NCBI GenBank assembly: GCA_018828145.1 | Contig: JAHJWO010000021.1 | Span: 1-64,000 of the forward strand | From: Alphaproteobacteria bacterium | Lineage (GTDB): Bacteria; Pseudomonadota; Alphaproteobacteria; Rhizobiales; Devosiaceae | DNA length: 64,000 bases | Direction: 5' to 3' | Shown: piece by piece, positions 1 through 64,000 of the stretch | Layout of the letters: each line of letters begins with the position of its first letter | Numbering within the stretch: position 1 is the stretch's first letter | Notes under the pieces: generated by a model | What the model was told of the DNA's origin: nothing | Seen by the model: only the letters and a program-made list of their open reading frames with translations | Databases searched by the model: none | Translations under genes and position numbers: made by a program

Positions 1-39
1 CATGCTGCGCGATAACCGGGACTGTTCCAAAAACCGGCA

Positions 40-167
40 CCCCGAGGCGGATACCGTCTCGTTTTTTAATTTCCAGAGGCGGCATCCGCCTCGGGGCCCG
101 TCCATCCAGTTCAACCGACCGGTTTCCGCCGGCCGGGGGTCAGCCATGCGCACTTCCAGTTGACCCC
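40..167 (+). promoter_or_regulatory. Structured valS leader with alternative pairings
   Basis: A perfect 13-bp inverted repeat (CCCCGAGGCGGAT at 40-52, ATCCGCCTCGGGG at 84-96) excludes the terminator hairpin at 44-60, since both use the same left arm. A second hairpin pairs GGGGTCA (136-142) with TGACCCC (161-167). Two mutually exclusive structures ahead of an aminoacyl-tRNA synthetase gene suggest transcription attenuation. No known leader family is recognised, no run of Val codons is seen, and function is inferred only from pairing. Confidence 0.4.
44..67 (+). terminator. Rho-independent-like terminator in valS leader
   Basis: GAGGCGG (44-50) pairs with CCGTCTC (54-60) across an ATA triloop, with one G-U pair, and GTTTTTT follows at once. 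This is the form of an intrinsic terminator. It may end an upstream gene outside the window or act as an attenuator of valS, because the same left arm also takes part in a longer alternative hairpin. Confidence 0.55.
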
Positions 168-274
168 GTTGCCGGCATTTGATTGAAGTCAGCCCAACCT
201 CTTGTCCGGCCCGCCAGGTCTTTCTCAACCCGGGAATGTCCACCTGGGCGGGTCGCTGCTGTTGCGAGTGACCA

Positions 275-3034
275 ATGCTTGAAAAGTCCTATGAGCCCGG
301 CGCCGTCGAAGACCGCGTCTATGCCGATTGGCTCAAGGCCAATGCCTTTGCCGCCGGGGCCGGCGCCGCGCCCGGCGCCGAGACCTTCACCATTGTCATT
401 CCGCCACCCAACGTCACCGGCTCGCTTCATATTGGCCACGCGCTGAACAACACGATCCAGGACATCCTGGTCCGCTTCAACCGCATGCTGAAAAAGGACG
501 TGCTCTGGCAGCCCGGCACCGACCATGCCGGCATCGCCACCCAGATGATCGTCGAGCGCCAGCTGATGGAGCGCCAGCAGCCGGGCCGCCGCGAAATGGG
601 CCGCGAAAAGTTCGTCGAGCGCATCTGGGAGTGGAAGGCCGAGAGCGGCGGCACCATCATGAACCAGCTCAAGCGCCTCGGCGCCTCGGCTGATTTCAGC
701 CGCGAACGCTTCACCATGGGCGAAAATGGCGTCGCCGACGACCAGATGGTCCGCGCCGTCACCAAGGTCTTCGTCGAGCTGCACCAGCGCGGCCTGATCT
801 ATCGCGCCAAGCGCCTGGTCAATTGGCATCCGGGCCTCGAAACCGCCATTTCCGATCTCGAAGTCGAGAATATCGAGATCAAGGGCCATATGTGGCACCT
901 GCGCTATCCCCTGGCCGATGGCGTCACCTACCAGTTCCCCATTGCCCATGACGAGGATGGCAAGCCCACCGAGTGGGAAACCCGCGACTACATCATCGTC
1001 GCTACCACCCGCCCCGAAACCATGCTGGGCGATAGCGGCGTCGCCGTGCACCCCACCGACGAGCGCTACGCCTCGCTGGTCGGCAAGTTCGTCGAGCTGC
1101 CACTGGTTGGCCGCCGCATTCCCATCGTCGCCGACGAATATGCCGATCCGGCGCTCGGCACCGGTGCGGTCAAGGTCACCCCTGCGCACGATTTCAACGA
1201 CTTCGAAGTCGGCGTCCGCAACAATCTCGAGCAGATCAACGTCTTCACCACCGGCGGCTCGATCATCTCGGCTGACTTCATCCCGGCCGCTTATCGCGGC
1301 CTCGATCGCTTCGTTGCCCGCAAGGCCATCGTCGCCGACCTGACCGCGCTTGCCGAAGCCGAACCCACCCGTGGCCTCGACCATATCGAGGACAAGAAGA
1401 TCATGGTCCCCCATGACGAGAAGAGTAAGCTCGTCGTCATCGAGCCCTTCCTCACCGACCAGTGGTGGGTCAAGGCCGACGTGCTCGCCCGGCCGGCGCT
1501 TGCCGCCGTCCGCGAGGGCCGCACCAAGTTCGTGCCCCAGCAATACGAGAACACCTATTTCGCCTGGCTCGAGAACATCAAGCCATGGTGCATTTCCCGC
1601 CAGCTCTGGTGGGGTCACCAGATCCCCGCCTGGTACGGCCCGGACAACCACGCCTTCGTCGCCTATAGCGAGGCCGAAGCCCAGGCCCAGGCCGACGCCC
1701 ATTATGGCGCGCCGACCGCCATCAAGCGCGACGAAGACGTCCTCGACACCTGGTTCTCCTCCGCCCTCTGGCCTTTCTCCACCCTGGGCTGGCCGGACGA
1801 CACTGCCGAGCTGCGCCGCTACTACCCGACTGACGTTCTGGTCACCGGCTTCGACATCATTTTCTTCTGGGTTGCCAGGATGATGATGATGGGTCTTGAG
1901 TTCCTGCATGAAGAGCCGTTCCACACGGTCTACATGCATGCCCTGGTCCGCGACGAGAAGGGCCAGAAGATGAGCAAGACCAAGGGCAATGTCATCGACC
2001 CGCTCGAACTCATCGATCAATACGGCGCCGACGCCACCCGCTTCACACTTGCCGCCATGGCGGCGCAGGGGCGCGATCTCAAGCTCTCGATCCAGCGCGT
2101 CGAGGGCTATCGCAACTTCGTCACCAAGATCTGGAACGCCGCCCGCTTCCTCGAAATGAACGAATGCCGCCGCGTCGAGGGCTACGATCCCAGGGCCAAC
2201 ACGCTCCCGCTCAATCGCTGGATTGTCGGCGCCACCGCGCGCGGCGCCGCCGCAGTTACCCAGGGCATTGTCGACTACAAGTTCAACGAAGCCGCCAACA
2301 GCGCCTATGACTTTGTCTGGGGCACCTTCTGCGACTGGTATGTCGAATTCGCCAAGCCCGTGCTCATGGGCGAGGACGAGGCCGCCAAGGCCGAAACCCG
2401 CGCCACCGCCGCATGGGCGCTCGATCAGATCCTCACCATCCTGCATCCCTTCATGCCCTTCGTCACCGAAGAGCTCTGGGCCGAGACCGGCAAGTTCGGT
2501 GCCCCGCGCCAGAACATGCTGATTCTCACCGAATGGCCTGACCTCGCAGGTCTCGAAGACCCGGAAGCCGATGCCGATCTCAACTGGCTGATCGACGTCA
2601 TCACCAATGTGCGTTCGGTCCGCAGCGAAATGAACGTGCCGGCCGGCGCCAAGCTGCAGATGGTTGTGGTCGGGGCAGGGGACACAACCCTCCGCCGCCT
2701 CGTGGCCGGCACGTCGCTGATCACGCGCCTCGCCCGCCTCGAGGAAATCTCGCCCCAGGCCACCGTCCCGGGCGAATCCGCCCAGTTCGTGGTTGGCGAA
2801 GCCACCTGGGCCCTGCCGTTGGCGGGTGTCATCGACATCGCCGCCGAAAAGGTCCGCCTCGAAAAGGAAGTGACCAAGCTCGACGCCGAGATCGCCCAGA
2901 TCGACAAGAAGCTCGGCAACGAGCAATTCGTCGCCAAGGCGCCCGAGGAAGTCATCGAAGAGCAGAAGGCCCGTCGCGAAGCCGCCATTGAACGCCGCCA
3001 TCACATCCTGGAGGCGCTCAAGCGCTTGAGCTGA
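275..3034 (+). CDS. valS: Valine--tRNA ligase
   Basis: This cytoplasmic class I aminoacyl-tRNA synthetase charges tRNA-Val with valine and ATP. The 919-residue length fits the bacterial family. The catalytic HIGH motif is at residues 52-55 after PPPNVTGS, and the KMSK-type motif KMSKTK is near residue 565. Between them lies the CP1 editing domain with [10 protein letters not shown]. The C-terminal 60 or so residues are charged and end in the coiled-coil tRNA-binding arm typical of ValRS. The ATG at 275 gives the conserved [12 protein letters not shown] start. A ZntB-type gene follows 6 bases downstream, so the two are probably cotranscribed. Identity is secure. Confidence 0.98.
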
Positions 3035-3040
3035 TTCATC

Positions 3041-4066
3041 ATGGATGGTCCGGCACCGATGGATGATACCCCGCGCAAACCGCCGACTCGTGCCGTAGAA
3101 AACGGCATGGTGGGCGTGGGCGCCGTTTTGGTCTTCGACGGCAAGGGCGGAGTCGTTCGCCATGAGCCTGGTGACGGAATGCCCGCCGTGCCTGCCCGCG
3201 GGTTCAAGCTGGTCTGCGGCAATTCAAGGTCGCCCGAGTTCAAGGTCTGGCTGAAGGCAGAGCTCGGCGTCTTCAACGCCGACCTGTTGACCGTGCCCAG
3301 CACGCGCTCGCGCTGCACCGTGATCGACGACAAGGCCATGATTGTGCTGCGCGTCGCCCGCCCCAGTGCGGAGCCCGAGGACATCGGCCGGCAATTGCTG
3401 TCGCTGTGGATCGAAAAGGGTCGCGTCATCATCGCGTCCGAACTCAACATTCTCGATTTTCTCGGTCTCAGCAAATGGGAAAGCTCCCACCATGCGCCGG
3501 TTTCGCCGGCCGACCTGGTCGCCCGTCTGGGTCTGCGTGCTGCGGACCGGCTGGAGCCGCTGGTCGAACGCCTGGGGGACCGGCTGGATGAAATCGAGGA
3601 ATCCCTCATCGTCCAGAACACCTCGCGGGCGCAGGGCAAGCTGAGCCACCTGCGGCGGACGCTGATCAGCTTCCGTCGCCTCGTCTGGCCGCAGCGCGAC
3701 GTGCTGAACACTCTCGAGATTGAAGATCTCTCCCATTTCACTGCCCGCGACCGCCTGCGCCTGCGCGAAGCCTCGGCTCGCTCGGCGCGCCTGGGGGATG
3801 AATTGCAGGCGTTGTCCGAACGCGCCGTGCTGGTCCACGAACAGATCATCGACGCCCGCGCCGAGCAGATGAACCGCACCATGCTGATCCTGGCGGCCGT
3901 GACAGTGGTCTTCATGCCGCTGACCCTGCTGACCGGCGCGTTGGGCATGAATGTCTCGGGCATTCCCTTCGCCGACAACCCCCACGCCTTCTGGACCGTC
4001 TGTGCCGCGCTTTTCCTGCTCTCGCTCGGCATTATCTGGTGGATGCGCGGCCGCCGCTGGCTCTAG
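3041..4066 (+). CDS. zntB: ZntB/CorA-family divalent metal transporter
   Basis: The 341-residue protein has a large soluble N-terminal domain and two C-terminal membrane helices (about 280-335). The signature GMN sits at the end of the first helix in GALGMNVSGIPFA. CorA-family proteins form pentameric inner-membrane channels; the GMNVSGIP context is more like ZntB (zinc) than Mg2+-type CorA. A coiled-coil-like charged stretch (about 215-275) matches the long stalk helix. The gene follows valS closely and converges with the ABC exporter gene. Zinc versus magnesium as substrate is inferred from the motif context only. Confidence 0.85.
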   Translation: MDGPAPMDDTPRKPPTRAVENGMVGVGAVLVFDGKGGVVRHEPGDGMPAVPARGFKLVCGNSRSPEFKVWLKAELGVFNADLLTVPSTRSRCTVIDDKAMIVLRVARPSAEPEDIGRQLLSLWIEKGRVIIASELNILDFLGLSKWESSHHAPVSPADLVARLGLRAADRLEPLVERLGDRLDEIEESLIVQNTSRAQGKLSHLRRTLISFRRLVWPQRDVLNTLEIEDLSHFTARDRLRLREASARSARLGDELQALSERAVLVHEQIIDARAEQMNRTMLILAAVTVVFMPLTLLTGALGMNVSGIPFADNPHAFWTVCAALFLLSLGIIWWMRGRRWL

Positions 4067-4082
4067 CAGCGGCCGCAGTGGC

Positions 4083-5933
4083 CTAGATGCTGGCCGACAC
4101 CCGGTGCAGCCCGGCATAGAGCCCGTCGGCCGCCATCAGCGTGTCATGGGTGCCTTCTTCGCCGATGCCGTCAGCCGTGAGCACCAGGATGCGGTCGGCA
4201 TGGCGCACGGTCGAAAGTCGATGCGCGATCACGATCGTGGTCCGGCCCCTGGCCAGGCTCAGCAGTGCCTGCTGCACCGCCCGTTCGCTCTCATTGTCGA
4301 GCGCACTGGTCGCCTCGTCGAAGATCAGGATTGCCGGGTCTTTGAGAAACGCCCTTGCAATGGTCAGCCGCTGTTTCTGACCACCCGACAGCTTCACCCC
4401 GCGTTGCCCGATATTCGACTTATACCCGTCCGGCAGGGCCATGATAAAATCATGCGCATTGGCAGCCTTGGCTGCTGCAATGAGCTCATCATGGCTGGCA
4501 TCGGGTCTTCCATAGCGCAGGTTTTCTTCCACGGTACCGCTGAACAGGTACACATCCTGCTGCACCACCCCCACGCTGCGCCGCAGCGACGCCAGCGTCA
4601 CGTCGCGGATATCCTTGCCGTCGATGGTGATTGCCCCGGAGGTCACATCGTAGAAGCGCGGAATGAGCGCGCACAACGTGCTCTTGCCAACGCCCGACGG
4701 TCCCACCAGCGCCACGAATTCACCCGGCGCAATGTCGAAGGACAGCCCGTTGAAGACAGGCCCATGGCCTTCGCCATAGCCGAAGCTCACATCACGGAAA
4801 CGGACAGCACCCGCCACCTGGCCGATATCCACGGCGCCCGGCCGGTCGGCAATATCTGGCTCCTCCTCCAGCAGCTCCATGGCCCGCACGAAGCCGGTGG
4901 CACCCTCCTGCCAGAGCCGGATGAAGTTATCCAGCCGCCGTACCGGATCCACCAGCACACCCACACAGAGCAGGAAGGTGAGCATGTCCGCCACGGTGAG
5001 GTCGGCAGTCAGGATACGGATGGCACCCGCAACGATCACCATGATGGTTACCAGCTGCGCAAAGCCATCCATGCCGACCCAGAGCAGGGCCTCGCTGCGA
5101 TAGCCATCCCGGCGGCTCTGCAGGAAGCGTTGGTTCTCGACCGCAAAGCGCCGCATCTCGACGGCTTCATTGGCAAAGGACTGCACGACCCGCACCCCGC
5201 CCAGCGCGTCCTCCACCCGCTCGTTGACCGCCGCGATCCGCTCCTTGCTGGAGCGCAGCGCCACATTCATCTTGCCGTTGAAATGCCGGGCATAGACGAT
5301 GGCAAACGGCACCAGCAGGGCAATGAGCCCCGCCAGTACAGGATCGATGATGGTCAGCACCGCCATGGCCCCACCGAACTTGAGCAGGCTGATGGCGATG
5401 TCTTCCGGGCCATGGTGGAACAGCTCGCCCAGCCACAGCGAGTCATTGCTGATCCGGCTCATCAGCTGGCCCACGCGCTGTCGGTCATAAAAGCCGAAGC
5501 TCAGCTTCTGGCAGTGCTCGAACAGCTCCTGGCGCACATCTGCCTCGATGCGTGCACCCATCACATGGCCCTGATAGTCGACGAAATAGGTCGCCAGCGA
5601 CTGCACGAGGAACACCCCGAGCATGATCCCTCCCATGCTGAGGATTTGCAGCAGCGCGTCGTCAGCCGCCGCCAGTTCCGGCAGGCGGGAGGTAATGTAG
5701 CTGGCGCAGAGCGGCAGGGCGATCGCGCTGGCCGCCACCAGTACGGCGCAGGCGAGGTCGGCCAGCAGCAACGGCACATAGGGCCTGTAATAGCCAAGAA
5801 ATTTGCGGGCACGCGAGAGCGTGCGGTCCGGATCGCCGTTCCGGCCCGCAATCAGTCTGGCGATGAATTCTGGAAGGGCGTGGTTACGGCTTGCGTCGCT
5901 GCGCTGCACCGGCCGCGGATTTTGAGAATGCAT
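4083..5933 (-). CDS. ABC exporter half-transporter (MsbA-like, TMD-NBD fusion)
   Basis: A 616-residue inner-membrane protein with an N-terminal ABC transmembrane domain (about 45-340, six helices) and a C-terminal ATPase domain. Walker A is GPSGVGKST, the Q-loop is VVQQDVYLF, the signature is LSGGQKQR, and Walker B is AILIFDEATSALD followed by an H-loop in IAHRLSTVRHADRI. It should work as a homodimeric exporter of lipids or drugs; the substrate cannot be read from sequence. The ATG at 5933 has only weak ribosome-binding support, and a 34-codon reading frame with a good Shine-Dalgarno overlaps its start, so the N-terminus is less certain than the rest. Confidence 0.9.
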   Translation of the reverse strand: MHSQNPRPVQRSDASRNHALPEFIARLIAGRNGDPDRTLSRARKFLGYYRPYVPLLLADLACAVLVAASAIALPLCASYITSRLPELAAADDALLQILSMGGIMLGVFLVQSLATYFVDYQGHVMGARIEADVRQELFEHCQKLSFGFYDRQRVGQLMSRISNDSLWLGELFHHGPEDIAISLLKFGGAMAVLTIIDPVLAGLIALLVPFAIVYARHFNGKMNVALRSSKERIAAVNERVEDALGGVRVVQSFANEAVEMRRFAVENQRFLQSRRDGYRSEALLWVGMDGFAQLVTIMVIVAGAIRILTADLTVADMLTFLLCVGVLVDPVRRLDNFIRLWQEGATGFVRAMELLEEEPDIADRPGAVDIGQVAGAVRFRDVSFGYGEGHGPVFNGLSFDIAPGEFVALVGPSGVGKSTLCALIPRFYDVTSGAITIDGKDIRDVTLASLRRSVGVVQQDVYLFSGTVEENLRYGRPDASHDELIAAAKAANAHDFIMALPDGYKSNIGQRGVKLSGGQKQRLTIARAFLKDPAILIFDEATSALDNESERAVQQALLSLARGRTTIVIAHRLSTVRHADRILVLTADGIGEEGTHDTLMAADGLYAGLHRVSASI

Positions 5934-5988
5934 GGATGGTCATGTCCTGTTGAAACTTGTCTCCTTTCGCTGTGGACAGGGCTTTCAT
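5884..5988 (-). CDS. Possible 34-codon upstream ORF overlapping the ABC exporter start
   Basis: An ATG at 5988 with a well-placed GAGGAG (spacing about 7) opens a frame of 34 codons beginning MKALSTAKGD and ending in TAA 49 bases inside the ABC gene, in another frame. Translation through it could couple to or compete with the exporter start, which itself lacks a clear ribosome site. There is no homology evidence; it may be chance. Confidence 0.25.
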   Translation of the reverse strand: MKALSTAKGDKFQQDMTIHAFSKSAAGAAQRRKP

Positions 5989-6612
5989 CTCTTCGCTCCT
6001 CGGTTCGCGGTCTGGCGGCACTATGCGTCTGGCGCCGCCGTGGCACAACGGTTGAGGCCGCGCCGACGCCTCTCCACCGCGGACTCTGTGCTGATTCCGC
6101 AACAGCGTTCCGGATTCGATTTCGCGCCCGGCTCTGGCAACGATTTGGCGATGTTTGTCGCCACAATCTCACCCTAAACCAGACGGCATAGGCATTCGGG
6201 GGCGGATGGCCTGCAAGCACCGTGGCAAGGTCCGCGGGCCTGCTGTTTTTCAACCCCGGATACAAAGCCGTCGGTCAGACAGGTGCGCCAAAGTCTCGCA
6301 AGAGCTGCTGGCATGCGGGTTTGGCCGAAGCTGGAGGTAGATCGACGACGTGTCCGCCCGCTCTGTCGGCAAGCCGCAAAACGCGGTCCGGCAGGCAAAT
6401 TAACCGAACGCCATCTTGTGATGGGTCCGGCTGAAATGCGGTCACAAACGGAGGTTACTGATTGCTTAACGTCCGGCCTTCGCATTCGCGGCAGGCAGAT
6501 CGGACAAGGCAATCGCAGGTGCTGCCGATCATGTCGGCGCGCCGTTACGGAACCCGGATACCGGGTCCGGGAAGCAAATTGGCCCGCTGCCCAGCGGGCA
6601 AGAAGGAGTATG
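5989..6612. other. Intergenic region between the divergent ABC exporter and exoR genes
   Basis: This stretch of about 620 bases separates divergent genes and should hold both promoters. Open frames here are shadows with no recognisable product. The exoR ribosome site AGAAGGAG lies at 6601-6608. I see no RNA gene and no convincing long repeat. Confidence 0.5.
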
Positions 6613-7422
6613 ATGCGGACCATTAGGGACCACTCCCTGATTTCCGTGACAACGGCAGCGCTCTTCGCCCTGATGGCGTCGGCTCTGCCTGTGCACGCCC
6701 AGACGGCAGCCGATGCCGCGCTCAACATGGCCAACATGCTCGACGGGGCAGGGGGTGGCGTGTCGGGTGATGATTTGCTCGCGGCGCTCGAAGATGCTGC
6801 CGAGGCCGGTCAGCCCATGGCCATGTGGCAGCTGGGAACCATGTACGAGAATGGCGAGGGCGTAGACCGGGATCCGGTCAAGGCTTTTGGCTATTTTGCC
6901 CAGATCGCCAATCAGCATGCCGACGCCGCACCCAAGGGCGTCGAGGCGGATATCGTGGCGCAGTCCTTCGTCAAGGTTGGCGATTACTACCGCGAGGGTC
7001 TGCCCGATGCCGGCATTCCCGCTGACGCCGATCGTTCGCATGCCCTGCTGCTGCATGCCGCCACCTATTTCGGCGATGCGGACGCGCAATACCGCGTTGG
7101 CCTGCTCTACATGAACGAGAGCGGCATGGGCGTAAATCCGCTGCAGAGTGCCCGCTGGTTCTCCCTGGCCGCTCGCAAGGGTCACTGCCCGGCCCAGGCC
7201 CAGCTGGGGGATTTGCTGTTCAACGGTGTCGAAGGCATCGAGGCGCAGCCGGTCGAAGGCTTGATGTGGATGGTGATCGCCCAGCAGCGCTGCGCCGCCA
7301 CCGGCGACGCCGCCTGGATAGGTGAATTGCTTAACCGCGCGGTTTCCGTCGCGGCTCCTGAGCAGCGTGCCGAAGCCTTCGCCCTGGCGGAAAGCGTCGC
7401 GCCCCAGTTCGCCGCGTTCTGA
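6613..7422 (+). CDS. exoR: ExoR-like periplasmic Sel1-repeat regulator
   Basis: The mature protein follows a Sec signal peptide (about 1-30, cleavage near VHA-Q) and contains Sel1-like repeats, e.g. AMWQLGTMYENGEGVDRDP and AQYRVGLLYMNESGMG. Length (269 residues from this ATG), repeat layout and the C-terminal GLMWM...RC...WI...AVSVA pattern match ExoR of Sinorhizobium (268 residues). ExoR binds the sensor ChvG/ExoS in the periplasm and holds the ChvG-ChvI pathway off until acid or envelope stress causes its proteolysis. An ATG at 6610 is also possible, but AGAAGGAG is better spaced for 6613. It converges with xthA after 4 bases. Confidence 0.75.
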   Translation: MRTIRDHSLISVTTAALFALMASALPVHAQTAADAALNMANMLDGAGGGVSGDDLLAALEDAAEAGQPMAMWQLGTMYENGEGVDRDPVKAFGYFAQIANQHADAAPKGVEADIVAQSFVKVGDYYREGLPDAGIPADADRSHALLLHAATYFGDADAQYRVGLLYMNESGMGVNPLQSARWFSLAARKGHCPAQAQLGDLLFNGVEGIEAQPVEGLMWMVIAQQRCAATGDAAWIGELLNRAVSVAAPEQRAEAFALAESVAPQFAAF

Positions 7423-7426
7423 CGCC

Positions 7427-8212
7427 CTAAAAGGTGAAGCGACCCTCGACCGGCACATGGTCGCTCGGCTTGTCCCAGCCGCGCACATCCTTGTGCACGG
7501 TGACGTCTTCAAGCCGATCCGCCGCCTGCGGCGACAGCAGGAGATGATCGATGCGGATGCCGGCATTGCGCCGCCAGGCGCCCGCCTGGAAATCCCAGAA
7601 CGTATAGGCCGGCTCCGCCGTCGTAGCCCGCAGCGCATCCGTCAGTCCCAAGTTCATCAGCGTGCGCCAGCGCTCCTGGCTTTCCGGCCGATAGAGCGCA
7701 TCGCCCCACCAGGCGTCTGGGTCATGCGCATCGATGGGCGCCGGAATGATGTTGAAATCACCCAAGAGGATAAAGGGCTCCTCAAGCGCCAGCCGGCTTT
7801 CGACATAGGTCTCCAGTCGCCGCATCCAGGCCAGCTTGTAGGGAAATTTCTCGCTGTCGACCGGATTGCCATTGGGGAGGTAGATGCCGCACACCCGGAT
7901 CGCGCCGGTCTCGACCGAGAACACACCCTCGATCAGGCGCGCCTGCTCGTCGCTGTCATCGCCTGGAAGGCCCCGGGAAACCTCGTCAAACGGCAGCAGT
8001 GAAAGGATGGCGACGCCATTCCAGCTCTTCTGCCCATGTGTTTCCACATTGTAGCCCAGCGCCTCGATCTCCAGCCGCGGGAACCCCTCGTCGACCGTCT
8101 TGATCTCCTGCAGCACGACGATGTCGGGCTTTTCCTCGCCCAGCCACTTCAGCAGCGGCTCGATTCGCGCCTTGATGCCGGCAATGTTCCAGGTGGCGAT
8201 ACGCAGTGCCAT
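7427..8212 (-). CDS. xthA: Exodeoxyribonuclease III
   Basis: This Mg2+-dependent AP endonuclease / 3'-5' exonuclease acts in base excision repair. The 261-residue protein shows the exonuclease-endonuclease-phosphatase fold motifs: ATWNIAGIKAR at the start, VVLQEIKT with the metal-binding Glu, GIYLPNGNP, LLGDFNIIPAP with catalytic Asp and Asn, RIDHLLLS, and the terminal SDHVPVEGRF with the catalytic Asp-His pair. The length equals the usual family size. It lies 9 bases upstream of a serine hydrolase gene that ends at 8222 on the same strand, so both may be read from the erpA side. Confidence 0.95.
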   Translation of the reverse strand: MALRIATWNIAGIKARIEPLLKWLGEEKPDIVVLQEIKTVDEGFPRLEIEALGYNVETHGQKSWNGVAILSLLPFDEVSRGLPGDDSDEQARLIEGVFSVETGAIRVCGIYLPNGNPVDSEKFPYKLAWMRRLETYVESRLALEEPFILLGDFNIIPAPIDAHDPDAWWGDALYRPESQERWRTLMNLGLTDALRATTAEPAYTFWDFQAGAWRRNAGIRIDHLLLSPQAADRLEDVTVHKDVRGWDKPSDHVPVEGRFTF

Positions 8213-8221
8213 GGGATGTCC

Positions 8222-9325
8222 TCAGCTCAGGTCGGCATAGACGGCTTTGATGAGGTCCTTGGGATAGCGACCCGTGCATCCTTCGAGCGCCGTGTTGCTC
8301 ATCGACACTATGGTAATGCCGTTCGCAGGATCGACAAGCCAGGAATGGCCATAGACCCCACCCCAATTGACCGTGCCTCTGGCCGATGCCGAATTGGCGG
8401 CAACCGGATCATCGATGACGGCGCCGAGATAGCCGAAACGCTGGCCGGGTTCCTCGCGGTGAACGTCCCCGATGCGGTTGGAAAAGGCGAGCGCGGCCGT
8501 CTCGGGTCGGATCACGTCGCCGCCATTGCGACGCATGGCCTCGAGAAAGGTCGCGATATCCTCGGGGGTACCCGCCATGCCGGCCCCGCCGGATTGGAAG
8601 GCCGTCGCGCTGAAGATCCGCGACGGAGAAAATGTCGGGCCTTCGCCGGTTTCGTTCGGCACCATTTGCGGATCGCCCATTGGCATGGGCGGTGTGCCGT
8701 CCGCGTAGGGCTTGACCAGGCGACCCATGTCGGCAACAAAAAAGCCCGTCTCCGCCATTCCGAGTGGGCCGCTGATATGCTGGCGCACGGCCGCTTCCAG
8801 TGAACCGCCATGAATGGCTGCAAGAGCCGCGCCCAGCACGTCGATCGCGACCGAATATGTCCAGGCGGTACCCGGCGCGAACAGCAGGGGTTGCCGCGCG
8901 ACGCGGCTGAAATTGTCCTCGAATCCCTTGTCGCTGGATCCCAGGCCAGTGGATATCGATGGATCCGCCGGATAGGCGTATGCCAGCCCGGCGGTATGCG
9001 TCAGCAGGTGATGGATGGTAATGCTTGCCGGCGATCCATCCGCCAGGGAAGGCGTGAAATAGGGCAGGTGCCGGCTGACCGGATCGTCAAGTTGCAGCAG
9101 GCCCTTGTCGACCATTGCCAGCGCCGTCGCCGCCACGATGGGCTTGGTGACCGACGCCAGGCGATAAATGGCATTCTCAACCATTGGCGTGCCGGCCTCG
9201 CGGTCGAAATGGCCCGCTAGGCGGCGGATCGCCAATGCACCGTCCTTATAGGCAATTACCTCAGCGCCGACGATCTTCTGTCCCGCGATGGCAGCGTCCA
9301 TCACTGCATCGACATGCACGCCCAT
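8222..9325 (-). CDS. SxxK serine hydrolase (class C beta-lactamase / family VIII esterase fold)
   Basis: A beta-lactamase-fold protein of 367 residues. The nucleophile motif SVTK appears in YRLASVTKPIVAATAL, a Tyr motif in AWTYSVAIDVLGA, and a C-terminal strand with WGGVYGHSWLVDP. Such proteins act as carboxylesterases, D-alanyl peptidases or weak beta-lactamases; the Y-S-V in place of Y-x-N points to the EstB-like esterase branch. There is no signal peptide, so it is probably cytoplasmic. The ATG at 9325 is chosen because longer starts would run into erpA; GGGGCG upstream is a weak ribosome site. Confidence 0.8.
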   Translation of the reverse strand: MGVHVDAVMDAAIAGQKIVGAEVIAYKDGALAIRRLAGHFDREAGTPMVENAIYRLASVTKPIVAATALAMVDKGLLQLDDPVSRHLPYFTPSLADGSPASITIHHLLTHTAGLAYAYPADPSISTGLGSSDKGFEDNFSRVARQPLLFAPGTAWTYSVAIDVLGAALAAIHGGSLEAAVRQHISGPLGMAETGFFVADMGRLVKPYADGTPPMPMGDPQMVPNETGEGPTFSPSRIFSATAFQSGGAGMAGTPEDIATFLEAMRRNGGDVIRPETAALAFSNRIGDVHREEPGQRFGYLGAVIDDPVAANSASARGTVNWGGVYGHSWLVDPANGITIVSMSNTALEGCTGRYPKDLIKAVYADLS

Positions 9326-9362
9326 ATTCGCCCCTGCATTTGTGTTCGGAAGTGTTGGTCGG

Positions 9363-9713
9363 TCAGACCGCGAAGCTGGTGCCGCAGCCGCAGGAGGCAA
9401 CCGCATTGGGATTGCGGATCTGGAAGCTCTGCCCGATCAGGTCGTCGACGTAGTCGATCTCGGCCCCGCCCATGAATTCAAGACTCATGGAATCGATCAG
9501 CACGACGGCGTCGCCCTTGCTCAAAACGATGTCGTCGCTGGCCGGCATTTCCTGTACGAGGTTGTATTCATACTGAAATCCGGAGCAACCACCGCCGGCA
9601 ACCGAGATGCGCAACACCGTGCCCTCCGGCTCCTTGGCCAGAATACGGGACACGCGCTTGGCAGCGCGATCGGTGAGAACGACTTCGGTGGGCGCGAGTG
9701 CGGTATCGGTCAT
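9363..9713 (-). CDS. erpA: Iron-sulfur cluster insertion protein ErpA
   Basis: This A-type carrier delivers Fe-S clusters to apoproteins. In 116 residues it has the conserved three-cysteine pattern: the first Cys in GGGCSGFQY and the C-terminal CGCG pair in ASCGCGTSF. The core VLTDRAAKRVSRIL and GAEIDYVDDLIG stretches are typical. It is transcribed divergently from dgt across 86 bases, an arrangement common in alphaproteobacteria, and leads into the serine hydrolase gene. Confidence 0.93.
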   Translation of the reverse strand: MTDTALAPTEVVLTDRAAKRVSRILAKEPEGTVLRISVAGGGCSGFQYEYNLVQEMPASDDIVLSKGDAVVLIDSMSLEFMGGAEIDYVDDLIGQSFQIRNPNAVASCGCGTSFAV

Positions 9714-9799
9714 CTGGGAATCCGTGCCGTTCGTAATGTCATAACGGTAGGGCTAAAATAGTAACTCTTGCCGAGAATGAAAAGGGCTTTGTCAGAACG

Positions 9800-10993
9800 A
9801 TGAGCGATACCGCTCCCTACGCCAGCAAACCCGAGCAGTCCCTTGGGCGCCTCTACGGCACCGGACCGAGCCCGACGCGCTCCGAGTTTCAGCGCGACCG
9901 CGACCGGATCATCCACTCCACGGCCTTCCGTCGCCTGCAGCACAAGACTCAGGTCTTCCTGCATCACGATGGCAATCACTTCCGCAACCGGCTGACGCAT
10001 ACGCTCGAAGTCAGCCAGATGGCCCGCTCCATGGCGCGCGCGCTGCAGCTCGATGAAGACCTGGCCGAGGCTGTCGCCCTGTCACACGATCTGGGCCACA
10101 CCCCTTTCGGCCATGCCGGGGAACGGGCGCTGCATGCCTGCATGGCACCCTATGGCGGTTTCGATCACAACATCCAGGCCATGCGCGTCGTAACGCGCCT
10201 CGAAAACCGCTACGCCGACCATGATGGGCTCAATCTGACCTGGGAAACGCTTGAGGGGATACTTAAGCATAATGGGCCGTTGATGCATGCCGATGGCACG
10301 CCGTTTGGCCGATATGCGGCGGAGGGGCTGCCGGCCGGGCTTGATGATATTCCCGCTGTCGCTGACCTCCGCCTCTCCAGTTATCCCTCGCTGGAGGCCC
10401 AGATTGCCGCCATTGCCGATGACGTGGCCTATAATGCCCATGACATCGACGACGCCCTGCGCGCGGGCCTCATCAGGCTGGACGACATGGTCGAGGTTCC
10501 CCTGGCCGGCCCCATCGTGCGGGAAGTGCTGCAGCTCTATCCCCATGTCGCCCCCAAGCGGCAGGCCCATGAAGTGCAGCGCCGGCTCATTACTCGCACC
10601 ATCGAGGACGTGATCGCCACCACCTCCGCCAATATCGCAGCATCAGGCGTCACGTCGGCAGAAAGCGTGCGTTTGGCTGGCAGCATGCTGGTGACTTTCT
10701 CGCGCGAAGCTGCCGAAGGCGAGCGCGGCCTCAAGGCCTTCCTGTTCGACCGCGTCTATCGCCACGAAACCGTCATGGCGCCGGTCCGCCGCAGCGAGGC
10801 CGTGGTGCACGACCTGTTCGAACGCTACATGGCAACGCGCGACCTGCCCGGACGATGGGGCGGCTATGCTCAAGCCGCGAGCGATGATCACCAGCTCGCC
10901 CGCATCGTTGCCGACTTCATCGCCGGCATGACCGACCCCTACGCACTCGACGAATATGCCCGGCTGTTTGACGCTCGCCCGGAATTCCGTTAA
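9800..10993 (+). CDS. dgt: dGTP triphosphohydrolase-like HD-domain protein
   Basis: An HD-superfamily phosphohydrolase that splits deoxynucleoside triphosphates into nucleoside and triphosphate. Metal ligands are visible in HSTAFRRLQHKTQVF, NRLTHTLEVSQ (first His), LSHDLGHTPFGHAGE (HD motif) and DDVAYNAHDIDDALRAG (last Asp). At 397 residues it is the shorter type-2 form rather than the 505-residue E. coli Dgt. argS follows 30 bases downstream on the same strand, and this dgt-argS-SPOR order is usual in Hyphomicrobiales. Nucleotide preference cannot be deduced here. Confidence 0.92.
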   Translation: MSDTAPYASKPEQSLGRLYGTGPSPTRSEFQRDRDRIIHSTAFRRLQHKTQVFLHHDGNHFRNRLTHTLEVSQMARSMARALQLDEDLAEAVALSHDLGHTPFGHAGERALHACMAPYGGFDHNIQAMRVVTRLENRYADHDGLNLTWETLEGILKHNGPLMHADGTPFGRYAAEGLPAGLDDIPAVADLRLSSYPSLEAQIAAIADDVAYNAHDIDDALRAGLIRLDDMVEVPLAGPIVREVLQLYPHVAPKRQAHEVQRRLITRTIEDVIATTSANIAASGVTSAESVRLAGSMLVTFSREAAEGERGLKAFLFDRVYRHETVMAPVRRSEAVVHDLFERYMATRDLPGRWGGYAQAASDDHQLARIVADFIAGMTDPYALDEYARLFDARPEFR

Positions 10994-11023
10994 CCCCGGC
11001 CCACCTCAGCCTTCAGGTATATC

Positions 11024-12769
11024 ATGGACGTCTTTGCACTGTTTTCCGCGCGCATCGCCAATGCGATGCAGGTTCTCTACCCCGAAGTCGGCGCCGACCT
11101 GCTCGCCCGCATCGTGGTCGAGCCGCCGCGCGATGCGTCCCATGGTGACCTGTCCACGAATGCCGCGATGATCGTCGCCAAGCCCCTGGGCAAGAATCCG
11201 CGCGACGTTGCTGCCGCCCTGATCGAGCATTTCCGCCACGACGAGGACGTGCAGTCGGTGGAGGTTGCCGGTCCCGGCTTCATCAACTTCCGCCTCGAAG
11301 CCCCCATCTGGCATGAGGTGCTGCGCTCCATTGCCGAGCAGGGGGAAGACTATGGCCGATCGGCGCTCGGGCAGGGCGAGCGCGTCAATATCGAATATGT
11401 CTCGGCCAACCCCACCGGACCCATGCATGTCGGGCACACGCGCGGCGCCGTCTTCGGCGATACGCTCGCGGCCCTCATGGCCTATTCCGGCTTCGAGGTG
11501 ACGCGGGAATATTACATCAACGACACCGGCGGGCAGACCATCACGCTCGGTCGCTCGGCTTTCCTGCGCTACCGCGAGGCCCTCGGCGAGACCATCGAGA
11601 TCCCGTCCGGCTTCTATCCGGGCGAATATCTCATCCCGGTCGGCCAGGCACTGGCTGCCGAACACGGGCGCAGCCTGCTGGACAAGCCGGAGGAAGAGGC
11701 CGTCCTTATCGCCCGCGAAGCGGCCCTGGCCGCCATGATGGAACTCATCAAGCAGGACCTGGCGCGGCTCAACATCCATCACCAGGTGTTCTTCTCCGAG
11801 CGCACGCTGCACGGGGCAGGGGGCGACATCGAAACCACCCTGGCCTGGCTGCGCGAAAAAGGCATGGTCTATGAGGGGCGGCTGGATCCACCCAAGGGCA
11901 AGACGCCCGAGGAGTGGGAAGATCGCGAGCAGACCCTGTTCCGTGCCACCGATTTCGGCGACGATATCGATCGGCCGCTCGTCAAGTCGGACGGCTCGTA
12001 CACCTATTTCGCGGCCGACATCGCCTATCACCGCAACAAGTTCCTGCGCGGCTTCAAGCACATGATCAACGTGCTGGGCGCCGACCATTCCGGCTACGTC
12101 AAGCGCCTGCAGGCGGCCACCAAGGCCGTCTCGCTCAATGCTGCCGACATGGATGTGCGTATCTGCCAGCTCGTTCGCCTGCTCAAGAATGGCGAGCCAT
12201 TCAAGATGTCCAAGCGCTCCGGCGACCTGGTGACGCTGGCCGATGTCGTGGAGGAAGTGGGTGCCGACGCCACCCGCTTCATGCTGATGTACCGGCGCAA
12301 TGACGCAGCGATGGATTTCGACTTTGCCCTGGTCAAGGAGCAGACCAAGGACAACCCGGTCTTCTACGTGCAATACGCTCATGCCCGCACGCATTCGATC
12401 TTCAAGACCGCTGCGCGGGACCTGCCCACCCTCGATGTGTCCCCTTCTGCGCTGGCCAATGCCGAGATCGATCGCATCGTCACGCCGGCGGAACTGGACC
12501 TTGTCCGGGTGCTCGCGGCATGGCCACGGACCGTCACCGCGGCGGCTGTCGCCCACGAACCGCATCGCATTGCCTTCTATGTTCATGAGCTTGCCGCGGC
12601 CTTCCACGGCTTCTGGGCCAAGGGCAAGGATGACCCGCAGTTACGATTTGTTAACTTTGACGACCCAAAGCTGACTTTGGCGCGACTCGCGCTGGTTGAT
12701 GCCGTGCGCCAGGTCATCGCCAACGCACTAGCAATTCTGGGCGTTTCCGCACCCGAGGAACTTTCATAA
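11024..12769 (+). CDS. argS: Arginine--tRNA ligase
   Basis: A monomeric class I synthetase of 581 residues that charges tRNA-Arg. The N-terminal additional domain (Add-1) occupies about residues 1-110. The HIGH-type motif is HVGH near residue 135 in [18 protein letters not shown]. The KMSK-type motif is KMSKR near 394. The C-terminal alpha-helical anticodon domain contains the conserved [17 protein letters not shown] stretch. It follows dgt by 30 bases and precedes the SPOR gene. Confidence 0.97.
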
Positions 12770-12849
12770 TTCGGGCGCAATACTGTGATGACTCGCGGCA
12801 CAATGCTCTTGCTTGGGCACCGTAGTCGTAACCGAGAGGGCGCTGCTTG

Positions 12850-15048
12850 ATGACAGCGAAACCGCAGCCGATGGCCGGACAATCCGACGCCTCTGATGAT
12901 CTGATCGCTGAACTGGCAAAGCTCATGGCGCAGGACGCGCAGGGCGATCGTCCGGCGCAGGCGTCTCGCCCTGTCGTGCCCGTTCGCATCCCTGGTGGCG
13001 ACGCCCCCGTCGCGCCGGCGCCCCGCTTTGACTTCGAGCGCTCTTCCGCCGCTTCCGGCGACGCACCTGTCGTTGCAGCATCCTCGCCGGTGCCCCGTCC
13101 CGCCGCGATGCCGGAAGCGCCCGAGCCCTTCCATTTCGATTTTGACCTCAATGCCGCAAAACCGTCGTCCGTCGGGGCAACATCTGCGGCTTCGGCCCCG
13201 GCCGACGTCAAGCCAGACATCTCCGATGCTCCGGCTGATCACGACAGCATTGCCGACCTGATCGCTGCCGAGTTGTCAGCGGAACAGCCGGTGCTTGAAA
13301 CGCCGCCCGAGCCAGCTCCTGCGCCCGCCGTGGCAGCAAGTCCGCGCCCGGCTGCACCATCTGTCTCTGCCCCGTCCGTGAGCACGGGCACGCCCGATGG
13401 TGCATTGCGCCAGCCCAACCTTCAGCCCCCGGCAAGCCCTGAGCAGGATCGTTTCAAGGTCGCTCCGGTCTTCGGCCTTGCGTCGCAGCCGGCCTCCACC
13501 ATCGACCGGACGGTCAGCACCAGCCCGGCTGTGACGATTCCCACCGCGAGTTCGTCGACCTCAGCCTTCGCCTGGCAGCAGCCCACGCCGGCCGTCTCGA
13601 CCAATACTGCGCCCGCAACGGACGACGACGGCATGGGCCGCGATCCGATCGACGAGATCGAGAGCCTCATCGGCAGTGCCATGCGGGTTGAGCTCGATCG
13701 ATCAGCGCCGCCGTCTCCTGCGCCCGAACGTCCCGCACCCAGCCCCGCACTGCGCAGCCTTGCGACGCCGACCATTCCGGTTCCCTCCGATAGCGCAGGA
13801 CAGTCGCCCCGCGCACTCTCCGGCGCGGACGAGGCCATTCTGGCCGCCGCTGAGGCCACCGGCGTGCAGATCGGCTGGGTCGATGCCCCCGAAGCGGAAA
13901 CTGAAACTGCCGCCGCACCCCGCCGTCGGGGCCCGCGTGGCATCGGCATGACGCGGGCCTTCGCCGGTCCCCTGGTGGCGATTACGCTGCTGCTGGCGGC
14001 TGGCTTTGGCCTCTACTGGGTGCTTGGCTTGGGCAGCGAGCCCGGTCCGGCGCCGCTGCTCACGGCAGATGCCAGCCCGGTCAAGGAAACTCCGGCCGCC
14101 CAACCCGAGGCCGCCGCCGCACAGCAATCTGTGGTCTTCAACGAAATCGACGGCGTTGTTCCCGGTGCGGAAGAACAGCTGGTCTCGCGTGATCAGGCCG
14201 ACGTCAACGAGGTCACCCAGATCCCCGCGGCGACCGACCTGAGTGAAGAGGGCCTGGCCAACCGCAAGGTGCGGACCGTGACGGTGCGTCCGGATGGCAC
14301 GATCGTCAGCGGCGACGACAGCGTCGCAGGCAGCACCATCCTGCCGGTTGATCGCCCGAATGTGCCTGCCGTCCCCGGCGCTGCCACTGCCAGCCCGGAA
14401 CTTCAGGCCAGCGTCGAGCCCGAGGCAGCTGCCGTTACGCCCGCTGTCCCCGAGGCAACTGTGAGCCCCGAGCCGGCGGTCACGCCGGTAACGCCGGTAA
14501 CGCCGGGTGCCACGGTTCCGGCCGTCGATGCCGCCGGCAATCCTCTGGCCGGCAAGACGGCTGTCATCCCGATGACCCGGCCGGCTGGCCTGTCTGGTCC
14601 GGGCATTTCCGCGGCTGCGCCGACTTCGCCGGTCAATGCCGTCGTCAGCCCGCCCGCCTCCGGCGGCAATGTCCTGCCGCCACCGCCGGCCAATAATACG
14701 CTCGGCAGCGTGACTGCGCCTGCTGCGGCTGCGCCCGCAGCTGCAACGGCTTCTGCTGCGCCAGCGGCCCTGCCGCAGGCCATTGAGGTCGACGCCTTGC
14801 CCAACGACGCGCCAGCCTATGTGCAGCTTGCCTCCCAGCGCAGCGAAGCGGACGCCCGTGCCTCGGCCCAGGCCATGGTGACGCGGTTTGGCCCGCTCTT
14901 TGGTGGCGCCAATCTCGAAGTGCAGCGCGTCGATCTGGGCGAGCGGGGCATCTACTATCGCGTGCGTGTGCCGGCCAATTCCCTGCAGGAAGCCAACTCT
15001 ATCTGCACCAACGTCAAGGCTGCGGGCGGCGACTGCTTCACCATGTAA
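12850..15048 (+). CDS. SPOR-domain cell-division/peptidoglycan protein
   Basis: A bitopic inner-membrane protein of 732 residues: a cytoplasmic, Pro/Ala-rich low-complexity N-terminal half (about 1-365), a single membrane helix near 370-392 (PLVAITLLLAAGFGLYWVL), a long Pro/Ala-rich periplasmic linker, and a C-terminal SPOR domain (about 650-732, starting APAYVQLASQRSEADA). SPOR domains bind denuded glycan strands at the septum. Position between argS and scpA matches the large SPOR protein of Hyphomicrobiales. A TTG at 12847 is an alternative start with GAGAGGG better spaced. Low-complexity length will vary between strains. Confidence 0.88.
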   Translation: MTAKPQPMAGQSDASDDLIAELAKLMAQDAQGDRPAQASRPVVPVRIPGGDAPVAPAPRFDFERSSAASGDAPVVAASSPVPRPAAMPEAPEPFHFDFDLNAAKPSSVGATSAASAPADVKPDISDAPADHDSIADLIAAELSAEQPVLETPPEPAPAPAVAASPRPAAPSVSAPSVSTGTPDGALRQPNLQPPASPEQDRFKVAPVFGLASQPASTIDRTVSTSPAVTIPTASSSTSAFAWQQPTPAVSTNTAPATDDDGMGRDPIDEIESLIGSAMRVELDRSAPPSPAPERPAPSPALRSLATPTIPVPSDSAGQSPRALSGADEAILAAAEATGVQIGWVDAPEAETETAAAPRRRGPRGIGMTRAFAGPLVAITLLLAAGFGLYWVLGLGSEPGPAPLLTADASPVKETPAAQPEAAAAQQSVVFNEIDGVVPGAEEQLVSRDQADVNEVTQIPAATDLSEEGLANRKVRTVTVRPDGTIVSGDDSVAGSTILPVDRPNVPAVPGAATASPELQASVEPEAAAVTPAVPEATVSPEPAVTPVTPVTPGATVPAVDAAGNPLAGKTAVIPMTRPAGLSGPGISAAAPTSPVNAVVSPPASGGNVLPPPPANNTLGSVTAPAAAAPAAATASAAPAALPQAIEVDALPNDAPAYVQLASQRSEADARASAQAMVTRFGPLFGGANLEVQRVDLGERGIYYRVRVPANSLQEANSICTNVKAAGGDCFTM

Positions 15049-15167
15049 GTCAGCATCGGTCCGCAAGCGACCGGTGCACATCGCCATTCCCCTCGGCTCT
15101 GCGCTTGACGCGTCGCGACCCAGCGGCCAAGGATGGCGCGACGTTCCTGCAGTGCGGCGCTGATTTC

Positions 15168-15956
15168 ATGACGACTGCCCAGACCGACTGGTTTGACACG
15201 CCCGTGCAGCCCGCGGCCGAAGACGTCATGTATGTGGATGTCGATGGCTACGAGGGGCCGCTCGACCTGCTGCTCGATCTGGCCCGGCGCCAGAAGGTCG
15301 ATCTGGCCGCCATTTCCATACTGGCCCTGGCCGAACAATATCTCGCCTTCATCGAAACCGTGCGCGAGAAGCGCATCGAGGTCGCTGCCGACTATCTGGT
15401 GATGGCGGCCTGGCTGACCTATCTCAAAAGCCGGCTCATGGTGCCCCAGGCGCCATCGGACGACGAGCCCTCCGGCGAGATGCTGGCGGCCATGCTGCAG
15501 TTCCGGCTGAAGCGTCTGGAGGCCATGCGCCGCGCCGCCAGCCAGTTGATGAACCGGCCCCGGCTGGGCTTCCAGGTCTATGCCCGCGGCATGCCCGAGC
15601 CGATCGAGGTCAATCGCAGCAGCCTCTGGGAGGCTTCGCTCTACGATCTGCTCAAGGCCTATGCCGGCCAGCGCGAGCGGGGCATTTCCACCGATTATTC
15701 GCCCATTCAACGCACGGTCTGGTCGCTGCAGGATGCGCGCGACATCCTCCAGCGCCTGATCGGCGACAGTTTCGACTGGATCCCGATGGATCTCTATCTG
15801 GCTGAATATCTCGCCAGCCCGAGCGAACGCGCCACCATCCGCGCCTCAAGCTTCGCCTCAAGCCTCGAACTCGTCCGGCAGGGCCAGATCGACATCCGCC
15901 AGACCGAAACCTTTGGTCCGCTCTTCATGCGCCGCCGCAAGGGCGACCAGCAGTGA
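15168..15956 (+). CDS. scpA: Segregation and condensation protein A
   Basis: This kleisin subunit bridges the heads of the SMC dimer in the chromosome-condensing SMC-ScpAB complex. The 262-residue protein shows the N-terminal GYEGPLDLLLDLARRQKVDL motif, the LEQYL-like ALAEQYLAFI helix, the YLVMAAWLTYLKSRLM segment and a winged-helix C-terminus (VVRQGQ-like LVRQGQIDIRQTETFGPL). The ATG at 15168 is preferred over an upstream TTG at 15105. Its stop overlaps scpB (GTGA), showing translational coupling. nagZ, often placed between the SPOR gene and scpA in relatives, is missing. Confidence 0.93.
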   Translation: MTTAQTDWFDTPVQPAAEDVMYVDVDGYEGPLDLLLDLARRQKVDLAAISILALAEQYLAFIETVREKRIEVAADYLVMAAWLTYLKSRLMVPQAPSDDEPSGEMLAAMLQFRLKRLEAMRRAASQLMNRPRLGFQVYARGMPEPIEVNRSSLWEASLYDLLKAYAGQRERGISTDYSPIQRTVWSLQDARDILQRLIGDSFDWIPMDLYLAEYLASPSERATIRASSFASSLELVRQGQIDIRQTETFGPLFMRRRKGDQQ

Positions 15957-16606
15957 CCGATCGTGACGAGCATGGCGAGGTCGCCGAACGCCACCTGCGG
16001 ATTCTGGAGGCCCTGCTGTTCGCCTCATCCGAGCCGCTATCGGCCAACCAGCTGCTGACCTATCTGGGCGAGGGTGTGCGCGTCGGCGACTTGCTCGCCA
16101 CCCTGCAGCAGCGCTATGCGGACCGCGGCGTCAATCTGGTGCAGCGCGGCGACAAATGGGCCTTTCGGACCGCCGAAGACCTGGGTTTCCTGTTGCGCCG
16201 CGAGGAGCAGGAGACCCGCCCGCTCTCCCGCGCCGCGCTCGAAACGCTCTCCATCATTGCCTATCACCAGCCCTCCACCCGTGCCGAGATCGAGGAAGTG
16301 CGCGGCGTCGCCACCGGCAAGGGTACGATCGATCTCCTGATGGAAGCGGGCTGGATCCGGATGCGGGGCCGTCGCCGGACCCCTGGCCGCCCCGTGACCT
16401 ATGGAACGACCGAGGCTTTTCTCGACCATTTCGGGCTCGAAAGCCTCAGCGACCTGCCGGGGCTCGACGAACTCAAGGGGTCCGGCCTGCTGTCGGGCCG
16501 CCTCCCGCCCGACATGCAGATTCCGCTGCCCTTCGATGGCGCCCTGCGCGACGACGAAGACCCGCTCGAGCCCGATGACCTCGGCACTGACGAGGACCAG
16601 GACTGA
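15953..16606 (+). CDS. scpB: Segregation and condensation protein B
   Basis: A winged-helix partner that binds ScpA and stabilises SMC head engagement. The 217-residue protein starts with GTG in a 4-base overlap with scpA. Typical stretches are ILEALLFASSEPLSANQL, RPLSRAALETLSIIAYHQP and RGVATGKGTIDLLMEAGWI, followed by the second winged helix with TYGTTEAFLDHFGLESLSDLP. The acidic tail ends at an ATG of the next gene (1-base overlap), so the ABC ATPase gene is translationally coupled to scpB. Confidence 0.95.
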   Translation: MTDRDEHGEVAERHLRILEALLFASSEPLSANQLLTYLGEGVRVGDLLATLQQRYADRGVNLVQRGDKWAFRTAEDLGFLLRREEQETRPLSRAALETLSIIAYHQPSTRAEIEEVRGVATGKGTIDLLMEAGWIRMRGRRRTPGRPVTYGTTEAFLDHFGLESLSDLPGLDELKGSGLLSGRLPPDMQIPLPFDGALRDDEDPLEPDDLGTDEDQD

Positions 16607-17703
16607 TGACTGATACATCCAGCGCCGGCTGGGGCTTGCGCGGCACGGCCGGCGTCAGCTTCGCGGCGACGCTCGAATTCGATGAAGTCGAGGTCAAGCT
16701 TGGGGGCAGGGTGGTGCTCGACCACTTCAGCCTGACCCTCAAGCCCGGCGAGATCGTCTGCCTGCTCGGCGAGTCGGGCTCGGGCAAGTCGACCGCCCTT
16801 CGTGTTGCCGCCGGAATCCAGCCGGTGCATGGCGGCGCGGTGCGCATCAACGGCACCACCGTCTCCGCGCCCGGCATCAACACGCCACCCGATCGTCGCG
16901 GCATTGGCCTGATGTTCCAGGACTTTGCGCTGTTTCCGCACCTCACCGTGCTGCAGAACGTGCTGTTCGGCCTGCGCAGGCTCGGTCGCGAGGCGGCCCT
17001 GGGCCAAGCGCGCGCCGCCCTGCGTCGGGTGGGGCTGGCCGACCGCGAAGACGATTATCCACACATGCTCTCGGGCGGGCAGCAGCAGCGCCTGGCCCTG
17101 GCGCGCAGCGTCGCCCCGCGCCCCGGCGTCCTGCTGCTCGATGAGCCATTCTCCAGCCTCGACGCCCGCCTACGCGAGACCGTGCGGGAGGAAACCCTGG
17201 CCGTGTTGCGCGAGACCCATGTCACGAGCCTGATCGTCACGCACGACCCCGAAGAGGCCATGGTGCTCGGCGATCGCGTGGCCTTGCTCCGCCACGGCCG
17301 CATCGCCCAGATCGGCACGGCTGCCGAAATCTACCGCCAGCCGATCGATCTGAGCGCCGCCCGCTTCTTCTCCCCGCTCAGCGAAGTCGAGAGCGTGGTG
17401 TCCGGCGGCGGGGCGCGGACGCCCCTGGGCATGGTGGCAACGCCCGGCCTTTTGGAGGGAACAAAGGTGACCGTGGCTATCCGGCCGGCGGGCGGGGCCC
17501 GCATGGCCATCGAGGGACCGGGAACGCCGGGCCGCATCGTGGGCAAGCGCGATGCCATCGGCATCGACATCTGCGAGGTGAGCGTCGAGGGGCTCGACCA
17601 GCCTCTGGGCATCCGCCAGCCCTCCGATGCAGGTCTGAGCGTGGGACAAGATGTCTTCGTGACGCTCAATCCGGAACACGTTCTTGTGTTTGCACGCGAT
17701 TGA
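16606..17703 (+). CDS. Orphan ABC transporter ATP-binding protein (FbpC/PotA-type with TOBE domain)
   Basis: An importer-type ATPase of 365 residues: Walker A GESGSGKST near 58, Q-loop MFQDFALFPHLT, signature LSGGQQQRLAL, Walker B VLLLDEPFSSLD, H-loop IVTHDPEEAMVLGDRVALL, and a C-terminal TOBE-like region (about 270-365). These fit the ferric iron, spermidine or phosphonate uptake ATPases. No permease or binding-protein gene is nearby; the gene lies between scpB and tatA with 1-base overlap on its 5' side. Its partner permease must be encoded elsewhere, or it serves another role. Substrate is unknown. Confidence 0.88.
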   Translation: MTDTSSAGWGLRGTAGVSFAATLEFDEVEVKLGGRVVLDHFSLTLKPGEIVCLLGESGSGKSTALRVAAGIQPVHGGAVRINGTTVSAPGINTPPDRRGIGLMFQDFALFPHLTVLQNVLFGLRRLGREAALGQARAALRRVGLADREDDYPHMLSGGQQQRLALARSVAPRPGVLLLDEPFSSLDARLRETVREETLAVLRETHVTSLIVTHDPEEAMVLGDRVALLRHGRIAQIGTAAEIYRQPIDLSAARFFSPLSEVESVVSGGGARTPLGMVATPGLLEGTKVTVAIRPAGGARMAIEGPGTPGRIVGKRDAIGIDICEVSVEGLDQPLGIRQPSDAGLSVGQDVFVTLNPEHVLVFARD

Positions 17704-17763
17704 ACCTATTTCTGGCCTATCTTTCGCGTGTAACGCGTTCTGAAGAATATTAGGGAGATCAAA

Positions 17764-17973
17764 ATGCACGCGCCAGGAATTTGGGGCATTCTCGTTGTCG
17801 CCGTCGTCGTCATCCTGCTGTTTGGTCGCGGCAAGATTTCCGGCATGATGGGTGAAGTCGCCTCGGGTATCAAAGCCTTCCAGAAGGGCATGAAGGACGA
17901 CGACAAGCCGGTGGAGCGCGTCGCGACCACGGCCGATGCCGAAGTCCGTGAGCCGGAGAAGAAGGACGTCTGA
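17764..17973 (+). CDS. tatA: Sec-independent protein translocase subunit TatA
   Basis: TatA oligomerises to open the twin-arginine pathway for folded proteins. The 69-residue protein has one N-terminal membrane helix ([19 protein letters not shown]), the conserved FGRGK hinge, an amphipathic helix ([18 protein letters not shown]) and an acidic, unstructured tail. AGGGAG precedes the ATG. tatB follows after 44 bases and tatC after that, forming a complete tatABC operon. Confidence 0.95.
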
Positions 17974-18017
17974 GGACGTATCTTCCGGCCTTGCTGCTGC
18001 TTTGAAGGAATAGGACT

Positions 18018-18752
18018 ATGCTCGGCTTGGGCTGGACAGAGATGCTGGTGATCGGCGTTATCGCGCTGATCGTCATCGGGCCGAAAGACTTGCCGGTGGT
18101 GATGAACCGCATCGGCAAGGTTGCCGGGCAGATCAGGCGCATGGGCAGTGAGTTCCAGCGCGAGATCAACAAGACGACTGGGCTGGACGAGGTGCGCAAC
18201 CTGCGCAACTCGATCACCGCCCCGCTCAAGAAGACCTCCGACGAAATCCGCAAGGAATTCAACGCCATGACGCCCACCGGCCCAAAGCCGAGTGGGGTCA
18301 TCAAGCCGACCGATCCCAATGCCGAAAGCGTGGTTGACGAGATCAAGGCCAAGGCCGGCATGACGGCGCCCAAGACGCTGCCCAAGACGGCCGACCAGAT
18401 CGCCGCCGAATCCGGCTTCAAGCCGGCCGGTCCGGCGCCGACCACCGTCAAGGCCGCCAAGCCGGCACCCGCTCCTGCCAAGGTCACGGTCAAGAAGGCG
18501 CCGGTCAAGGCGGCCAAGGCTGCCCCGACGCATCCCGTCGTCACCGCCGAGCTTGCCCCGATCGAGGCCGTTCCGGCGCCCGCCGAGACACAGCCGGTCG
18601 CCAAGCCCTCCCGCAAGCCGCGCACGCCCAAGGTCGTGGCCGAAAAGCCCGTGCCGACGCTGCCCACCGAGCCGGCGGATTCGCCGGCCACCAAGACGCC
18701 GCGTGCGCGACAGCCACGCAAGTCCGCAACCGCGAAAGCCGGGAACGAATAG
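18018..18752 (+). CDS. tatB: Sec-independent protein translocase subunit TatB
   Basis: TatB pairs with TatC to receive twin-arginine signal peptides. The N-terminal membrane helix GWTEMLVIGVIALIVIGPKD carries the TatB-type Glu and GPKDLP hinge, followed by an amphipathic helix. The 244-residue length exceeds E. coli TatB (171) because of a long Lys/Pro/Ala-rich cytoplasmic tail, as is common in Hyphomicrobiales. The stop is 3 bases from the tatC start. Confidence 0.95.
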   Translation: MLGLGWTEMLVIGVIALIVIGPKDLPVVMNRIGKVAGQIRRMGSEFQREINKTTGLDEVRNLRNSITAPLKKTSDEIRKEFNAMTPTGPKPSGVIKPTDPNAESVVDEIKAKAGMTAPKTLPKTADQIAAESGFKPAGPAPTTVKAAKPAPAPAKVTVKKAPVKAAKAAPTHPVVTAELAPIEAVPAPAETQPVAKPSRKPRTPKVVAEKPVPTLPTEPADSPATKTPRARQPRKSATAKAGNE

Positions 18753-18755
18753 ACC

Positions 18756-19574
18756 ATGGCCGACGCCAAGCAGATCGAAGACAAGAGCAAAGCGCCCGAG
18801 GATGAACTCGCCGGCAGCGAAGCGCCACTGCTCGAACACCTGGTCGAGCTGCGCAAGCGCCTGATCTATTCGGCGGTCACCATCGTCGTGCTCATGGCCT
18901 TCTGCTTCATCTTTGCCAGCACGATCTATGATTGGCTGTTGATCCCCTACAAGCGCTCGGTCCCCGGCGCGAACCTGATCTTCACCGCGCCGCAGGAGCT
19001 GTTCTTCACCTACCTGAACGTGGCGCTGTTCGGCGCCATCTTCCTCGGCTTCCCAATGATCGCCGCCCAGATCTACATGTTTGTGGCGCCTGGCCTCTAC
19101 AAGCACGAGCGCAAGGCCTTCGTGCCCTATCTCGTCGCGACCCCGATCTTCTTCGTGGCAGGTGCCGCCCTGGTCTATTTCGTCGTCCTGCCGATGGCGC
19201 TGAGCTTTTTCGCCAGCATGCAGACGGTCGACATCGAGATGCTGACCAGCGTCAGCGAATATCTTGGCCTGGCCATGCTGCTCATCCTGGCCTTCGGCAT
19301 CTGTTTCCAGCTCCCCGTCATCCTGACGCTGCTGGCCCAGATCGACCTTGTGCATGTCGACCTGCTCAAGAAGGGGCGCCGTTACGCCATTGTCGGCATC
19401 CTGATCTTTGCCGCCTTCATCACACCGCCCGACCCGATCTCCCAGATCGGCCTGGCCCTGCCCATGTACCTGCTCTACGAACTCTCGATCATTTCCGTGC
19501 GGATGATCGAAAAGCGCCGCGCAGCCGCCTTGGCCGCGCAGGAAGCCGAGCTCGCCCGCTCATCATCCGAATAG
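18756..19574 (+). CDS. tatC: Sec-independent protein translocase subunit TatC
   Basis: A six-helix inner-membrane protein that binds the RR motif of Tat substrates. In 272 residues it has the cytoplasmic N-terminal LLEHLVELRKRLIYSA motif, the periplasmic FTAPQELFFTYLNVALF segment, KHERKAFVPYLVATPIFF, and the late FAAFITPPDPISQIGLALPMYLLYE segment. It is the last gene of tatABC; a composite repeat and then serS follow. Confidence 0.96.
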   Translation: MADAKQIEDKSKAPEDELAGSEAPLLEHLVELRKRLIYSAVTIVVLMAFCFIFASTIYDWLLIPYKRSVPGANLIFTAPQELFFTYLNVALFGAIFLGFPMIAAQIYMFVAPGLYKHERKAFVPYLVATPIFFVAGAALVYFVVLPMALSFFASMQTVDIEMLTSVSEYLGLAMLLILAFGICFQLPVILTLLAQIDLVHVDLLKKGRRYAIVGILIFAAFITPPDPISQIGLALPMYLLYELSIISVRMIEKRRAAALAAQEAELARSSSE

Positions 19575-19587
19575 ACTGACAAGCAGA

Positions 19588-19713
19588 CCTCATGGTGAGC
19601 TTGTCGAGCCACGAGGTCGTGCTGCAGTGCCACGCGTCGTCCTTCGACAGGCTCAGGATGAGGCTGCCGGGGTGAGCGCAACGGGCCTCGATTCCGGTCT
19701 TCGCCGGCATGAC
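19588..19713. repeat. Composite REP/BIME-like intergenic repeat
   Basis: Two imperfect 20-base inverted arms (19588-19607 and 19644-19663) share the core CTCAT-NN-TGAGC-N-TGTCGA and flank a 36-base spacer. A further short palindromic unit, GATTCCGGTCTTCGCCGGC, begins at 19690. These sequence types are dispersed in many alphaproteobacterial genomes between genes. Here they fill the tatC-serS gap of 228 bases and may end or stabilise the tat transcript. Confidence 0.65.
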
Positions 19714-19802
19714 CCGGTGGGTTTGGGATTGCGGCGTTCCGCCATCGACCTTAGACAAGCTAGCGCAATCAACCAGAGGCGGGCAGCGACCCGTAGCAAC
19801 CG

Positions 19803-21134
19803 ATGTTCGATATCAAGTGGATCAGAGCCAACGCCGAAGCCTTCGATGCCGCCGTTTCGCGGCGCAAGGGCGTCTCCGTTCGCTCCGCCGATCTGCTTGC
19901 CATCGATGACCGTCGGCGCGAGATCATTGCCAAGCTCAACGACGCCCAGGAAAAGCGCAATGCGCTGTCCAAGCAGATCGGCCAGGCCAAGGCGCAGAAA
20001 GACGAAGCCAGGGCCGCCGAGCTGATGGCCGAAGTCGCCCGCCTCAAGGAATCCATCCCGCAGGGCGAAGCCGACGAGCGTGCCATCGAGCTCGAGCTGC
20101 GCAATGCCCTCTCGGTCATTCCAAACCTGGTGTTCGAAGACGTGCCCGACGGCGCCGACGAGAGCGGCAATGTCGAGTATTTCGGCCCCAATGGCTCGGC
20201 TGCCACCGCCGCCATGGCCCGCGCGCCCAAGCCCAGCTTCTCGTTCGCTCCGAAGGAGCATTACGAGATCGATGTTGCCGCGCGTGGCGACATGGACTTC
20301 GAGATCGCCGCCAAACTCTCCGGCAGCCGCTTCGTTGTGCTGAAAGGGCAGGTGGCCCGCCTCGAACGCGCGCTGGGCCAGTTCATGCTGGACCTGCACA
20401 CTAATGAGCACGGCTATACCGAAGTCCAGCCGCCGCTGCTGGTGAAGGACGATGCCCTGTTCGGCACCAACCAGCTGCCGAAGTTCGAGGAAGACCTGTT
20501 CTTCACGCCGCATGGCGAAGGCCGGCTGGCCCTCATCCCCACGGCCGAGGTTCCGCTCACCAACTTCGTGCGGGAGTCGATTCTGTCGGAGGAAGAGCTT
20601 CCGCTCCGCCTGACCGCCCTCACGCCCTGCTTCCGTTCCGAGGCCGGCTCGGCCGGTCGCGACACCCGTGGCATGCTGCGCCAGCACCAGTTCAACAAGG
20701 TCGAGATGGTGTCCATCACCACGCCCGAGACCTCGGTGGACGAGCATGAGCGCATGCTGGCCTGCGCCGAGACCGTGCTGCAGCGCCTGGGCCTGCATTA
20801 CCGCGTCATGAATCTCTGCACCGGCGATATCGGCTTCGGCGCCAAGAAGACCTATGACCTCGAAGTCTGGCTTCCCGGCCAGGATACTTATCGCGAGATT
20901 TCCTCGGTCTCGGTCTGCGGCGATTTCCAGGCCCGCCGCATGGATGCGCGCTATCGCCCATCTGGTGAGAAACAGGCGCCCCGCTTCGTCCACACCCTGA
21001 ATGGGTCCGGCACCGCCGTCGGCCGCTGCCTGATCGCCGTGATGGAAAACTACCAGCAGGAAGACGGCTCCGTCCTCGTGCCCGAGGTGCTGCAGCCCTA
21101 TATGGGCGCCCTCAAGTCGATCGGCGGTCGTTGA
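19803..21134 (+). CDS. serS: Serine--tRNA ligase
   Basis: A class II synthetase of 443 residues that charges tRNA-Ser and tRNA-Sec. The N-terminal two-helix coiled coil (about 30-105) reaches the tRNA variable arm. Class II motif 2 appears as [25 protein letters not shown] and motif 3 near [17 protein letters not shown]. The TAEVPL serine-binding loop is present in [11 protein letters not shown]. The stop codon overlaps the surE ATG by one base. Confidence 0.97.
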
Positions 21135-21901
21135 TGGGCCTGCGCATCCTCATCACCAATGACGATGGTGTGGATGCGCCTGGCATCGCCATCATGGCCG
21201 ACATTGCCAGCGCGCTGAGCGACGACGTCTGGATCGTCGCGCCCGATGGCAACCAGTCCGGGGCAGGGCACCGCTTCACCCTGGGCCGCGAACTGCAGTT
21301 CGAGCGGCACAGCGAGCGCACCTTTGCCGTGGTCGGCGGCTCGCCCGCCGACTGCGTCGTCGCCGGCATGACCCACCTGCTGGGCGACCGGCCCGCCGAT
21401 GTGGTGCTGTCCGGCGTCAATGCCGGGCAGAATCTGGGCGATATCATCAACTGCTCGGGCACGGCTGCCGGCGCCCGCGAAGGCGCGCTGCAGGGCGCCA
21501 TCGGCATCGCCATGAGCCAGGGCATCAACTACGAGCATGGCCGGGACGTGAACTGGTCCAATTCCGTCCGGCACGGTGTCGCCGTTGCACGCGCCATCAT
21601 TGCGGCCGCGCAGGGGCGCGAGCACTATTACAACGTCAATTTCCCCTTTTGCGACCCCGATACCACCAAGGGCATAGCCGTGGTGCCGCACCAGCGCTTC
21701 TCGCGCTCGCCCTTCCGCTATTATCCCAGCGACAATGCCGGCAAGTTCTTCATCGCCATCCCCGACACGCCCAAGCCGCTCGACCGGGCGGCCGATTTCG
21801 AGGTCATGCGCCAGGACGGCTATGTGACCGTCACCCCGATGCTGCTGCAACAGACCGACACCATGGTGGTCGAGCGCCTGCGCGGTACACTGCTGCTCTG
21901 A
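21134..21901 (+). CDS. surE: 5'/3'-nucleotidase SurE
   Basis: A metal-dependent phosphatase acting on nucleoside monophosphates, linked to stress survival. The 255-residue protein begins [17 protein letters not shown], with the catalytic acidic pair, and contains APDGNQSGAGHRFT, GGSPADCV and SGVNAGQNLGDIINCSGT. The ATG overlaps the serS stop by one base. The pcm gene that commonly follows surE in relatives is absent; instead the LysM/M23 gene follows after a 188-base promoter-sized gap. Confidence 0.95.
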   Translation: MGLRILITNDDGVDAPGIAIMADIASALSDDVWIVAPDGNQSGAGHRFTLGRELQFERHSERTFAVVGGSPADCVVAGMTHLLGDRPADVVLSGVNAGQNLGDIINCSGTAAGAREGALQGAIGIAMSQGINYEHGRDVNWSNSVRHGVAVARAIIAAAQGREHYYNVNFPFCDPDTTKGIAVVPHQRFSRSPFRYYPSDNAGKFFIAIPDTPKPLDRAADFEVMRQDGYVTVTPMLLQQTDTMVVERLRGTLLL

Positions 21902-22089
21902 GATAGGTCGAGACCCGTCCTGCGCTGGCCCGCCGGCGGGGAGAATTATGGGCCTTCCGTCTCTTAACCTTACTCAACCCGGAATCTGCCCCTGACGATT
22001 TTGCTCAAATCGCATCGGCTTTAAACTCGTCTTTACCTTACCGGCCTAGTCTCAAATTTGTGTTGAGTACCTGCGTACGAGTATAGCTG

Positions 22090-23364
22090 ATGAGTATCCG
22101 CCTATCCCGTCGGGCGCCCAAAGGTGCCATTGCGATGGTTGGCCTGGTCGCCACCGCCGTAGCGCTGTCTGGGTGTTCCAGTCTCGGTAGCCGGACGTTC
22201 GGCGATCCGACGACCACTGGCTCGCTCCCCCAGAGTGCTCCCCAAAGCTACAGCCAGCCCATGCCCTCCAGCCTCGGCGCGCCGCAGGCCATGACGGCAG
22301 AGAGCCAGTTCCTGCCTCCCGCCAATGTCGGTGGCAGCTGGAACAGCCAGCCCACAGCCCAGCCTGCCTGGAACCCGTCGGTCCAGGCCGGATATACCGC
22401 GCCAATGGCGCCGGTTGGCACGGCCAGTGCCGCTCCTTCCGTCCAGTCCCAAGACCTTCCAGTACTGCGTAACCCGTCTTCCCAGGGATCCCTGCCCGCC
22501 ATGCAAGCCCAGCCCTCAATCGCTTCGGCCCCGATGCCGTCTCCCGCCGTTCTCGGCAGCCTGCCCACCAATAGCTCCGTGCCATCGCTCGCTTCGGCGG
22601 CGCCGGCCGCCTCGGGTGCCGCCACGAGCGGCTTCACCCACACCATCGCCAGCGGCGAGTCGCTCTATACGATCGCCCGCCGCTATGAAGTCACCACCCA
22701 GGCTCTCGTGCAGGCCAACAATCTCTCCTCGCCCGACAAGATCGTCGTCGGGCAGAAGGTGATCATTCCTGGTCGCGCCGACCTTCTCGCCACCAAGGCG
22801 CCGGCTGCTACCCAGGTCGCCAGCGCTACGCCAATGGCCGCGCCGGCTCCGGCGCAGCAGACCCTTGCTGCCGCACCCAATACGCTCCAGGCCGCCACCA
22901 CGCCTGCCGCCGCAGCACCCGCGGCCACCGCCGCTCCGGCCCAGCCTGCGCCGGTCCAGGTGGCCAGCGTGCCGGCTGCAGAGCCCGCAATGTCGGGCAG
23001 CGACAAGTTCCGCTGGCCCGCCAGCGGCCGCGTGCTGGTCGATTTTGCCTCGTCCAAAGGCACCGGCATCAATATCGAGGTGCCCGAAGGCTCCGCAGTC
23101 AAGGCAGCCGAGAACGGCACGGTGATCTATGTCGGCTCGGGCGTTGAAGGTTATGGCAACCTCGTGCTCATCCGCCATCCCAATGGCTACGTCTCGGCCT
23201 ATGCCCATCTGCAGTCGATGAACGTCGCCAAGGGCGCCGTGGTCGGCCGCGGCGACACGATCGGCGCCGCCGGCATGACCGGCTCGGTGACCAAGCCGCA
23301 GCTGCATTTCGAACTCCGCAAGGGTGCTACCCCGGTTGATCCGCTGCCGCTGCTGGCAAGCTGA
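22090..23364 (+). CDS. NlpD-like lipoprotein with LysM and degenerate LytM (M23) domains
   Basis: A 424-residue envelope lipoprotein with lipobox VALSGC near residue 30, an Ala/Pro/Ser-rich linker, a LysM glycan-binding domain (about 180-228) and a C-terminal M23-fold domain (about 315-424). In active M23 peptidases the first zinc ligands are His and Asp in an H-x-G-x-D context; here the site reads KGTGINIEV, with both changed, although LHFEL is kept. It should therefore be an amidase activator in septal peptidoglycan splitting, like NlpD/EnvC, not a peptidase. It ends in a strong terminator. Confidence 0.87.
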   Translation: MSIRLSRRAPKGAIAMVGLVATAVALSGCSSLGSRTFGDPTTTGSLPQSAPQSYSQPMPSSLGAPQAMTAESQFLPPANVGGSWNSQPTAQPAWNPSVQAGYTAPMAPVGTASAAPSVQSQDLPVLRNPSSQGSLPAMQAQPSIASAPMPSPAVLGSLPTNSSVPSLASAAPAASGAATSGFTHTIASGESLYTIARRYEVTTQALVQANNLSSPDKIVVGQKVIIPGRADLLATKAPAATQVASATPMAAPAPAQQTLAAAPNTLQAATTPAAAAPAATAAPAQPAPVQVASVPAAEPAMSGSDKFRWPASGRVLVDFASSKGTGINIEVPEGSAVKAAENGTVIYVGSGVEGYGNLVLIRHPNGYVSAYAHLQSMNVAKGAVVGRGDTIGAAGMTGSVTKPQLHFELRKGATPVDPLPLLAS

Positions 23365-23384
23365 TCCAGCCCGTCGCAAATCCG

Positions 23385-23414
23385 AAAAAAGACCCCCGCG
23401 AAAGCGGGGGTTTT
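23385..23414. terminator. Bidirectional terminator between convergent genes
   Basis: CCCCCGC (23393-23399), a GAAA tetraloop, GCGGGGG (23404-23410) and TTTT follow on the plus strand; AAAAAA at 23385-23390 supplies the U-tract for the minus strand. It serves both the LysM/M23 gene and the convergent DUF815 gene. Confidence 0.9.
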
Positions 23415-23419
23415 GCCTT

Positions 23420-24298
23420 CTACAGCGGCTTGCCCATCTCGCCGGCCAGCGTCCGCACCAGCTGTATGGCCACACGGCCCGAACGGGCCCCGCGTGTCGC
23501 CGACCATTCAATTGCCCGCGCCCTGAGGGTCTCGTCGTCCAGGTCCAGCCCGTAATGGTCGGCATAGGCGCGAACCATGGTGAGAAAGGTCGGCTGGTCG
23601 CAATTATGAAAGCCCAGCCACAGCCCGAAGCGATCTGACAGCGACACCTTCTCCTCCACGGCCTCGCCGGGATTGATTGCGGTCGAGCGTTCGTTCTCGA
23701 TCATGTCGCGCGGCATCAGATGGCGCCGGTTGGACGTGGCGTAGAACAGGACATTTTCCGGCCGGCCCTCAAGCCCGCCGTCGAGAATGGTCTTGAGCGA
23801 CTTGTAGCTGGTCTCGCCATTGTCGAAGCTGAGATCGTCGCAGAACACGATGAAGCGAGCGTCTTCTCCGCCGATCCGCCGCATCAGGGCAGGGAGGGTC
23901 TCCAGATCCTCCCGCGCGATCTCGATCAGCACGAGCCGCTGAAAGCCCTCATCCCGCCGGGCAATGATGTCGCCATGGATTGCCTTGACCAGCGAACTCT
24001 TGCCCATGCCGCGCGCGCCCCAGAGCAGCGCATTATTGGCGCCATGGCCGCGGGCGAACTGTTCGGTATTGCGCAGCAGGATGTCCTGCACCGCATCGAT
24101 TCCCTTGAGCATGCTCAGTGTCACGCGGCTTACCTTGGGCACCGCCATCAATTGCCCGGCATCGCCGTCCCAGTGATAGGCGTCCGCCGTGCCCAGCCCC
24201 CCGTCTGCGCCCCCGCCAGAGGGCGCCAGGGCGTCGAGCGAGCGGGCGATCTGCCCTAGTGAAGCGGCGATTTCGGCGAGGTAGTCTTTGCTCTTCAA
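23420..24298 (-). CDS. DUF815-family AAA+-like P-loop ATPase
   Basis: A 292-residue soluble ATPase with Walker A WGARGMGKSSL (about 95-103) and Walker B ARFIVFCDDLSFD. A sensor-like ATSNRRHLMPRDM segment and a basic C-terminal lid (TRGARSGRVAIQLVRTLAG) follow. The family is widespread but has no firm role; its place beside yajC-secDF is conserved in many alphaproteobacteria. It is divergent from yajC and converges with the LysM/M23 gene. Confidence 0.85.
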   Translation of the reverse strand: MKSKDYLAEIAASLGQIARSLDALAPSGGGADGGLGTADAYHWDGDAGQLMAVPKVSRVTLSMLKGIDAVQDILLRNTEQFARGHGANNALLWGARGMGKSSLVKAIHGDIIARRDEGFQRLVLIEIAREDLETLPALMRRIGGEDARFIVFCDDLSFDNGETSYKSLKTILDGGLEGRPENVLFYATSNRRHLMPRDMIENERSTAINPGEAVEEKVSLSDRFGLWLGFHNCDQPTFLTMVRAYADHYGLDLDDETLRARAIEWSATRGARSGRVAIQLVRTLAGEMGKPL

Positions 24299-24348
24299 GG
24301 TCGTTCGTCCTCATGCTCGGCGCGGCAAATTGCAGCCCCGGAATGCCT

Positions 24349-24377
24349 TTGCAATCGCTAGGGGCCAAATGTATAGT
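24349..24377 (+). promoter_or_regulatory. Candidate sigma-70 promoter for yajC-secDF
   Basis: TTGCAA (24349-24354) and TATAGT (24372-24377) are separated by exactly 17 bases, close to the consensus. They lie about 125 bases upstream of the yajC start in the divergent gap with the DUF815 gene. Prediction from sequence only. Confidence 0.5.
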
Positions 24378-24503
24378 CCGCCCGATTTTGTCCGGGCTGC
24401 AAGTGCAACGAGCCCCATATGCGTCCAGTAGCGTCGCAACGTTGATGCTGGTCTCTGGCGCCGCCCTCCACAAGCCAAGAAGAAACGATAGGAGCCTCGC
24501 CTT

Positions 24504-24854
24504 ATGTTTGTAACGCCCGCTTATGCCCAGGCAGCCGGTGCCGCCCCCGCAGGTGGCATGACCGACATCTTCATCCAGCTGATGCCGATCCTTCTGCTGG
24601 TGGTGATCTTCTGGTTCCTCATCTTCCGCCCGCAGCAGAAGCGCCTGAAGGCCCAGCAGGCCATGCTGGCTGCCATCCGTCGCGGTGACACGGTCGTGAC
24701 CACCGGCGGCATCGTCGGCAAGGTGACCAAGGCTGTCGATGGCGAAGATCTCGAGGTCGAGATCGCCACGGGCGTGAAGGTGAAGCTGGTGCGCGGCATG
24801 GTGGCGGATGTGCGCTCCAAGGCAGAGCCGGTGAACGACAACAAGCCTGCTTGA
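24504..24854 (+). CDS. yajC: Preprotein translocase subunit YajC
   Basis: A small inner-membrane partner of SecDF in the holo-translocon. The 116-residue protein has one membrane helix (DIFIQLMPILLLVVIFWFLIF) followed by the conserved RPQQKRLKAQQAMLAAIRRGDTVVTTGGIVG and a beta-rich cytoplasmic domain. A 63-base gap leads to secDF on the same strand. Confidence 0.96.
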   Translation: MFVTPAYAQAAGAAPAGGMTDIFIQLMPILLLVVIFWFLIFRPQQKRLKAQQAMLAAIRRGDTVVTTGGIVGKVTKAVDGEDLEVEIATGVKVKLVRGMVADVRSKAEPVNDNKPA

Positions 24855-24917
24855 TTGCAGCGCTCCGCATGCTGCCGGCGCCCATGGGCGCCGGTTCTTG
24901 TTTTCAGGATACCCTAA

Positions 24918-27464
24918 ATGAAGTTCTCGCCCCTTCGCACCACGCTCGTCCTTCTCGTGACCCTGTTCGGCCTGCTGTTTGCCTCGCCGAATTTTCTGCC
25001 GAAGGATTTTGTGGATAGTCTCCCCGATTGGCTGCCCAAGCAGACCATGGTGCTGGGGCTCGATCTGCAGGGTGGTTCCCACCTGCTGCTCGAGGTGGAC
25101 CGCGAAGGCATTGTGACCGAGCGCCTGCGCGACCTGCGTCGCGATGCGCGCAATGTCCTGGCCAGCGACAACGGCATTGGCAACCTGATCACCACCGATG
25201 AGGCCAGTGCCTCCATTGCCATCGAACTCACCGACCCGGCGCAGAAGGCCGCGGCACAGACCGCTATCGAGACGCTGCAGAATACACTCAGCGACTCTCT
25301 CTTCGCCGGCATTGGCGTCAACGAGCTTTCGTTCGGTGAAGCCGCCGACGGCAAGCTGACCATCACCCTGACGGAAGATGGCATCTCCCAGCGCATGAGT
25401 TCGCTGGTGGCACAGTCCATCGAGGTCATCCGCAGCCGTATCGATGAGCTGGGCACAACCGAGCCCACCATCCAGCGCCAGGGCGACACACGCGTTCTGG
25501 TGCAGGTGCCGGGCTTTGAGGATTCCGACCGGCTCAAGGCCATCATTTCGCAGACGGCGCGCCTGACCTTCCACATGGTCTATCCCGGCATGACCGCCAC
25601 GCAGGCCGAGGCCCAGGGCCTGCCGGCCGGCACCATGATCGTCCCCAGCCAGGATGGCGGTTCGGAACTGCTCTATGAAGACGTCGCCATTGGCGGCGAG
25701 TCGCTGGTCGATGCGCAGCCCAGCTACGACCAGCAGCGTGCCATGCCCGTCGTGAGCTTCCGCTTCGACACCCGCGGCGCCATCACTTTCGGCCAGATCA
25801 CGGCCGCCAATGTCGGCCAGCGTTTTGCCATCGTGCTCGACAACCAGGTCATCACGGCGCCGGTCATCCAGCAGCCGATCACCGGTGGCTCGGGTCAGAT
25901 CAGCGGCAGCTTCACCACCGCCAGCGCCAACGACCTGGCCGTGCTCCTGCGCGCCGGCGCGCTGCCGGCCACGCTCGACATCGTCGAAGAGCGTTCCGTC
26001 GGCCCCAGCCTGGGCGCGGACAGTGTTCGCGGCGGTGTAACGGCCGGCGTCATCGGCGGCATCAGCACCGTCCTCTTCATGCTCATTGCCTATGGCACCT
26101 TCGGTGTCTTCGCCAATATCGCCCTCATTCTCAATGTCGGCATGGTCATCGGCACGTTGTCATTGCTGGGCGCCACGCTGACCCTGCCGGGCATTGCCGG
26201 CATCGTGCTGACCATGGGCATGGCGGTGGATGCCAACGTGCTGATCTTCGAGCGCATCCGCGAGGAGAAAGCCGCCGGGCGGTCCAACATCCAGTCCATC
26301 CAGTCCGGCTTCAGCAACGCCATGAGCGCCATCCTGGATTCCAACGTCACCACCTTCATCGCGGCGGTCGTGCTGTTCTTCCTTGGCTCGGGACCGGTGC
26401 AGGGCTTCGCGGTCACGCTGGCCATCGGCATCATCACCACGCTGTTCACGGCCTATTTCGTGACCCTGATGATCGTCACCCGCTGGTACGACTGGGTCCG
26501 CCCCAAGACGCTCAAGGTGCAGCTCATGCGCCTGGTGCCGGACGACACCACCATTCCCTTCATGAGCTGGCGCAAGATCGCGATCGTGGCCTCGATCGTA
26601 CTGTCGCTCGCATCCATCGGCTGGTTCGGTATCCACGGCCTCAATCTGGGCATCGACTTCAAGGGCGGCACCTCGATCGAGGTCCAGCATCAGGGCGGGC
26701 CGGCCGATACGGGTCTGATCCGTAGCGCGCTGAGTGAACTCAATCTGGGCGACGTCCAGGTCCAGGGCTTCGGCACGCCCGAAGACGTGCTGATCCGCAT
26801 CGAGCTGCAGGAGGGCGGCCCCGAAGCGCAGCAGGCCGCCGTCGAACAGGTGCGTGAAGCCCTGGCCGCCGAAAACTACGAGATCCGCCGCACCGAGGCC
26901 GTCAGCGGCACCGTGTCGTCCGAGCTCGCCTGGTCGAGCACCATCGGTCTGAGCCTGGCCATCCTCGCCATCCTCATCTACCTGTGGTTCCGCTTCGAAT
27001 GGCAGTTTGCCGTCGGCGCGGTCGTCTCGACCCTGCACGATGTCATCATGACGCTCGGATTCTTCGCGGTCACCGGCATAGAGTTCAACCAGTCCAGTAT
27101 CGCGGCCATCCTCACCATTGTGGGCTATTCGCTCAACGATACCGTGGTGGTCTATGACCGCGTCCGCGAATTCATGGGCAAATACCGCAAGGTGCCGGTT
27201 GTCGATCTGCTCAACCGCGCCATCAACTCGACGCTCTCGCGCACGGTTCTGACCGGGCCGACCACGCTGCTCGCGCTTCTGGCCCTGGCGGTATTCGGTG
27301 GCGAGATCATCCAGAGCTTCGTGCTGTCGATGATCTTCGGCGTGCTGATCGGCACCTATTCGTCGATCTTCATCGCCGCGCCGATCCTGGTCAATCTCGG
27401 CCTCAAGGAGCGCGGCGACCAGAAGGCGACTCCTACCGGTTCGGTTGACAGCCCGGCAGTGTGA
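24918..27464 (+). CDS. secDF: Protein translocase SecD-SecF fusion
   Basis: SecDF uses the proton gradient to pull preproteins out of the SecYEG channel. This 848-residue protein joins SecD (about 1-520) and SecF (about 545-835). SecD shows VLGLDLQGGSHLLLEVD, the periplasmic P1 domain, and the GMAVDANVLIFERIREE membrane motif. SecF shows LNLGIDFKGGTSIEV and the VGYSLNDTVVVYDRVRE motif. Twelve membrane helices are expected. Fusion is common in this order. The next gene starts 3 bases later, pointing to one operon. Confidence 0.96.
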   Translation: MKFSPLRTTLVLLVTLFGLLFASPNFLPKDFVDSLPDWLPKQTMVLGLDLQGGSHLLLEVDREGIVTERLRDLRRDARNVLASDNGIGNLITTDEASASIAIELTDPAQKAAAQTAIETLQNTLSDSLFAGIGVNELSFGEAADGKLTITLTEDGISQRMSSLVAQSIEVIRSRIDELGTTEPTIQRQGDTRVLVQVPGFEDSDRLKAIISQTARLTFHMVYPGMTATQAEAQGLPAGTMIVPSQDGGSELLYEDVAIGGESLVDAQPSYDQQRAMPVVSFRFDTRGAITFGQITAANVGQRFAIVLDNQVITAPVIQQPITGGSGQISGSFTTASANDLAVLLRAGALPATLDIVEERSVGPSLGADSVRGGVTAGVIGGISTVLFMLIAYGTFGVFANIALILNVGMVIGTLSLLGATLTLPGIAGIVLTMGMAVDANVLIFERIREEKAAGRSNIQSIQSGFSNAMSAILDSNVTTFIAAVVLFFLGSGPVQGFAVTLAIGIITTLFTAYFVTLMIVTRWYDWVRPKTLKVQLMRLVPDDTTIPFMSWRKIAIVASIVLSLASIGWFGIHGLNLGIDFKGGTSIEVQHQGGPADTGLIRSALSELNLGDVQVQGFGTPEDVLIRIELQEGGPEAQQAAVEQVREALAAENYEIRRTEAVSGTVSSELAWSSTIGLSLAILAILIYLWFRFEWQFAVGAVVSTLHDVIMTLGFFAVTGIEFNQSSIAAILTIVGYSLNDTVVVYDRVREFMGKYRKVPVVDLLNRAINSTLSRTVLTGPTTLLALLALAVFGGEIIQSFVLSMIFGVLIGTYSSIFIAAPILVNLGLKERGDQKATPTGSVDSPAV

Positions 27465-27467
27465 CCG

Positions 27468-27860
27468 GTGAGTGATCTCGGCAGCGACGGGCACTATCCG
27501 GAGCAGGCAGGCATCGATGCCTATGGCAATGGCGGCTTCCGCTTTGCCGGCATGTCTCATCGCGGCTCCCTGCTGTGCCTGCCGACCGGCATGTTTGCCT
27601 GGCCGGTCACCGTGCCCGCCGAGATCACGATGGAATCACTGGCGCCGGTTTTTGCCGTTGCCGATGACATCGATGTGCTGCTGATCGGCGTGGGCCCCGA
27701 CATCGCCGCCATCCCGCGCGAATTGCGCGAGGCGCTGCGGGAACGGCGCGTCATTGTCGAGGCCATCAATACCGGCAGCGCCATCCGCACCTACAACGTC
27801 CTGCTGGCCGAGGAGCGCGCCGTGGCCGCAGCGCTGATCGCCGTCGACAAGGTGCGCTAG
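27468..27860 (+). CDS. Mth938-like domain protein (NDUFAF3 homologue)
   Basis: A 130-residue single-domain protein with a GTG start, showing the family pattern GIDAYGNGGFRFAG, then VLLIGVGPDIAAIPRELREAL and a late EAINTGSAIRTYNVLLAEERAVAAALIAV. In mitochondria the homologue NDUFAF3 assembles respiratory complex I. The gene sits between secDF and the phytoene-synthase-like gene, with no gap between it and the latter, suggesting cotranscription. Bacterial function is not established. Confidence 0.85.
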   Translation: MSDLGSDGHYPEQAGIDAYGNGGFRFAGMSHRGSLLCLPTGMFAWPVTVPAEITMESLAPVFAVADDIDVLLIGVGPDIAAIPRELREALRERRVIVEAINTGSAIRTYNVLLAEERAVAAALIAVDKVR

Positions 27861-28706
27861 ATGGCCGAGGCCAGCTTCGCCCATGCCGCCGAGGCGCTGC
27901 GTCAGGGGGACCGCGACCGCTATCTGTCGACCCTGGTCCTGACCGGCCCGCACCGTGATGCCGTCACCGCGCTCTATGCCTTCAATGCCGATGTGGCCTC
28001 GATTCGCGAACGCGTCTCCGATCCGGCGCCGGGCGAAATCCGCCTGCAATGGTGGAGCGATGCGCTTGAGGGGGAAGGTCATGGCGCGGTGCGGCAGAAC
28101 CCCGTCGCTGACGCCTTGCTCGACACCATGGCGCGATACAATATCCCCGCCGGCACCTTGTTGCGCCTGATCGGCGCGCGGCGCTTCGACCTCTACGACG
28201 ATCCTATGCCCGACCTTGAGAGCTTTGAAGGCTATGCCGGCGAGACGGTATCAACGCTCTATCAGCTGGCGGCCATGATCCTGAACGATGGCGAGACCAT
28301 CGAAACCGGCGATGCCGCGGGCCATCTCGGCGTCGCCCATGCCATGATCGGCCATTTGCGTGCCTTCGGCCACGTCTCGGCCCAGGGGCGCATCATGCTC
28401 CCGTGGTCGGTTTTCCAGGCCAATGGCGTGCGCGAGGGCGAGATCTTTGCCGGCACCGAGAGCGAGGGCCTGTCGGAAGCCCTGGGCCAGATAGCCGACA
28501 TGGCCGCTGAGCACCTGGCCAGGGCCGAACGGGCCATCGCCGCCTTGCCCGGCCGCCTCAAGCCGGCCTTTGCCAGTATCGCCGTCTTGAAGGCCCAGCT
28601 CGCCGCCCTGAATCGCCGGCAGTCCAGCCTCTTTGCCCCGGTGCCCGACGATGCCGACTGGCGCAAGATTGCCCGGCTCGCCTGGTGGACCTGGCGCAAC
28701 CGCTAG
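27861..28706 (+). CDS. Squalene/phytoene synthase-family protein, probably non-catalytic (NDUFAF6-like)
   Basis: A 281-residue all-helical protein of the trans-isoprenyl diphosphate synthase fold (motifs RDRYLSTLVLTGPHRDAV and YAFNADVASIRERVSDP). True synthases carry two Asp-rich metal sites; here the first reads FNADVASIRE and the second AMIGHLRAFG, without the Asp clusters. This matches the complex I assembly factor NDUFAF6 branch rather than carotenoid or hopanoid enzymes. It starts directly after the Mth938-like gene and overlaps the convergent thioesterase gene by 4 bases at its 3' end. Confidence 0.8.
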   Translation: MAEASFAHAAEALRQGDRDRYLSTLVLTGPHRDAVTALYAFNADVASIRERVSDPAPGEIRLQWWSDALEGEGHGAVRQNPVADALLDTMARYNIPAGTLLRLIGARRFDLYDDPMPDLESFEGYAGETVSTLYQLAAMILNDGETIETGDAAGHLGVAHAMIGHLRAFGHVSAQGRIMLPWSVFQANGVREGEIFAGTESEGLSEALGQIADMAAEHLARAERAIAALPGRLKPAFASIAVLKAQLAALNRRQSSLFAPVPDDADWRKIARLAWWTWRNR

Positions 28707-29155
28707 AGGCGATCCTTGCCGAAGGCGACAAACTCGCCCCAGAACCGTCCAGCCGTCTGACCCTCACAAGTCAGCTCGGCCTGGAGCGCGATCCGTGCCC
28801 GGCCCCGGCGCGCCAGCATGCGAACAAAGCCATCCCAGTCCGCCCCTGGGTCCAGCACCGCCGAGGCGGTGAAATCAGCGGCCATCGGCGCCAGATAGTC
28901 CATGCTGCTGCTCTGGATCACCACGCGGCTGGGCAGGTCCGCCGCCGTCAGCCGCAGATGCAGCAGCGACCAGGCGGCCAGCGTCGCCACCGCCGCGGCG
29001 CTGCCGCCAAACACCGTGTCCCGGTGATTGATATTGGGCGCCAGCGGCGCGCCAAGCACGATCCGGTCATCGGCCACCGAAACCACATGTACCACCATGG
29101 CCCGCGACAGCGGAATATGGTCATGCAGGTAGGTTTCGAGTTCCGCTGCGGTCAT
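28703..29155 (-). CDS. YiiD C-terminal/PaaI-like hotdog thioesterase
   Basis: A hotdog-fold protein of 150 residues with the motif [22 protein letters not shown], as in the thioesterase domain at the C-terminus of E. coli YiiD. It likely hydrolyses acyl-CoA or a related thioester; the substrate is unknown. Its ATG overlaps the trmFO stop (ATGA), so it is coupled to trmFO. Confidence 0.75.
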
Positions 29156-30537
29156 GCCCAGGCCTGCAGATCCTCCAGCGCCCGCGACGTGATCGCCTTG
29201 CGCTTGGCTATGGTCTTGTCATTGCCCCGCCAGCGGCCGGCGCCCTCCGGCTTGACGACGGTGACAGGCGGAAACAGGCCGAAATTGACATTCATCGGCT
29301 GGAAGCTGCGTGCTCCGCTATAGCTTTCGGATTCAATGTGGCCGCCGGTGATATGGGCCACCAGCGCGCCCAGCGCCGTGGTGTTCGGTGGCGTCGCCAT
29401 TGTCTCCCCGCGCGCCTCCGCTGCTGCGAGACGCCCGGTGATCAGGCCGACCGCGGCACTCTCCACATAGCCCTCGACGCCCGTTACCTGGCCGGCAAAG
29501 CGAATGCGGGGATCAGCCTTGAGTTTAAGGTCCGGCCCCAACACCTTCGGCGAATTGAGGAAGGTGTTGCGATGCAACCCGCCCAGCCGGGCGAACTGCG
29601 CATTCTCCAATCCCGGGATCATGCGGAAGATATCGGCCTGGATGCCGTAGCGCATCTTGGTCTGGAAGCCGACCATGTTCCACAGCGTGCCCAGGGCGTT
29701 GTCCTGCCGCAGCTGCACGATGGCGTAGCACTTGACCGTCGGGTTGCGCGGATTGGTGAGGCCCACCGGCTTCATCGGCCCGTGGCGCAGGGTTTCGACG
29801 CCCCGCTCGGCCATCACCTCGATGGGCAGGCAGCCGTCGAAATAGGGGACCTTTTCCCAGTCCTTGAACTCGTGCAGCGGCGCCACCTTGAGCGCCTCGA
29901 CAAAGGCCAGATACTGTTCCTTGTCCATCGGGCAGTTGAGATAGTCGGCGCCTGTGCCGCCCGGGCCGGCCTTGTCATAGCGCGACTGCGCCCAGACAAT
30001 GTCCATGTTGATGCTGTCTTTGTGGACGATCGGCGCGATGGCGTCGAAAAAGGCCAGCGCATCCTCGCCCGTCTTGGCCAGGATGGCATCGGCCAGGGCA
30101 GGGGAGGTCAACGGCCCGCTGGCAATGATCACATTGCGCCAGTCTTCCGGCGGCCAGCCGGCGATTTCCTCGCGGATCACCGTAATCTTGGGATGGTTGT
30201 GGATCGCGCGGGTCACTGCGTCGGAAAAGCCGTGCCGATCCACCGCCAGCGCGCCGCCGGCCGGCAGCTTGTGTTCGTCGGCTGCACGCATGATCAGCGA
30301 ATTGCGGCGCCGCATTTCCTCATGCAGCAGGCCGACGGCATTCTGCTCGTGGTCGTCGGAGCGAAAGCTGTTGGAGCATACCAGCTCGGCAAAGCTGTCG
30401 GTGCTGTGCGCGTCGGTGCCGCGCACGCCGCGCATTTCATGCACGATGACGGTGGCGCCGGCTTCCGCCGCCTGCCATGCGGCTTCCGAGCCGGCGAGGC
30501 CGCCGCCGATGATGTGAATAGGTTCTGATGTGGACAT
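29152..30537 (-). CDS. trmFO: Methylenetetrahydrofolate--tRNA-(uracil-5-)-methyltransferase TrmFO
   Basis: A folate- and FAD-dependent enzyme that makes m5U54 in the T-loop of tRNA. The 461-residue protein has the FAD-binding [20 protein letters not shown] at its start, the catalytic Cys region in [23 protein letters not shown], and the [10 protein letters not shown] tail. The ATG at 30537 gives the conserved N-terminus; frames extending to 30675 add no conserved sequence. It is divergent from the GST gene and coupled to the thioesterase gene downstream. Confidence 0.93.
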
Positions 30538-30625
30538 GGCGGGCAGATAGCAAGCGCCGCCCCGCGGTGCAACCAGTCTTGCAGTCCGTCGGCCGGCCGT
30601 TAGCATGGCGGCCGGGATTGGGGAG

Positions 30626-31285
30626 ATGCCGTTGAGTCGAAATCTGACGCTATGGGGCCGTGCCAGTTCTGCCAATGTGCAGAAGACGCTCTGGGCCCTG
30701 GAAGAGCTTGGCCTGCCTTATGAGCACCGTCTGGTGGGCGGTTCCTATGGCGGTCTCGATGATCCGGCCTATCGCGCACTGAACCCAAATGGCCTAGTCC
30801 CGACCTTGCAGGATGGCGATTTGACGGTGTGGGAAAGCCACGCCACCTTGCGCTATCTGGCGGCAACGTATGGGCAAGAAACCCTTTGGCGCGCCGATCC
30901 TCGCCAGCGGGCCATTGTCGATCAGTGGACCGACTGGACCGCCACCACTTTCCAGCCCGCCTGGATAGCGGTGTTCTGGCTCCTTGTGCGCACGCCTCCC
31001 GAGCAGCGGGAGGCCAAGGCCATCGCCGCCGCCCATGCCCGGACGGTCGCGGCGCTGCGGATGCTGGACGCCAATCTGGCTGAACGGGATTTTCTGGCGG
31101 GGGATGCGCTGAGCTATGCCGATATCGCAGCCGGCGTGGCGCTTTATCGCTGGTTCACCATGGAGATCGACCGGCCGGCAATGCCAGGAGTCGAAAACTG
31201 GTACTTGCGGCTGCAGCAGCGCGAAGCGTTCCGCAAGGTGGTCATGGTCAGTTATGCCGAGCTGGTCGGCAAACTAGCCTTCTGA
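30626..31285 (+). CDS. Glutathione S-transferase family protein
   Basis: A cytosolic GST of about 219 residues with an N-terminal thioredoxin fold ([23 protein letters not shown], then [27 protein letters not shown] with the cis-Pro and ESxA glutathione-binding signature) and an all-helical C-terminal domain containing [14 protein letters not shown]. The active-site Ser is likely in RASSAN. The start is uncertain: ATG at 30605, ATG at 30626 or TTG at 30632, the last being best spaced from GGGGAG. The substrate is unknown. Confidence 0.88.
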
Positions 31286-31298
31286 TTGGCAGGGGGCC

Positions 31299-31338
31299 AA
31301 AAAGCATAACAGCCGCATCTCAGAGAGAAGCGGCTGTT
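31299..31338 (-). terminator. Terminator downstream of the DUF1127 gene
   Basis: AACAGCCGC (31308-31316) and GCGGCTGTT (31330-31338) form a perfect 9-bp stem with a 13-base loop. On the minus strand it is followed by ATGCTTTTT. It lies 37 bases past the stop of the DUF1127 gene and is also placed to end the convergent GST transcript. Confidence 0.7.
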
Positions 31339-31374
31339 CGGTTTACTGGGACGCAGGCGTCTGAGCAGTAAATC

Positions 31375-31524
31375 TTAGACGAGGCTGGCATGATCGCGGG
31401 CAATGCGATTGATGTCAGTGCGCGAAATGCCCAGGTCGTTGAGCTGACGATTGTCGAGAGCGGCGAGCTCACGAACGGTCTGCTGGTATGCGGCCCACTT
31501 CTTGAAAGTCTTGCGGATGTCCAT
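31375..31524 (-). CDS. DUF1127 (YjiS-like) small protein
   Basis: A 49-residue basic protein, MDIRKTFKKW to RDHASLV, with the DUF1127 pattern ELAALDNRQLNDLGISRTDINRIA. AAGGAG sits 8 bases before the ATG. In Agrobacterium and Rhodobacter such proteins bind RNA or influence sRNA-mediated phosphate, motility and carbon control. It is a free-standing unit with its own terminator. Confidence 0.85.
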   Translation of the reverse strand: MDIRKTFKKWAAYQQTVRELAALDNRQLNDLGISRTDINRIARDHASLV

Positions 31525-31671
31525 TTGGTAGTCTCCTTTCGTTTACGAGCTTATATTTAGGGCAGTGCTTCCCGGATGAGCAGTGGGAGATTGATCAAAT
31601 GGGTTATGCGCCTGATGCAGGGCTTCGGCCTGTATGGTTCATCTTCGGTTAAGGCTTGCTGCCAAAGCAAA

Positions 31672-31697
31672 GGCCGCCAGTTGGTCATCTGGCGGCC
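31672..31697 (-). terminator. Terminator downstream of the 50-residue small-protein gene
   Basis: GGCCGCCAG (31672-31680) and CTGGCGGCC (31689-31697) form a perfect 9-bp stem with an 8-base loop; TTTGCTTT follows on the minus strand. It lies 28 bases past the stop of the small gene at 31725. Confidence 0.75.
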
Positions 31698-31724
31698 GAC
31701 TGAACCCGGGCGATGGCATTACGC

Positions 31725-31877
31725 TCAACGGTCGAACAGCGACCGCGTCATCTTAGAGAAGTCGGGGCCGGTAAGCCCCAGCAGGTCGGCGTCACGGGTC
31801 GAGGGAACATCCATCTCCCGCAAAGTCTGCTTGATATCGACCAGGCGCTTGAGGCGCCACACGGCACGAACGAACAT
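31725..31877 (-). CDS. Small basic protein, divergent DUF1127-like
   Basis: A 50-residue protein starting MFVRAVWRLKRLVDIKQTLREMD and ending TRSLFDR. AGGGAG lies 8 bases before the ATG, and a terminator follows its stop. Its size, basic helix followed by an L-x-x-D-x-x-L pattern (RDADLLGLTG), and location next to a clear DUF1127 gene suggest a distant paralogue, but the core motif is only partly kept. No function is assigned. Confidence 0.65.
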   Translation of the reverse strand: MFVRAVWRLKRLVDIKQTLREMDVPSTRDADLLGLTGPDFSKMTRSLFDR

Positions 31878-32048
31878 CGTCCTACTCCCTTCAGGGATAT
31901 TTAGCGACGGCGCGAACATGGGGTGATTTGGCGGACTTCACCATGCCGCAAGCGTCAACCGCATTATGCGCAGGACGCATGGCATTTTCGCGCTATCGTC
32001 GCATATGGCCAAAAGCCCAGCGAATAGCGGGGCTTGGAACAGTACTTC

Positions 32049-32075
32049 TGCCTGCAGTATTACTTGCTGCAGGCA
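32049..32075. other. Inverted repeat downstream of uvrA
   Basis: TGCCTGCAG (32049-32057) and CTGCAGGCA (32067-32075) are a perfect 9-bp pair around a 9-base loop. It lies 46 bases past the uvrA stop but lacks a T-run, so it may be a Rho-type or stabilising hairpin. The rest of 31878-32120 shows no gene. Confidence 0.45.
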
Positions 32076-32120
32076 CACCGGCATCTGGTTGGCGTATTTG
32101 TCGCAGCCGGCCGGCGGATT

Positions 32121-35018
<2,898 letters not shown>

Positions 35019-35200
35019 TTCAGTCCATGGCTCGGTGCGCCATCGGCGGCCCGGCGGCAAAGTCGGAATAGGGCATCGGGGAGAGCACACAAATAGGCGC
35101 GGTCCATCCCCGCCGCAAGCGGGCCCCGCGCATGGCCGCCCGGCTGTGCGGTCACCTTAGCGTGTCCCTCAAGGCTTGCCAAAGCACCTTTGGCTACCTG

Positions 35201-35215
35201 GAACATAAGCGGAAC
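35201..35215 (-). promoter_or_regulatory. LexA (SOS) box upstream of uvrA
   Basis: GAACATAAGCGGAAC is GTTC-N7-GTTC on the minus strand, the direct-repeat operator of alphaproteobacterial LexA. It precedes uvrA and follows the lysE-type stop codon by only 13 bases on the plus side of that gene's end. Confidence 0.85.
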
Positions 35216-35228
35216 AATCCAGATTCGG

Positions 35229-35879
35229 TCAAGGGCCCACATGCTGGGTCACTCCATGCCAGGCCGTGAACAGGGCTGCGGCGACGAACAACGCGCCAGC
35301 GCCCCGACCGATCCAGATCGTCGCCTGCGGGTTGCCGATCAGGGCATCACGACCCTTGCCGGCGGCCAGCGCCAGGGCGCCATAGATGAGGAACTGCATG
35401 GTCACGGTCATCACCCCCATGACCAGCGCCTGCGACCAGATCGTTCCATATTGGGGCCGCATGAACTGCGGGAACACCGCCAGCACGAAGAGGTAGGCCT
35501 TGGGATTGAGCAGGCAGGTGACCATGCCCTGGCGAAACGCCACCCAATGCGAGCGCGTCTTGGCGCTGCCGATGGCGTCCACGGTGATGGAGCTGCGCAG
35601 CAGCGTATAGCCGATCCAGGCCATATAGGCCGCACCGACCAGGATCATGGCCTGGAACACCATCGTGGGCAGCCGCGTGAGCACGCCGACCGCAAGTGCG
35701 CCGAACAGCGTATGCACCGCGCCGCCCACCATGATGCCGCCAACCGCCGCAAAGCCCGCCTTGCGCCCGCCGGTCAGCGCATTGGCGATGACGAAAAACA
35801 TGTCCATGCCCGGCACCACGATGATGCCGAACAGTAGGACGAGATAGATCCAGAGCGCCTGGGCGTAGTCCATGACCAT
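35229..35879 (-). CDS. LysE/RhtB-family amino-acid exporter
   Basis: A 216-residue membrane protein with about six helices and the family pattern VVPGMDMFFVIANALTGGRKAGFAAVGGIMVGG, then GAAYMAWIGYTLLR and NPKAYLFVLAVFPQF. It likely exports an amino acid or homoserine-lactone-like metabolite. The gene lies between uvrA and ssb, which are usually direct neighbours in this order, and has a LexA box about 108 bases upstream in its own orientation. Confidence 0.87.
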   Translation of the reverse strand: MVMDYAQALWIYLVLLFGIIVVPGMDMFFVIANALTGGRKAGFAAVGGIMVGGAVHTLFGALAVGVLTRLPTMVFQAMILVGAAYMAWIGYTLLRSSITVDAIGSAKTRSHWVAFRQGMVTCLLNPKAYLFVLAVFPQFMRPQYGTIWSQALVMGVMTVTMQFLIYGALALAAGKGRDALIGNPQATIWIGRGAGALFVAAALFTAWHGVTQHVGP

Positions 35880-35986
35880 TCCGTGGAAAACAAGCCGGCT
35901 GATCTGGAGCAGGGCTGCTGACAGGCCATGTCAGCAGCGGCCGAGCAAAGGCCCGGAATGCCGCGCTTGACGGCTTGCTGAAAACG

Positions 35987-36001
35987 GAACATAAAGGGAA
36001 C
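35987..36001. promoter_or_regulatory. LexA (SOS) box between the lysE-type gene and ssb
   Basis: GAACATAAAGGGAAC repeats the GAAC-N7-GAAC pattern of the box near uvrA. It lies 129 bases upstream of ssb and 108 bases upstream of the divergent lysE-type gene, so it could control both. Confidence 0.85.
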
Positions 36002-36129
36002 ATAATAGACAGCTGTTCACAACTTGGCAAAGCACGGGCGGGGACCGTCGCCGCGGAGTAGTATGTCCGCCGCTATGTAAGTGAGCGTCCCGCGGCTGCG
36101 GCCGGGGACTGAATCGAAAGGAATGAACG

Positions 36130-36639
36130 ATGGCAGGCAGTGTCAACAAGGTGATCCTGGTCGGCAATCTCGGTGCGGATCCGGAAGTGCGCAACCTTCC
36201 CAGCGGCGGCAAGGTGGTCAACCTCAGTGTCGCCACCTCCGAGAACTGGAAAGACAAGAATACCGGCGAGCGCCGCGAAAAGACCGAATGGCACCGTGTG
36301 GTGATCTTCTCGGAAGGCCTGGCCCGCGTCGCCGAGAGCTATCTGCGCAAGGGCAGCAAGGTCTATCTCGAGGGCCAGCTGCAGACCCGCAAGTGGCAGG
36401 ATCAGTCCGGCGCTGACAAGTATTCGACCGAAGTCGTGCTGCAGGGCTTCAATTCGAACCTGACGCTGCTCGACGGCCGCGGTGAGGGCGAAGGTGCCGG
36501 CGGCGGCTTTGGTGGCGGCAACGACACCGGCTTCCGCGGCGTGCGCGACAGCGCCCCGGCCGGCGGCGGCGCCCGTCGCCCGCAGGCCAATGCCCCGGCC
36601 TTCGAGCCCGGCGGCATGGACGACGACATCCCGTTCTAG
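36130..36639 (+). CDS. ssb: Single-stranded DNA-binding protein
   Basis: A 169-residue homotetrameric SSB: OB fold at about 1-112 starting [21 protein letters not shown] and including the family [19 protein letters not shown], a Gly-rich linker, and the acidic protein-interaction tail GMDDDIPF that recruits repair and replication enzymes. It follows a LexA box and ends in a terminator. Confidence 0.97.
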
Positions 36640-36664
36640 GGCGTTCTTACGCGTATCGCATGAG

Positions 36665-36699
36665 GGGGAGGGCGCTCAGGCGGCCTCCCCTTTGCTTTG
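36665..36699 (+). terminator. Terminator downstream of ssb
   Basis: GGGGAGG (36665-36671) and CCTCCCC (36684-36690) pair across a GC-rich loop; TTTGCTTTG follows. It separates ssb from the convergent diguanylate cyclase gene. Confidence 0.7.
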
Positions 36700-36710
36700 C
36701 GGCATGGGTG

Positions 36711-38066
36711 TCAGCGTGCTTCGGCCCGATAGGTCCGGCTGGTATTCCGGCCCGCATCCTTGGCGGCATAGAGTGCCGTATCGGCCTGCCGGAACAGGTC
36801 CTGCGACGAGCCGCCGCGATAGTGGGCGACGCCAACCGAGGCGCCGAGCCGGAATGTGTGTCCACCCCGCACAAAGGGATGGCCGATCATCGCCACAATG
36901 CCCTCGGCCAGGGCTTCGGCCGCACCGGCCGATGTGTCCGGTCCCAGCAAGACGGCAAATTCGTCGCCGCCAATGCGGGCCACCAGCTGCGCGCTGCTGC
37001 AGCTTGCCGTCAGCCGCAGCGCCGCCTCCTTGAGGCACTCATCGCCCAGCACGTGCCCATAGGTGTCGTTGACCTGCTTGAACCCATCCAGGTCGATCAG
37101 CAGCAACGCACCTGGGCCATTGCCGCCGGTCGCGTCGAGCGCACTCAGATGGGCCTGGAACTGGCTGCGGTTGGCAAGGCCGGTCATCACGTCGAACTCG
37201 GCCAGATAGCGGGTGCGGTCCGCCATCAGCTTTTCCTCGGTGACATCCTGCTTCATGCCGAAGATGCGGGTGGCGACGCCATTGCGGCTCTCCACCGCCC
37301 CGGTCAGCCGCATCCAGCGGTGGTTGCCGCGGGCCGTGATGATCTCCACCGTCAAGGCAAAATCGGTACAGGTAGCGATGGCATGGGCACGGGCCGCCTC
37401 CATCTGCCGCCGCGACGCCTCGGTATAGCAGGACAGCGACAGTTCCCGGGTGACCTGGGTACCGCGCTCGATCTCGAACAGATCATAGACCCCATTGGTC
37501 CATTGCAGGCTGTTGTCGGCCAGGTCGCATTGCCAGACACCGATCTTGGCGGTGGCCGAGGCGCGCTCGAACAGTTCCCGCCGCAATTCCTCCGCGCGGA
37601 CGCTCTCGGCAATGACCTTCGCCTGGGCCTCGATGACCTGGCGTAGCTGCTCGACGGTAGCATCGGTGACCAGCTCCTGCGCCAGCCCGGCAATCCGCTC
37701 CGCCATCTGGGACGGGCGCGGCTTGGAATCGTAAAGGCTCAGCAACAGCGGCGGGCATCCGGCGGCAGCGGGCAGGGTCAGGCCAACATAGAACCGCGCG
37801 GCGCAAGGCCCCTCAGCGCCCGTGTCGGGCAGCACGAGCGGGCGGGAGCCATCCAGGACGCGGGCCTGCAGCAGTGCCAGATTGTCGGCGAGCGGGCCGA
37901 CCGCCGCCACGATCGCCAATCCATTGTCGGCCACGGTGGTCAGTTGGGCGCCGGCAATGCCGAGCAGGTCACACAAGCGCCCCAGGCGCGTGCCAAAGTC
38001 GGTATCGTCATTCGAATCCGCCACTTCTGTTGGCGGCTTCCGGATGGAGTAGGCAAGGCTGCGCAA
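36711..38066 (-). CDS. PAS-GGDEF diguanylate cyclase
   Basis: A soluble sensor of 451 residues predicted to make c-di-GMP. A GAF-like N-terminal region (about 20-150) and a short coiled coil lead into a PAS domain (about 170-285, with WQCDLADNSLQWTNGVYDLFEI and the PAC RIFGMKQDVTEEK). The GGDEF domain follows (about 290-450) with FDVMTGLANRSQF, DLDGFKQVNDTYGH and the intact active loop RIGGDEFAV. The inhibitory I-site RxxD five residues before GGDEF is absent (SSAQ). The TTG start at 38066 is backed by AGGAG. Confidence 0.92.
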   Translation of the reverse strand: MRSLAYSIRKPPTEVADSNDDTDFGTRLGRLCDLLGIAGAQLTTVADNGLAIVAAVGPLADNLALLQARVLDGSRPLVLPDTGAEGPCAARFYVGLTLPAAAGCPPLLLSLYDSKPRPSQMAERIAGLAQELVTDATVEQLRQVIEAQAKVIAESVRAEELRRELFERASATAKIGVWQCDLADNSLQWTNGVYDLFEIERGTQVTRELSLSCYTEASRRQMEAARAHAIATCTDFALTVEIITARGNHRWMRLTGAVESRNGVATRIFGMKQDVTEEKLMADRTRYLAEFDVMTGLANRSQFQAHLSALDATGGNGPGALLLIDLDGFKQVNDTYGHVLGDECLKEAALRLTASCSSAQLVARIGGDEFAVLLGPDTSAGAAEALAEGIVAMIGHPFVRGGHTFRLGASVGVAHYRGGSSQDLFRQADTALYAAKDAGRNTSRTYRAEAR

Positions 38067-38163
38067 TTCGGCGCTCCTGTATAGAGCGGGGAGGCTAGCA
38101 GGGTGGGGTTAAGACTTCACCAGCCAGCAGCATCGCAAAGCCGAACAATTCTCGGTGAACACC

Positions 38164-38685
38164 CTATTTGGAGAAGGGAACTTCGGCGCGCAGGCTGTCG
38201 CCGCTATCCACATAGACCACCTCGAAAACCACATCGATGGCCTCGTCACGCAGGCTGATCTGCGCCGAGATGGTAAGGTCCTTGCCCTCTTCGTCCTCGT
38301 CGCGCTCGCGCAGGTTGAACACCAGCCCGTCGCCGCGCTTCTGGCCCACGGCAATGCCGGTGAAGGTCGCATTCGAGCTCATGGCGGCTTCGTAGCGCTT
38401 GTTCGCCTCGACATAGGCCATTGTCCCGGCCACCGACAGCTGCGTCCCGGCCAGCGAGCAGCGGCCGCTGTAGTTGACCTTGTCCTGATTGCCCTGCGTC
38501 AGCGACAGCCGGCACACCACCGTCTCGGTATTGGCGCCGATCAGTACGCCGCGTCCGCGCCAGTCCCCGACATAGGATTGCAGCAGCGCGACATCCTCCG
38601 GCGCGGCCATGGCCGGCGCGGCCGCACCCGCAGCCAGGAGGGCCGCCATGGGAATGGCACGCGACAGGGTTCCGAGAAAGGTCAT
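38164..38685 (-). CDS. Secreted conserved hypothetical protein
   Basis: A 173-residue protein with a signal peptide (about 1-28, LLAAGAAAPAMAAPED) and a beta-rich mature domain starting LLQSYVGDWRGRGVLIG. Two Cys (VCRLSL, SGRCSLAG) could form a disulfide in the periplasm. I know the pattern as a common uncharacterised family in Hyphomicrobiales; no function can be given. GGAGG precedes the ATG. It lies between the GGDEF and MMPL genes on the same strand. Confidence 0.8.
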   Translation of the reverse strand: MTFLGTLSRAIPMAALLAAGAAAPAMAAPEDVALLQSYVGDWRGRGVLIGANTETVVCRLSLTQGNQDKVNYSGRCSLAGTQLSVAGTMAYVEANKRYEAAMSSNATFTGIAVGQKRGDGLVFNLRERDEDEEGKDLTISAQISLRDEAIDVVFEVVYVDSGDSLRAEVPFSK

Positions 38686-38802
38686 TGCATCAAGCCTCCA
38701 GCGAATCATGCCCCCGGCTGATTCGGCGCCGCAAATCGATAGCAAATCCCGCGGCTCGCCGCGAACCTTCTCAACAATTTGAGTGGTCCACAAGCGCCCG
38801 CG

Positions 38803-41193
38803 TCAGCCCGGCTGGGAATGGCCCTCGGTGCCACCCGTGCCGGTAATGGTGTCGCCGGTGGGATCATCCGGCGTCGCGTCATGATCGGCGGTCCGCACGC
38901 GGATCCGGCCCAGCGGCTGGAAGAACTTCCCGCCCGCCGCCAGCAAAGCCGGCAGGATGAACAGGTCCCCGATCACGGCGAAGGCCAGGGTCGAAACGAA
39001 GAGCGTCCCGAACAGCGCCACCTGCGGCAGCTCCGAAAAGGTGACGATCACCACACCCGAGCACAGGATAATCGTGGTGGCGACGATGGCGCCCCCGATC
39101 CGGTCAAGCGTGTGCTTGACGGCATCCATATGTGTGCGGCCCTCTTCGCGCCGCGAATGCAGGTAATGCGACAGGAAGTGCACCGTGTCGTCCACCGCAA
39201 TGCCAAAGGCGATGGTCAGCGCCAGCACTGTCGTCAGTTGTAGCCCCTGGCCGGTGAAATAGAGCCAGGCCTCGGTGCCCAGCACTGGAAAAAGGTTGGG
39301 AATGGCCGAAGCCAGCGCCACCCGGAACGACTGGAAGGCGAAGCCGATCAAGCCCAGATTGACCAGTACCGACAGCGTCAGGTCGAGCTGCAGTCCGCTG
39401 ACAATCTGGTCGGTGCCGAATGTGGTCAGCACCCGCAGCCCGCCGATTTCGGCGCCGACAATGCCGGCCGCCTCCATCTCGGTGGTGACATCCTGCACCA
39501 GCTGCTTGAGCGTGGCGGAACTGATGATGGTCGGCATGAAGCCGGTCACCAGCGCCTGGCTGCCGTCATCGGTGATGAACCGCTTGCGCATGAAGGGGCC
39601 AACGGAGTCGAACACCTCCTCGCGGCTGAACCCCGTCTCGGTATAATTGCTCAGGTTCGCCGCCGAGATGACCTTGTTCTCCCCGATATGGCTCTCGAGG
39701 ATTTCGTGCACCCGGCGGATCGTCTCGAAATCCGTGTCGTCGACATTGGGGTCGGTCCCGGCCAGCGGCACGCGGATATAGAGCGGGGCCACGCCGCCCA
39801 CGCCATCATCGATCTGCTCGGCCGTGGTAAGCGCGTTCGACTGCTTGGCCAGCATATCTTCGAAGGAAAAACGCGGCTGGATCAGCCCATAGGGGATCAG
39901 CAGCAGGATCGTGACGACAATCGCCGCGATCGATAGTGGCCGGCCGAAGCGGCTGGCGATGAACCAGGCCAGCGGCAGCGGTGCCGTCAGCACCAGGCTG
40001 CTGCGGCGGGGCGGTTTGAAGCCCAGCCGGATCACCGCCTTGAGCATCAGCGGCATGAAGGTCATCAGGCAGACAAACAGCAGGAAGGTGCCCATCGCGC
40101 CCGCCATGGCGAATTCGCGCACCCCCTGGCCTGGCGTCAGCGCCAGCGAGGCAAAACTGACAAAGGTGGTGAGCATGGTCAGCGCCGCGGCGGGCCCCAC
40201 CAGCTTGACCGTCGCGTCGACAGCCTTGTTGGGCTCCATGCCGTCGCGCCAATAGGCCAGCCAGTTGAAGATGAAGAACATGGACTCGGCAAAGCTGATG
40301 ACCAGCACCAGCGTGGTGACGATGATGGTGAGAAAGGAGAATGACCCGAAGAACAGGATCACGGTTCCCATCGACCACATCACCGCCAGCAAGGGTGTCG
40401 CGGTGACTAGCAGCGCCGCCGGCAGCGAGCGCAGCGCCAGCAGCGCGATTACCGCGCCCAGGGCAAAACCCCAGACGGTGAACTTGATCTGGTCATTCAC
40501 TGCGGCCGCCAGCATCTCGGAGGTCCAGATCGGCGGCCCCGTCAGCTCGATCGATATATTCTCGTCGGCATAGTAGGCAATGGTCTCGCGCACGCTGGCG
40601 ATCATGGCCTTGGTGCCGTCGCCCTTGGTCATTTCCTGGTTGGGAAAGACAATCAGCACCATGCCGCTGAGATCAGGTGTGATCAGGTTGCGCATCATCG
40701 GATCGTTCTGCTGCAGGTCCGCCAGGGCAATGGCGACTTCGGCAAAATCGTCCATGCCCTCGGGCACCGCCGGCACCGAATTGCCCAGGCCATCGGGCTT
40801 GCGCAGCGTGAAGGGCGACATCGTGCCCACCGCATAGTCGTTAAGCTCGAGATCGAAGGCCAGCTCGCGCACCCGTTCCAGCGTCTCGGGCTCGGTCAGG
40901 CGGGGTGAACTGACCAGCACGTAGATGTCGTTCTCAAACGTACCGAACGTGTCCGACAGGTGCTCGTAGGCGTCGTAATACTGGCCCGAATGGGCATAGA
41001 CCCGCATCAGGTCGCCATCGACATTGGCGCGCGGAATATAGGCGAAGCAGAGAATGGAAAAGGCCAGCACGGCCAGGGCAATGGCGCGCGGATAGCGCAG
41101 CGTGGTCAGCCCGATATGCTCGAGGCCAAAGCCGATGGACCGGTCATGGGTGATACGGGCCCATAGGCGGTTGAACACAGAACCAACTGACAC
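38803..41193 (-). CDS. MMPL/RND-superfamily transporter
   Basis: A large inner-membrane protein of about 796 residues with the two-fold RND layout: helix 1 (YPRAIALAVLAFSILCFAYI), a periplasmic loop, five helices, then the repeat with a second loop and helices ending in FGIAVDDTVHFLSHYLHSR. Conserved intramembrane charge (LVISFAESMFFIFNWLAYW; AVDDTVHFL) fits proton-driven MMPL or sterol-sensing proteins that move lipids. No start ATG is available; GTG at 41193 has GGAG upstream, while TTG at 41298 has none. No outer-membrane or adaptor partner is adjacent. Confidence 0.87.
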   Translation of the reverse strand: MSVGSVFNRLWARITHDRSIGFGLEHIGLTTLRYPRAIALAVLAFSILCFAYIPRANVDGDLMRVYAHSGQYYDAYEHLSDTFGTFENDIYVLVSSPRLTEPETLERVRELAFDLELNDYAVGTMSPFTLRKPDGLGNSVPAVPEGMDDFAEVAIALADLQQNDPMMRNLITPDLSGMVLIVFPNQEMTKGDGTKAMIASVRETIAYYADENISIELTGPPIWTSEMLAAAVNDQIKFTVWGFALGAVIALLALRSLPAALLVTATPLLAVMWSMGTVILFFGSFSFLTIIVTTLVLVISFAESMFFIFNWLAYWRDGMEPNKAVDATVKLVGPAAALTMLTTFVSFASLALTPGQGVREFAMAGAMGTFLLFVCLMTFMPLMLKAVIRLGFKPPRRSSLVLTAPLPLAWFIASRFGRPLSIAAIVVTILLLIPYGLIQPRFSFEDMLAKQSNALTTAEQIDDGVGGVAPLYIRVPLAGTDPNVDDTDFETIRRVHEILESHIGENKVISAANLSNYTETGFSREEVFDSVGPFMRKRFITDDGSQALVTGFMPTIISSATLKQLVQDVTTEMEAAGIVGAEIGGLRVLTTFGTDQIVSGLQLDLTLSVLVNLGLIGFAFQSFRVALASAIPNLFPVLGTEAWLYFTGQGLQLTTVLALTIAFGIAVDDTVHFLSHYLHSRREEGRTHMDAVKHTLDRIGGAIVATTIILCSGVVIVTFSELPQVALFGTLFVSTLAFAVIGDLFILPALLAAGGKFFQPLGRIRVRTADHDATPDDPTGDTITGTGGTEGHSQPG

Positions 41194-41312
41194 CGGGACC
41201 CGACTCCGCCACTGCGCGAGAAACTGGCGCAATTGGTAGGGGTTTGTCTCGGGGGCGTCTAGCAGCGCCGGGGCAGGGAGCCTCGATTGGCGCAACAATG
41301 GCTGTGGGCAAC

Positions 41313-41336
41313 GGCCCCGCGCGAGAACGCGGGGCC
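41313..41336 (-). terminator. GC-rich hairpin downstream of the QorB-like gene
   Basis: GGCCCCGCG (41313-41321) and CGCGGGGCC (41328-41336) form a perfect 9-bp stem with a 6-base loop, 8 bases past the stop of the minus-strand reductase gene. No T-run follows, so termination is likely but not certain. Confidence 0.5.
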
Positions 41337-41343
41337 GGAGGGG

Positions 41344-42225
41344 TCAAGCGCCAAGAGCTGTGCGGTTTTCCGTCAGGAAGCTCTCGAGCGCCTGCGGCTT
41401 GCGGCCGGAATAGCGCTCCACAATGTCGGTGACGACGCCGTGGAAGCCCAGCACGGCATCGACCTGGAACGCCACCAGGGCCCCGGCAAAGCCTTCCGGC
41501 AGGCCGGCGGCGACCATGCCCGCCTTGAGATCGGCCGGGGGCAGGGCGATGCTGGTCACGGGCTTGCCCGTAATCTTGGAATAGAGCGCGGCGCGCTCGA
41601 CATTGGTGATGGCCGCGGGGCCGGTCACGTCGTCGATGCTCTTGCCTTCTGCGGTCAGCAGGGCGCCCGCAGCGGTGCGGGCGGCGTCGGCCCGGGTCAC
41701 ATAGGCGGTGCCGCGATCCCCGATCAACCCGAACAGCTGGCCGGAGGCGACGACATGGGCGGCGTCGGCCAGGTTGTTCTCGGCATACATGTGGTCGCGC
41801 AGGATGGTGAAGTCGAGGCCGCTATTGGCGATGGCTACCTCGGTCCAGAAATGCTCGACACCCAGACCGGCATCGGCATTGGGACGGGCGGCAGGGGCGG
41901 AGGTGTAGACAATGTGCTTCACCCCGGCGGCCTTGGCTGCGCTGACGGCCGCGGTCTGCTGCGCGACACGCTTGCCGATGCCGTCGGTGCTGATGATCAG
42001 CACGCGGTCGACCCCGGCAAAGGCGGCGCCCAGACTGCCGGCGTCATCGAAATCCAACTTGCGGATTTCAACACCCTTGGCCTCTAGCTCCCCGAGCTTG
42101 GCAGGGTCGCGCGTTCCCGCAATGACCTTGGTGGCGCCGCGTGCCAGCAGCTCCTCCACCGCGATGCGCCCGAAATGACCCGAAGCGCCGGTGACCAGCA
42201 GTGTCTGATCCTTGAATTGAGACAT
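41344..42225 (-). CDS. QorB/YtfG-like NAD(P)H-dependent quinone reductase (NmrA-type SDR)
   Basis: A Rossmann-fold protein of 293 residues with the NADPH motif TGASGHFG (about 12-19), GTRDPAKL and YTSAPAARP. The pattern and size (E. coli QorB 286) fit the atypical SDR quinone reductases. It is divergent from an HxlR regulator across 150 bases, exactly the arrangement of ytfG-ytfH in E. coli, which supports a role in quinone or electrophile detoxification. Confidence 0.8.
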   Translation of the reverse strand: MSQFKDQTLLVTGASGHFGRIAVEELLARGATKVIAGTRDPAKLGELEAKGVEIRKLDFDDAGSLGAAFAGVDRVLIISTDGIGKRVAQQTAAVSAAKAAGVKHIVYTSAPAARPNADAGLGVEHFWTEVAIANSGLDFTILRDHMYAENNLADAAHVVASGQLFGLIGDRGTAYVTRADAARTAAGALLTAEGKSIDDVTGPAAITNVERAALYSKITGKPVTSIALPPADLKAGMVAAGLPEGFAGALVAFQVDAVLGFHGVVTDIVERYSGRKPQALESFLTENRTALGA

Positions 42226-42375
42226 GGCGAACTCTCCTTGTTGTGCTGTTCGCTCCTCCCTTGTGGCGGAAGCCTTTGGAGAGTAAGTATCGAACGGAGA
42301 GTGCTATCTAGTGGACCCGGACAAAGTCCGAAAGGAGGCACTTTTTCCGCGTAACGTCACCTTGAGGTAACCGCC

Positions 42376-42780
42376 ATGCAGACCGCCGAAGCAACCGCCG
42401 CCATTTTCGTGCAGCGCTGGAACGAGGCGGCAGACCTGGCGGTCGGCACCTGTCCGGTGCGCGGCGTTCTCGATCGTATCAGCGACAAGTGGAGCATGCT
42501 GCTGGTCATGACGCTGGCCAGTGGCCCAAGGCGCTTCAACCAGATCAGGCGCGAAGTGCCCGACATTTCGCAAAAGATGCTGACCCAGACCCTGCGCGAC
42601 CTGCAGCGCGATGGCCTCGTTGCCCGTCGGGTCTTCGACACCAAGCCGCCATCAGTGGAATACCGGCTGACCCCGCTCGGCCAGTCGATCATTGTGCCTT
42701 TCGGCTACCTGATCGAATGGGCTTCGGGCAACCTGCCACGCATCGAAGAGGCCAGGGAAGAGTTTGACACCGCGGCCTGA
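42376..42780 (+). CDS. HxlR-family redox-type transcriptional regulator (YtfH/QorR-like)
   Basis: A winged-helix regulator of 134 residues: [53 protein letters not shown] and [12 protein letters not shown] are the family signatures. A single Cys at residue 26 just before the wing helix matches the thiol sensor used by QorR, YodB and HypR. It probably represses the divergent QorB-like gene and itself; the 150-base gap should hold the operator. Confidence 0.88.
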
Positions 42781-42791
42781 GAGGGCCGCCC

Positions 42792-43091
42792 TTATCCCTG
42801 TCCGGGCTCGTTTCGCGGCGGGCGCACCTGCAGTGATGGCGTCAGTGGCCTGCGCCGGCGCTCCTCGGACTTGCAGGTCTTGATGATTCCCCGCACGCGC
42901 CGCACCACGCCCACGCCGATGCCTTCCAGCTTCAGCAGTTCCGGGCCGTCCATCTCGTTGATCTCGCCCAGGGTCTTGAGCCCGGCCATTTGCAGGCGCT
43001 TGCCCAATCCATCGACCTCGCGCAGGTCGATGACCGCAATGTCCTGCCATTTCCGGACGCCGCGGAGCCATGCTCGATAAGTATCTGCCAT
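42792..43091 (-). CDS. Small helix-hairpin-helix domain protein
   Basis: A 99-residue protein starting MADTYRAWLRGVRKWQDIAV. Its middle (about 22-70) has two helix-hairpin-helix-like turns, VDGLGKRLQMAGLKTLGEI and LLKLEGIGVGVVRRVRGI, that usually bind DNA non-specifically. The C-terminus is very basic. It is divergent from arsR across an operator-like site. No specific role is known; longer frames reaching 43550 are shadows of arsR. Confidence 0.7.
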   Translation of the reverse strand: MADTYRAWLRGVRKWQDIAVIDLREVDGLGKRLQMAGLKTLGEINEMDGPELLKLEGIGVGVVRRVRGIIKTCKSEERRRRPLTPSLQVRPPRNEPGQG

Positions 43092-43133
43092 GCGCCTTCC
43101 ATAGCCTGTCCCGCGACGCCCACCAAGAGCACG

Positions 43134-43169
43134 ATCGCAAACAAATGTTTGCAAAGGTATGTTTGCGAT
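43134..43169. promoter_or_regulatory. Candidate ArsR-family operator with three half-sites
   Basis: ATCGCAAACA (43134-43143) and TGTTTGCGAT (43160-43169) are a perfect 10-bp inverted repeat; a third half-site TGTTTGC (43146-43152) forms a closer palindrome GCAAACA-AA-TGTTTGC with the left arm. It lies between the HhH gene and the ArsR gene, so it could control both. Confidence 0.7.
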
Positions 43170-43199
43170 TGTAGGCTGGGGCATGGGAGATGATGCGCC

Positions 43200-43808
43200 A
43201 TGGCAAGCAACCGTCGAAACATCACCAGCATTGCCCCTGACCCAACCGCCCTCAAGGCGCTGGCGCATCCGCTCCGGCTGCGCATGCTTGGCCTGCTGCG
43301 CATCGATGGTCCGGCCACGGCATCCGGCCTGGCGGAACGGCTGGGGCTGAATTCCGGCGCCACCAGCTATCACCTGCGGCAACTGGCGCAGCATGGCTTC
43401 ATCGAGGAAGATCAGCAGCGCGGCAGCCGCCGCGACCGCTGGTGGCGAGCCAGCCACGAGATGACGACCTATCTGTCTGGTGACGTCGAGGGCGAGGCAC
43501 TCGATGCCGGCCTGGCCTTCCTGCAGGCCGCGCTCAGTTGGCAGATGCACCAGATGCAGGGCGCGCTCAATGCCTTTGCCGCTCTGCCCCGGGAGTGGCG
43601 ACAGGCCTCAACCGCCAGCGACTATACGATTCCGATGACCGCCGAAGCGGCAGCCGGGCTTGTCACGAGGCTCAGGGACATTCTGTCCGAAGCCATGGCA
43701 GCGGCGCCGCCCCTGGGGACGCCCCTGCCACCAGGCATGCGCCCCTTTACGATCATTCTCAACGCCGCCCCGCGCACCACTGAGGACCCGGCGGGTAGCG
43801 CGCCATGA
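43200..43808 (+). CDS. ArsR-type winged-helix transcriptional regulator
   Basis: A 202-residue regulator with an N-terminal winged helix (ALKALAHPLRLRMLGLLRIDGPATASGLAERLG, then GATSYHLRQLAQHGFIEE) and a C-terminal domain of unknown ligand. It lacks the ArsR metal motif ELCVCDL, so metal sensing is unlikely. The stop overlaps the MFS gene start (ATGA). It probably represses its own operon through the half-sites upstream. Confidence 0.88.
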   Translation: MASNRRNITSIAPDPTALKALAHPLRLRMLGLLRIDGPATASGLAERLGLNSGATSYHLRQLAQHGFIEEDQQRGSRRDRWWRASHEMTTYLSGDVEGEALDAGLAFLQAALSWQMHQMQGALNAFAALPREWRQASTASDYTIPMTAEAAAGLVTRLRDILSEAMAAAPPLGTPLPPGMRPFTIILNAAPRTTEDPAGSAP

Positions 43809-45031
43809 TCGGCCAGCGATCCTTCATCGCCCTGGCGCTGGCGACCGTTCTCTCCACCTCGGGCACGCGGCTGTCGGCCATCGCCATTCCCTGGCTGGTA
43901 CTGACTATGACGGGCAGTCCGGTGCTGACCGGCCTCGTCGGTTTTGCCGAGATGCTGCCCTATGTGCTGGCCAAGGCGCTGGGCGGGCCGTTGATCGACC
44001 GGATCGGCGCCAGGCGCATCTCGGTCTGGTGCGATGGCCTCTCGACCCTGGCCGTGGCGCTGGTGCCGCTGCTGTTCTGGCTGGGTCTCCTCTCCATCTG
44101 GGCCCTCTTGCCAGCCGTCGCCCTGATCGGCGTGCTGCGGGCGCCTGCCGATGCAGCCAAACAGGCCCTCGTGCCGTCCGTCGCTGCCATGGGCAAGCTT
44201 CCGCTGGAGCGGGTCACCGGCGTCATGGGCGCCAGCGACCGGCTGGCGGGCACGCTGGGCGCTGCCGGTGCCGGGTTGCTCATTGCAGTGCTCGGGCCAG
44301 CGCCGGCCCTGCTCGCTAATGCGCTGGCCTTTGTCCTGTCCGCCATTGTGGTGGCCTTCGGCATACCGGCCCAGCATGGCGCAGTGCCCGCCCGCGACCG
44401 CACCAGCAGGTACCACACGGAGCTGGCCGCCGGCTGGACCGTGCTGAGCAGCGATCCCGTGCTTCGCGGGCTCGTCCTTATGATCGCGGTCACCAACCTC
44501 TTCGACCAGGCCTATGCCATCGTGCTGCTGCCGGTCTGGGTGCAGACATCGGGGCTGGACGTGACCTGGGTCGGCATCTTCCTCGCGGCCTTTTCCGGTG
44601 CCTCGATTGCCGGCGCTGCCATCGCCGCGATTATTGGCCATCGCCTGCCGCGCCTCGCCGTCTATACGACCGGCTTTCTCTTCGCCGGCCCATTCCCCAT
44701 GCTGGTCTTCGCCATCGACGCTCCCGTTCCGGCCATCCTGACCGTGCTGGTTGTCAGCGGCTTCTCGGCAGGCTTTCTCAACCCCATCATCGGCGCCATC
44801 CTGTTCGAGCGCATACCGTCACCGATGGTGGGCCGCGTCATCGCCCTGTTCGGCGCGCTGGCATGGTCGCTGATGCCGTTTGGCGGGCTCTATGCCGGGC
44901 TGGTTGTCGACAATTTCGGCATTGCCATCGCCCTGGGTGCCACGGCCGTGCTCTACCTTTTGGCAACAATGACGCCCCTGGCCGTGCCGAGCTTCCGCCA
45001 GATGAATCGGCGCCCCCTGGTCCCGGCCTGA
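43805..45031 (+). CDS. MFS efflux transporter
   Basis: A 12-helix major facilitator protein of 408 residues. The A-like motif between helices 2 and 3 reads [16 protein letters not shown], and the overall pattern ([29 protein letters not shown]) is that of the macrolide-efflux/enterobactin-exporter branch (MFS_3). It is translationally coupled to the ArsR regulator, a typical regulator-pump unit. The drug or metabolite exported is not predictable. Confidence 0.88.
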
Positions 45032-45119
45032 TCTCCACAGGCTTCGCCCCGGCAGAATTAGCAATTTTCCCCGGAATCGCCTACATAAAGACCAGTTCGA
45101 ACAACCAAGAATCACCCCA

Positions 45120-47888
45120 GTGACCGATACGCCTGAAAACGGAACCGGCGCACCGCCGCCATCCGACATTTCGCTGATCTCCATCACCGCCGAGATGCGC
45201 AAGTCCTATCTCGATTACGCGATGAGCGTCATCGTGAGCCGCGCGCTGCCCGACGTGCGCGACGGCCTCAAGCCCGTGCACCGGCGCATTCTGTTTTCGA
45301 TGAGCGAGAACGGCTACGAGTACAACAAGCCCTACCGCAAGTCGGCCCGCGTGGTCGGCGACGTGATCGGTAAGTACCACCCGCACGGCGACAGCGCGGT
45401 CTACATGGCCTTGGTGCGCATGGCGCAGGACTTTTCCATGGGCGAACTGCTCGTGGAAGGTCAGGGCAATTTCGGTTCGGTCGACGGCGATATGCCGGCC
45501 GCCATGCGTTACACCGAAGTACGCATGCAGAAGATCACCAACTCCATGCTCGATGATCTCGACAAGGACACGGTGAATTTCCGCGACAACTATGACGGCT
45601 CCGAACACGAGCCCGTCGTCCTGCCGGCGCGCTTTCCCAACATGCTGGTCAATGGCGGCAGCGGCATTGCCGTGGGCATGGCCACCAATGTGCCGACCCA
45701 CAATCTCGGCGAGACCATCGACGCCGCCCTGCTGATGCTCGACAATCCCGCGGTACTGACCGAGGAGCTGCTCGAAGTCCTGCCGGGCCCCGATTTCCCC
45801 ACTGGCGGCATCATTCTGGGCCGCGCCGGCATTCGCTCGGCCTACGAGACCGGCCGCGGCTCCGTGCTGGTGCGGGGCCGCGTCACCATCGAGGAAATCC
45901 GCAAGGAACGCGAAGCCATCATCATCACCGAATTGCCCTACCAGGTGAACAAGGCGACGATGGTCGAGAAGATTGCCGAGCTGGTGCGCGAGAAGCGCAT
46001 CGAGGGCATTGCCGACATGCGCGACGAATCCTCCCGCGAGGGCATGCGCGTGGTCATCGAGATCAAGCGCGACGCGCTGGCCGATGTCGTGCTCAACCAA
46101 CTCTACCGCTTCACCCAGCTGCAGTCCTCCTTCGGCTGCAACTTCGTCGCGCTCAATGGCGGCAAGCCGCAATTGATGAACCTGCGCGAGATGTTGCAGG
46201 CCTTTATTGATTTCCGGCATGAAGTGGTGACGCGCCGCGCTCGCTTCCTGCTCAACAAGGCCCGCGACCGCGCCCATATCCTGGTCGGCCTGGCCGTGGC
46301 CGTCGCCAATATCGACGAAGTCATCGCCCTGATCCGCACCGCGCCCGATCCGGCGACGGCGCGCGAGCAGCTGATGGTCCGCCGCTGGCCGGCGGCTGAT
46401 GTCGAGCCGCTGATCGCCCTGATCGACGATCCGCGCCACCGAATCAACGAGGATGGCACCTTCAACCTCTCCGAGGAGCAGGCCCGCGCCATTCTCGAGC
46501 TGCGCCTGGCTCGCCTCACCGCGCTTGGCCGCGACGAAATTGGCGACGAACTCAATGGCCTGGGCCTTGAGATCGAGGATTACCTGCAGATCCTGCGCAG
46601 CCGCGAACGCGTGGTGGAAATCATCCGCAACGAGCTGACCGAGATCAAGGAGCAGTTCGCCACGCCGCGCCGCACCGAGATTTCCGACGTGGTCGGCGAT
46701 TTCGACGACGAGGACCTGATCGCCCGCGAGGACATGGTCGTGACCGTGAGCCACGAGGGCTATATCAAGCGCGTGCCGCTCTCCACCTATCGGGCGCAGA
46801 ACCGCGGCGGCAAGGGCCGTTCGGGAATGGCCACGCGCGACGAGGATTTCGTCTCCCGTCTCTTCGTCGCCAACACCCATACTCCGGTGCTGTTCTTCAC
46901 CGACCGCGGCATCGCCTACAAGCTCAAGGTCTGGCGCCTGCCGCTGGCCCAGGCCAATGCGCGCGGCAAGGCGCTCATCAATATCCTGCCGCTCGAGCAG
47001 GGCGAACGGCTGACCACCATCATGCCGCTGCCCGAGGACGAGACGAGCTGGGCCAATCTCGACATCATGTTCGCCACCACCCGCGGCACCGTGCGCCGCA
47101 ATTCGCTGGCCGACTTCGTCGAGGTGCGCCAGAACGGCAAGATCGCCATGAAGCTCGATGAGGGCGACCAGATCGTCGGCGTCGAGACCGCCACGGCCAA
47201 TAACGACGTGCTACTCACCACCGCGCTGGGCCAGGCCATCCGCTTCAAGGTCGATGACGTCCGCGTCTTCAAGGGCCGCGATTCCATGGGTGTGCGCGGC
47301 ATCGCCCTGGCCGAGGGCGACAAGGTCATCTCCATGGCCGTGATCAACCATTCCGACGCCAGCGCCGAGGAACGCGCCGCCTATCTCAAGATGAGCCGTG
47401 CCGTGCGCGGCGAGGGTGCCGAGGAAGAGGCCACCGGTTCGGACGAGGGCGATGTTGTCGCCGGCGAACTGAACCAGGACCGTTATGCCCAGATGAGCGC
47501 CACCGAGCAGTTCATCCTGACCATCTCGGAAAACGGCTATGGCAAGCGCACCTCCAGCCACGAATACCGGATCACCGGGCGTGGCGGCAAAGGCATCGTC
47601 GCCATGGCGGTCAACAAGCGCAACGGCAACCTGGTTTCCAGCTTCCCGGTGGAAGACGAAGACCAGATCATGCTGATCACCGATGGCGGCCAGACCATTC
47701 GTCTGCCTGTCGGCGGGGACAAGCCGATCCGCATCGTCTCGCGCGGCAGCCAGGGCGTCATCGTCTTCGACACCGCCGATGGCGAGAAGGTGATGTCGGT
47801 CGAGCATATCAGCGAGCCCGAAGAGGCCGCTGACAGCGGCGAAGTGCCGCCGCCGCCCGAAGCGCCCGAGGCGCCGGCCACGGAATAA
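45120..47888 (+). CDS. gyrA: DNA gyrase subunit A
   Basis: The DNA-cutting subunit of gyrase, 922 residues, starting with GTG. The catalytic Tyr is residue 131 in [10 protein letters not shown]. The quinolone-resistance region reads [19 protein letters not shown]: offset from the catalytic Tyr (9 residues), Met96 stands where E. coli has Asp87. The C-terminal beta-pinwheel includes the GyrA box region RGGKGRSGM (about 565). An insertion of acidic residues (about 755-780) and a Pro/Glu tail are present. A terminator follows 7 bases after the stop. Confidence 0.97.
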
Positions 47889-47894
47889 GCATCA

Positions 47895-47918
47895 GGGGCG
47901 CCCCACGGCGCCCCTTTT
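47895..47918 (+). terminator. Terminator downstream of gyrA
   Basis: GGGGCGCC (47895-47902), loop CCAC, GGCGCCCC (47907-47914) and TTTTCGTTT follow: a perfect 8-bp stem with a U-tract. Confidence 0.88.
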
Positions 47919-47997
47919 CGTTTCTGGCTGAACCGAAGAGCCCCCTTGCCAAGCGCGTTGCCCGGTGGCTTGCTCCCAGCTCAAGGGAGTCCCTGCC

Positions 47998-48618
47998 ATG
48001 TTCGACCTCACCACGCTCATCCCCTATCTGGGTGCCTGCTTCCTGCTGGCCATCGTTCCCGGACCCACCGTCACGGTGATCGTCGCCAATTCGCTGGCCC
48101 GGGGCACGGGCGCGGGTCTGGCCATTGTGGCCGGCACACAGGCCGGTTTTTTGGTGATGACCCTGGTCGTGGCGCTGGGCATGCAGGCGCTGGTCGCCTT
48201 CATGGGCTGGGCCTTTGACTGGATCAAGCTGCTTGGGGCAGCCTATCTGGTCTGGCTGGGCTGGAAGATGTGGCGCTCCAATGGCGAACTGGGCACCGCC
48301 CGCGCCGAAAGGACCAAGTCGCGCCTGGGCATGGCCGTTGAAGGCTTCCTCGTGATCCTGTCCAATCCCAAGGCACTGATCTTTCTGGGCGCCTTCCTGC
48401 CGCAGTTTGTCGACGTGACGCAGCCGACCTTTCCGCAGGTGATGCTGCTCGGCGTCTTCTTCATGCTGGTGGCTGGCGCGACCGACGCCATCTATGCCGT
48501 GGTGGCCGGGCAGGCGAGGGGCCTGCTCAGCGCGACACGCGTGCGCCTCATTTCTCGCGTATCGGGGCTGATCCTGATGGGTGGCGGAGTTTGGCTGGCG
48601 CTGCAGAAGCGGGCCTGA
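47998..48618 (+). CDS. LysE/RhtB-family exporter
   Basis: A 206-residue six-helix exporter with the family pattern [39 protein letters not shown] and [18 protein letters not shown]. The substrate is probably an amino acid or derivative. AAGGGAG before the ATG at 47998 supports this start; the longer frame from 47965 adds a poor extension. It is a second LysE-type gene in the window, not close to the one at 35229 in sequence. Confidence 0.88.
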
Positions 48619-48696
48619 TGCCCGCGGTGCGCCGCGATAGCCGTTGCTCATCCTCGTGCCCCTGGTGAACAGGATGGCTGTGTTGCGGCGGTCAAA

Positions 48697-49164
48697 GTGA
48701 CGATCGACATCCTCGATCTGCGCCAGGTTCCCCAATATTGGGCCACCGTGGTCGATAGGATCTGGCAGGCCTGGTGGCGTCCCTATGGCGCGGTGCTGGG
48801 CGATGTCGAACTCGCCCTGTCCGAGGTTGCGGCAGCGGCGGATTTCCCCTCCTTCACCCTCGTGGCTGTCGATGCCGGTCGGTTCGTCGGCACCGTAACC
48901 GTGATCAAGGACGATATCGAAGCCCGGCCCGATCTGCGGCCCTGCATTGCCGCGCTCTGGGTGGATCCCGCTGGCAGGGGCCAGGGCGTCGGACTGCGCC
49001 TCGTCCGGGCGGCCTGCGATCGCCTTGCCCGGTCGGGATATCCCCGCGTCTATCTCGGAGCCAAGCTGCCCCTGCGCAGCTACTATTCTGCCCATGGCTG
49101 GACCCTGCTCGAGTCGGGCGTCGGCACCGACAATCTGGACGTCTTCGTCCGCGCCTTGCCTTGA
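48697..49164 (+). CDS. GNAT-family N-acetyltransferase
   Basis: A 155-residue acetyltransferase with the acetyl-CoA motif A: IAALWVDPAGRGQGVGLRLVRAACDRLA, followed by the motif B region RVYLGAKLPLRSYYSAHGWTLLE. GTG start at 48697. The acceptor is unknown. It lies 47 bases upstream of coaD. Confidence 0.85.
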   Translation: MTIDILDLRQVPQYWATVVDRIWQAWWRPYGAVLGDVELALSEVAAAADFPSFTLVAVDAGRFVGTVTVIKDDIEARPDLRPCIAALWVDPAGRGQGVGLRLVRAACDRLARSGYPRVYLGAKLPLRSYYSAHGWTLLESGVGTDNLDVFVRALP

Positions 49165-49211
49165 ATCTCCCCGCGTGACAAAACCACGACAACAACAAGG
49201 GGGAAGGCGTC

Positions 49212-49706
49212 ATGAGCAAGCTGGTTGGGTTCTATCCGGGCTCATTCGATCCGCTGACCAATGGTCATCTCGACGTCATCGAGCGCGCCTGCAAGCTGGT
49301 CGACACGCTGGTCGTCGCGGTCGGCATCAATCCAGGCAAGAAGACGCCGCTCTTCGCGCATGAGGATCGCCTGGCAATCCTGGAACAGGCGCTGGCGCCG
49401 GTCGGCAAACGCACCGATACCGAGTTCCGTATCGTCGATTTCTCCGGCCTCATGGTCAATGCAGCGCGCGAGCATGGCGCCAAGCTGATCATCCGCGGTC
49501 TGCGCGACACCACGGACTACAATTATGAAATGCAGATGGTGGGCATGAATGCGCAGATGGCGCCTGACCTGCAGACCGTCTTCCTGCCCTCCAGCCCGCC
49601 GGTTCGGCATATCTCGGCCACATTGGTGCGGCAAATCGCTGAAATGGGCGGCGACATTTCCGCCTTCGTCCCACAAATCGTTCTCAAGGCTTTGAAAACC
49701 ACATGA
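49212..49706 (+). CDS. coaD: Pantetheine-phosphate adenylyltransferase
   Basis: Makes dephospho-CoA from 4'-phosphopantetheine and ATP, the fourth step of CoA synthesis. The 164-residue protein has the nucleotidyltransferase T/HxGH motif in YPGSFDPLTNGHLDVIERA, RGLRDTTDYNYEMQM and the ISATLVRQIAEMGG segment (canonical ISSTLVRE). The stop overlaps the secreted cyclophilin gene by 4 bases (ATGA). Confidence 0.96.
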   Translation: MSKLVGFYPGSFDPLTNGHLDVIERACKLVDTLVVAVGINPGKKTPLFAHEDRLAILEQALAPVGKRTDTEFRIVDFSGLMVNAAREHGAKLIIRGLRDTTDYNYEMQMVGMNAQMAPDLQTVFLPSSPPVRHISATLVRQIAEMGGDISAFVPQIVLKALKTT

Positions 49707-50293
49707 CCGCTCTTACCCGTCGCCTTTTCGGCGCCCTCGTCATCGGCGCCGCGGCCCTGTCCGCCGCCGCACCGGCCCTTGCCCAGAGCGGCACGCCGCA
49801 CCTGATCCTGACGGTCGAGGGTGGCGCTGTCGATATCGAGCTGCTGCCAACCCTGGCCCCCAAGCATGTCGAGCGCATCATCGCGCTGACCGAGCAGGGT
49901 GCCTATGACGGCGTGGTCTTCCACCGCGTCATCGACGGCTTCATGGCCCAGACCGGCGACGTCGAGTTCGGCAAGAGCGGCGCCGAGGGCTTCGATCTGA
50001 CCCGCGCCGGCATGGGCGGCTCCGACCTCCCCGACGTCGAGGCCGAATTCAACGCTGAAAGCTTCCAGCGCGGCGTGCTCGGCGCAGCCCGTTCGCAGGA
50101 TCCGAACTCGTTCAATTCGCAGTTCTTCATCACCACGGCCGATGCCAGCTTCCTCGACGGCCAATACACCGTCTTCGGCAAGGTGATTTCGGGCATGGAA
50201 CTGGTCGACGCCCTCGAAAAGGGCCCCCAGGAGCAGAACGGCGCCGTTGCCAACCCCGACCAGATCATCTCGGCCAAGATCGAATACAAGTAG
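49703..50293 (+). CDS. Periplasmic cyclophilin-type peptidyl-prolyl isomerase
   Basis: A 196-residue cyclophilin with a signal peptide (about 1-30, GAAALSAAAPALAQ). The fold is shown by FHRVIDGFMAQTGDVEFG (catalytic Arg), FNSQFFITTADASFLDGQYTVFGKVISGMELV. It should assist folding in the periplasm. It overlaps coaD and is followed, after a repeat-filled gap, by a cytoplasmic paralogue, a tandem pair often seen in Hyphomicrobiales. Confidence 0.9.
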   Translation: MTALTRRLFGALVIGAAALSAAAPALAQSGTPHLILTVEGGAVDIELLPTLAPKHVERIIALTEQGAYDGVVFHRVIDGFMAQTGDVEFGKSGAEGFDLTRAGMGGSDLPDVEAEFNAESFQRGVLGAARSQDPNSFNSQFFITTADASFLDGQYTVFGKVISGMELVDALEKGPQEQNGAVANPDQIISAKIEYK

Positions 50294-50655
50294 CGTCGAG
50301 CCGGCCGAAGGCAAATCGCTCCGGTGGAGCGGTTTTAGGTGCTTCGAGGTGTGCGGCACGGCCGCTGGAAGGCTCCTGTGGAGCCTTTCAAGCCGAGAAG
50401 GCGATGAGGGCTGTGCCCGAATGGCCCGGACGTACCGCAACCCCAATCTGCACCTCCCCCTTGATGGGGGAGGCCGGGAGGGGGTGTTGAGAGCCCCGAT
50501 ATTCGGGTCACACGCCCCCCACCCTTGATCCCGCCCGCAAGGGGGAGCGTGTCGGCTGAGATTGCAGAGCCCGATCAAGGCAAGCGCCCAACCTTGCACC
50601 CGTCGCCCAATGGCCTTACATGCGGGCCACAAATTCCCAACCGAAAGATGCAAAA
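50294..50655. repeat. Repeat-bearing gap between the two cyclophilin genes
   Basis: No gene is seen. A 10-bp stem (GGAAGGCTCC 50367-50376 with GGAGCCTTTC 50380-50389, including a G-U pair) lies 74 bases past the first cyclophilin stop. A second hairpin, CCTCCCCC (50453-50460) with GGGGGAGG (50466-50473), starts a Pu/Py-rich run of CCTCCCCC and GGGAGGGGGTG units to about 50550, of a kind dispersed in alphaproteobacteria. Confidence 0.55.
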
Positions 50656-51135
<480 letters not shown>

Positions 51136-51162
51136 CCACGACTCGTGGCACTAGTCACAAAC

Positions 51163-51196
51163 AGACCCTCGGGCCTTGCCCGGGGGTCTTTGTTTT
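51163..51196 (+). terminator. Terminator downstream of ppiB
   Basis: AGACCCTCGGGC (51163-51174), loop CTT, GCCCGGGGGTCT (51178-51189) with one G-U pair, then TTTGTTTTG: a 12-bp stem with a U-tract. Confidence 0.88.
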
Positions 51197-51223
51197 GTCG
51201 TTGCATGGGAGCATTGCTTGCGT

Positions 51224-51673
51224 ATGGACGCCATTCTCTGGGCACTGATGGGCATTGTAGCCGGGGCCTGCATCGCCACCCAGGCGCCGATCAACGCGCA
51301 GCTCGGTCGCAATCTCGGCGTGCCCATCGCTGCGGCCGGCGTCTCCTTCGTCGCCGGCGCCATCCTGCTCTGGGCCATCGCTTTCATCTATAGCCACGTC
51401 GTCGATACGCCGATCAATTTCGGCGCACCTGCGCCATGGACCTTCGTGGCCGGGGGCGTGTTGGGAGCCTTCTACGTGTTTTCCAACATTATGCTGACCC
51501 CGATGATTGGGGCGGCCGCTGTCATGGCTTTGTCGGTGGCCGGGCAACTGGTCGGCGGGATGTTTCTCGACAAGATCGGCTTCATGGGGATGGCCGTTCG
51601 CGAGATTTCGGTCGGCCGCGTGGCTGGAGCCGTGATGCTCGTCACGGGCGCGCTCATGATCCGCCTGTTGTAG
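51224..51673 (+). CDS. YdcZ/DUF606 (DMT superfamily) transporter
   Basis: A 149-residue membrane protein with five predicted helices, starting MDAILWALMGIVAGACIATQAPINAQLG and ending VGRVAGAVMLVTGALMIRLL. The N-terminal A-x-Q-x-x-x-N-x-x-L pattern is typical of YdcZ proteins, which usually act in pairs of half-size units. Only one copy is seen here. The substrate is unknown. Confidence 0.83.
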   Translation: MDAILWALMGIVAGACIATQAPINAQLGRNLGVPIAAAGVSFVAGAILLWAIAFIYSHVVDTPINFGAPAPWTFVAGGVLGAFYVFSNIMLTPMIGAAAVMALSVAGQLVGGMFLDKIGFMGMAVREISVGRVAGAVMLVTGALMIRLL

Positions 51674-51754
51674 CAAAGCATCGCCTCTGCCGCATTGCAG
51701 CTCTGCCACATTCGGCCGGTTTCAGGCTGACCGGGGGCGTGCTACGGACGATCC

Positions 51755-52825
51755 ATGCGCGTTTCCGATTTCGACTTCCACCTTCCCGAAAACCTCATTG
51801 CCCTCCACCCGGCCGAGCCGCGCGACTCCGCGCGCCTGCTGGTGGTGGACCCCGTCGCGGGCCTCTCCGACCGGCACATCCCAGACCTGCTTACGCTGCT
51901 CAGGGCGGGCGACGTCCTTGTGGTCAATGACACCCGCGTCCTGCCGGCCGAACTGCGCGGCAGCCGCCTGCGCGGCGAACTGCGGGCCAACGTCTCCTTC
52001 AACCTGCACAAGCGGGTGGACGCCCACACCTGGCGGGCCTTTGCCCGGCCGGCCAAGAAGCTGGCTCTGCTCGATGAGCTCGAACTGGGCAATGGAGAGG
52101 CCGATGCCCTCAAGGCGCGCGTGGCAGGCAGGGGCGAGACCGGCGAGGTGACGCTGGAATTCGAACTGGGCGGCGCCCAGCTCGACGAGGCCATCAAGGC
52201 TCACGGCGCCATGCCGCTGCCCCCCTATATCGGCGCCAAGCGCGATGTCGAGGAGCGCGACAAGGTCGATTATCAGACCGTCTATGCGGCCGAGGACGGC
52301 GCTGTCGCGGCCCCGACGGCGGGCCTCCACTTCACCGAGGCGCTCCTGCAGCAGATTTCGGACATGGGCGTCACCATCGAGCGGGTGACGCTGCATGTCG
52401 GGGCAGGGACCTTCCTGCCCATGAAGGTGGACGATACCGAAGACCACGTCATGCATGCCGAATGGGGCGAGATCGACCAGGCGACCGTCGAGCGCATCAA
52501 GGCCGCCCGCGCCGCTGGCGGCCGCGTCGTCGCCGTCGGCACGACCAGCCTTCGCCTGCTCGAAACCGCCTCGCTCAAGACCGGAACCCTGCAGCCCTTC
52601 ATGGGCGACACCGACATCTTCATCACGCCCGGCTTCCGCTTCCGCACCGTCGATGTGCTGATGACCAATTTCCACCTGCCCAAATCGACGCTCTTCATGC
52701 TGGTCAGCGCCTTTGCCGGCTTCGACACCATGCACGCCGCCTACGCCCACGCGATACGCGAGGGTTACCGGTTTTATTCCTACGGCGATTCAAGCCTGCT
52801 GCTGCGGGCAGAGCAGGACGACTGA
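51755..52825 (+). CDS. queA: S-adenosylmethionine:tRNA ribosyltransferase-isomerase QueA
   Basis: Transfers the ribosyl part of S-adenosylmethionine to preQ1 in tRNA, making epoxyqueuosine. The 356-residue protein starts [19 protein letters not shown] and contains [23 protein letters not shown] and [13 protein letters not shown], then [19 protein letters not shown]. It lies 48 bases upstream of tgt, which acts just before it in the pathway. Confidence 0.96.
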
Positions 52826-52873
52826 TCACCTCCCTGGTTGTCCGCCTCCCTGCAACCCGCTAGAACCCCGCGC

Positions 52874-54013
52874 ATGAACGCTCCGACCAAACTCGTCACC
52901 TTCACCCTCTCGGCCACCGACGGCATGGCGCGGCGTGGCCGCATCGACACGCCGCGCGGCGATATCCAGACTCCGGCCTTCATGCCGGTGGGCACGGCCG
53001 GCACCGTCAAGGCCATGTATCCCGAACAGGTGCGCGAGACCGGCGCCGATATCCTCCTGGGCAATACCTATCACCTGATGCTGCGCCCCGGCGCCGAGCG
53101 CGTAGCCAGCCAGGGGGGGCTCCACACCTTCATGGATTGGCAGCGCCCCATCCTCACCGACAGCGGCGGATTCCAGGTCATGTCGCTGGCCCAGCTGCGC
53201 AAGCTCACCGAAAACGGCGTCACCTTCCGCAGCCATATCGACGGTTCCTCGCACGAGCTGACGCCGGAACGCTCGATCGAGATCCAGACCCTGCTCGACA
53301 GCGACATCATCATGCAGCTCGACGAGTGCCTGAAGCTGCCCGCCGAGCGCAAGGAGATGGAGCGCGCCATGGAGCTTTCGCTCCGCTGGGCCGCTCGCTC
53401 CAAGGACGCCTTCAACAACCAGCTCAACCGTGCCCTGTTCGGCATCGTGCAGGGCGGCGATGATCCCGAACTGCGCGCCCGCTCGGCCCAGGGGCTCAAA
53501 TCCATCGGCTTTGACGGCTATGCCGTCGGTGGCCTTGCCGTGGGCGAGCCGCAGGACGTGATGTTCAAGGTGATCGAGGAGATCACCCCCGAACTGCCGA
53601 CCGATCGGCCGCGCTATCTCATGGGCGTCGGCAAGCCCGACGATATCCTGGGCGCCATCGGCCGCGGCATCGACATGTTCGATTGCGTCCACCCCACCCG
53701 CGCCGGTCGCCATGGTCACGTCTATACCCGCTTCGGCGTCATCAATCTGAAGAATGCACGGCATAGGGATGATCATCGCCCGATCGACGAGGCGTCGCCC
53801 AACCCCAATTGCCGCCGCTGGAGCCGGGCATACCTGCATCACCTTGTTAAGACAGAAGAGATTTTGGGCGCGATGATCCTTTCCCAGATCAACCTCGCCT
53901 ATTATCAAGAGCTGGTGCAGGGCTGCCGCGGTGCAATCGAGGGCGGCCGGTTCAACGATTTTGCGGCAGAGACGCGCGCGGCATGGGCTGCCGGCGATCT
54001 GCCGGTCATCTAA
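52874..54013 (+). CDS. tgt: tRNA-guanine transglycosylase lacking most zinc ligands
   Basis: Exchanges guanine-34 for preQ1 in tRNAs with GUN anticodons. The 379-residue TIM barrel keeps [19 protein letters not shown] and the nucleophile Asp270 in [12 protein letters not shown] (E. coli Asp264). The structural zinc site is unusual: E. coli Cys302, Cys304, Cys307 and His333 correspond here to Ser308, Asn310, Cys313 and Ile339, so three of four ligands are lost while spacing is unchanged. The ATG at 52874 gives [10 protein letters not shown]. Position behind queA supports the identity. Confidence 0.93.
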
Positions 54014-54035
54014 CGTTCATTAGGGGTTCAAACTC

Positions 54036-55676
54036 ATGGCAAAAGCTGGGCGCAAGGCAAGTTTCGCGAGCCTCGACAAGCACCGCAAGCGGCTTGAAGA
54101 GCAGCCCATGCGCGTGCAATTCGCCGTCGATCCCAACCGTTTCAAGCGCTATTCGGCCACCGGCGCCGGCATCCTGCTCGACTATTCCAAGAACCGCATC
54201 GACGAAGACACCATGGCCGCCTTGTTCGACCTGGCCCGCGCCGCCGGTGTCGAGGAACGCCGCGACCAGATGTGCGAAGGCGAGCATATCAACATCACCG
54301 AAGACCGCGCCGTGATGCATATGGCCCTGCGCTACCAGGGGGATAAGCCGGTGCCAGTCGATGGCAAGGATGTCATGCCCGATATCCGCGCTGTGCTGGC
54401 TGCCATCGAGGCCTATACCAACGACATCCGCAGCGGCACCATTCGCGGCCACGGCGGCGAGCAGTTTACCGACGTGGTCAATATCGGCATCGGCGGCTCG
54501 GACCTCGGCCCCGCCATGGTGACCCTGGCGCTCGAGCCCTATACCCGGGCCGACCTGCGCGCGCATTACGTCTCCAATGTCGACGGCGCCCATATCCACG
54601 ATATCCTCAAGCGCCTCGACCCCAAGCGCACGCTGTTTATCGTTGCATCCAAGACCTTTACGACCGACGAGACCATGACCAATGCGGGCACGGCCCGCGA
54701 ATGGATCGCCGACACGCTGGGCGAAGAAGCGGTGCCAAACCACTTCGCCGCTGTCTCCACCAATATCCCGGCCTGCGCGAAGTTCGGCATTCGTGAAGAC
54801 CGCATCTTCGGTTTCTGGGACTGGGTCGGCGGTCGCTACTCGGTCTGGTCAGCGATTGGTCTGCCTATCGCGCTGGCCGTCGGCTACGACAATTTCGCCG
54901 CCTTCCTCAAGGGCGCCGACGCCATGGACCGCCATTTCCTCTCGGCACCACTGGAGGATAACCTGCCGGTCATCATGGCGGTGCTGGGCGTCTGGTACCG
55001 CAATGTCTGGGGCTTCTCGACCCATGCCGTGCTGCCCTATGACCAGCGCCTGAGCCGCTTCGCCGCCTATCTGCAGCAGCAGGATATGGAATCCAACGGC
55101 AAGTCGGTGACGCTTGCCGGCAAGCCTGTCGGCTGGTCCACTGGCCCCATCGTCTGGGGCGAGCCGGGCACCAATGGCCAGCACGCCTTCTATCAGCTGA
55201 TCCATCAGGGCACCGACGTCATCCCTGCCGATTTCCTCATCGCCGCCCGCCCGCATGAAAGCCTGCCGCCCCACCACGACAAGCTGGTCGCCAACGTGCT
55301 GGCGCAGTCCGAAGCGCTGATGCTGGGCAAGACCGAGGAAGAAGTCGTCGCCGAGCTCAAGGCGCAGGGTCTCGACAAGGCGACGATCAAGGCACTGACG
55401 CCGCACAAGGTTTTCCCCGGCAACCGACCGTCCAATACGCTCTTTTATGAGCAGCTGACCCCTGAGACGCTGGGCGCGCTGGTCGCGCTCTACGAGCACA
55501 AGGTGTTCACCCAGGGCGTGATCTGGAACGTCAATTCCTACGACCAGTGGGGCGTCGAGCTGGGCAAGCAGCTCGCCAAAGCGCTGCTGCCCAAGGTCGA
55601 AGGCAAGCAGGGCGGGGAGGGCCATGACAGCTCCACCCAGGGCCTGCTGGCCTATTACCTCGCCAACAAGGCCTGA
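54036..55676 (+). CDS. pgi: Glucose-6-phosphate isomerase
   Basis: Interconverts glucose-6-phosphate and fructose-6-phosphate. The 546-residue protein shows [15 protein letters not shown] (sugar-phosphate loop), [51 protein letters not shown] with the catalytic Glu, and [14 protein letters not shown] with the late Lys. Length and motifs are standard. It follows tgt after 22 bases. Confidence 0.97.
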
Positions 55677-55680
55677 TCGC

Positions 55681-56436
55681 TTGACCATCACCACTGAAGA
55701 ACAGCTCGAAAAGCTCAAGGCCATCGGCCGCATCTGCGCCATCACCCGCGACGCCATGGCCTCCGCCATGCGCCCGGGCATGACCACTGCCGAGCTCGAC
55801 GAAATCGGGGCGAAGCTCCTGGCCGAGCATGGGGCCATGTCCGCCCCCATGGTGACCTACGACTTCCCCGGCGCTACCTGCATCTCGGTCAACGAGGAAA
55901 TCGCCCACGGCATCCCGGGAGACCGCGTGCTGGTCGAAGGCGACCTGGTCAACATCGATGTGTCGGCGAAAAAGGACGGCGTCTTCGCCGATTGCGGCTC
56001 GTCCTATGTGCTCGGCACTGGCGACAAGCGCCTGGGCATGCTCTGCCGCGATGGCAAGAAGGCCATGTGGGCCGGCATCAACGCCGTCAAGGCAGGCGCA
56101 CCACTGGCCGATATCGGCGAAGCAATCGGCAAGTTTGCCAAAAAAGGCGGCTATACGCTGATCCGCAATCTCGCCAGCCATGGCGTGGGCGACAGCCTCC
56201 ACGACGAGCCGGGCGAAATCGCCACCTGGCCGGACAGGTCCGAGCGCCGGCGCATGACCAACGGCCTAGTCTTCACCATCGAGCCCTTCCTGTCGCTGGG
56301 TGGCAAGATGGCCGACCAGAAGTCAGCGGATGACGAATGGACCCTGGTCAGCCGTCCGGCGGCGCCCTGCGTCCAGTATGAGCATACCGTGGTCGCCACG
56401 CCCCGCGGTGCCGTGGTCGTGACGCTGGCCGGCTAG
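55681..56436 (+). CDS. map: Methionine aminopeptidase type I
   Basis: Removes N-terminal Met from new proteins. The 251-residue protein has the five metal ligands: Asp in GDLVNIDVS, Asp in GVFADCGSSY, His in ASHGVGDSLHDEP, Glu in FTIEPFLS and Glu in QYEHTVV. A TTG at 55681, 4 bases past the pgi stop, gives MTITTEEQLEKLKAIGRIC; the longer frame from 55624 overlaps pgi and is not supported. A zinc-finger extension is absent. It may be a second map copy in the genome, since pgi linkage is not the usual context. Confidence 0.92.
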   Translation: MTITTEEQLEKLKAIGRICAITRDAMASAMRPGMTTAELDEIGAKLLAEHGAMSAPMVTYDFPGATCISVNEEIAHGIPGDRVLVEGDLVNIDVSAKKDGVFADCGSSYVLGTGDKRLGMLCRDGKKAMWAGINAVKAGAPLADIGEAIGKFAKKGGYTLIRNLASHGVGDSLHDEPGEIATWPDRSERRRMTNGLVFTIEPFLSLGGKMADQKSADDEWTLVSRPAAPCVQYEHTVVATPRGAVVVTLAG

Positions 56437-56960
56437 AGCCAAACCAGCAGCATCGGCCCCATCACCACCAGCGCTATGGCCACCGCGAAGCGCAGGTTGC
56501 CCAGCCCGCGCAGGCTTGGCACGCTCAGCAGCGTCGACAGCACCAGAAAGCCCAGCAGCGCCAACAGCACCGGCGTCAGCGGAGCCAGCGCCAGCGAGGC
56601 GCCTTCGGTCAGCTGCAGGTAGATCATGTGCCCGCCCACAAAGCCAAGCAGCGCGATGATGACCACCGCGACCGCCTTGGACGTGATCAGCAGGGCCATG
56701 TCGACCGTGTGGCTGTTTATGAGTAATGCCAGGCCCGTCGCGGTGACATGCACGGCGGCCAGCGTGGTAAAGATGCGATTGTCGGCCAGCAGGGGCACCA
56801 TCTCGGGTGGCGCGCGCAGCGGCAGCGATCCGACCATGGGCAGGTCCGCGCCATACTGGGCCATCAGGTAGATGACATAGAGCATGACCAGCGTGCCGCC
56901 CGCAAACACGAGCGCGGTCGCAGCCAGCACCTTGAGCAGATCGATGGTATCCTGTGACAC
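56433..56960 (-). CDS. Integral membrane protein of unknown function
   Basis: A 175-residue hydrophobic protein with about five helices: LLKVLAATALVFAGGTLVMLYVIYL, FTTLAAVHVTATGLALLI, ITSKAVAVVIIALLGFVGGHMIYL, LAPLTPVLLALLGFLVL, and VAIALVVMGPMLLVWL. I recognise no family. It converges with map (4-base overlap of ends) and is the last chromosomal-type gene before the island. Confidence 0.7.
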   Translation of the reverse strand: MSQDTIDLLKVLAATALVFAGGTLVMLYVIYLMAQYGADLPMVGSLPLRAPPEMVPLLADNRIFTTLAAVHVTATGLALLINSHTVDMALLITSKAVAVVIIALLGFVGGHMIYLQLTEGASLALAPLTPVLLALLGFLVLSTLLSVPSLRGLGNLRFAVAIALVVMGPMLLVWL

Positions 56961-57050
56961 TGCAGGTGGCCCGATCAGATGATGTAAAGAGGATTGGTAT
57001 GCCGGGAGGGAGAAGGAGTAGAACCTAACAAGAGACCGCCCCTTTGAAGA

Positions 57051-57314
57051 TCAAGCACTTAGGAGAGAATTTTGAGGTTCGTGCCGCGATTTTGTTACAC
57101 GTTTGTTGCGCGTTTGTTGCGCGATTCTGGCGGCATTTTTCACGCGTTCTAGCGTTAGCTCACGCTCGACTGCCCCGTCAAGTTCACGCTCAAGGCGCTC
57201 GAAGATCGGCAGGTACGCGTCGCCGTGGGCAACAATGATTTCCGCGACCGTCGCTAGGGCAGCCTGCAGTTGCTCCGAGCTGTATCGCCGCTTTGCGATA
57301 GCGGCGCCGGTCAT
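57051..57314 (-). CDS. Small island protein, unknown
   Basis: An 87-residue protein starting MTGAAIAKRRYSSEQLQAAL. It is mainly helical: a likely globular helix pair to about residue 60, then a very basic end (AARIAQQTRNKRVTKSRHE). Its ATG overlaps the stop of the ParB-like gene (ATGA), so the two are coupled. No family is recognised. Confidence 0.65.
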   Translation of the reverse strand: MTGAAIAKRRYSSEQLQAALATVAEIIVAHGDAYLPIFERLERELDGAVERELTLERVKNAARIAQQTRNKRVTKSRHEPQNSLLSA

Positions 57315-58138
57315 GCGCCAGCCCCCGTCTCGATCTTCTTCGAGGTGGTCCGATTGTACATCTCGCCGATAGTGCGGGCGAATGCGGCCTCGGCTGATCC
57401 GCCGACCAGCTTGCGTAGCCCGTCTGCAGCCGCGTCAATCTCGGCGAAGGTCTTGCCGGCCAGGATGCGAGCCAGCCGGTCGGTGTCGATTCCCCGGTTG
57501 CTCTCGATCAGCTTTGCCACGCTGACGATCAGAATGCCGCGTAGGGCAGCCGGATCATCCGTCCAAGCCGCGCAGATAGCCAGCAGCGCCTGTTTGGTCG
57601 CCAGGTCGCCATAGAGGGTGACGGAGCGGGTGAGGGCGCCTACGGCCGCCGTTGACCCCGGCGGCATGCCCGCGCCGGCCCTGCGGGCGATCTCGCAGCC
57701 CGCGGACTGTACCACGCGCTCCACTCGGAGGCAGACGGGATCCTCAGCAGCCACGCCAGCCCAGTACTTGTCGATGGCGGTTATCGCCTTGCGGTCGAGG
57801 TTGAGGGCGAGGAAGTTCTCGGCCTCCAGCTGCACACCGGTGGCGTGAATGATCGTGGCCGGCACATGGGTCACATCGGGGTGCAGCTTGGCGGCCCGTG
57901 TGCGGTGTTGGCCATCGGTGACATGGAAGCGGCCAGATGGCTGCGGCGACAAAACCACGGCGCCGAACTTGTCCCACCGGAAGCCAGCGACGATCCTCTC
58001 GACCGATCGCTCGTCGAGGCCGCGCTGATAGGTGGCGTCTACGTCGATCAGGTCGACATCGACCCAATCCAGAGCCGGCACTTCGCCAATATTGAAGTTC
58101 GTTTTCACGCGCGTCAGCCTGCCTATGGATGCCGCCAC
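57311..58138 (-). CDS. ParB/DGQHR-type nuclease-domain protein of the island
   Basis: A 275-residue protein whose N-terminal half (about 20-125) has the ParB-like fold pattern: VDVDLIDVDATYQRGLDERSVERIVAGF, FGAVVLSP and the motif GRFHVTDGQHRTRAA. The rest is helical. Related phage proteins are nicking or partition-like; no dedicated partner ATPase is seen. GTG start at 58138; a GTG eleven codons in (KTNFNIGEVP) is an alternative with a better ribosome site. An inverted repeat lies about 105-140 bases upstream. Confidence 0.75.
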   Translation of the reverse strand: MAASIGRLTRVKTNFNIGEVPALDWVDVDLIDVDATYQRGLDERSVERIVAGFRWDKFGAVVLSPQPSGRFHVTDGQHRTRAAKLHPDVTHVPATIIHATGVQLEAENFLALNLDRKAITAIDKYWAGVAAEDPVCLRVERVVQSAGCEIARRAGAGMPPGSTAAVGALTRSVTLYGDLATKQALLAICAAWTDDPAALRGILIVSVAKLIESNRGIDTDRLARILAGKTFAEIDAAADGLRKLVGGSAEAAFARTIGEMYNRTTSKKIETGAGA

Positions 58139-58242
58139 AAACGCGGGCCATCTCGATCGGGTTTTTTAGGGGCTAGATGCGCCTGCGGGTATCAGCCGGG
58201 CAGGCTGGAAAGCGTGAACTTCCCAATGCGCTCACTGTAGAG

Positions 58243-58278
58243 AATTGTCGAAATTATGCAAGATTACTTTCGACAATT
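58243..58278. promoter_or_regulatory. Operator-like 11-bp inverted repeat upstream of the ParB-like gene
   Basis: AATTGTCGAAA (58243-58253) and TTTCGACAATT (58268-58278) are perfect inverted arms around a 14-base centre, 25 bases start to start. It lies in the 281-base gap 58139-58419, upstream of the ParB-like gene. It may be a regulator operator or a partition-type site; no U-tract follows, so it is not a simple terminator. Confidence 0.5.
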
Positions 58279-58419
58279 TGGCCTTGCCGCAAAATTTGTC
58301 AGAGGGGGTCACGCACTCCTGCAGCGCAGCGGCCGACCCCTCCCCAGGGGGTGGGTTGGGTCTGGCGGGGTGGGTTGGAGCGGGTGCCACCGGCGCGCCT
58401 TGCCTTGTTTAGGCAATGA

Positions 58420-58935
58420 TTATTCTTCCATATCAATCACTTCGGTATCGAACTGGCTCGCATCTGGCGCAACATTGGCCAGTTTGGCCCGGTTCGCCAG
58501 CTCGGCCTCCGTCCTATTCATCTCCTCTAGGAGCTGTTCGCGCGTCATCTCGCGCAGGTCTTGCGTGCCGGCCGACGCCTCGCGCATCCCCTGGCTGGTG
58601 TAGCCGGACCGATCGAGAAGGGTCTTGGCGGCTTCCAGGCGCACCCTGGGCTCGAATACCTTGCTCTTGTCCTCCACCATCTCGATCAGGAGGTTGAGCG
58701 ATATGGGGCCGGCCTGAGAGAACCGCGTGCGCAGGACGTGCTCATAGCCGGCGCGCACATTGGGGTCATTCATCGCGACGCGGGCAAACTGTACCGCGCG
58801 GTTCGGATGACAGCCTGCCTCGACGGCCGCCAGGCGCTGATCGCCCGTGGTGGCGAAGTGCTCAACGAAAGTGACCATTTGCGCGTTGAGCCGGTCGAGC
58901 GGACTAGCTGGCGGGGTGGCTAAGGCTTGGGTCAA
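58420..58935 (-). CDS. Small-terminase-subunit-like protein
   Basis: A 171-residue protein with a helix-turn-helix-like N-terminal domain (MVTFVEHFATTGDQRLAAVEAGCHPN), then RVAMNDPNVRAGYEHVLRTRF, a helical core with RVRLEAAKTLLDRSGY, and an acidic C-terminus. This layout resembles phage TerS proteins, which recognise packaging sites. The TTG start at 58935 is supported by GGAGG 6 bases upstream. No large terminase gene follows downstream, which is unusual for a prophage. Identity rests on pattern resemblance only. Confidence 0.55.
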   Translation of the reverse strand: MTQALATPPASPLDRLNAQMVTFVEHFATTGDQRLAAVEAGCHPNRAVQFARVAMNDPNVRAGYEHVLRTRFSQAGPISLNLLIEMVEDKSKVFEPRVRLEAAKTLLDRSGYTSQGMREASAGTQDLREMTREQLLEEMNRTEAELANRAKLANVAPDASQFDTEVIDMEE

Positions 58936-59047
58936 AATCGACCTCCATGGGCCCTGATATTCAACGGCATATCTATTATTACACGTAATGGTATAACATT
59001 CAATGCGTTTGCGCCTAACCGTACCGATGGGTACGTTGTATGGCAAG

Positions 59048-59073
59048 AAAAACCCCGGCTTGATGAGCCGGGG
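59048..59073 (-). terminator. Terminator between island genes
   Basis: CCCCGGCT (59053-59060) and AGCCGGGG (59066-59073) form an 8-bp stem with a 5-base loop; on the minus strand TTTTT follows (59048-59052). It ends the transcript of the small gene at 59098. Confidence 0.85.
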
Positions 59074-59097
59074 CGTGTGTCCTCGTCGGAACCGCAA

Positions 59098-59379
59098 TCA
59101 GGCCTGAGCGCGCAGGCCGGCGTAGGTGTTCATAAGTGCAATCGCAACGTCTGCAGGCACGCAGCCGTCAAGGCTAACCCATCCCCCCGACATAGAGGTG
59201 ATATCCAGCACGCCCTTCGAGCCTTTGACCTCGCCGAGCCTGGTGGCGTGGTGTTCGCCAACCTGGGCGACGGCTTGGTGGTCGAGATGCTGAAAGGCTG
59301 GCAGTTCGGCGCCGGTAAAATCGGTGCCACCGACAACGCGGAGATAGGACGGGATCTGCAGAGTTTGGGTGTTGGCCAT
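59098..59379 (-). CDS. Small island protein, unknown
   Basis: A 93-residue protein starting MANTQTLQIPSYLRVVGGTD. It has no membrane helix or known motif; a compact beta-rich domain is likely (GSKGVLDITSMSGGWVSLDG). It forms its own transcription unit with a terminator 25 bases downstream. The ribosome site is weak (GAAAG). Confidence 0.6.
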   Translation of the reverse strand: MANTQTLQIPSYLRVVGGTDFTGAELPAFQHLDHQAVAQVGEHHATRLGEVKGSKGVLDITSMSGGWVSLDGCVPADVAIALMNTYAGLRAQA

Positions 59380-59706
59380 TTTGAAAGTCGCTTTCGGATT
59401 GAAACCGGCGACTCGCTTGCAAACGGGCGGCCGGGCGATTGCAGGTTTGCAAGACCGCGAAAGCGAAAGCGGCAACCCCGAAGGATTCCAACAATGCCCG
59501 ACCATAACGTGGGCGCTTTCGTTCGGGCTTGCATTCCCGTTCCTGAGGCTCAGGACACCCGAACATTGCGCCAATACCGAAGTATCGTCAAATAGTTTTG
59601 TGAGAATATATGTTGTAGAGAGAAATAGTAAAGAGCAATTCTAGAAATTTCTATTTCGCTCTACATCTTGAAACGTCTTTTTTAATTACAGGTGCCGCTC
59701 TTTGTC
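59380..59706. other. Gene-free AT-rich island region with long inverted repeat
   Basis: No gene is seen in 327 bases. The right part (59580-59700) is strongly AT-rich. Two 14-base arms (59615-59628 and 59651-59664, cores GTAGAG-N-GAAATAG and its complement, one mismatch) enclose a 22-base centre, which could be an operator pair or a hairpin. The left part should hold the promoter of the gene at 59098-59379. Confidence 0.5.
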
Positions 59707-60099
59707 TTATGTGGTTTGCTCTCCGAAGCGCTGTATGTAGGTGGCCAGCCGGTCATTGTTTCCTGCCGCGCTGAAAACGGCCCCGCACACTCCAAAGATG
59801 ACAACGGCGGCCGCGCTCAAGGTCGGCCAGTCGGGCGACGAGCTGCCCAACAAGGCGAGGATTGGGCTTGGCACAAATCGCCAGGCGAGCCACAGGACGG
59901 CAATTTGAGCGACGAGGGTTGCTGCGCTCGTTACCGCCCAGAATACCTTGCTCGGAGCGATCAGGTAACCGCAGACGAGGTGCGCCAGGGCAAAGCCGAC
60001 AATGGCCGGCGGGTAGAATGCCAGAAGCGAGGCAATGCCGCCGATGAGGACTGCAGCGTCAATTGCTCCTAATCGAGATTCCCATCGTAGCGGGGTCAT
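59707..60099 (-). CDS. Small island membrane protein
   Basis: A 130-residue protein with about four membrane helices: IDAAVLIGGIASLLAFYPPAIVG, FALAHLVCGYLIAP, FWAVTSAATLVAQIAVLWLAW and LSAAAVVIFGVCGAVFSAAG. GGAGG lies 4 bases before the ATG. It is too large for a typical holin and no lysis gene is nearby. Function unknown. Confidence 0.65.
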   Translation of the reverse strand: MTPLRWESRLGAIDAAVLIGGIASLLAFYPPAIVGFALAHLVCGYLIAPSKVFWAVTSAATLVAQIAVLWLAWRFVPSPILALLGSSSPDWPTLSAAAVVIFGVCGAVFSAAGNNDRLATYIQRFGEQTT

Positions 60100-60236
60100 G
60101 GTGCCTCCGTCTTCCGGCCAGTCCGGTGGAGGGGATGTTGTAGTATTGAAAGGTCGGACGCAACTAGATCGATCGGCGGGCGGGCAGGTGGCCGCAGAGA
60201 AGGACGCAAGCCCGCCTCTGCAGCCTCTAGAGCGTG

Positions 60237-60899
60237 CTATTGGTGCGCGTCTGCCATCCGTTTGGCGAATTGGACGGCACCATTCACCTCGATGGCGAAT
60301 GCTCGATCAGAAACGGTGTTTCGGCTTTCCCAACGGCCGGTGCTGCCGCGGCAGTACCGCCGTACCCGCAGCTCGGGGAGAGCCTCAGCTCGCAAAAGGT
60401 AAGCATCGACAGTGGTCAGACCGTCCGATTGTCGGCGCCGAACGCGATGGCCGCCGTCGATGACATGGACGCCATCGGAGCCCATAATCATGAGGATCGG
60501 TGTGTCCCGCTTAGCCAAGGACATGCCCGCCGCCCGACCTGGGTCGACCGGTCGATTTGCGAGGTTGCGCTTTAGGCCATCGCTAATAGGCAAGGTCTGC
60601 GCCGCAGCGCCTTCTACCAGGCGCTTGGCGTGGCTCACGTTCAGCCAGCCGAAACGCTCGTGCTCCAGGATTTCATCGTTCAGCCGCACGCCCTCTATTC
60701 GGTGCAGGCCATCTGGCCCATGGACCGTGTAAGACCAACCATCCTCGTCGAGGTCGAAGCCGGGGAGATCCTTCATCGCCTCGTAAGCCTCCCTCTCGGT
60801 CAGGCCTTCCTCTGGAATGTGGACCACGTCCATACGATAGACCCCTTTGAGCCGGGATCGGGCTTTTGCAGCGCGGCGCGCTTGACGGTTCTCAGGCAT
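60237..60899 (-). CDS. Second ParB-like island protein
   Basis: A 220-residue protein beginning MPENRQARRAAKARSRLK, a basic patch, followed by an acidic middle (PGFDLDEDGWSYTVHGPDG) and a motif ILMIMGSDGVHVIDGGHRVRRR that resembles the DGxHR core of ParB-type nuclease domains. It differs from the protein at 57311. A longer frame up to 61142 would translate the iteron array and is rejected. Function is not established. Confidence 0.6.
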   Translation of the reverse strand: MPENRQARRAAKARSRLKGVYRMDVVHIPEEGLTEREAYEAMKDLPGFDLDEDGWSYTVHGPDGLHRIEGVRLNDEILEHERFGWLNVSHAKRLVEGAAAQTLPISDGLKRNLANRPVDPGRAAGMSLAKRDTPILMIMGSDGVHVIDGGHRVRRRQSDGLTTVDAYLLRAEALPELRVRRYCRGSTGRWESRNTVSDRAFAIEVNGAVQFAKRMADAHQ

Positions 60900-61282
60900 G
60901 CTTCTCGAAACTCCATACTCAACTCGGACGACGCAAGTCTCGGGGTGGCCAGGGCCGTCTCTGGGGCGACGATGGCCATGGCGGGGCAGGCGGATCGAGG
61001 GTTTCGGACGGTCCGCGGAATTTGTCTTTGGCCCAGCCTCGCCCCCTAGGGCGGGCGCTGGCGCCGGGTGGGGGGATATATAAGGGGGGAGGGACCGCCC
61101 GTGGAACCGCCCGTGGACCGCGCGTTTAACAAAATCAATCACTTAGCACCAACCGCGCGAACCGCCCGTGGAACCGCGCGTTTAACCGCCCGTCTAATGA
61201 AATCAATGACTTAGCTTGGTTTGCACGGGCGGTTCGGGCGGTCCAGACGGAACCGCCCGTGAGCGTCTCCGCCCCCTTTGGC
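60900..61282. promoter_or_regulatory. Candidate replication origin with iterons beside the primase-helicase gene
   Basis: Two clusters of 12-bp direct repeats (ACCGCCCGTGGA / ACCGCGCGTTTA types): units at 61094, 61106 and 61117, and at 61161, 61173 and 61185, plus a partial unit at 61152. Each cluster is followed by the same box AAATCA-ATS-ACTTAGC (61132-61147 and 61200-61215). A perfect 12-bp inverted repeat of the same unit lies at 61224-61235 and 61250-61261. This is the form of an iteron origin bound by a replication initiator. The rest of the gap (60900-61090) holds no gene. Confidence 0.6.
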
Positions 61283-63286
61283 TTACATGCCGAAGACATT
61301 ATCTGGCTCCTGCTCTGGAGCTGTCTGGATAACTATCTCGTCGTACGGGTGGCCGTTATTCCGGCGAGTGCCGACTGACAGCGCGATGGCACCTGAACGC
61401 ATTAGGCGCTCGTACGAAGCTTCAAGGCTCCCGCGGTCATAGCCGCGAATTTCTGGCGCAGCCCGCGCCAATGTGAGCGCGAAGTTGCCGGCCTGCTTCT
61501 TCGGACTGAACCACTCGCCGCGGCCTGCCAGTACTCGGAGTGCAGCGAGCAACGCGCGATCTGTCTCCATTGCTGGGTCCAGGCCATCGGTGGAAACGAA
61601 GGCGCCGCGATCCCATCGTACCCTCAGCTCCGTTCCCATCTTCCCGTAGTTGGCCTTGGTGGTCCTGATCGTGCGGTAATCTCCTTCGAGGTCTTCCTTT
61701 GGCCTCGACATGTACAGTCTGCTGCGGGAAGCGTTGGCCCATCCAGTGGATCCGGAGCGGCCGCTGCCATCCGCCATTCCAGACACCGACGGGTGCGCCA
61801 GGGCGATGGCCGTTGTCTTGTGTTCGATGCACAGCCGGTTGAGCGTCCGGTTCATGAAGCCGGTGACTTCGGTCCGGCTGAGTTCATTGCCAGCAAACAT
61901 GTTGGCGATGGGATCGACCACAACCAACGCCGGCTGCAGCAGCGCAACGGCCGCCTGCAGCCGCGCGAAGAAGGGCATCAGCTTGCCCTCCGGGTGCTCG
62001 CGTGGGAAACTCATCATTACGCAGCCGCTGTCGGGGATGTGGTCAGCAGTCCACAGGTTCATGCCGCCAAGGTCGGCCATGGTGAGATCCATCGACCTGT
62101 TGATGTCGATCTGACGCCGCCAAATCTCGTCAGTGTCATCCTCAGAGAACACGCAGAGCACGCGCCCTGGCTTCACCGACCGGCCAAACCAAAGGCGGTC
62201 CGCGCACACGGCTGTGGCCAGTTGTTGGGCCACCAGCGTTTTGCCAACGCCGCCGTCGCCGGTCAGAAGGGTGGTCTTGTGGAGTGGCACCATTCCGTCG
62301 ACCAGCGACTCCCGCGCCGGTGGCGTCAGGTCCCCGAAGTCGATCGGCCTGGCAAACGCAAGAGGAGAGCGATTGTCGTTCGCAGGCCCCGCTATCTCGA
62401 CCGCATCGAATTCCGCCATCGCGTCTTTGACGCCAGGCCGCGAGGTGCCGTAGGCGTACGCGTTGGCGACGATCGACATCAGCTTGTCGGCGTCCCATGG
62501 CGGCTCAGCCTTGGTTTCGTTCCAGTGTTCGAGCATCAGGTCGGAGCATGCGAATTCCGAGATGCCGAAGTCCTTGAGCGATGCTGCCACCTTGTAGGTG
62601 GTCAGGTCGCCCGCGGCGAAAGCGATTGCGCCAGGGGCTGCCCCGCGCAGATATTCGATGGCTCGCGCGATGTTCGGTTCGGTGTCCAGATCGGCGAGCG
62701 GCTGGCTGTCTGCCTTCTCCCGTGGCTTTTTGCCTGCGACGATGGTGTCAACGAACCACTGGGGCGCCAAGGGCATGTCGCCGTCGTGGACAGTAGCGTA
62801 TGGGGTGCCGTTGACCACGCTGCCTGGCGCGACGACTAGGCCGCCGTCAGCCCGTATGTCGATGCCGGGGTAGTCCGTTAGCGACTTCACGCCATTGGGC
62901 ACCCATTGTCCATCCGGGATCGTGAGGTAGGCGTGACGGCCCCCCGAGGGGGTATCGACCACGAGACCCAGATCCACACCAATCACAGATTTGATCAATT
63001 CCAGAGACGCTTTGCCCACAGCGCCATCAGCGTCAATGACAAGGAGCCCGTCGCCGGTGGCGATCCCGACATTGGCGTCCGCATAATCGCCTTCGAACCA
63101 AGCCCGTACGACCGCCGGATCTGTGGAAGCTGCCGCCTGCCATCCAGCGAAGGCGGGTCGTTTCATCCCAGCTAACAGGGGGAAGACGCGAAGGCCGCGC
63201 CCGGCGAGGAGTAACGCCTGCTTGAGATTTTCAGGATGCACTGAGGCGGTGCGCGCCGCTGGCGCGGAGACGGATTTGCTAGTCAA
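61283..63286 (-). CDS. Primase-polymerase / RepA-type helicase replication protein
   Basis: A 667-residue fusion: an N-terminal bifunctional primase-polymerase domain (about 20-190; PAFAGWQAAASTD, LLVIDADGAVGKAS, DTPSGGRHAYLTI, PGIDIRADGGLVVAPGS) and a C-terminal AAA/RepA-like helicase domain (about 320-560; Walker A TGDGGVGKTLVAQQ, Walker B PALVVVDPIANMF, and LAHPSVSG). Such proteins drive replication of phages, satellites and plasmids. The TTG start at 63286 has AGAGGG 7 bases upstream. The iteron array at its 3' side is the likely target. Confidence 0.88.
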   Translation of the reverse strand: MTSKSVSAPAARTASVHPENLKQALLLAGRGLRVFPLLAGMKRPAFAGWQAAASTDPAVVRAWFEGDYADANVGIATGDGLLVIDADGAVGKASLELIKSVIGVDLGLVVDTPSGGRHAYLTIPDGQWVPNGVKSLTDYPGIDIRADGGLVVAPGSVVNGTPYATVHDGDMPLAPQWFVDTIVAGKKPREKADSQPLADLDTEPNIARAIEYLRGAAPGAIAFAAGDLTTYKVAASLKDFGISEFACSDLMLEHWNETKAEPPWDADKLMSIVANAYAYGTSRPGVKDAMAEFDAVEIAGPANDNRSPLAFARPIDFGDLTPPARESLVDGMVPLHKTTLLTGDGGVGKTLVAQQLATAVCADRLWFGRSVKPGRVLCVFSEDDTDEIWRRQIDINRSMDLTMADLGGMNLWTADHIPDSGCVMMSFPREHPEGKLMPFFARLQAAVALLQPALVVVDPIANMFAGNELSRTEVTGFMNRTLNRLCIEHKTTAIALAHPSVSGMADGSGRSGSTGWANASRSRLYMSRPKEDLEGDYRTIRTTKANYGKMGTELRVRWDRGAFVSTDGLDPAMETDRALLAALRVLAGRGEWFSPKKQAGNFALTLARAAPEIRGYDRGSLEASYERLMRSGAIALSVGTRRNNGHPYDEIVIQTAPEQEPDNVFGM

Positions 63287-63417
63287 ATGGAAACCCTCTG
63301 GGTCAAGCCGATGATGCGAGAGACGAGGATGTCGTCGTGCTCGCGGGGTGAGGGGCTCGGTTCAGAGGATTGATATGTGCTGAATGATGAGAGAGCGTTG
63401 CCCGATGTCGGATGCTG

Positions 63418-63852
63418 CTATTCCTGCTCGGACGGCGCCTCCTGACTTGTCGGGACAGCCTGAAATGGTCGGCCGCGATGCGCCCTCTCGCGATGCACCC
63501 GCAATACCTCCTCAAACTGAACGGGGTTCGCTAGCCGCAACGCATTGATCAGTTGCTGTCTATCGCTGTCGTTCGCGGCGATCCTGGCAAGTTTCAGAAT
63601 TTCACTTAGCCGGCGCTGGGCGATGCCGCGGATGGCAGCCTTTACGGCGCGTGCAGACTCCGCCTGAGCAACCCAATGCGGTGTTTCCTCGCCTGGCTGT
63701 GGCGGAGGGGCGCCTTTAAGGCGGTAGTTGATGTGAGTGATTTGTCGGGTGAGGTGGACGATTGCCTCTTCGCAATCCTCTGCAGTCACGAGATCGGTCA
63801 AGAACCAGTCGTCGTCGATCTTGAGGTTCCGAACAGGGATACGTGCGGTCAA
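63418..63852 (-). CDS. Island protein, unknown
   Basis: A 144-residue protein starting MTARIPVRNLKIDDDWF after a TTG at 63852 that has GGAG 6 bases upstream; a longer frame to a TTG at 63876 is less well supported. It is largely helical with many Arg and Glu, and a region SDRQQLINALRLANPVQFEEVLRVHRERAHRG. No family is recognised. It lies upstream of the primase-helicase gene and is probably in the same transcript. Confidence 0.6.
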   Translation of the reverse strand: MTARIPVRNLKIDDDWFLTDLVTAEDCEEAIVHLTRQITHINYRLKGAPPPQPGEETPHWVAQAESARAVKAAIRGIAQRRLSEILKLARIAANDSDRQQLINALRLANPVQFEEVLRVHRERAHRGRPFQAVPTSQEAPSEQE

Positions 63853-63948
63853 CGCGCTCTCCGAATGTCTATACAACTCTCAGTTTGCGACAGCGATGCG
63901 CGGGTAAGCGACGCCGTAGAGGCAACTGACGACGGGATGATATCAGCC

Positions 63949-63977
63949 ATTGACATTTTTGCCAATGTGAATTGACA
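63949..63977. promoter_or_regulatory. Paired ATTGACA repeats, possible regulator site
   Basis: ATTGACA occurs at 63949-63955 and again at 63971-63977, 22 bases start to start (two helical turns), in an AT-rich stretch ahead of the minus-strand island genes. This spacing suits two regulator dimers, as in phage repressor operators, but no regulator gene is visible before the window ends. Confidence 0.3.
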
Positions 63978-64000
63978 AGGTCATTTCCTCAACTCTCAAC

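Follow-up and report, generated by a model that had tools for sequence, protein, structure and literature searches.

Layout of the locus and its island

The window, a stretch of 64,000 nucleotides, comprised positions 1 to 64,000 of the forward strand of contig JAHJWO010000021.1 from Alphaproteobacteria bacterium (Devosiaceae; GCA_018828145.1). On its minus strand the window encoded a 667-aa protein, and an array of short repeats lay on the 3′ side of that gene, 21 bp from the stop codon (Table 1). At E-values up to 0.001, Pfam matched the protein to Prim-Pol (PF09250, E 2e-33), AAA_25 (PF13481, E 4e-29) and, as a sub-cut-off match, KaiC; neither a PriCT nor a zinc-binding domain was found in the protein by Pfam. 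Among solved structures, RSF1010 RepA was closest to the helicase family profile (1g8y, E 3e-19), and the predicted fold of the helicase part also matched RSF1010 RepA (1nlf, E 1.9e-13). The last 100 residues fell outside the RepA profile match.

AlphaFold models covered aa 304-667 (mean pLDDT 88.1) and the C-terminal domain alone, aa 565-667 (78.6). The C-terminal domain was modeled as three helices followed by two strands. Fold searches with the lone domain returned mostly winged helices (among them DnaD-N, ORC/Cdc6 and MCM C-terminal domains) with modest scores. Because the best Foldseek E-value was 0.03 (DnaD N-terminal domain) and VIA-align Z-scores were under 8, the winged helix is claimed as a fold class alone.

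Table 1. Positions of the array, its neighboring features and the candidate origin of phage WO. Coordinates are those of the window unless another source is named.
Feature	Position	Strand	Details
Island left end, 20-bp copy of tRNA-Lys 3′ end	56991..57010	+	Right copy at G000:C12:80192-80211 (L004:16192-16211)
Hairpin behind TATA element, putative priming or terminator structure	61030..61065	-	Window z -0.85
C-tract/TTATATAT/C-tract element, putative melting site	61070..61089	-	Gene sense CCCCCCTTATATATCCCCCC
Iteron cluster 1	61094..61128	+	Units at 61094, 61106, 61117
Box 1, AAATCAATCACTTAGC	61132..61147	+	Perfect IHF-consensus fit at 61133-61145
Iteron cluster 2	61161..61196	+	Units at 61161, 61173, 61185; short unit at 61152 before it
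Box 2, AAATCAATGACTTAGC	61200..61215	+	Perfect IHF-consensus fit at 61201-61213
Two inverted iteron units	61224..61242	-	Inverted copies at 61224-61235 and 61235-61242
Gene-nearest iteron unit	61250..61261	+	Perfect inverted partner of 61224-61235, 12-bp stem
Putative initiator gene, 667 aa	61283..63286	-	Prim-Pol aa 24-177; RSF1010-RepA-like AAA_25 aa 311-503; predicted C-terminal winged helix
C-terminal winged helix (aa 565-667), candidate iteron reader	61286..61594	-	AlphaFold models, fold matches
Phage WO candidate origin, behind RepA/ATPase gene	L152:4192-4460; KX522565 about 62165-62430		AAGTTGGCAA array and IHF-type site

Between 61094 and 61261, the array was comprised of two clusters of three 11-12-bp units of the ACCGCCCGTGGA type (pattern ACCGC[C/G]CGT..), with the clusters 67-68 bp apart and successive units 12 or 11 bp apart. 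One 16-base box (AAATCAATSACTTAGC) followed each cluster; the two boxes were 68 bp apart and identical at 15 of 16 bases. In 300 bp of the array, one 10-mer occurred in eight copies (at most one mismatch), a count reached in none of 300 dinucleotide shuffles of the array (maximum 3). Among 425 half-overlapping 300-bp tiles of the 64 kb, the array ranked first and the runner-up (tile 18301) had six copies. Half of the ACCGCSCG octamers in the 64-kb window (10 of 20) fell in the array. Coordinates and shuffles thus bore out the layout described in the initial annotation: three units and a 16-base box, twice, 67-68 bases apart, and then an inverted pair. Its placement of the array at a replication gene also held, the gene being the Prim-Pol/AAA_25 gene 21 bp away. 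Its "three 12-bp units" per cluster were right in number; the spacing is 12 or 11 bp, and a short unit that it did not list precedes the second cluster.

The IHF-site consensus is WATCAANNNNTTR. Over 84 kb only two sequences fit this consensus, and both were the window boxes; the host genome carried ihfA and ihfB genes over the cut-off. Going beyond the initial annotation, we regard the 16-base box as a probable IHF site and not as an iteron read by the initiator.

A 20-bp repeat of the tRNA-Lys 3′ end occurred at 56991 and 80192, and the gene and array are therefore most likely part of an integrative element about 23.2 kb long. Its genes included a DUF6538-type integrase beside the tRNA, a second tyrosine integrase, Mob_Pre and a KAP-family NTPase. 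Among direct repeats between the island flanks, the 20-bp repeat was the longest, followed by one of 17 bp (57613/64134, no tRNA) and one of 14 bp. The 17-bp repeat, AGAGGGTGACGGAGCGG, lay at 57613-57629 and at 64134 (L004:134-150), the latter copy close to where the inner integrase gene starts. The island also held a ParB-like/DUF6551 gene at 57311-58138 on the minus strand (PF20188, E 3e-9; PHROG 1033, E 1e-20). A 1026-aa protein encoded at L004:1646-4726 on the minus strand contained recurring P-P-G-F-V-L-like motifs and matched nothing in Pfam or PHROG; by its look it may be a phage internal virion protein.

Recurrence of the layout in relatives

Relatives were drawn from genome and viral-contig searches; in one search, 80 of 358 reported relatives were taken. 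The first set of 115 loci contained 113 with a helicase-matching ORF (L001 and L019 were left out), of which 88 were distinct at 90% identity and 86, the window counted as one of them, had the full 260 bp behind the stop codon. The second set, from a viral-contig scan with another profile, was comprised of 80 loci and phage WO and yielded 34 distinct new loci, 32 of them with 260 bp. An array was defined as at least four copies of a 10-mer, with one mismatch allowed and both strands counted, in the 260 bp behind the stop codon; the four-copy threshold and the TATA pattern used below were chosen after the first set had been seen.

Arrays stood behind the stop codon in 66 of 86 first-set loci, compared to 1 of 80 upstream regions and 10 of 749 regions behind other ORFs of the same loci. 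In the second set the counts were 27 of 32 behind the stop codon and 1 of 32 upstream, or 26 of 31 behind it when phage WO, whose array had been inspected beforehand, was left out. In total, 93 of 118 distinct relatives (window included) had an array behind the gene, compared to 2 of 112 upstream regions and 10 of 1180 shuffles. The initial annotation had named lack of the array in related elements as evidence against an origin; what was found in these 93 relatives was a layout that is kept and a repeat sequence that is not. Repeats varied by element and included TTCCAACCCC, TTCATCCCC, CGCGATCTCC and GTGCAACCC among others. Across the 66 first-set arrays, the most frequent spacing was 11 bp (109 of 312), spacings of 10-12 bp made up 177 of 312, and the median distance between the first base of the stop codon and the first repeat copy was 7 nt.

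Fewer than four copies were counted in 25 of the 118 relatives: eight had three, and 17 had two or fewer, which equals background. Weak arrays were visible by eye in L009 and L015, which were left out of the positives. The low scorers L136, L139 and L143 stem from places with stops inside the genome-search match. L001, scored separately, had seven copies in 500 bp. Some low-count relatives (L105, L137, L216 and L217) keep the Y-A-P motif of the winged helix; this motif showed no link to array presence (80/19 against 13/6, p 0.23).

A C-tract/TATA/C-tract element (e.g., CCCCCTTATACCCCC) followed the array in 68 of 118 relatives, compared to 4.5 expected from shuffles. In the first set it was found on the sense strand in 57 of 86 loci, on the antisense strand in one and upstream in three. 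It was rarer in the second set (11 of 34, compared to 0 upstream), and this second rate is the fairer one, as the pattern had been defined from the first set. Behind the element, a hairpin with z below -2 was predicted in 34 of 56 loci, compared to 2 of 54 for the 75 nt that follow and 6 of 55 for the upstream control; the window's own hairpin was not significant alone. In first-set loci, iterons of the TTCCAMC type changed direction at the TATA element: 114 were in gene sense and none antisense before it, and 36 were antisense and one sense after it. The window differed from this main family: its clear units, the inverted ones included, stood between the gene and the TATA element, and beyond that element only 2-mismatch copies occurred. 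Three loci (L062, L075 and L080) had CGCGATCTCC/CGCATCTCCC-type arrays followed by an alternative element, CTCCCTTCCTAAAGGAAGGGAATAT, with no C-tract/TATA element there.

IHF-type boxes were also counted by region. The first set, including the window's two, had 7 in 22,418 bp behind the gene, 1 in 21,384 bp upstream and 16 in 382,080 bp elsewhere. The second set had 11 in 8,365 bp behind the gene (10 in 8,105 bp without phage WO) and none in 8,537 bp upstream; elsewhere there were 6 in 144,945 bp. Such boxes were enriched behind the gene, but loci that have one there were a minority: 14 of 122, namely 6 of 88 in the first set and 8 of 34 in the second. Boxes also occurred inside the arrays of relatives, and in three loci they were paired 57 bp apart, 11 bp less than the 68 bp in the window. 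The boxes of L060 and L098 lay outside the array, and L169 had a box and no counted array.

Among named relatives, Wolbachia phage WO (KX522565) had eight copies of AAGTTGGCAA in the 260 bp behind its ATPase gene gwv_1128, with one perfect IHF-type site between the clusters.

A candidate replication origin and its alternatives

The winged helix of the window protein shared only 10-25% identity with those of its relatives. Structure alignment A3 contained 67 of 83 prepared relatives and the window, and A4 contained 65 of those 67 and the window. With the helicase core allowed for, iteron similarity correlated with winged-helix identity (partial rho 0.27; maximum of 300 permutations 0.17). The helicase core, with the winged helix allowed for, gave a partial rho of 0.07 in the smaller locus set. 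When all 93 array loci were used, the values were 0.22 for the winged helix (reached in 0 of 500 permutations) and 0.15 for the helicase core (reached in 5 of 500); as the core keeps this correlation, a share of common ancestry remains. By these sequence comparisons, relatives with similar winged helices tend to have similar iterons, more so than the helicase core accounts for, with some shared ancestry possible.

One pair of relatives illustrated this link. L050 and L014 had 85% of their DNA in common over a stretch that begins upstream, includes the helicase core and ends about 312 bp before the stop codon of L050. Per 30-residue block, the winged helix of L050 was 67-80% identical to that of L016 and 43-50% identical to that of L014. 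Likewise, the iterons of L050 (CTTCCAACGC) matched those of L016, not those of L014 (CTTACCCCCT). As judged from their sequences, L050 and L014 are a natural recombinant pair in which winged helix and array differ together, and either element may be the recombinant.

The DNA itself shows how the locus is built, that relatives share this build, and that winged helix and iterons change together. On this basis, the region 61030-61261 is very probably the vegetative replication origin of the island, placed directly behind the gene of its own initiator. An origin read by the adjacent primase-helicase, as proposed in the initial annotation, is supported as the best explanation by the recurrence of the layout in the 93 relatives. 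Contacts of the initiator and of IHF with the DNA, the melting and priming steps and autonomous replication are inferred for 61030-61261. The C-terminal winged helix of the initiator would bind the 11-12-bp iterons, and a bend made by IHF at each of the two boxes would bring the iteron clusters onto one face. The RepA-like helicase ring could then assemble and open the flanking C-tract/TATA/C-tract element, and synthesis of the first primer would fall to the fused Prim-Pol domain, with the hairpin behind the TATA element as a possible site. Against this reading stand the 25 low-count relatives, the correlation that the helicase core keeps, the low identity of the window's winged helix to the others, the small share of loci with IHF-type boxes, the rarer TATA element in the second set, and the one-sided clear units and non-significant hairpin of the window.

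Three other explanations were weighed. The repeats could instead be an operator/terminator region, through which the initiator or another regulator controls the gene or its downstream neighbors, with the inverted pair as a terminator. Iteron initiators often repress transcription too, and pairing of the inverted copies by the stop codon would give a 12-bp stem. However, a T-run is absent after the stem, and the simple terminator reading of the inverted pair was rejected for that reason. The arrays also lie behind the gene and not at the promoter (upstream 2 of 112), and they are followed by a melting-type element and, across much of the family, by iteron sets of opposite direction. A region of the same layout maintains a plasmid in a phage-inducible chromosomal island (PICI), according to the account of its origin in PMC6092414. 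An operator/terminator role is thus unlikely.

The 16-base boxes could also belong to a recombination site (attP or a site for an integrase or excisionase) and not to an origin. IHF is known to take part in integrase att sites, and a sequence nearly the same as the box, ACAAAATCAATGACTTAGC, lay behind a tRNA-Arg gene of the same genome. Box-like sequences (at most two mismatches) occurred at 50 places in 39 of 136 family genomes, the host's own included, compared to 2 places for the reversed control, and 8 of the 30 places fetched were beside a tRNA gene. These positions fit the part IHF plays at att sites; the box itself was absent from the island's own ends. Since IHF sites are expected in att sites as well as in origins, the same sequence is expected at tRNA genes and within arrays. 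Against a recombination site, the island most likely ends at the 20-bp tRNA-Lys repeat (56991 and 80192), away from the array, and the boxes recur inside the arrays of relatives, paired as described above. The att-site reading, prompted by the copies behind tRNA-Arg and other tRNA genes, was rejected as the main reading for these two reasons, and we consider it very improbable. Sequences like ACAAAATCAATGACTTAGC were observed directly or closely behind tRNA genes at the following places: L005:8302-8320 (G000:C29), L023, L025, L033-L035, L039, L044 and L048.

The probability of a chance or compositional repeat is negligible: the window is GC-rich and tile 18301 reaches six copies, but the shuffles of the window array (0 of 300) and of the relatives (10 of 1180) refuted it.

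Comparison with known replicons

In the RSF1010/IncQ replicon, RepA is the helicase, RepC the initiator and RepB′ the primase, and iterons of about 20 bp lie beside the replication genes. The locus resembles this system in the position of its iterons and in its helicase, a RecA-fold homologue of RepA by both structure matches given above. It differs in that helicase, putative iteron reader and primase are one polypeptide and that the iterons are 11-12 bp. The Rep protein of Staphylococcus aureus pathogenicity islands (SaPIs) is a helicase of another type and is not known to have a RecA fold. The RSF1010-RepA-like AAA_25 helicase of the window has a predicted RecA fold and would probably differ in this from PICI/SaPI Rep.

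In layout the locus is like PICI/SaPI rep-ori regions. In the PICI origins described in PMC6092414, the iterons stand immediately 3′ of rep, with two iteron sets around a melting site, and plasmid maintenance was demonstrated for EcCICFT073; for SaPI Rep, origin reading is assigned to the C-terminal domain (PMC6092414; PMC7581432). Iterons immediately 3′ of the replication gene were likewise found in the window, at 21 bp, and in 93 of 118 relatives. Shared features, as far as these accounts go, are an origin directly 3′ of the replication gene, short iteron sets around a presumed melting site, and primase and initiator that are sometimes fused there and are fused in the window protein. The opposed TTCCAMC iterons around the TATA element make the family as a whole like PICI origins as there described; the window differs in having its clear sets on one side. 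Because of this likeness, the statement in the initial annotation that the array resembles no known origin was too strong. Differences from PICI/SaPI included the C-tract/TATA/C-tract element in the melting position, IHF-type boxes between clusters, and an island with a Mob_Pre gene and two integrases. The best reading of the locus is a self-contained initiator-helicase/origin cassette, with a predicted RecA-fold helicase in a PICI/SaPI-like layout.

Similar protein architectures have been described among the PrimPol-PV1 primases of mobile elements (Kazlauskas et al., 2018; PMC5862659). There, PrimQH proteins join a primase to a P-loop helicase, RepA-type or other, and to a C-terminal winged helix with a suggested role in recognizing the origin, and InversePrim is a primase fused to a RepA-family helicase. 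The window protein has the PrimPol, P-loop helicase and predicted C-terminal winged-helix architecture of PrimQH; the PriCT or zinc-binding domain of most PrimQH members was not found in it by Pfam. By architecture it is likened to both PrimQH and InversePrim and placed in neither. In PMC5862659, the word "iterons" occurs 0 times, and the passages on these families describe proteins, not origins. Such architectures and the idea of origin recognition by a winged helix are already described, and the origins themselves appear to be new: among the open-licence PMC papers listed, no title or abstract opening described origins behind AAA_25/RepA-like initiator genes.

Two further systems place an origin or repeats behind such a gene. 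In pRN1, as summarized in PMC4234260, the origin lies within 166 bp downstream of the ORF904 gene for a PrimPol-helicase-winged-helix protein; this system differs in its SF3 helicase and in a stem-loop in place of iterons. In SCCmec, according to the part of PMC7581432 on Cch2, the repeats bound by this helicase directly follow the gene that encodes it, the same position as here; this system differs in its polymerase-type primase CCPol-MP, in its 5-nt iterons and in that Cch2 was shown to act 3′-to-5′.

On balance, we favor the view that these elements are one-protein replicons of a widespread class that seems not to have been described. In them, a RecA-fold (RSF1010 RepA-like) helicase would serve as both initiator and replicative helicase, read an origin behind its own gene through an exchangeable winged-helix/iteron cassette and open a fixed CCCCC-TATA-CCCCC element, with some members carrying their own PrimPol. 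If true, a testable origin could be named from sequence alone for most such elements, including Wolbachia phage WO, a phage of wide interest for which a precise candidate origin is offered here (Table 1). The rule of looking directly behind the AAA_25 helicase gene would give candidate origins in many prophage- or satellite-like elements. The natural difference in domain and array among L050, L014 and L016 is a ready test of how a helicase gains a new origin specificity.

At an E-value of 1e-5, the window protein matched 159 phage and 55 plasmid records, none of them over 80% of its length. Among the 40 of 159 phage matches listed, the helicase was the main part matched in just five, namely four Wolbachia records and a faecal contig; the others matched the Prim-Pol side. 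At E-values up to 1e-20, the L061 helicase matched 2 of 50,697 isolated-phage records and 1 of 72,556 plasmid records (Azospirillum); with this query, the class was nearly missing from both collections. On an Azospirillum brasilense plasmid (NZ_CP059450; L151:13165-13500), two box-like sequences but only two repeat copies lay behind the helicase gene, a region that may be a degenerate or different origin.
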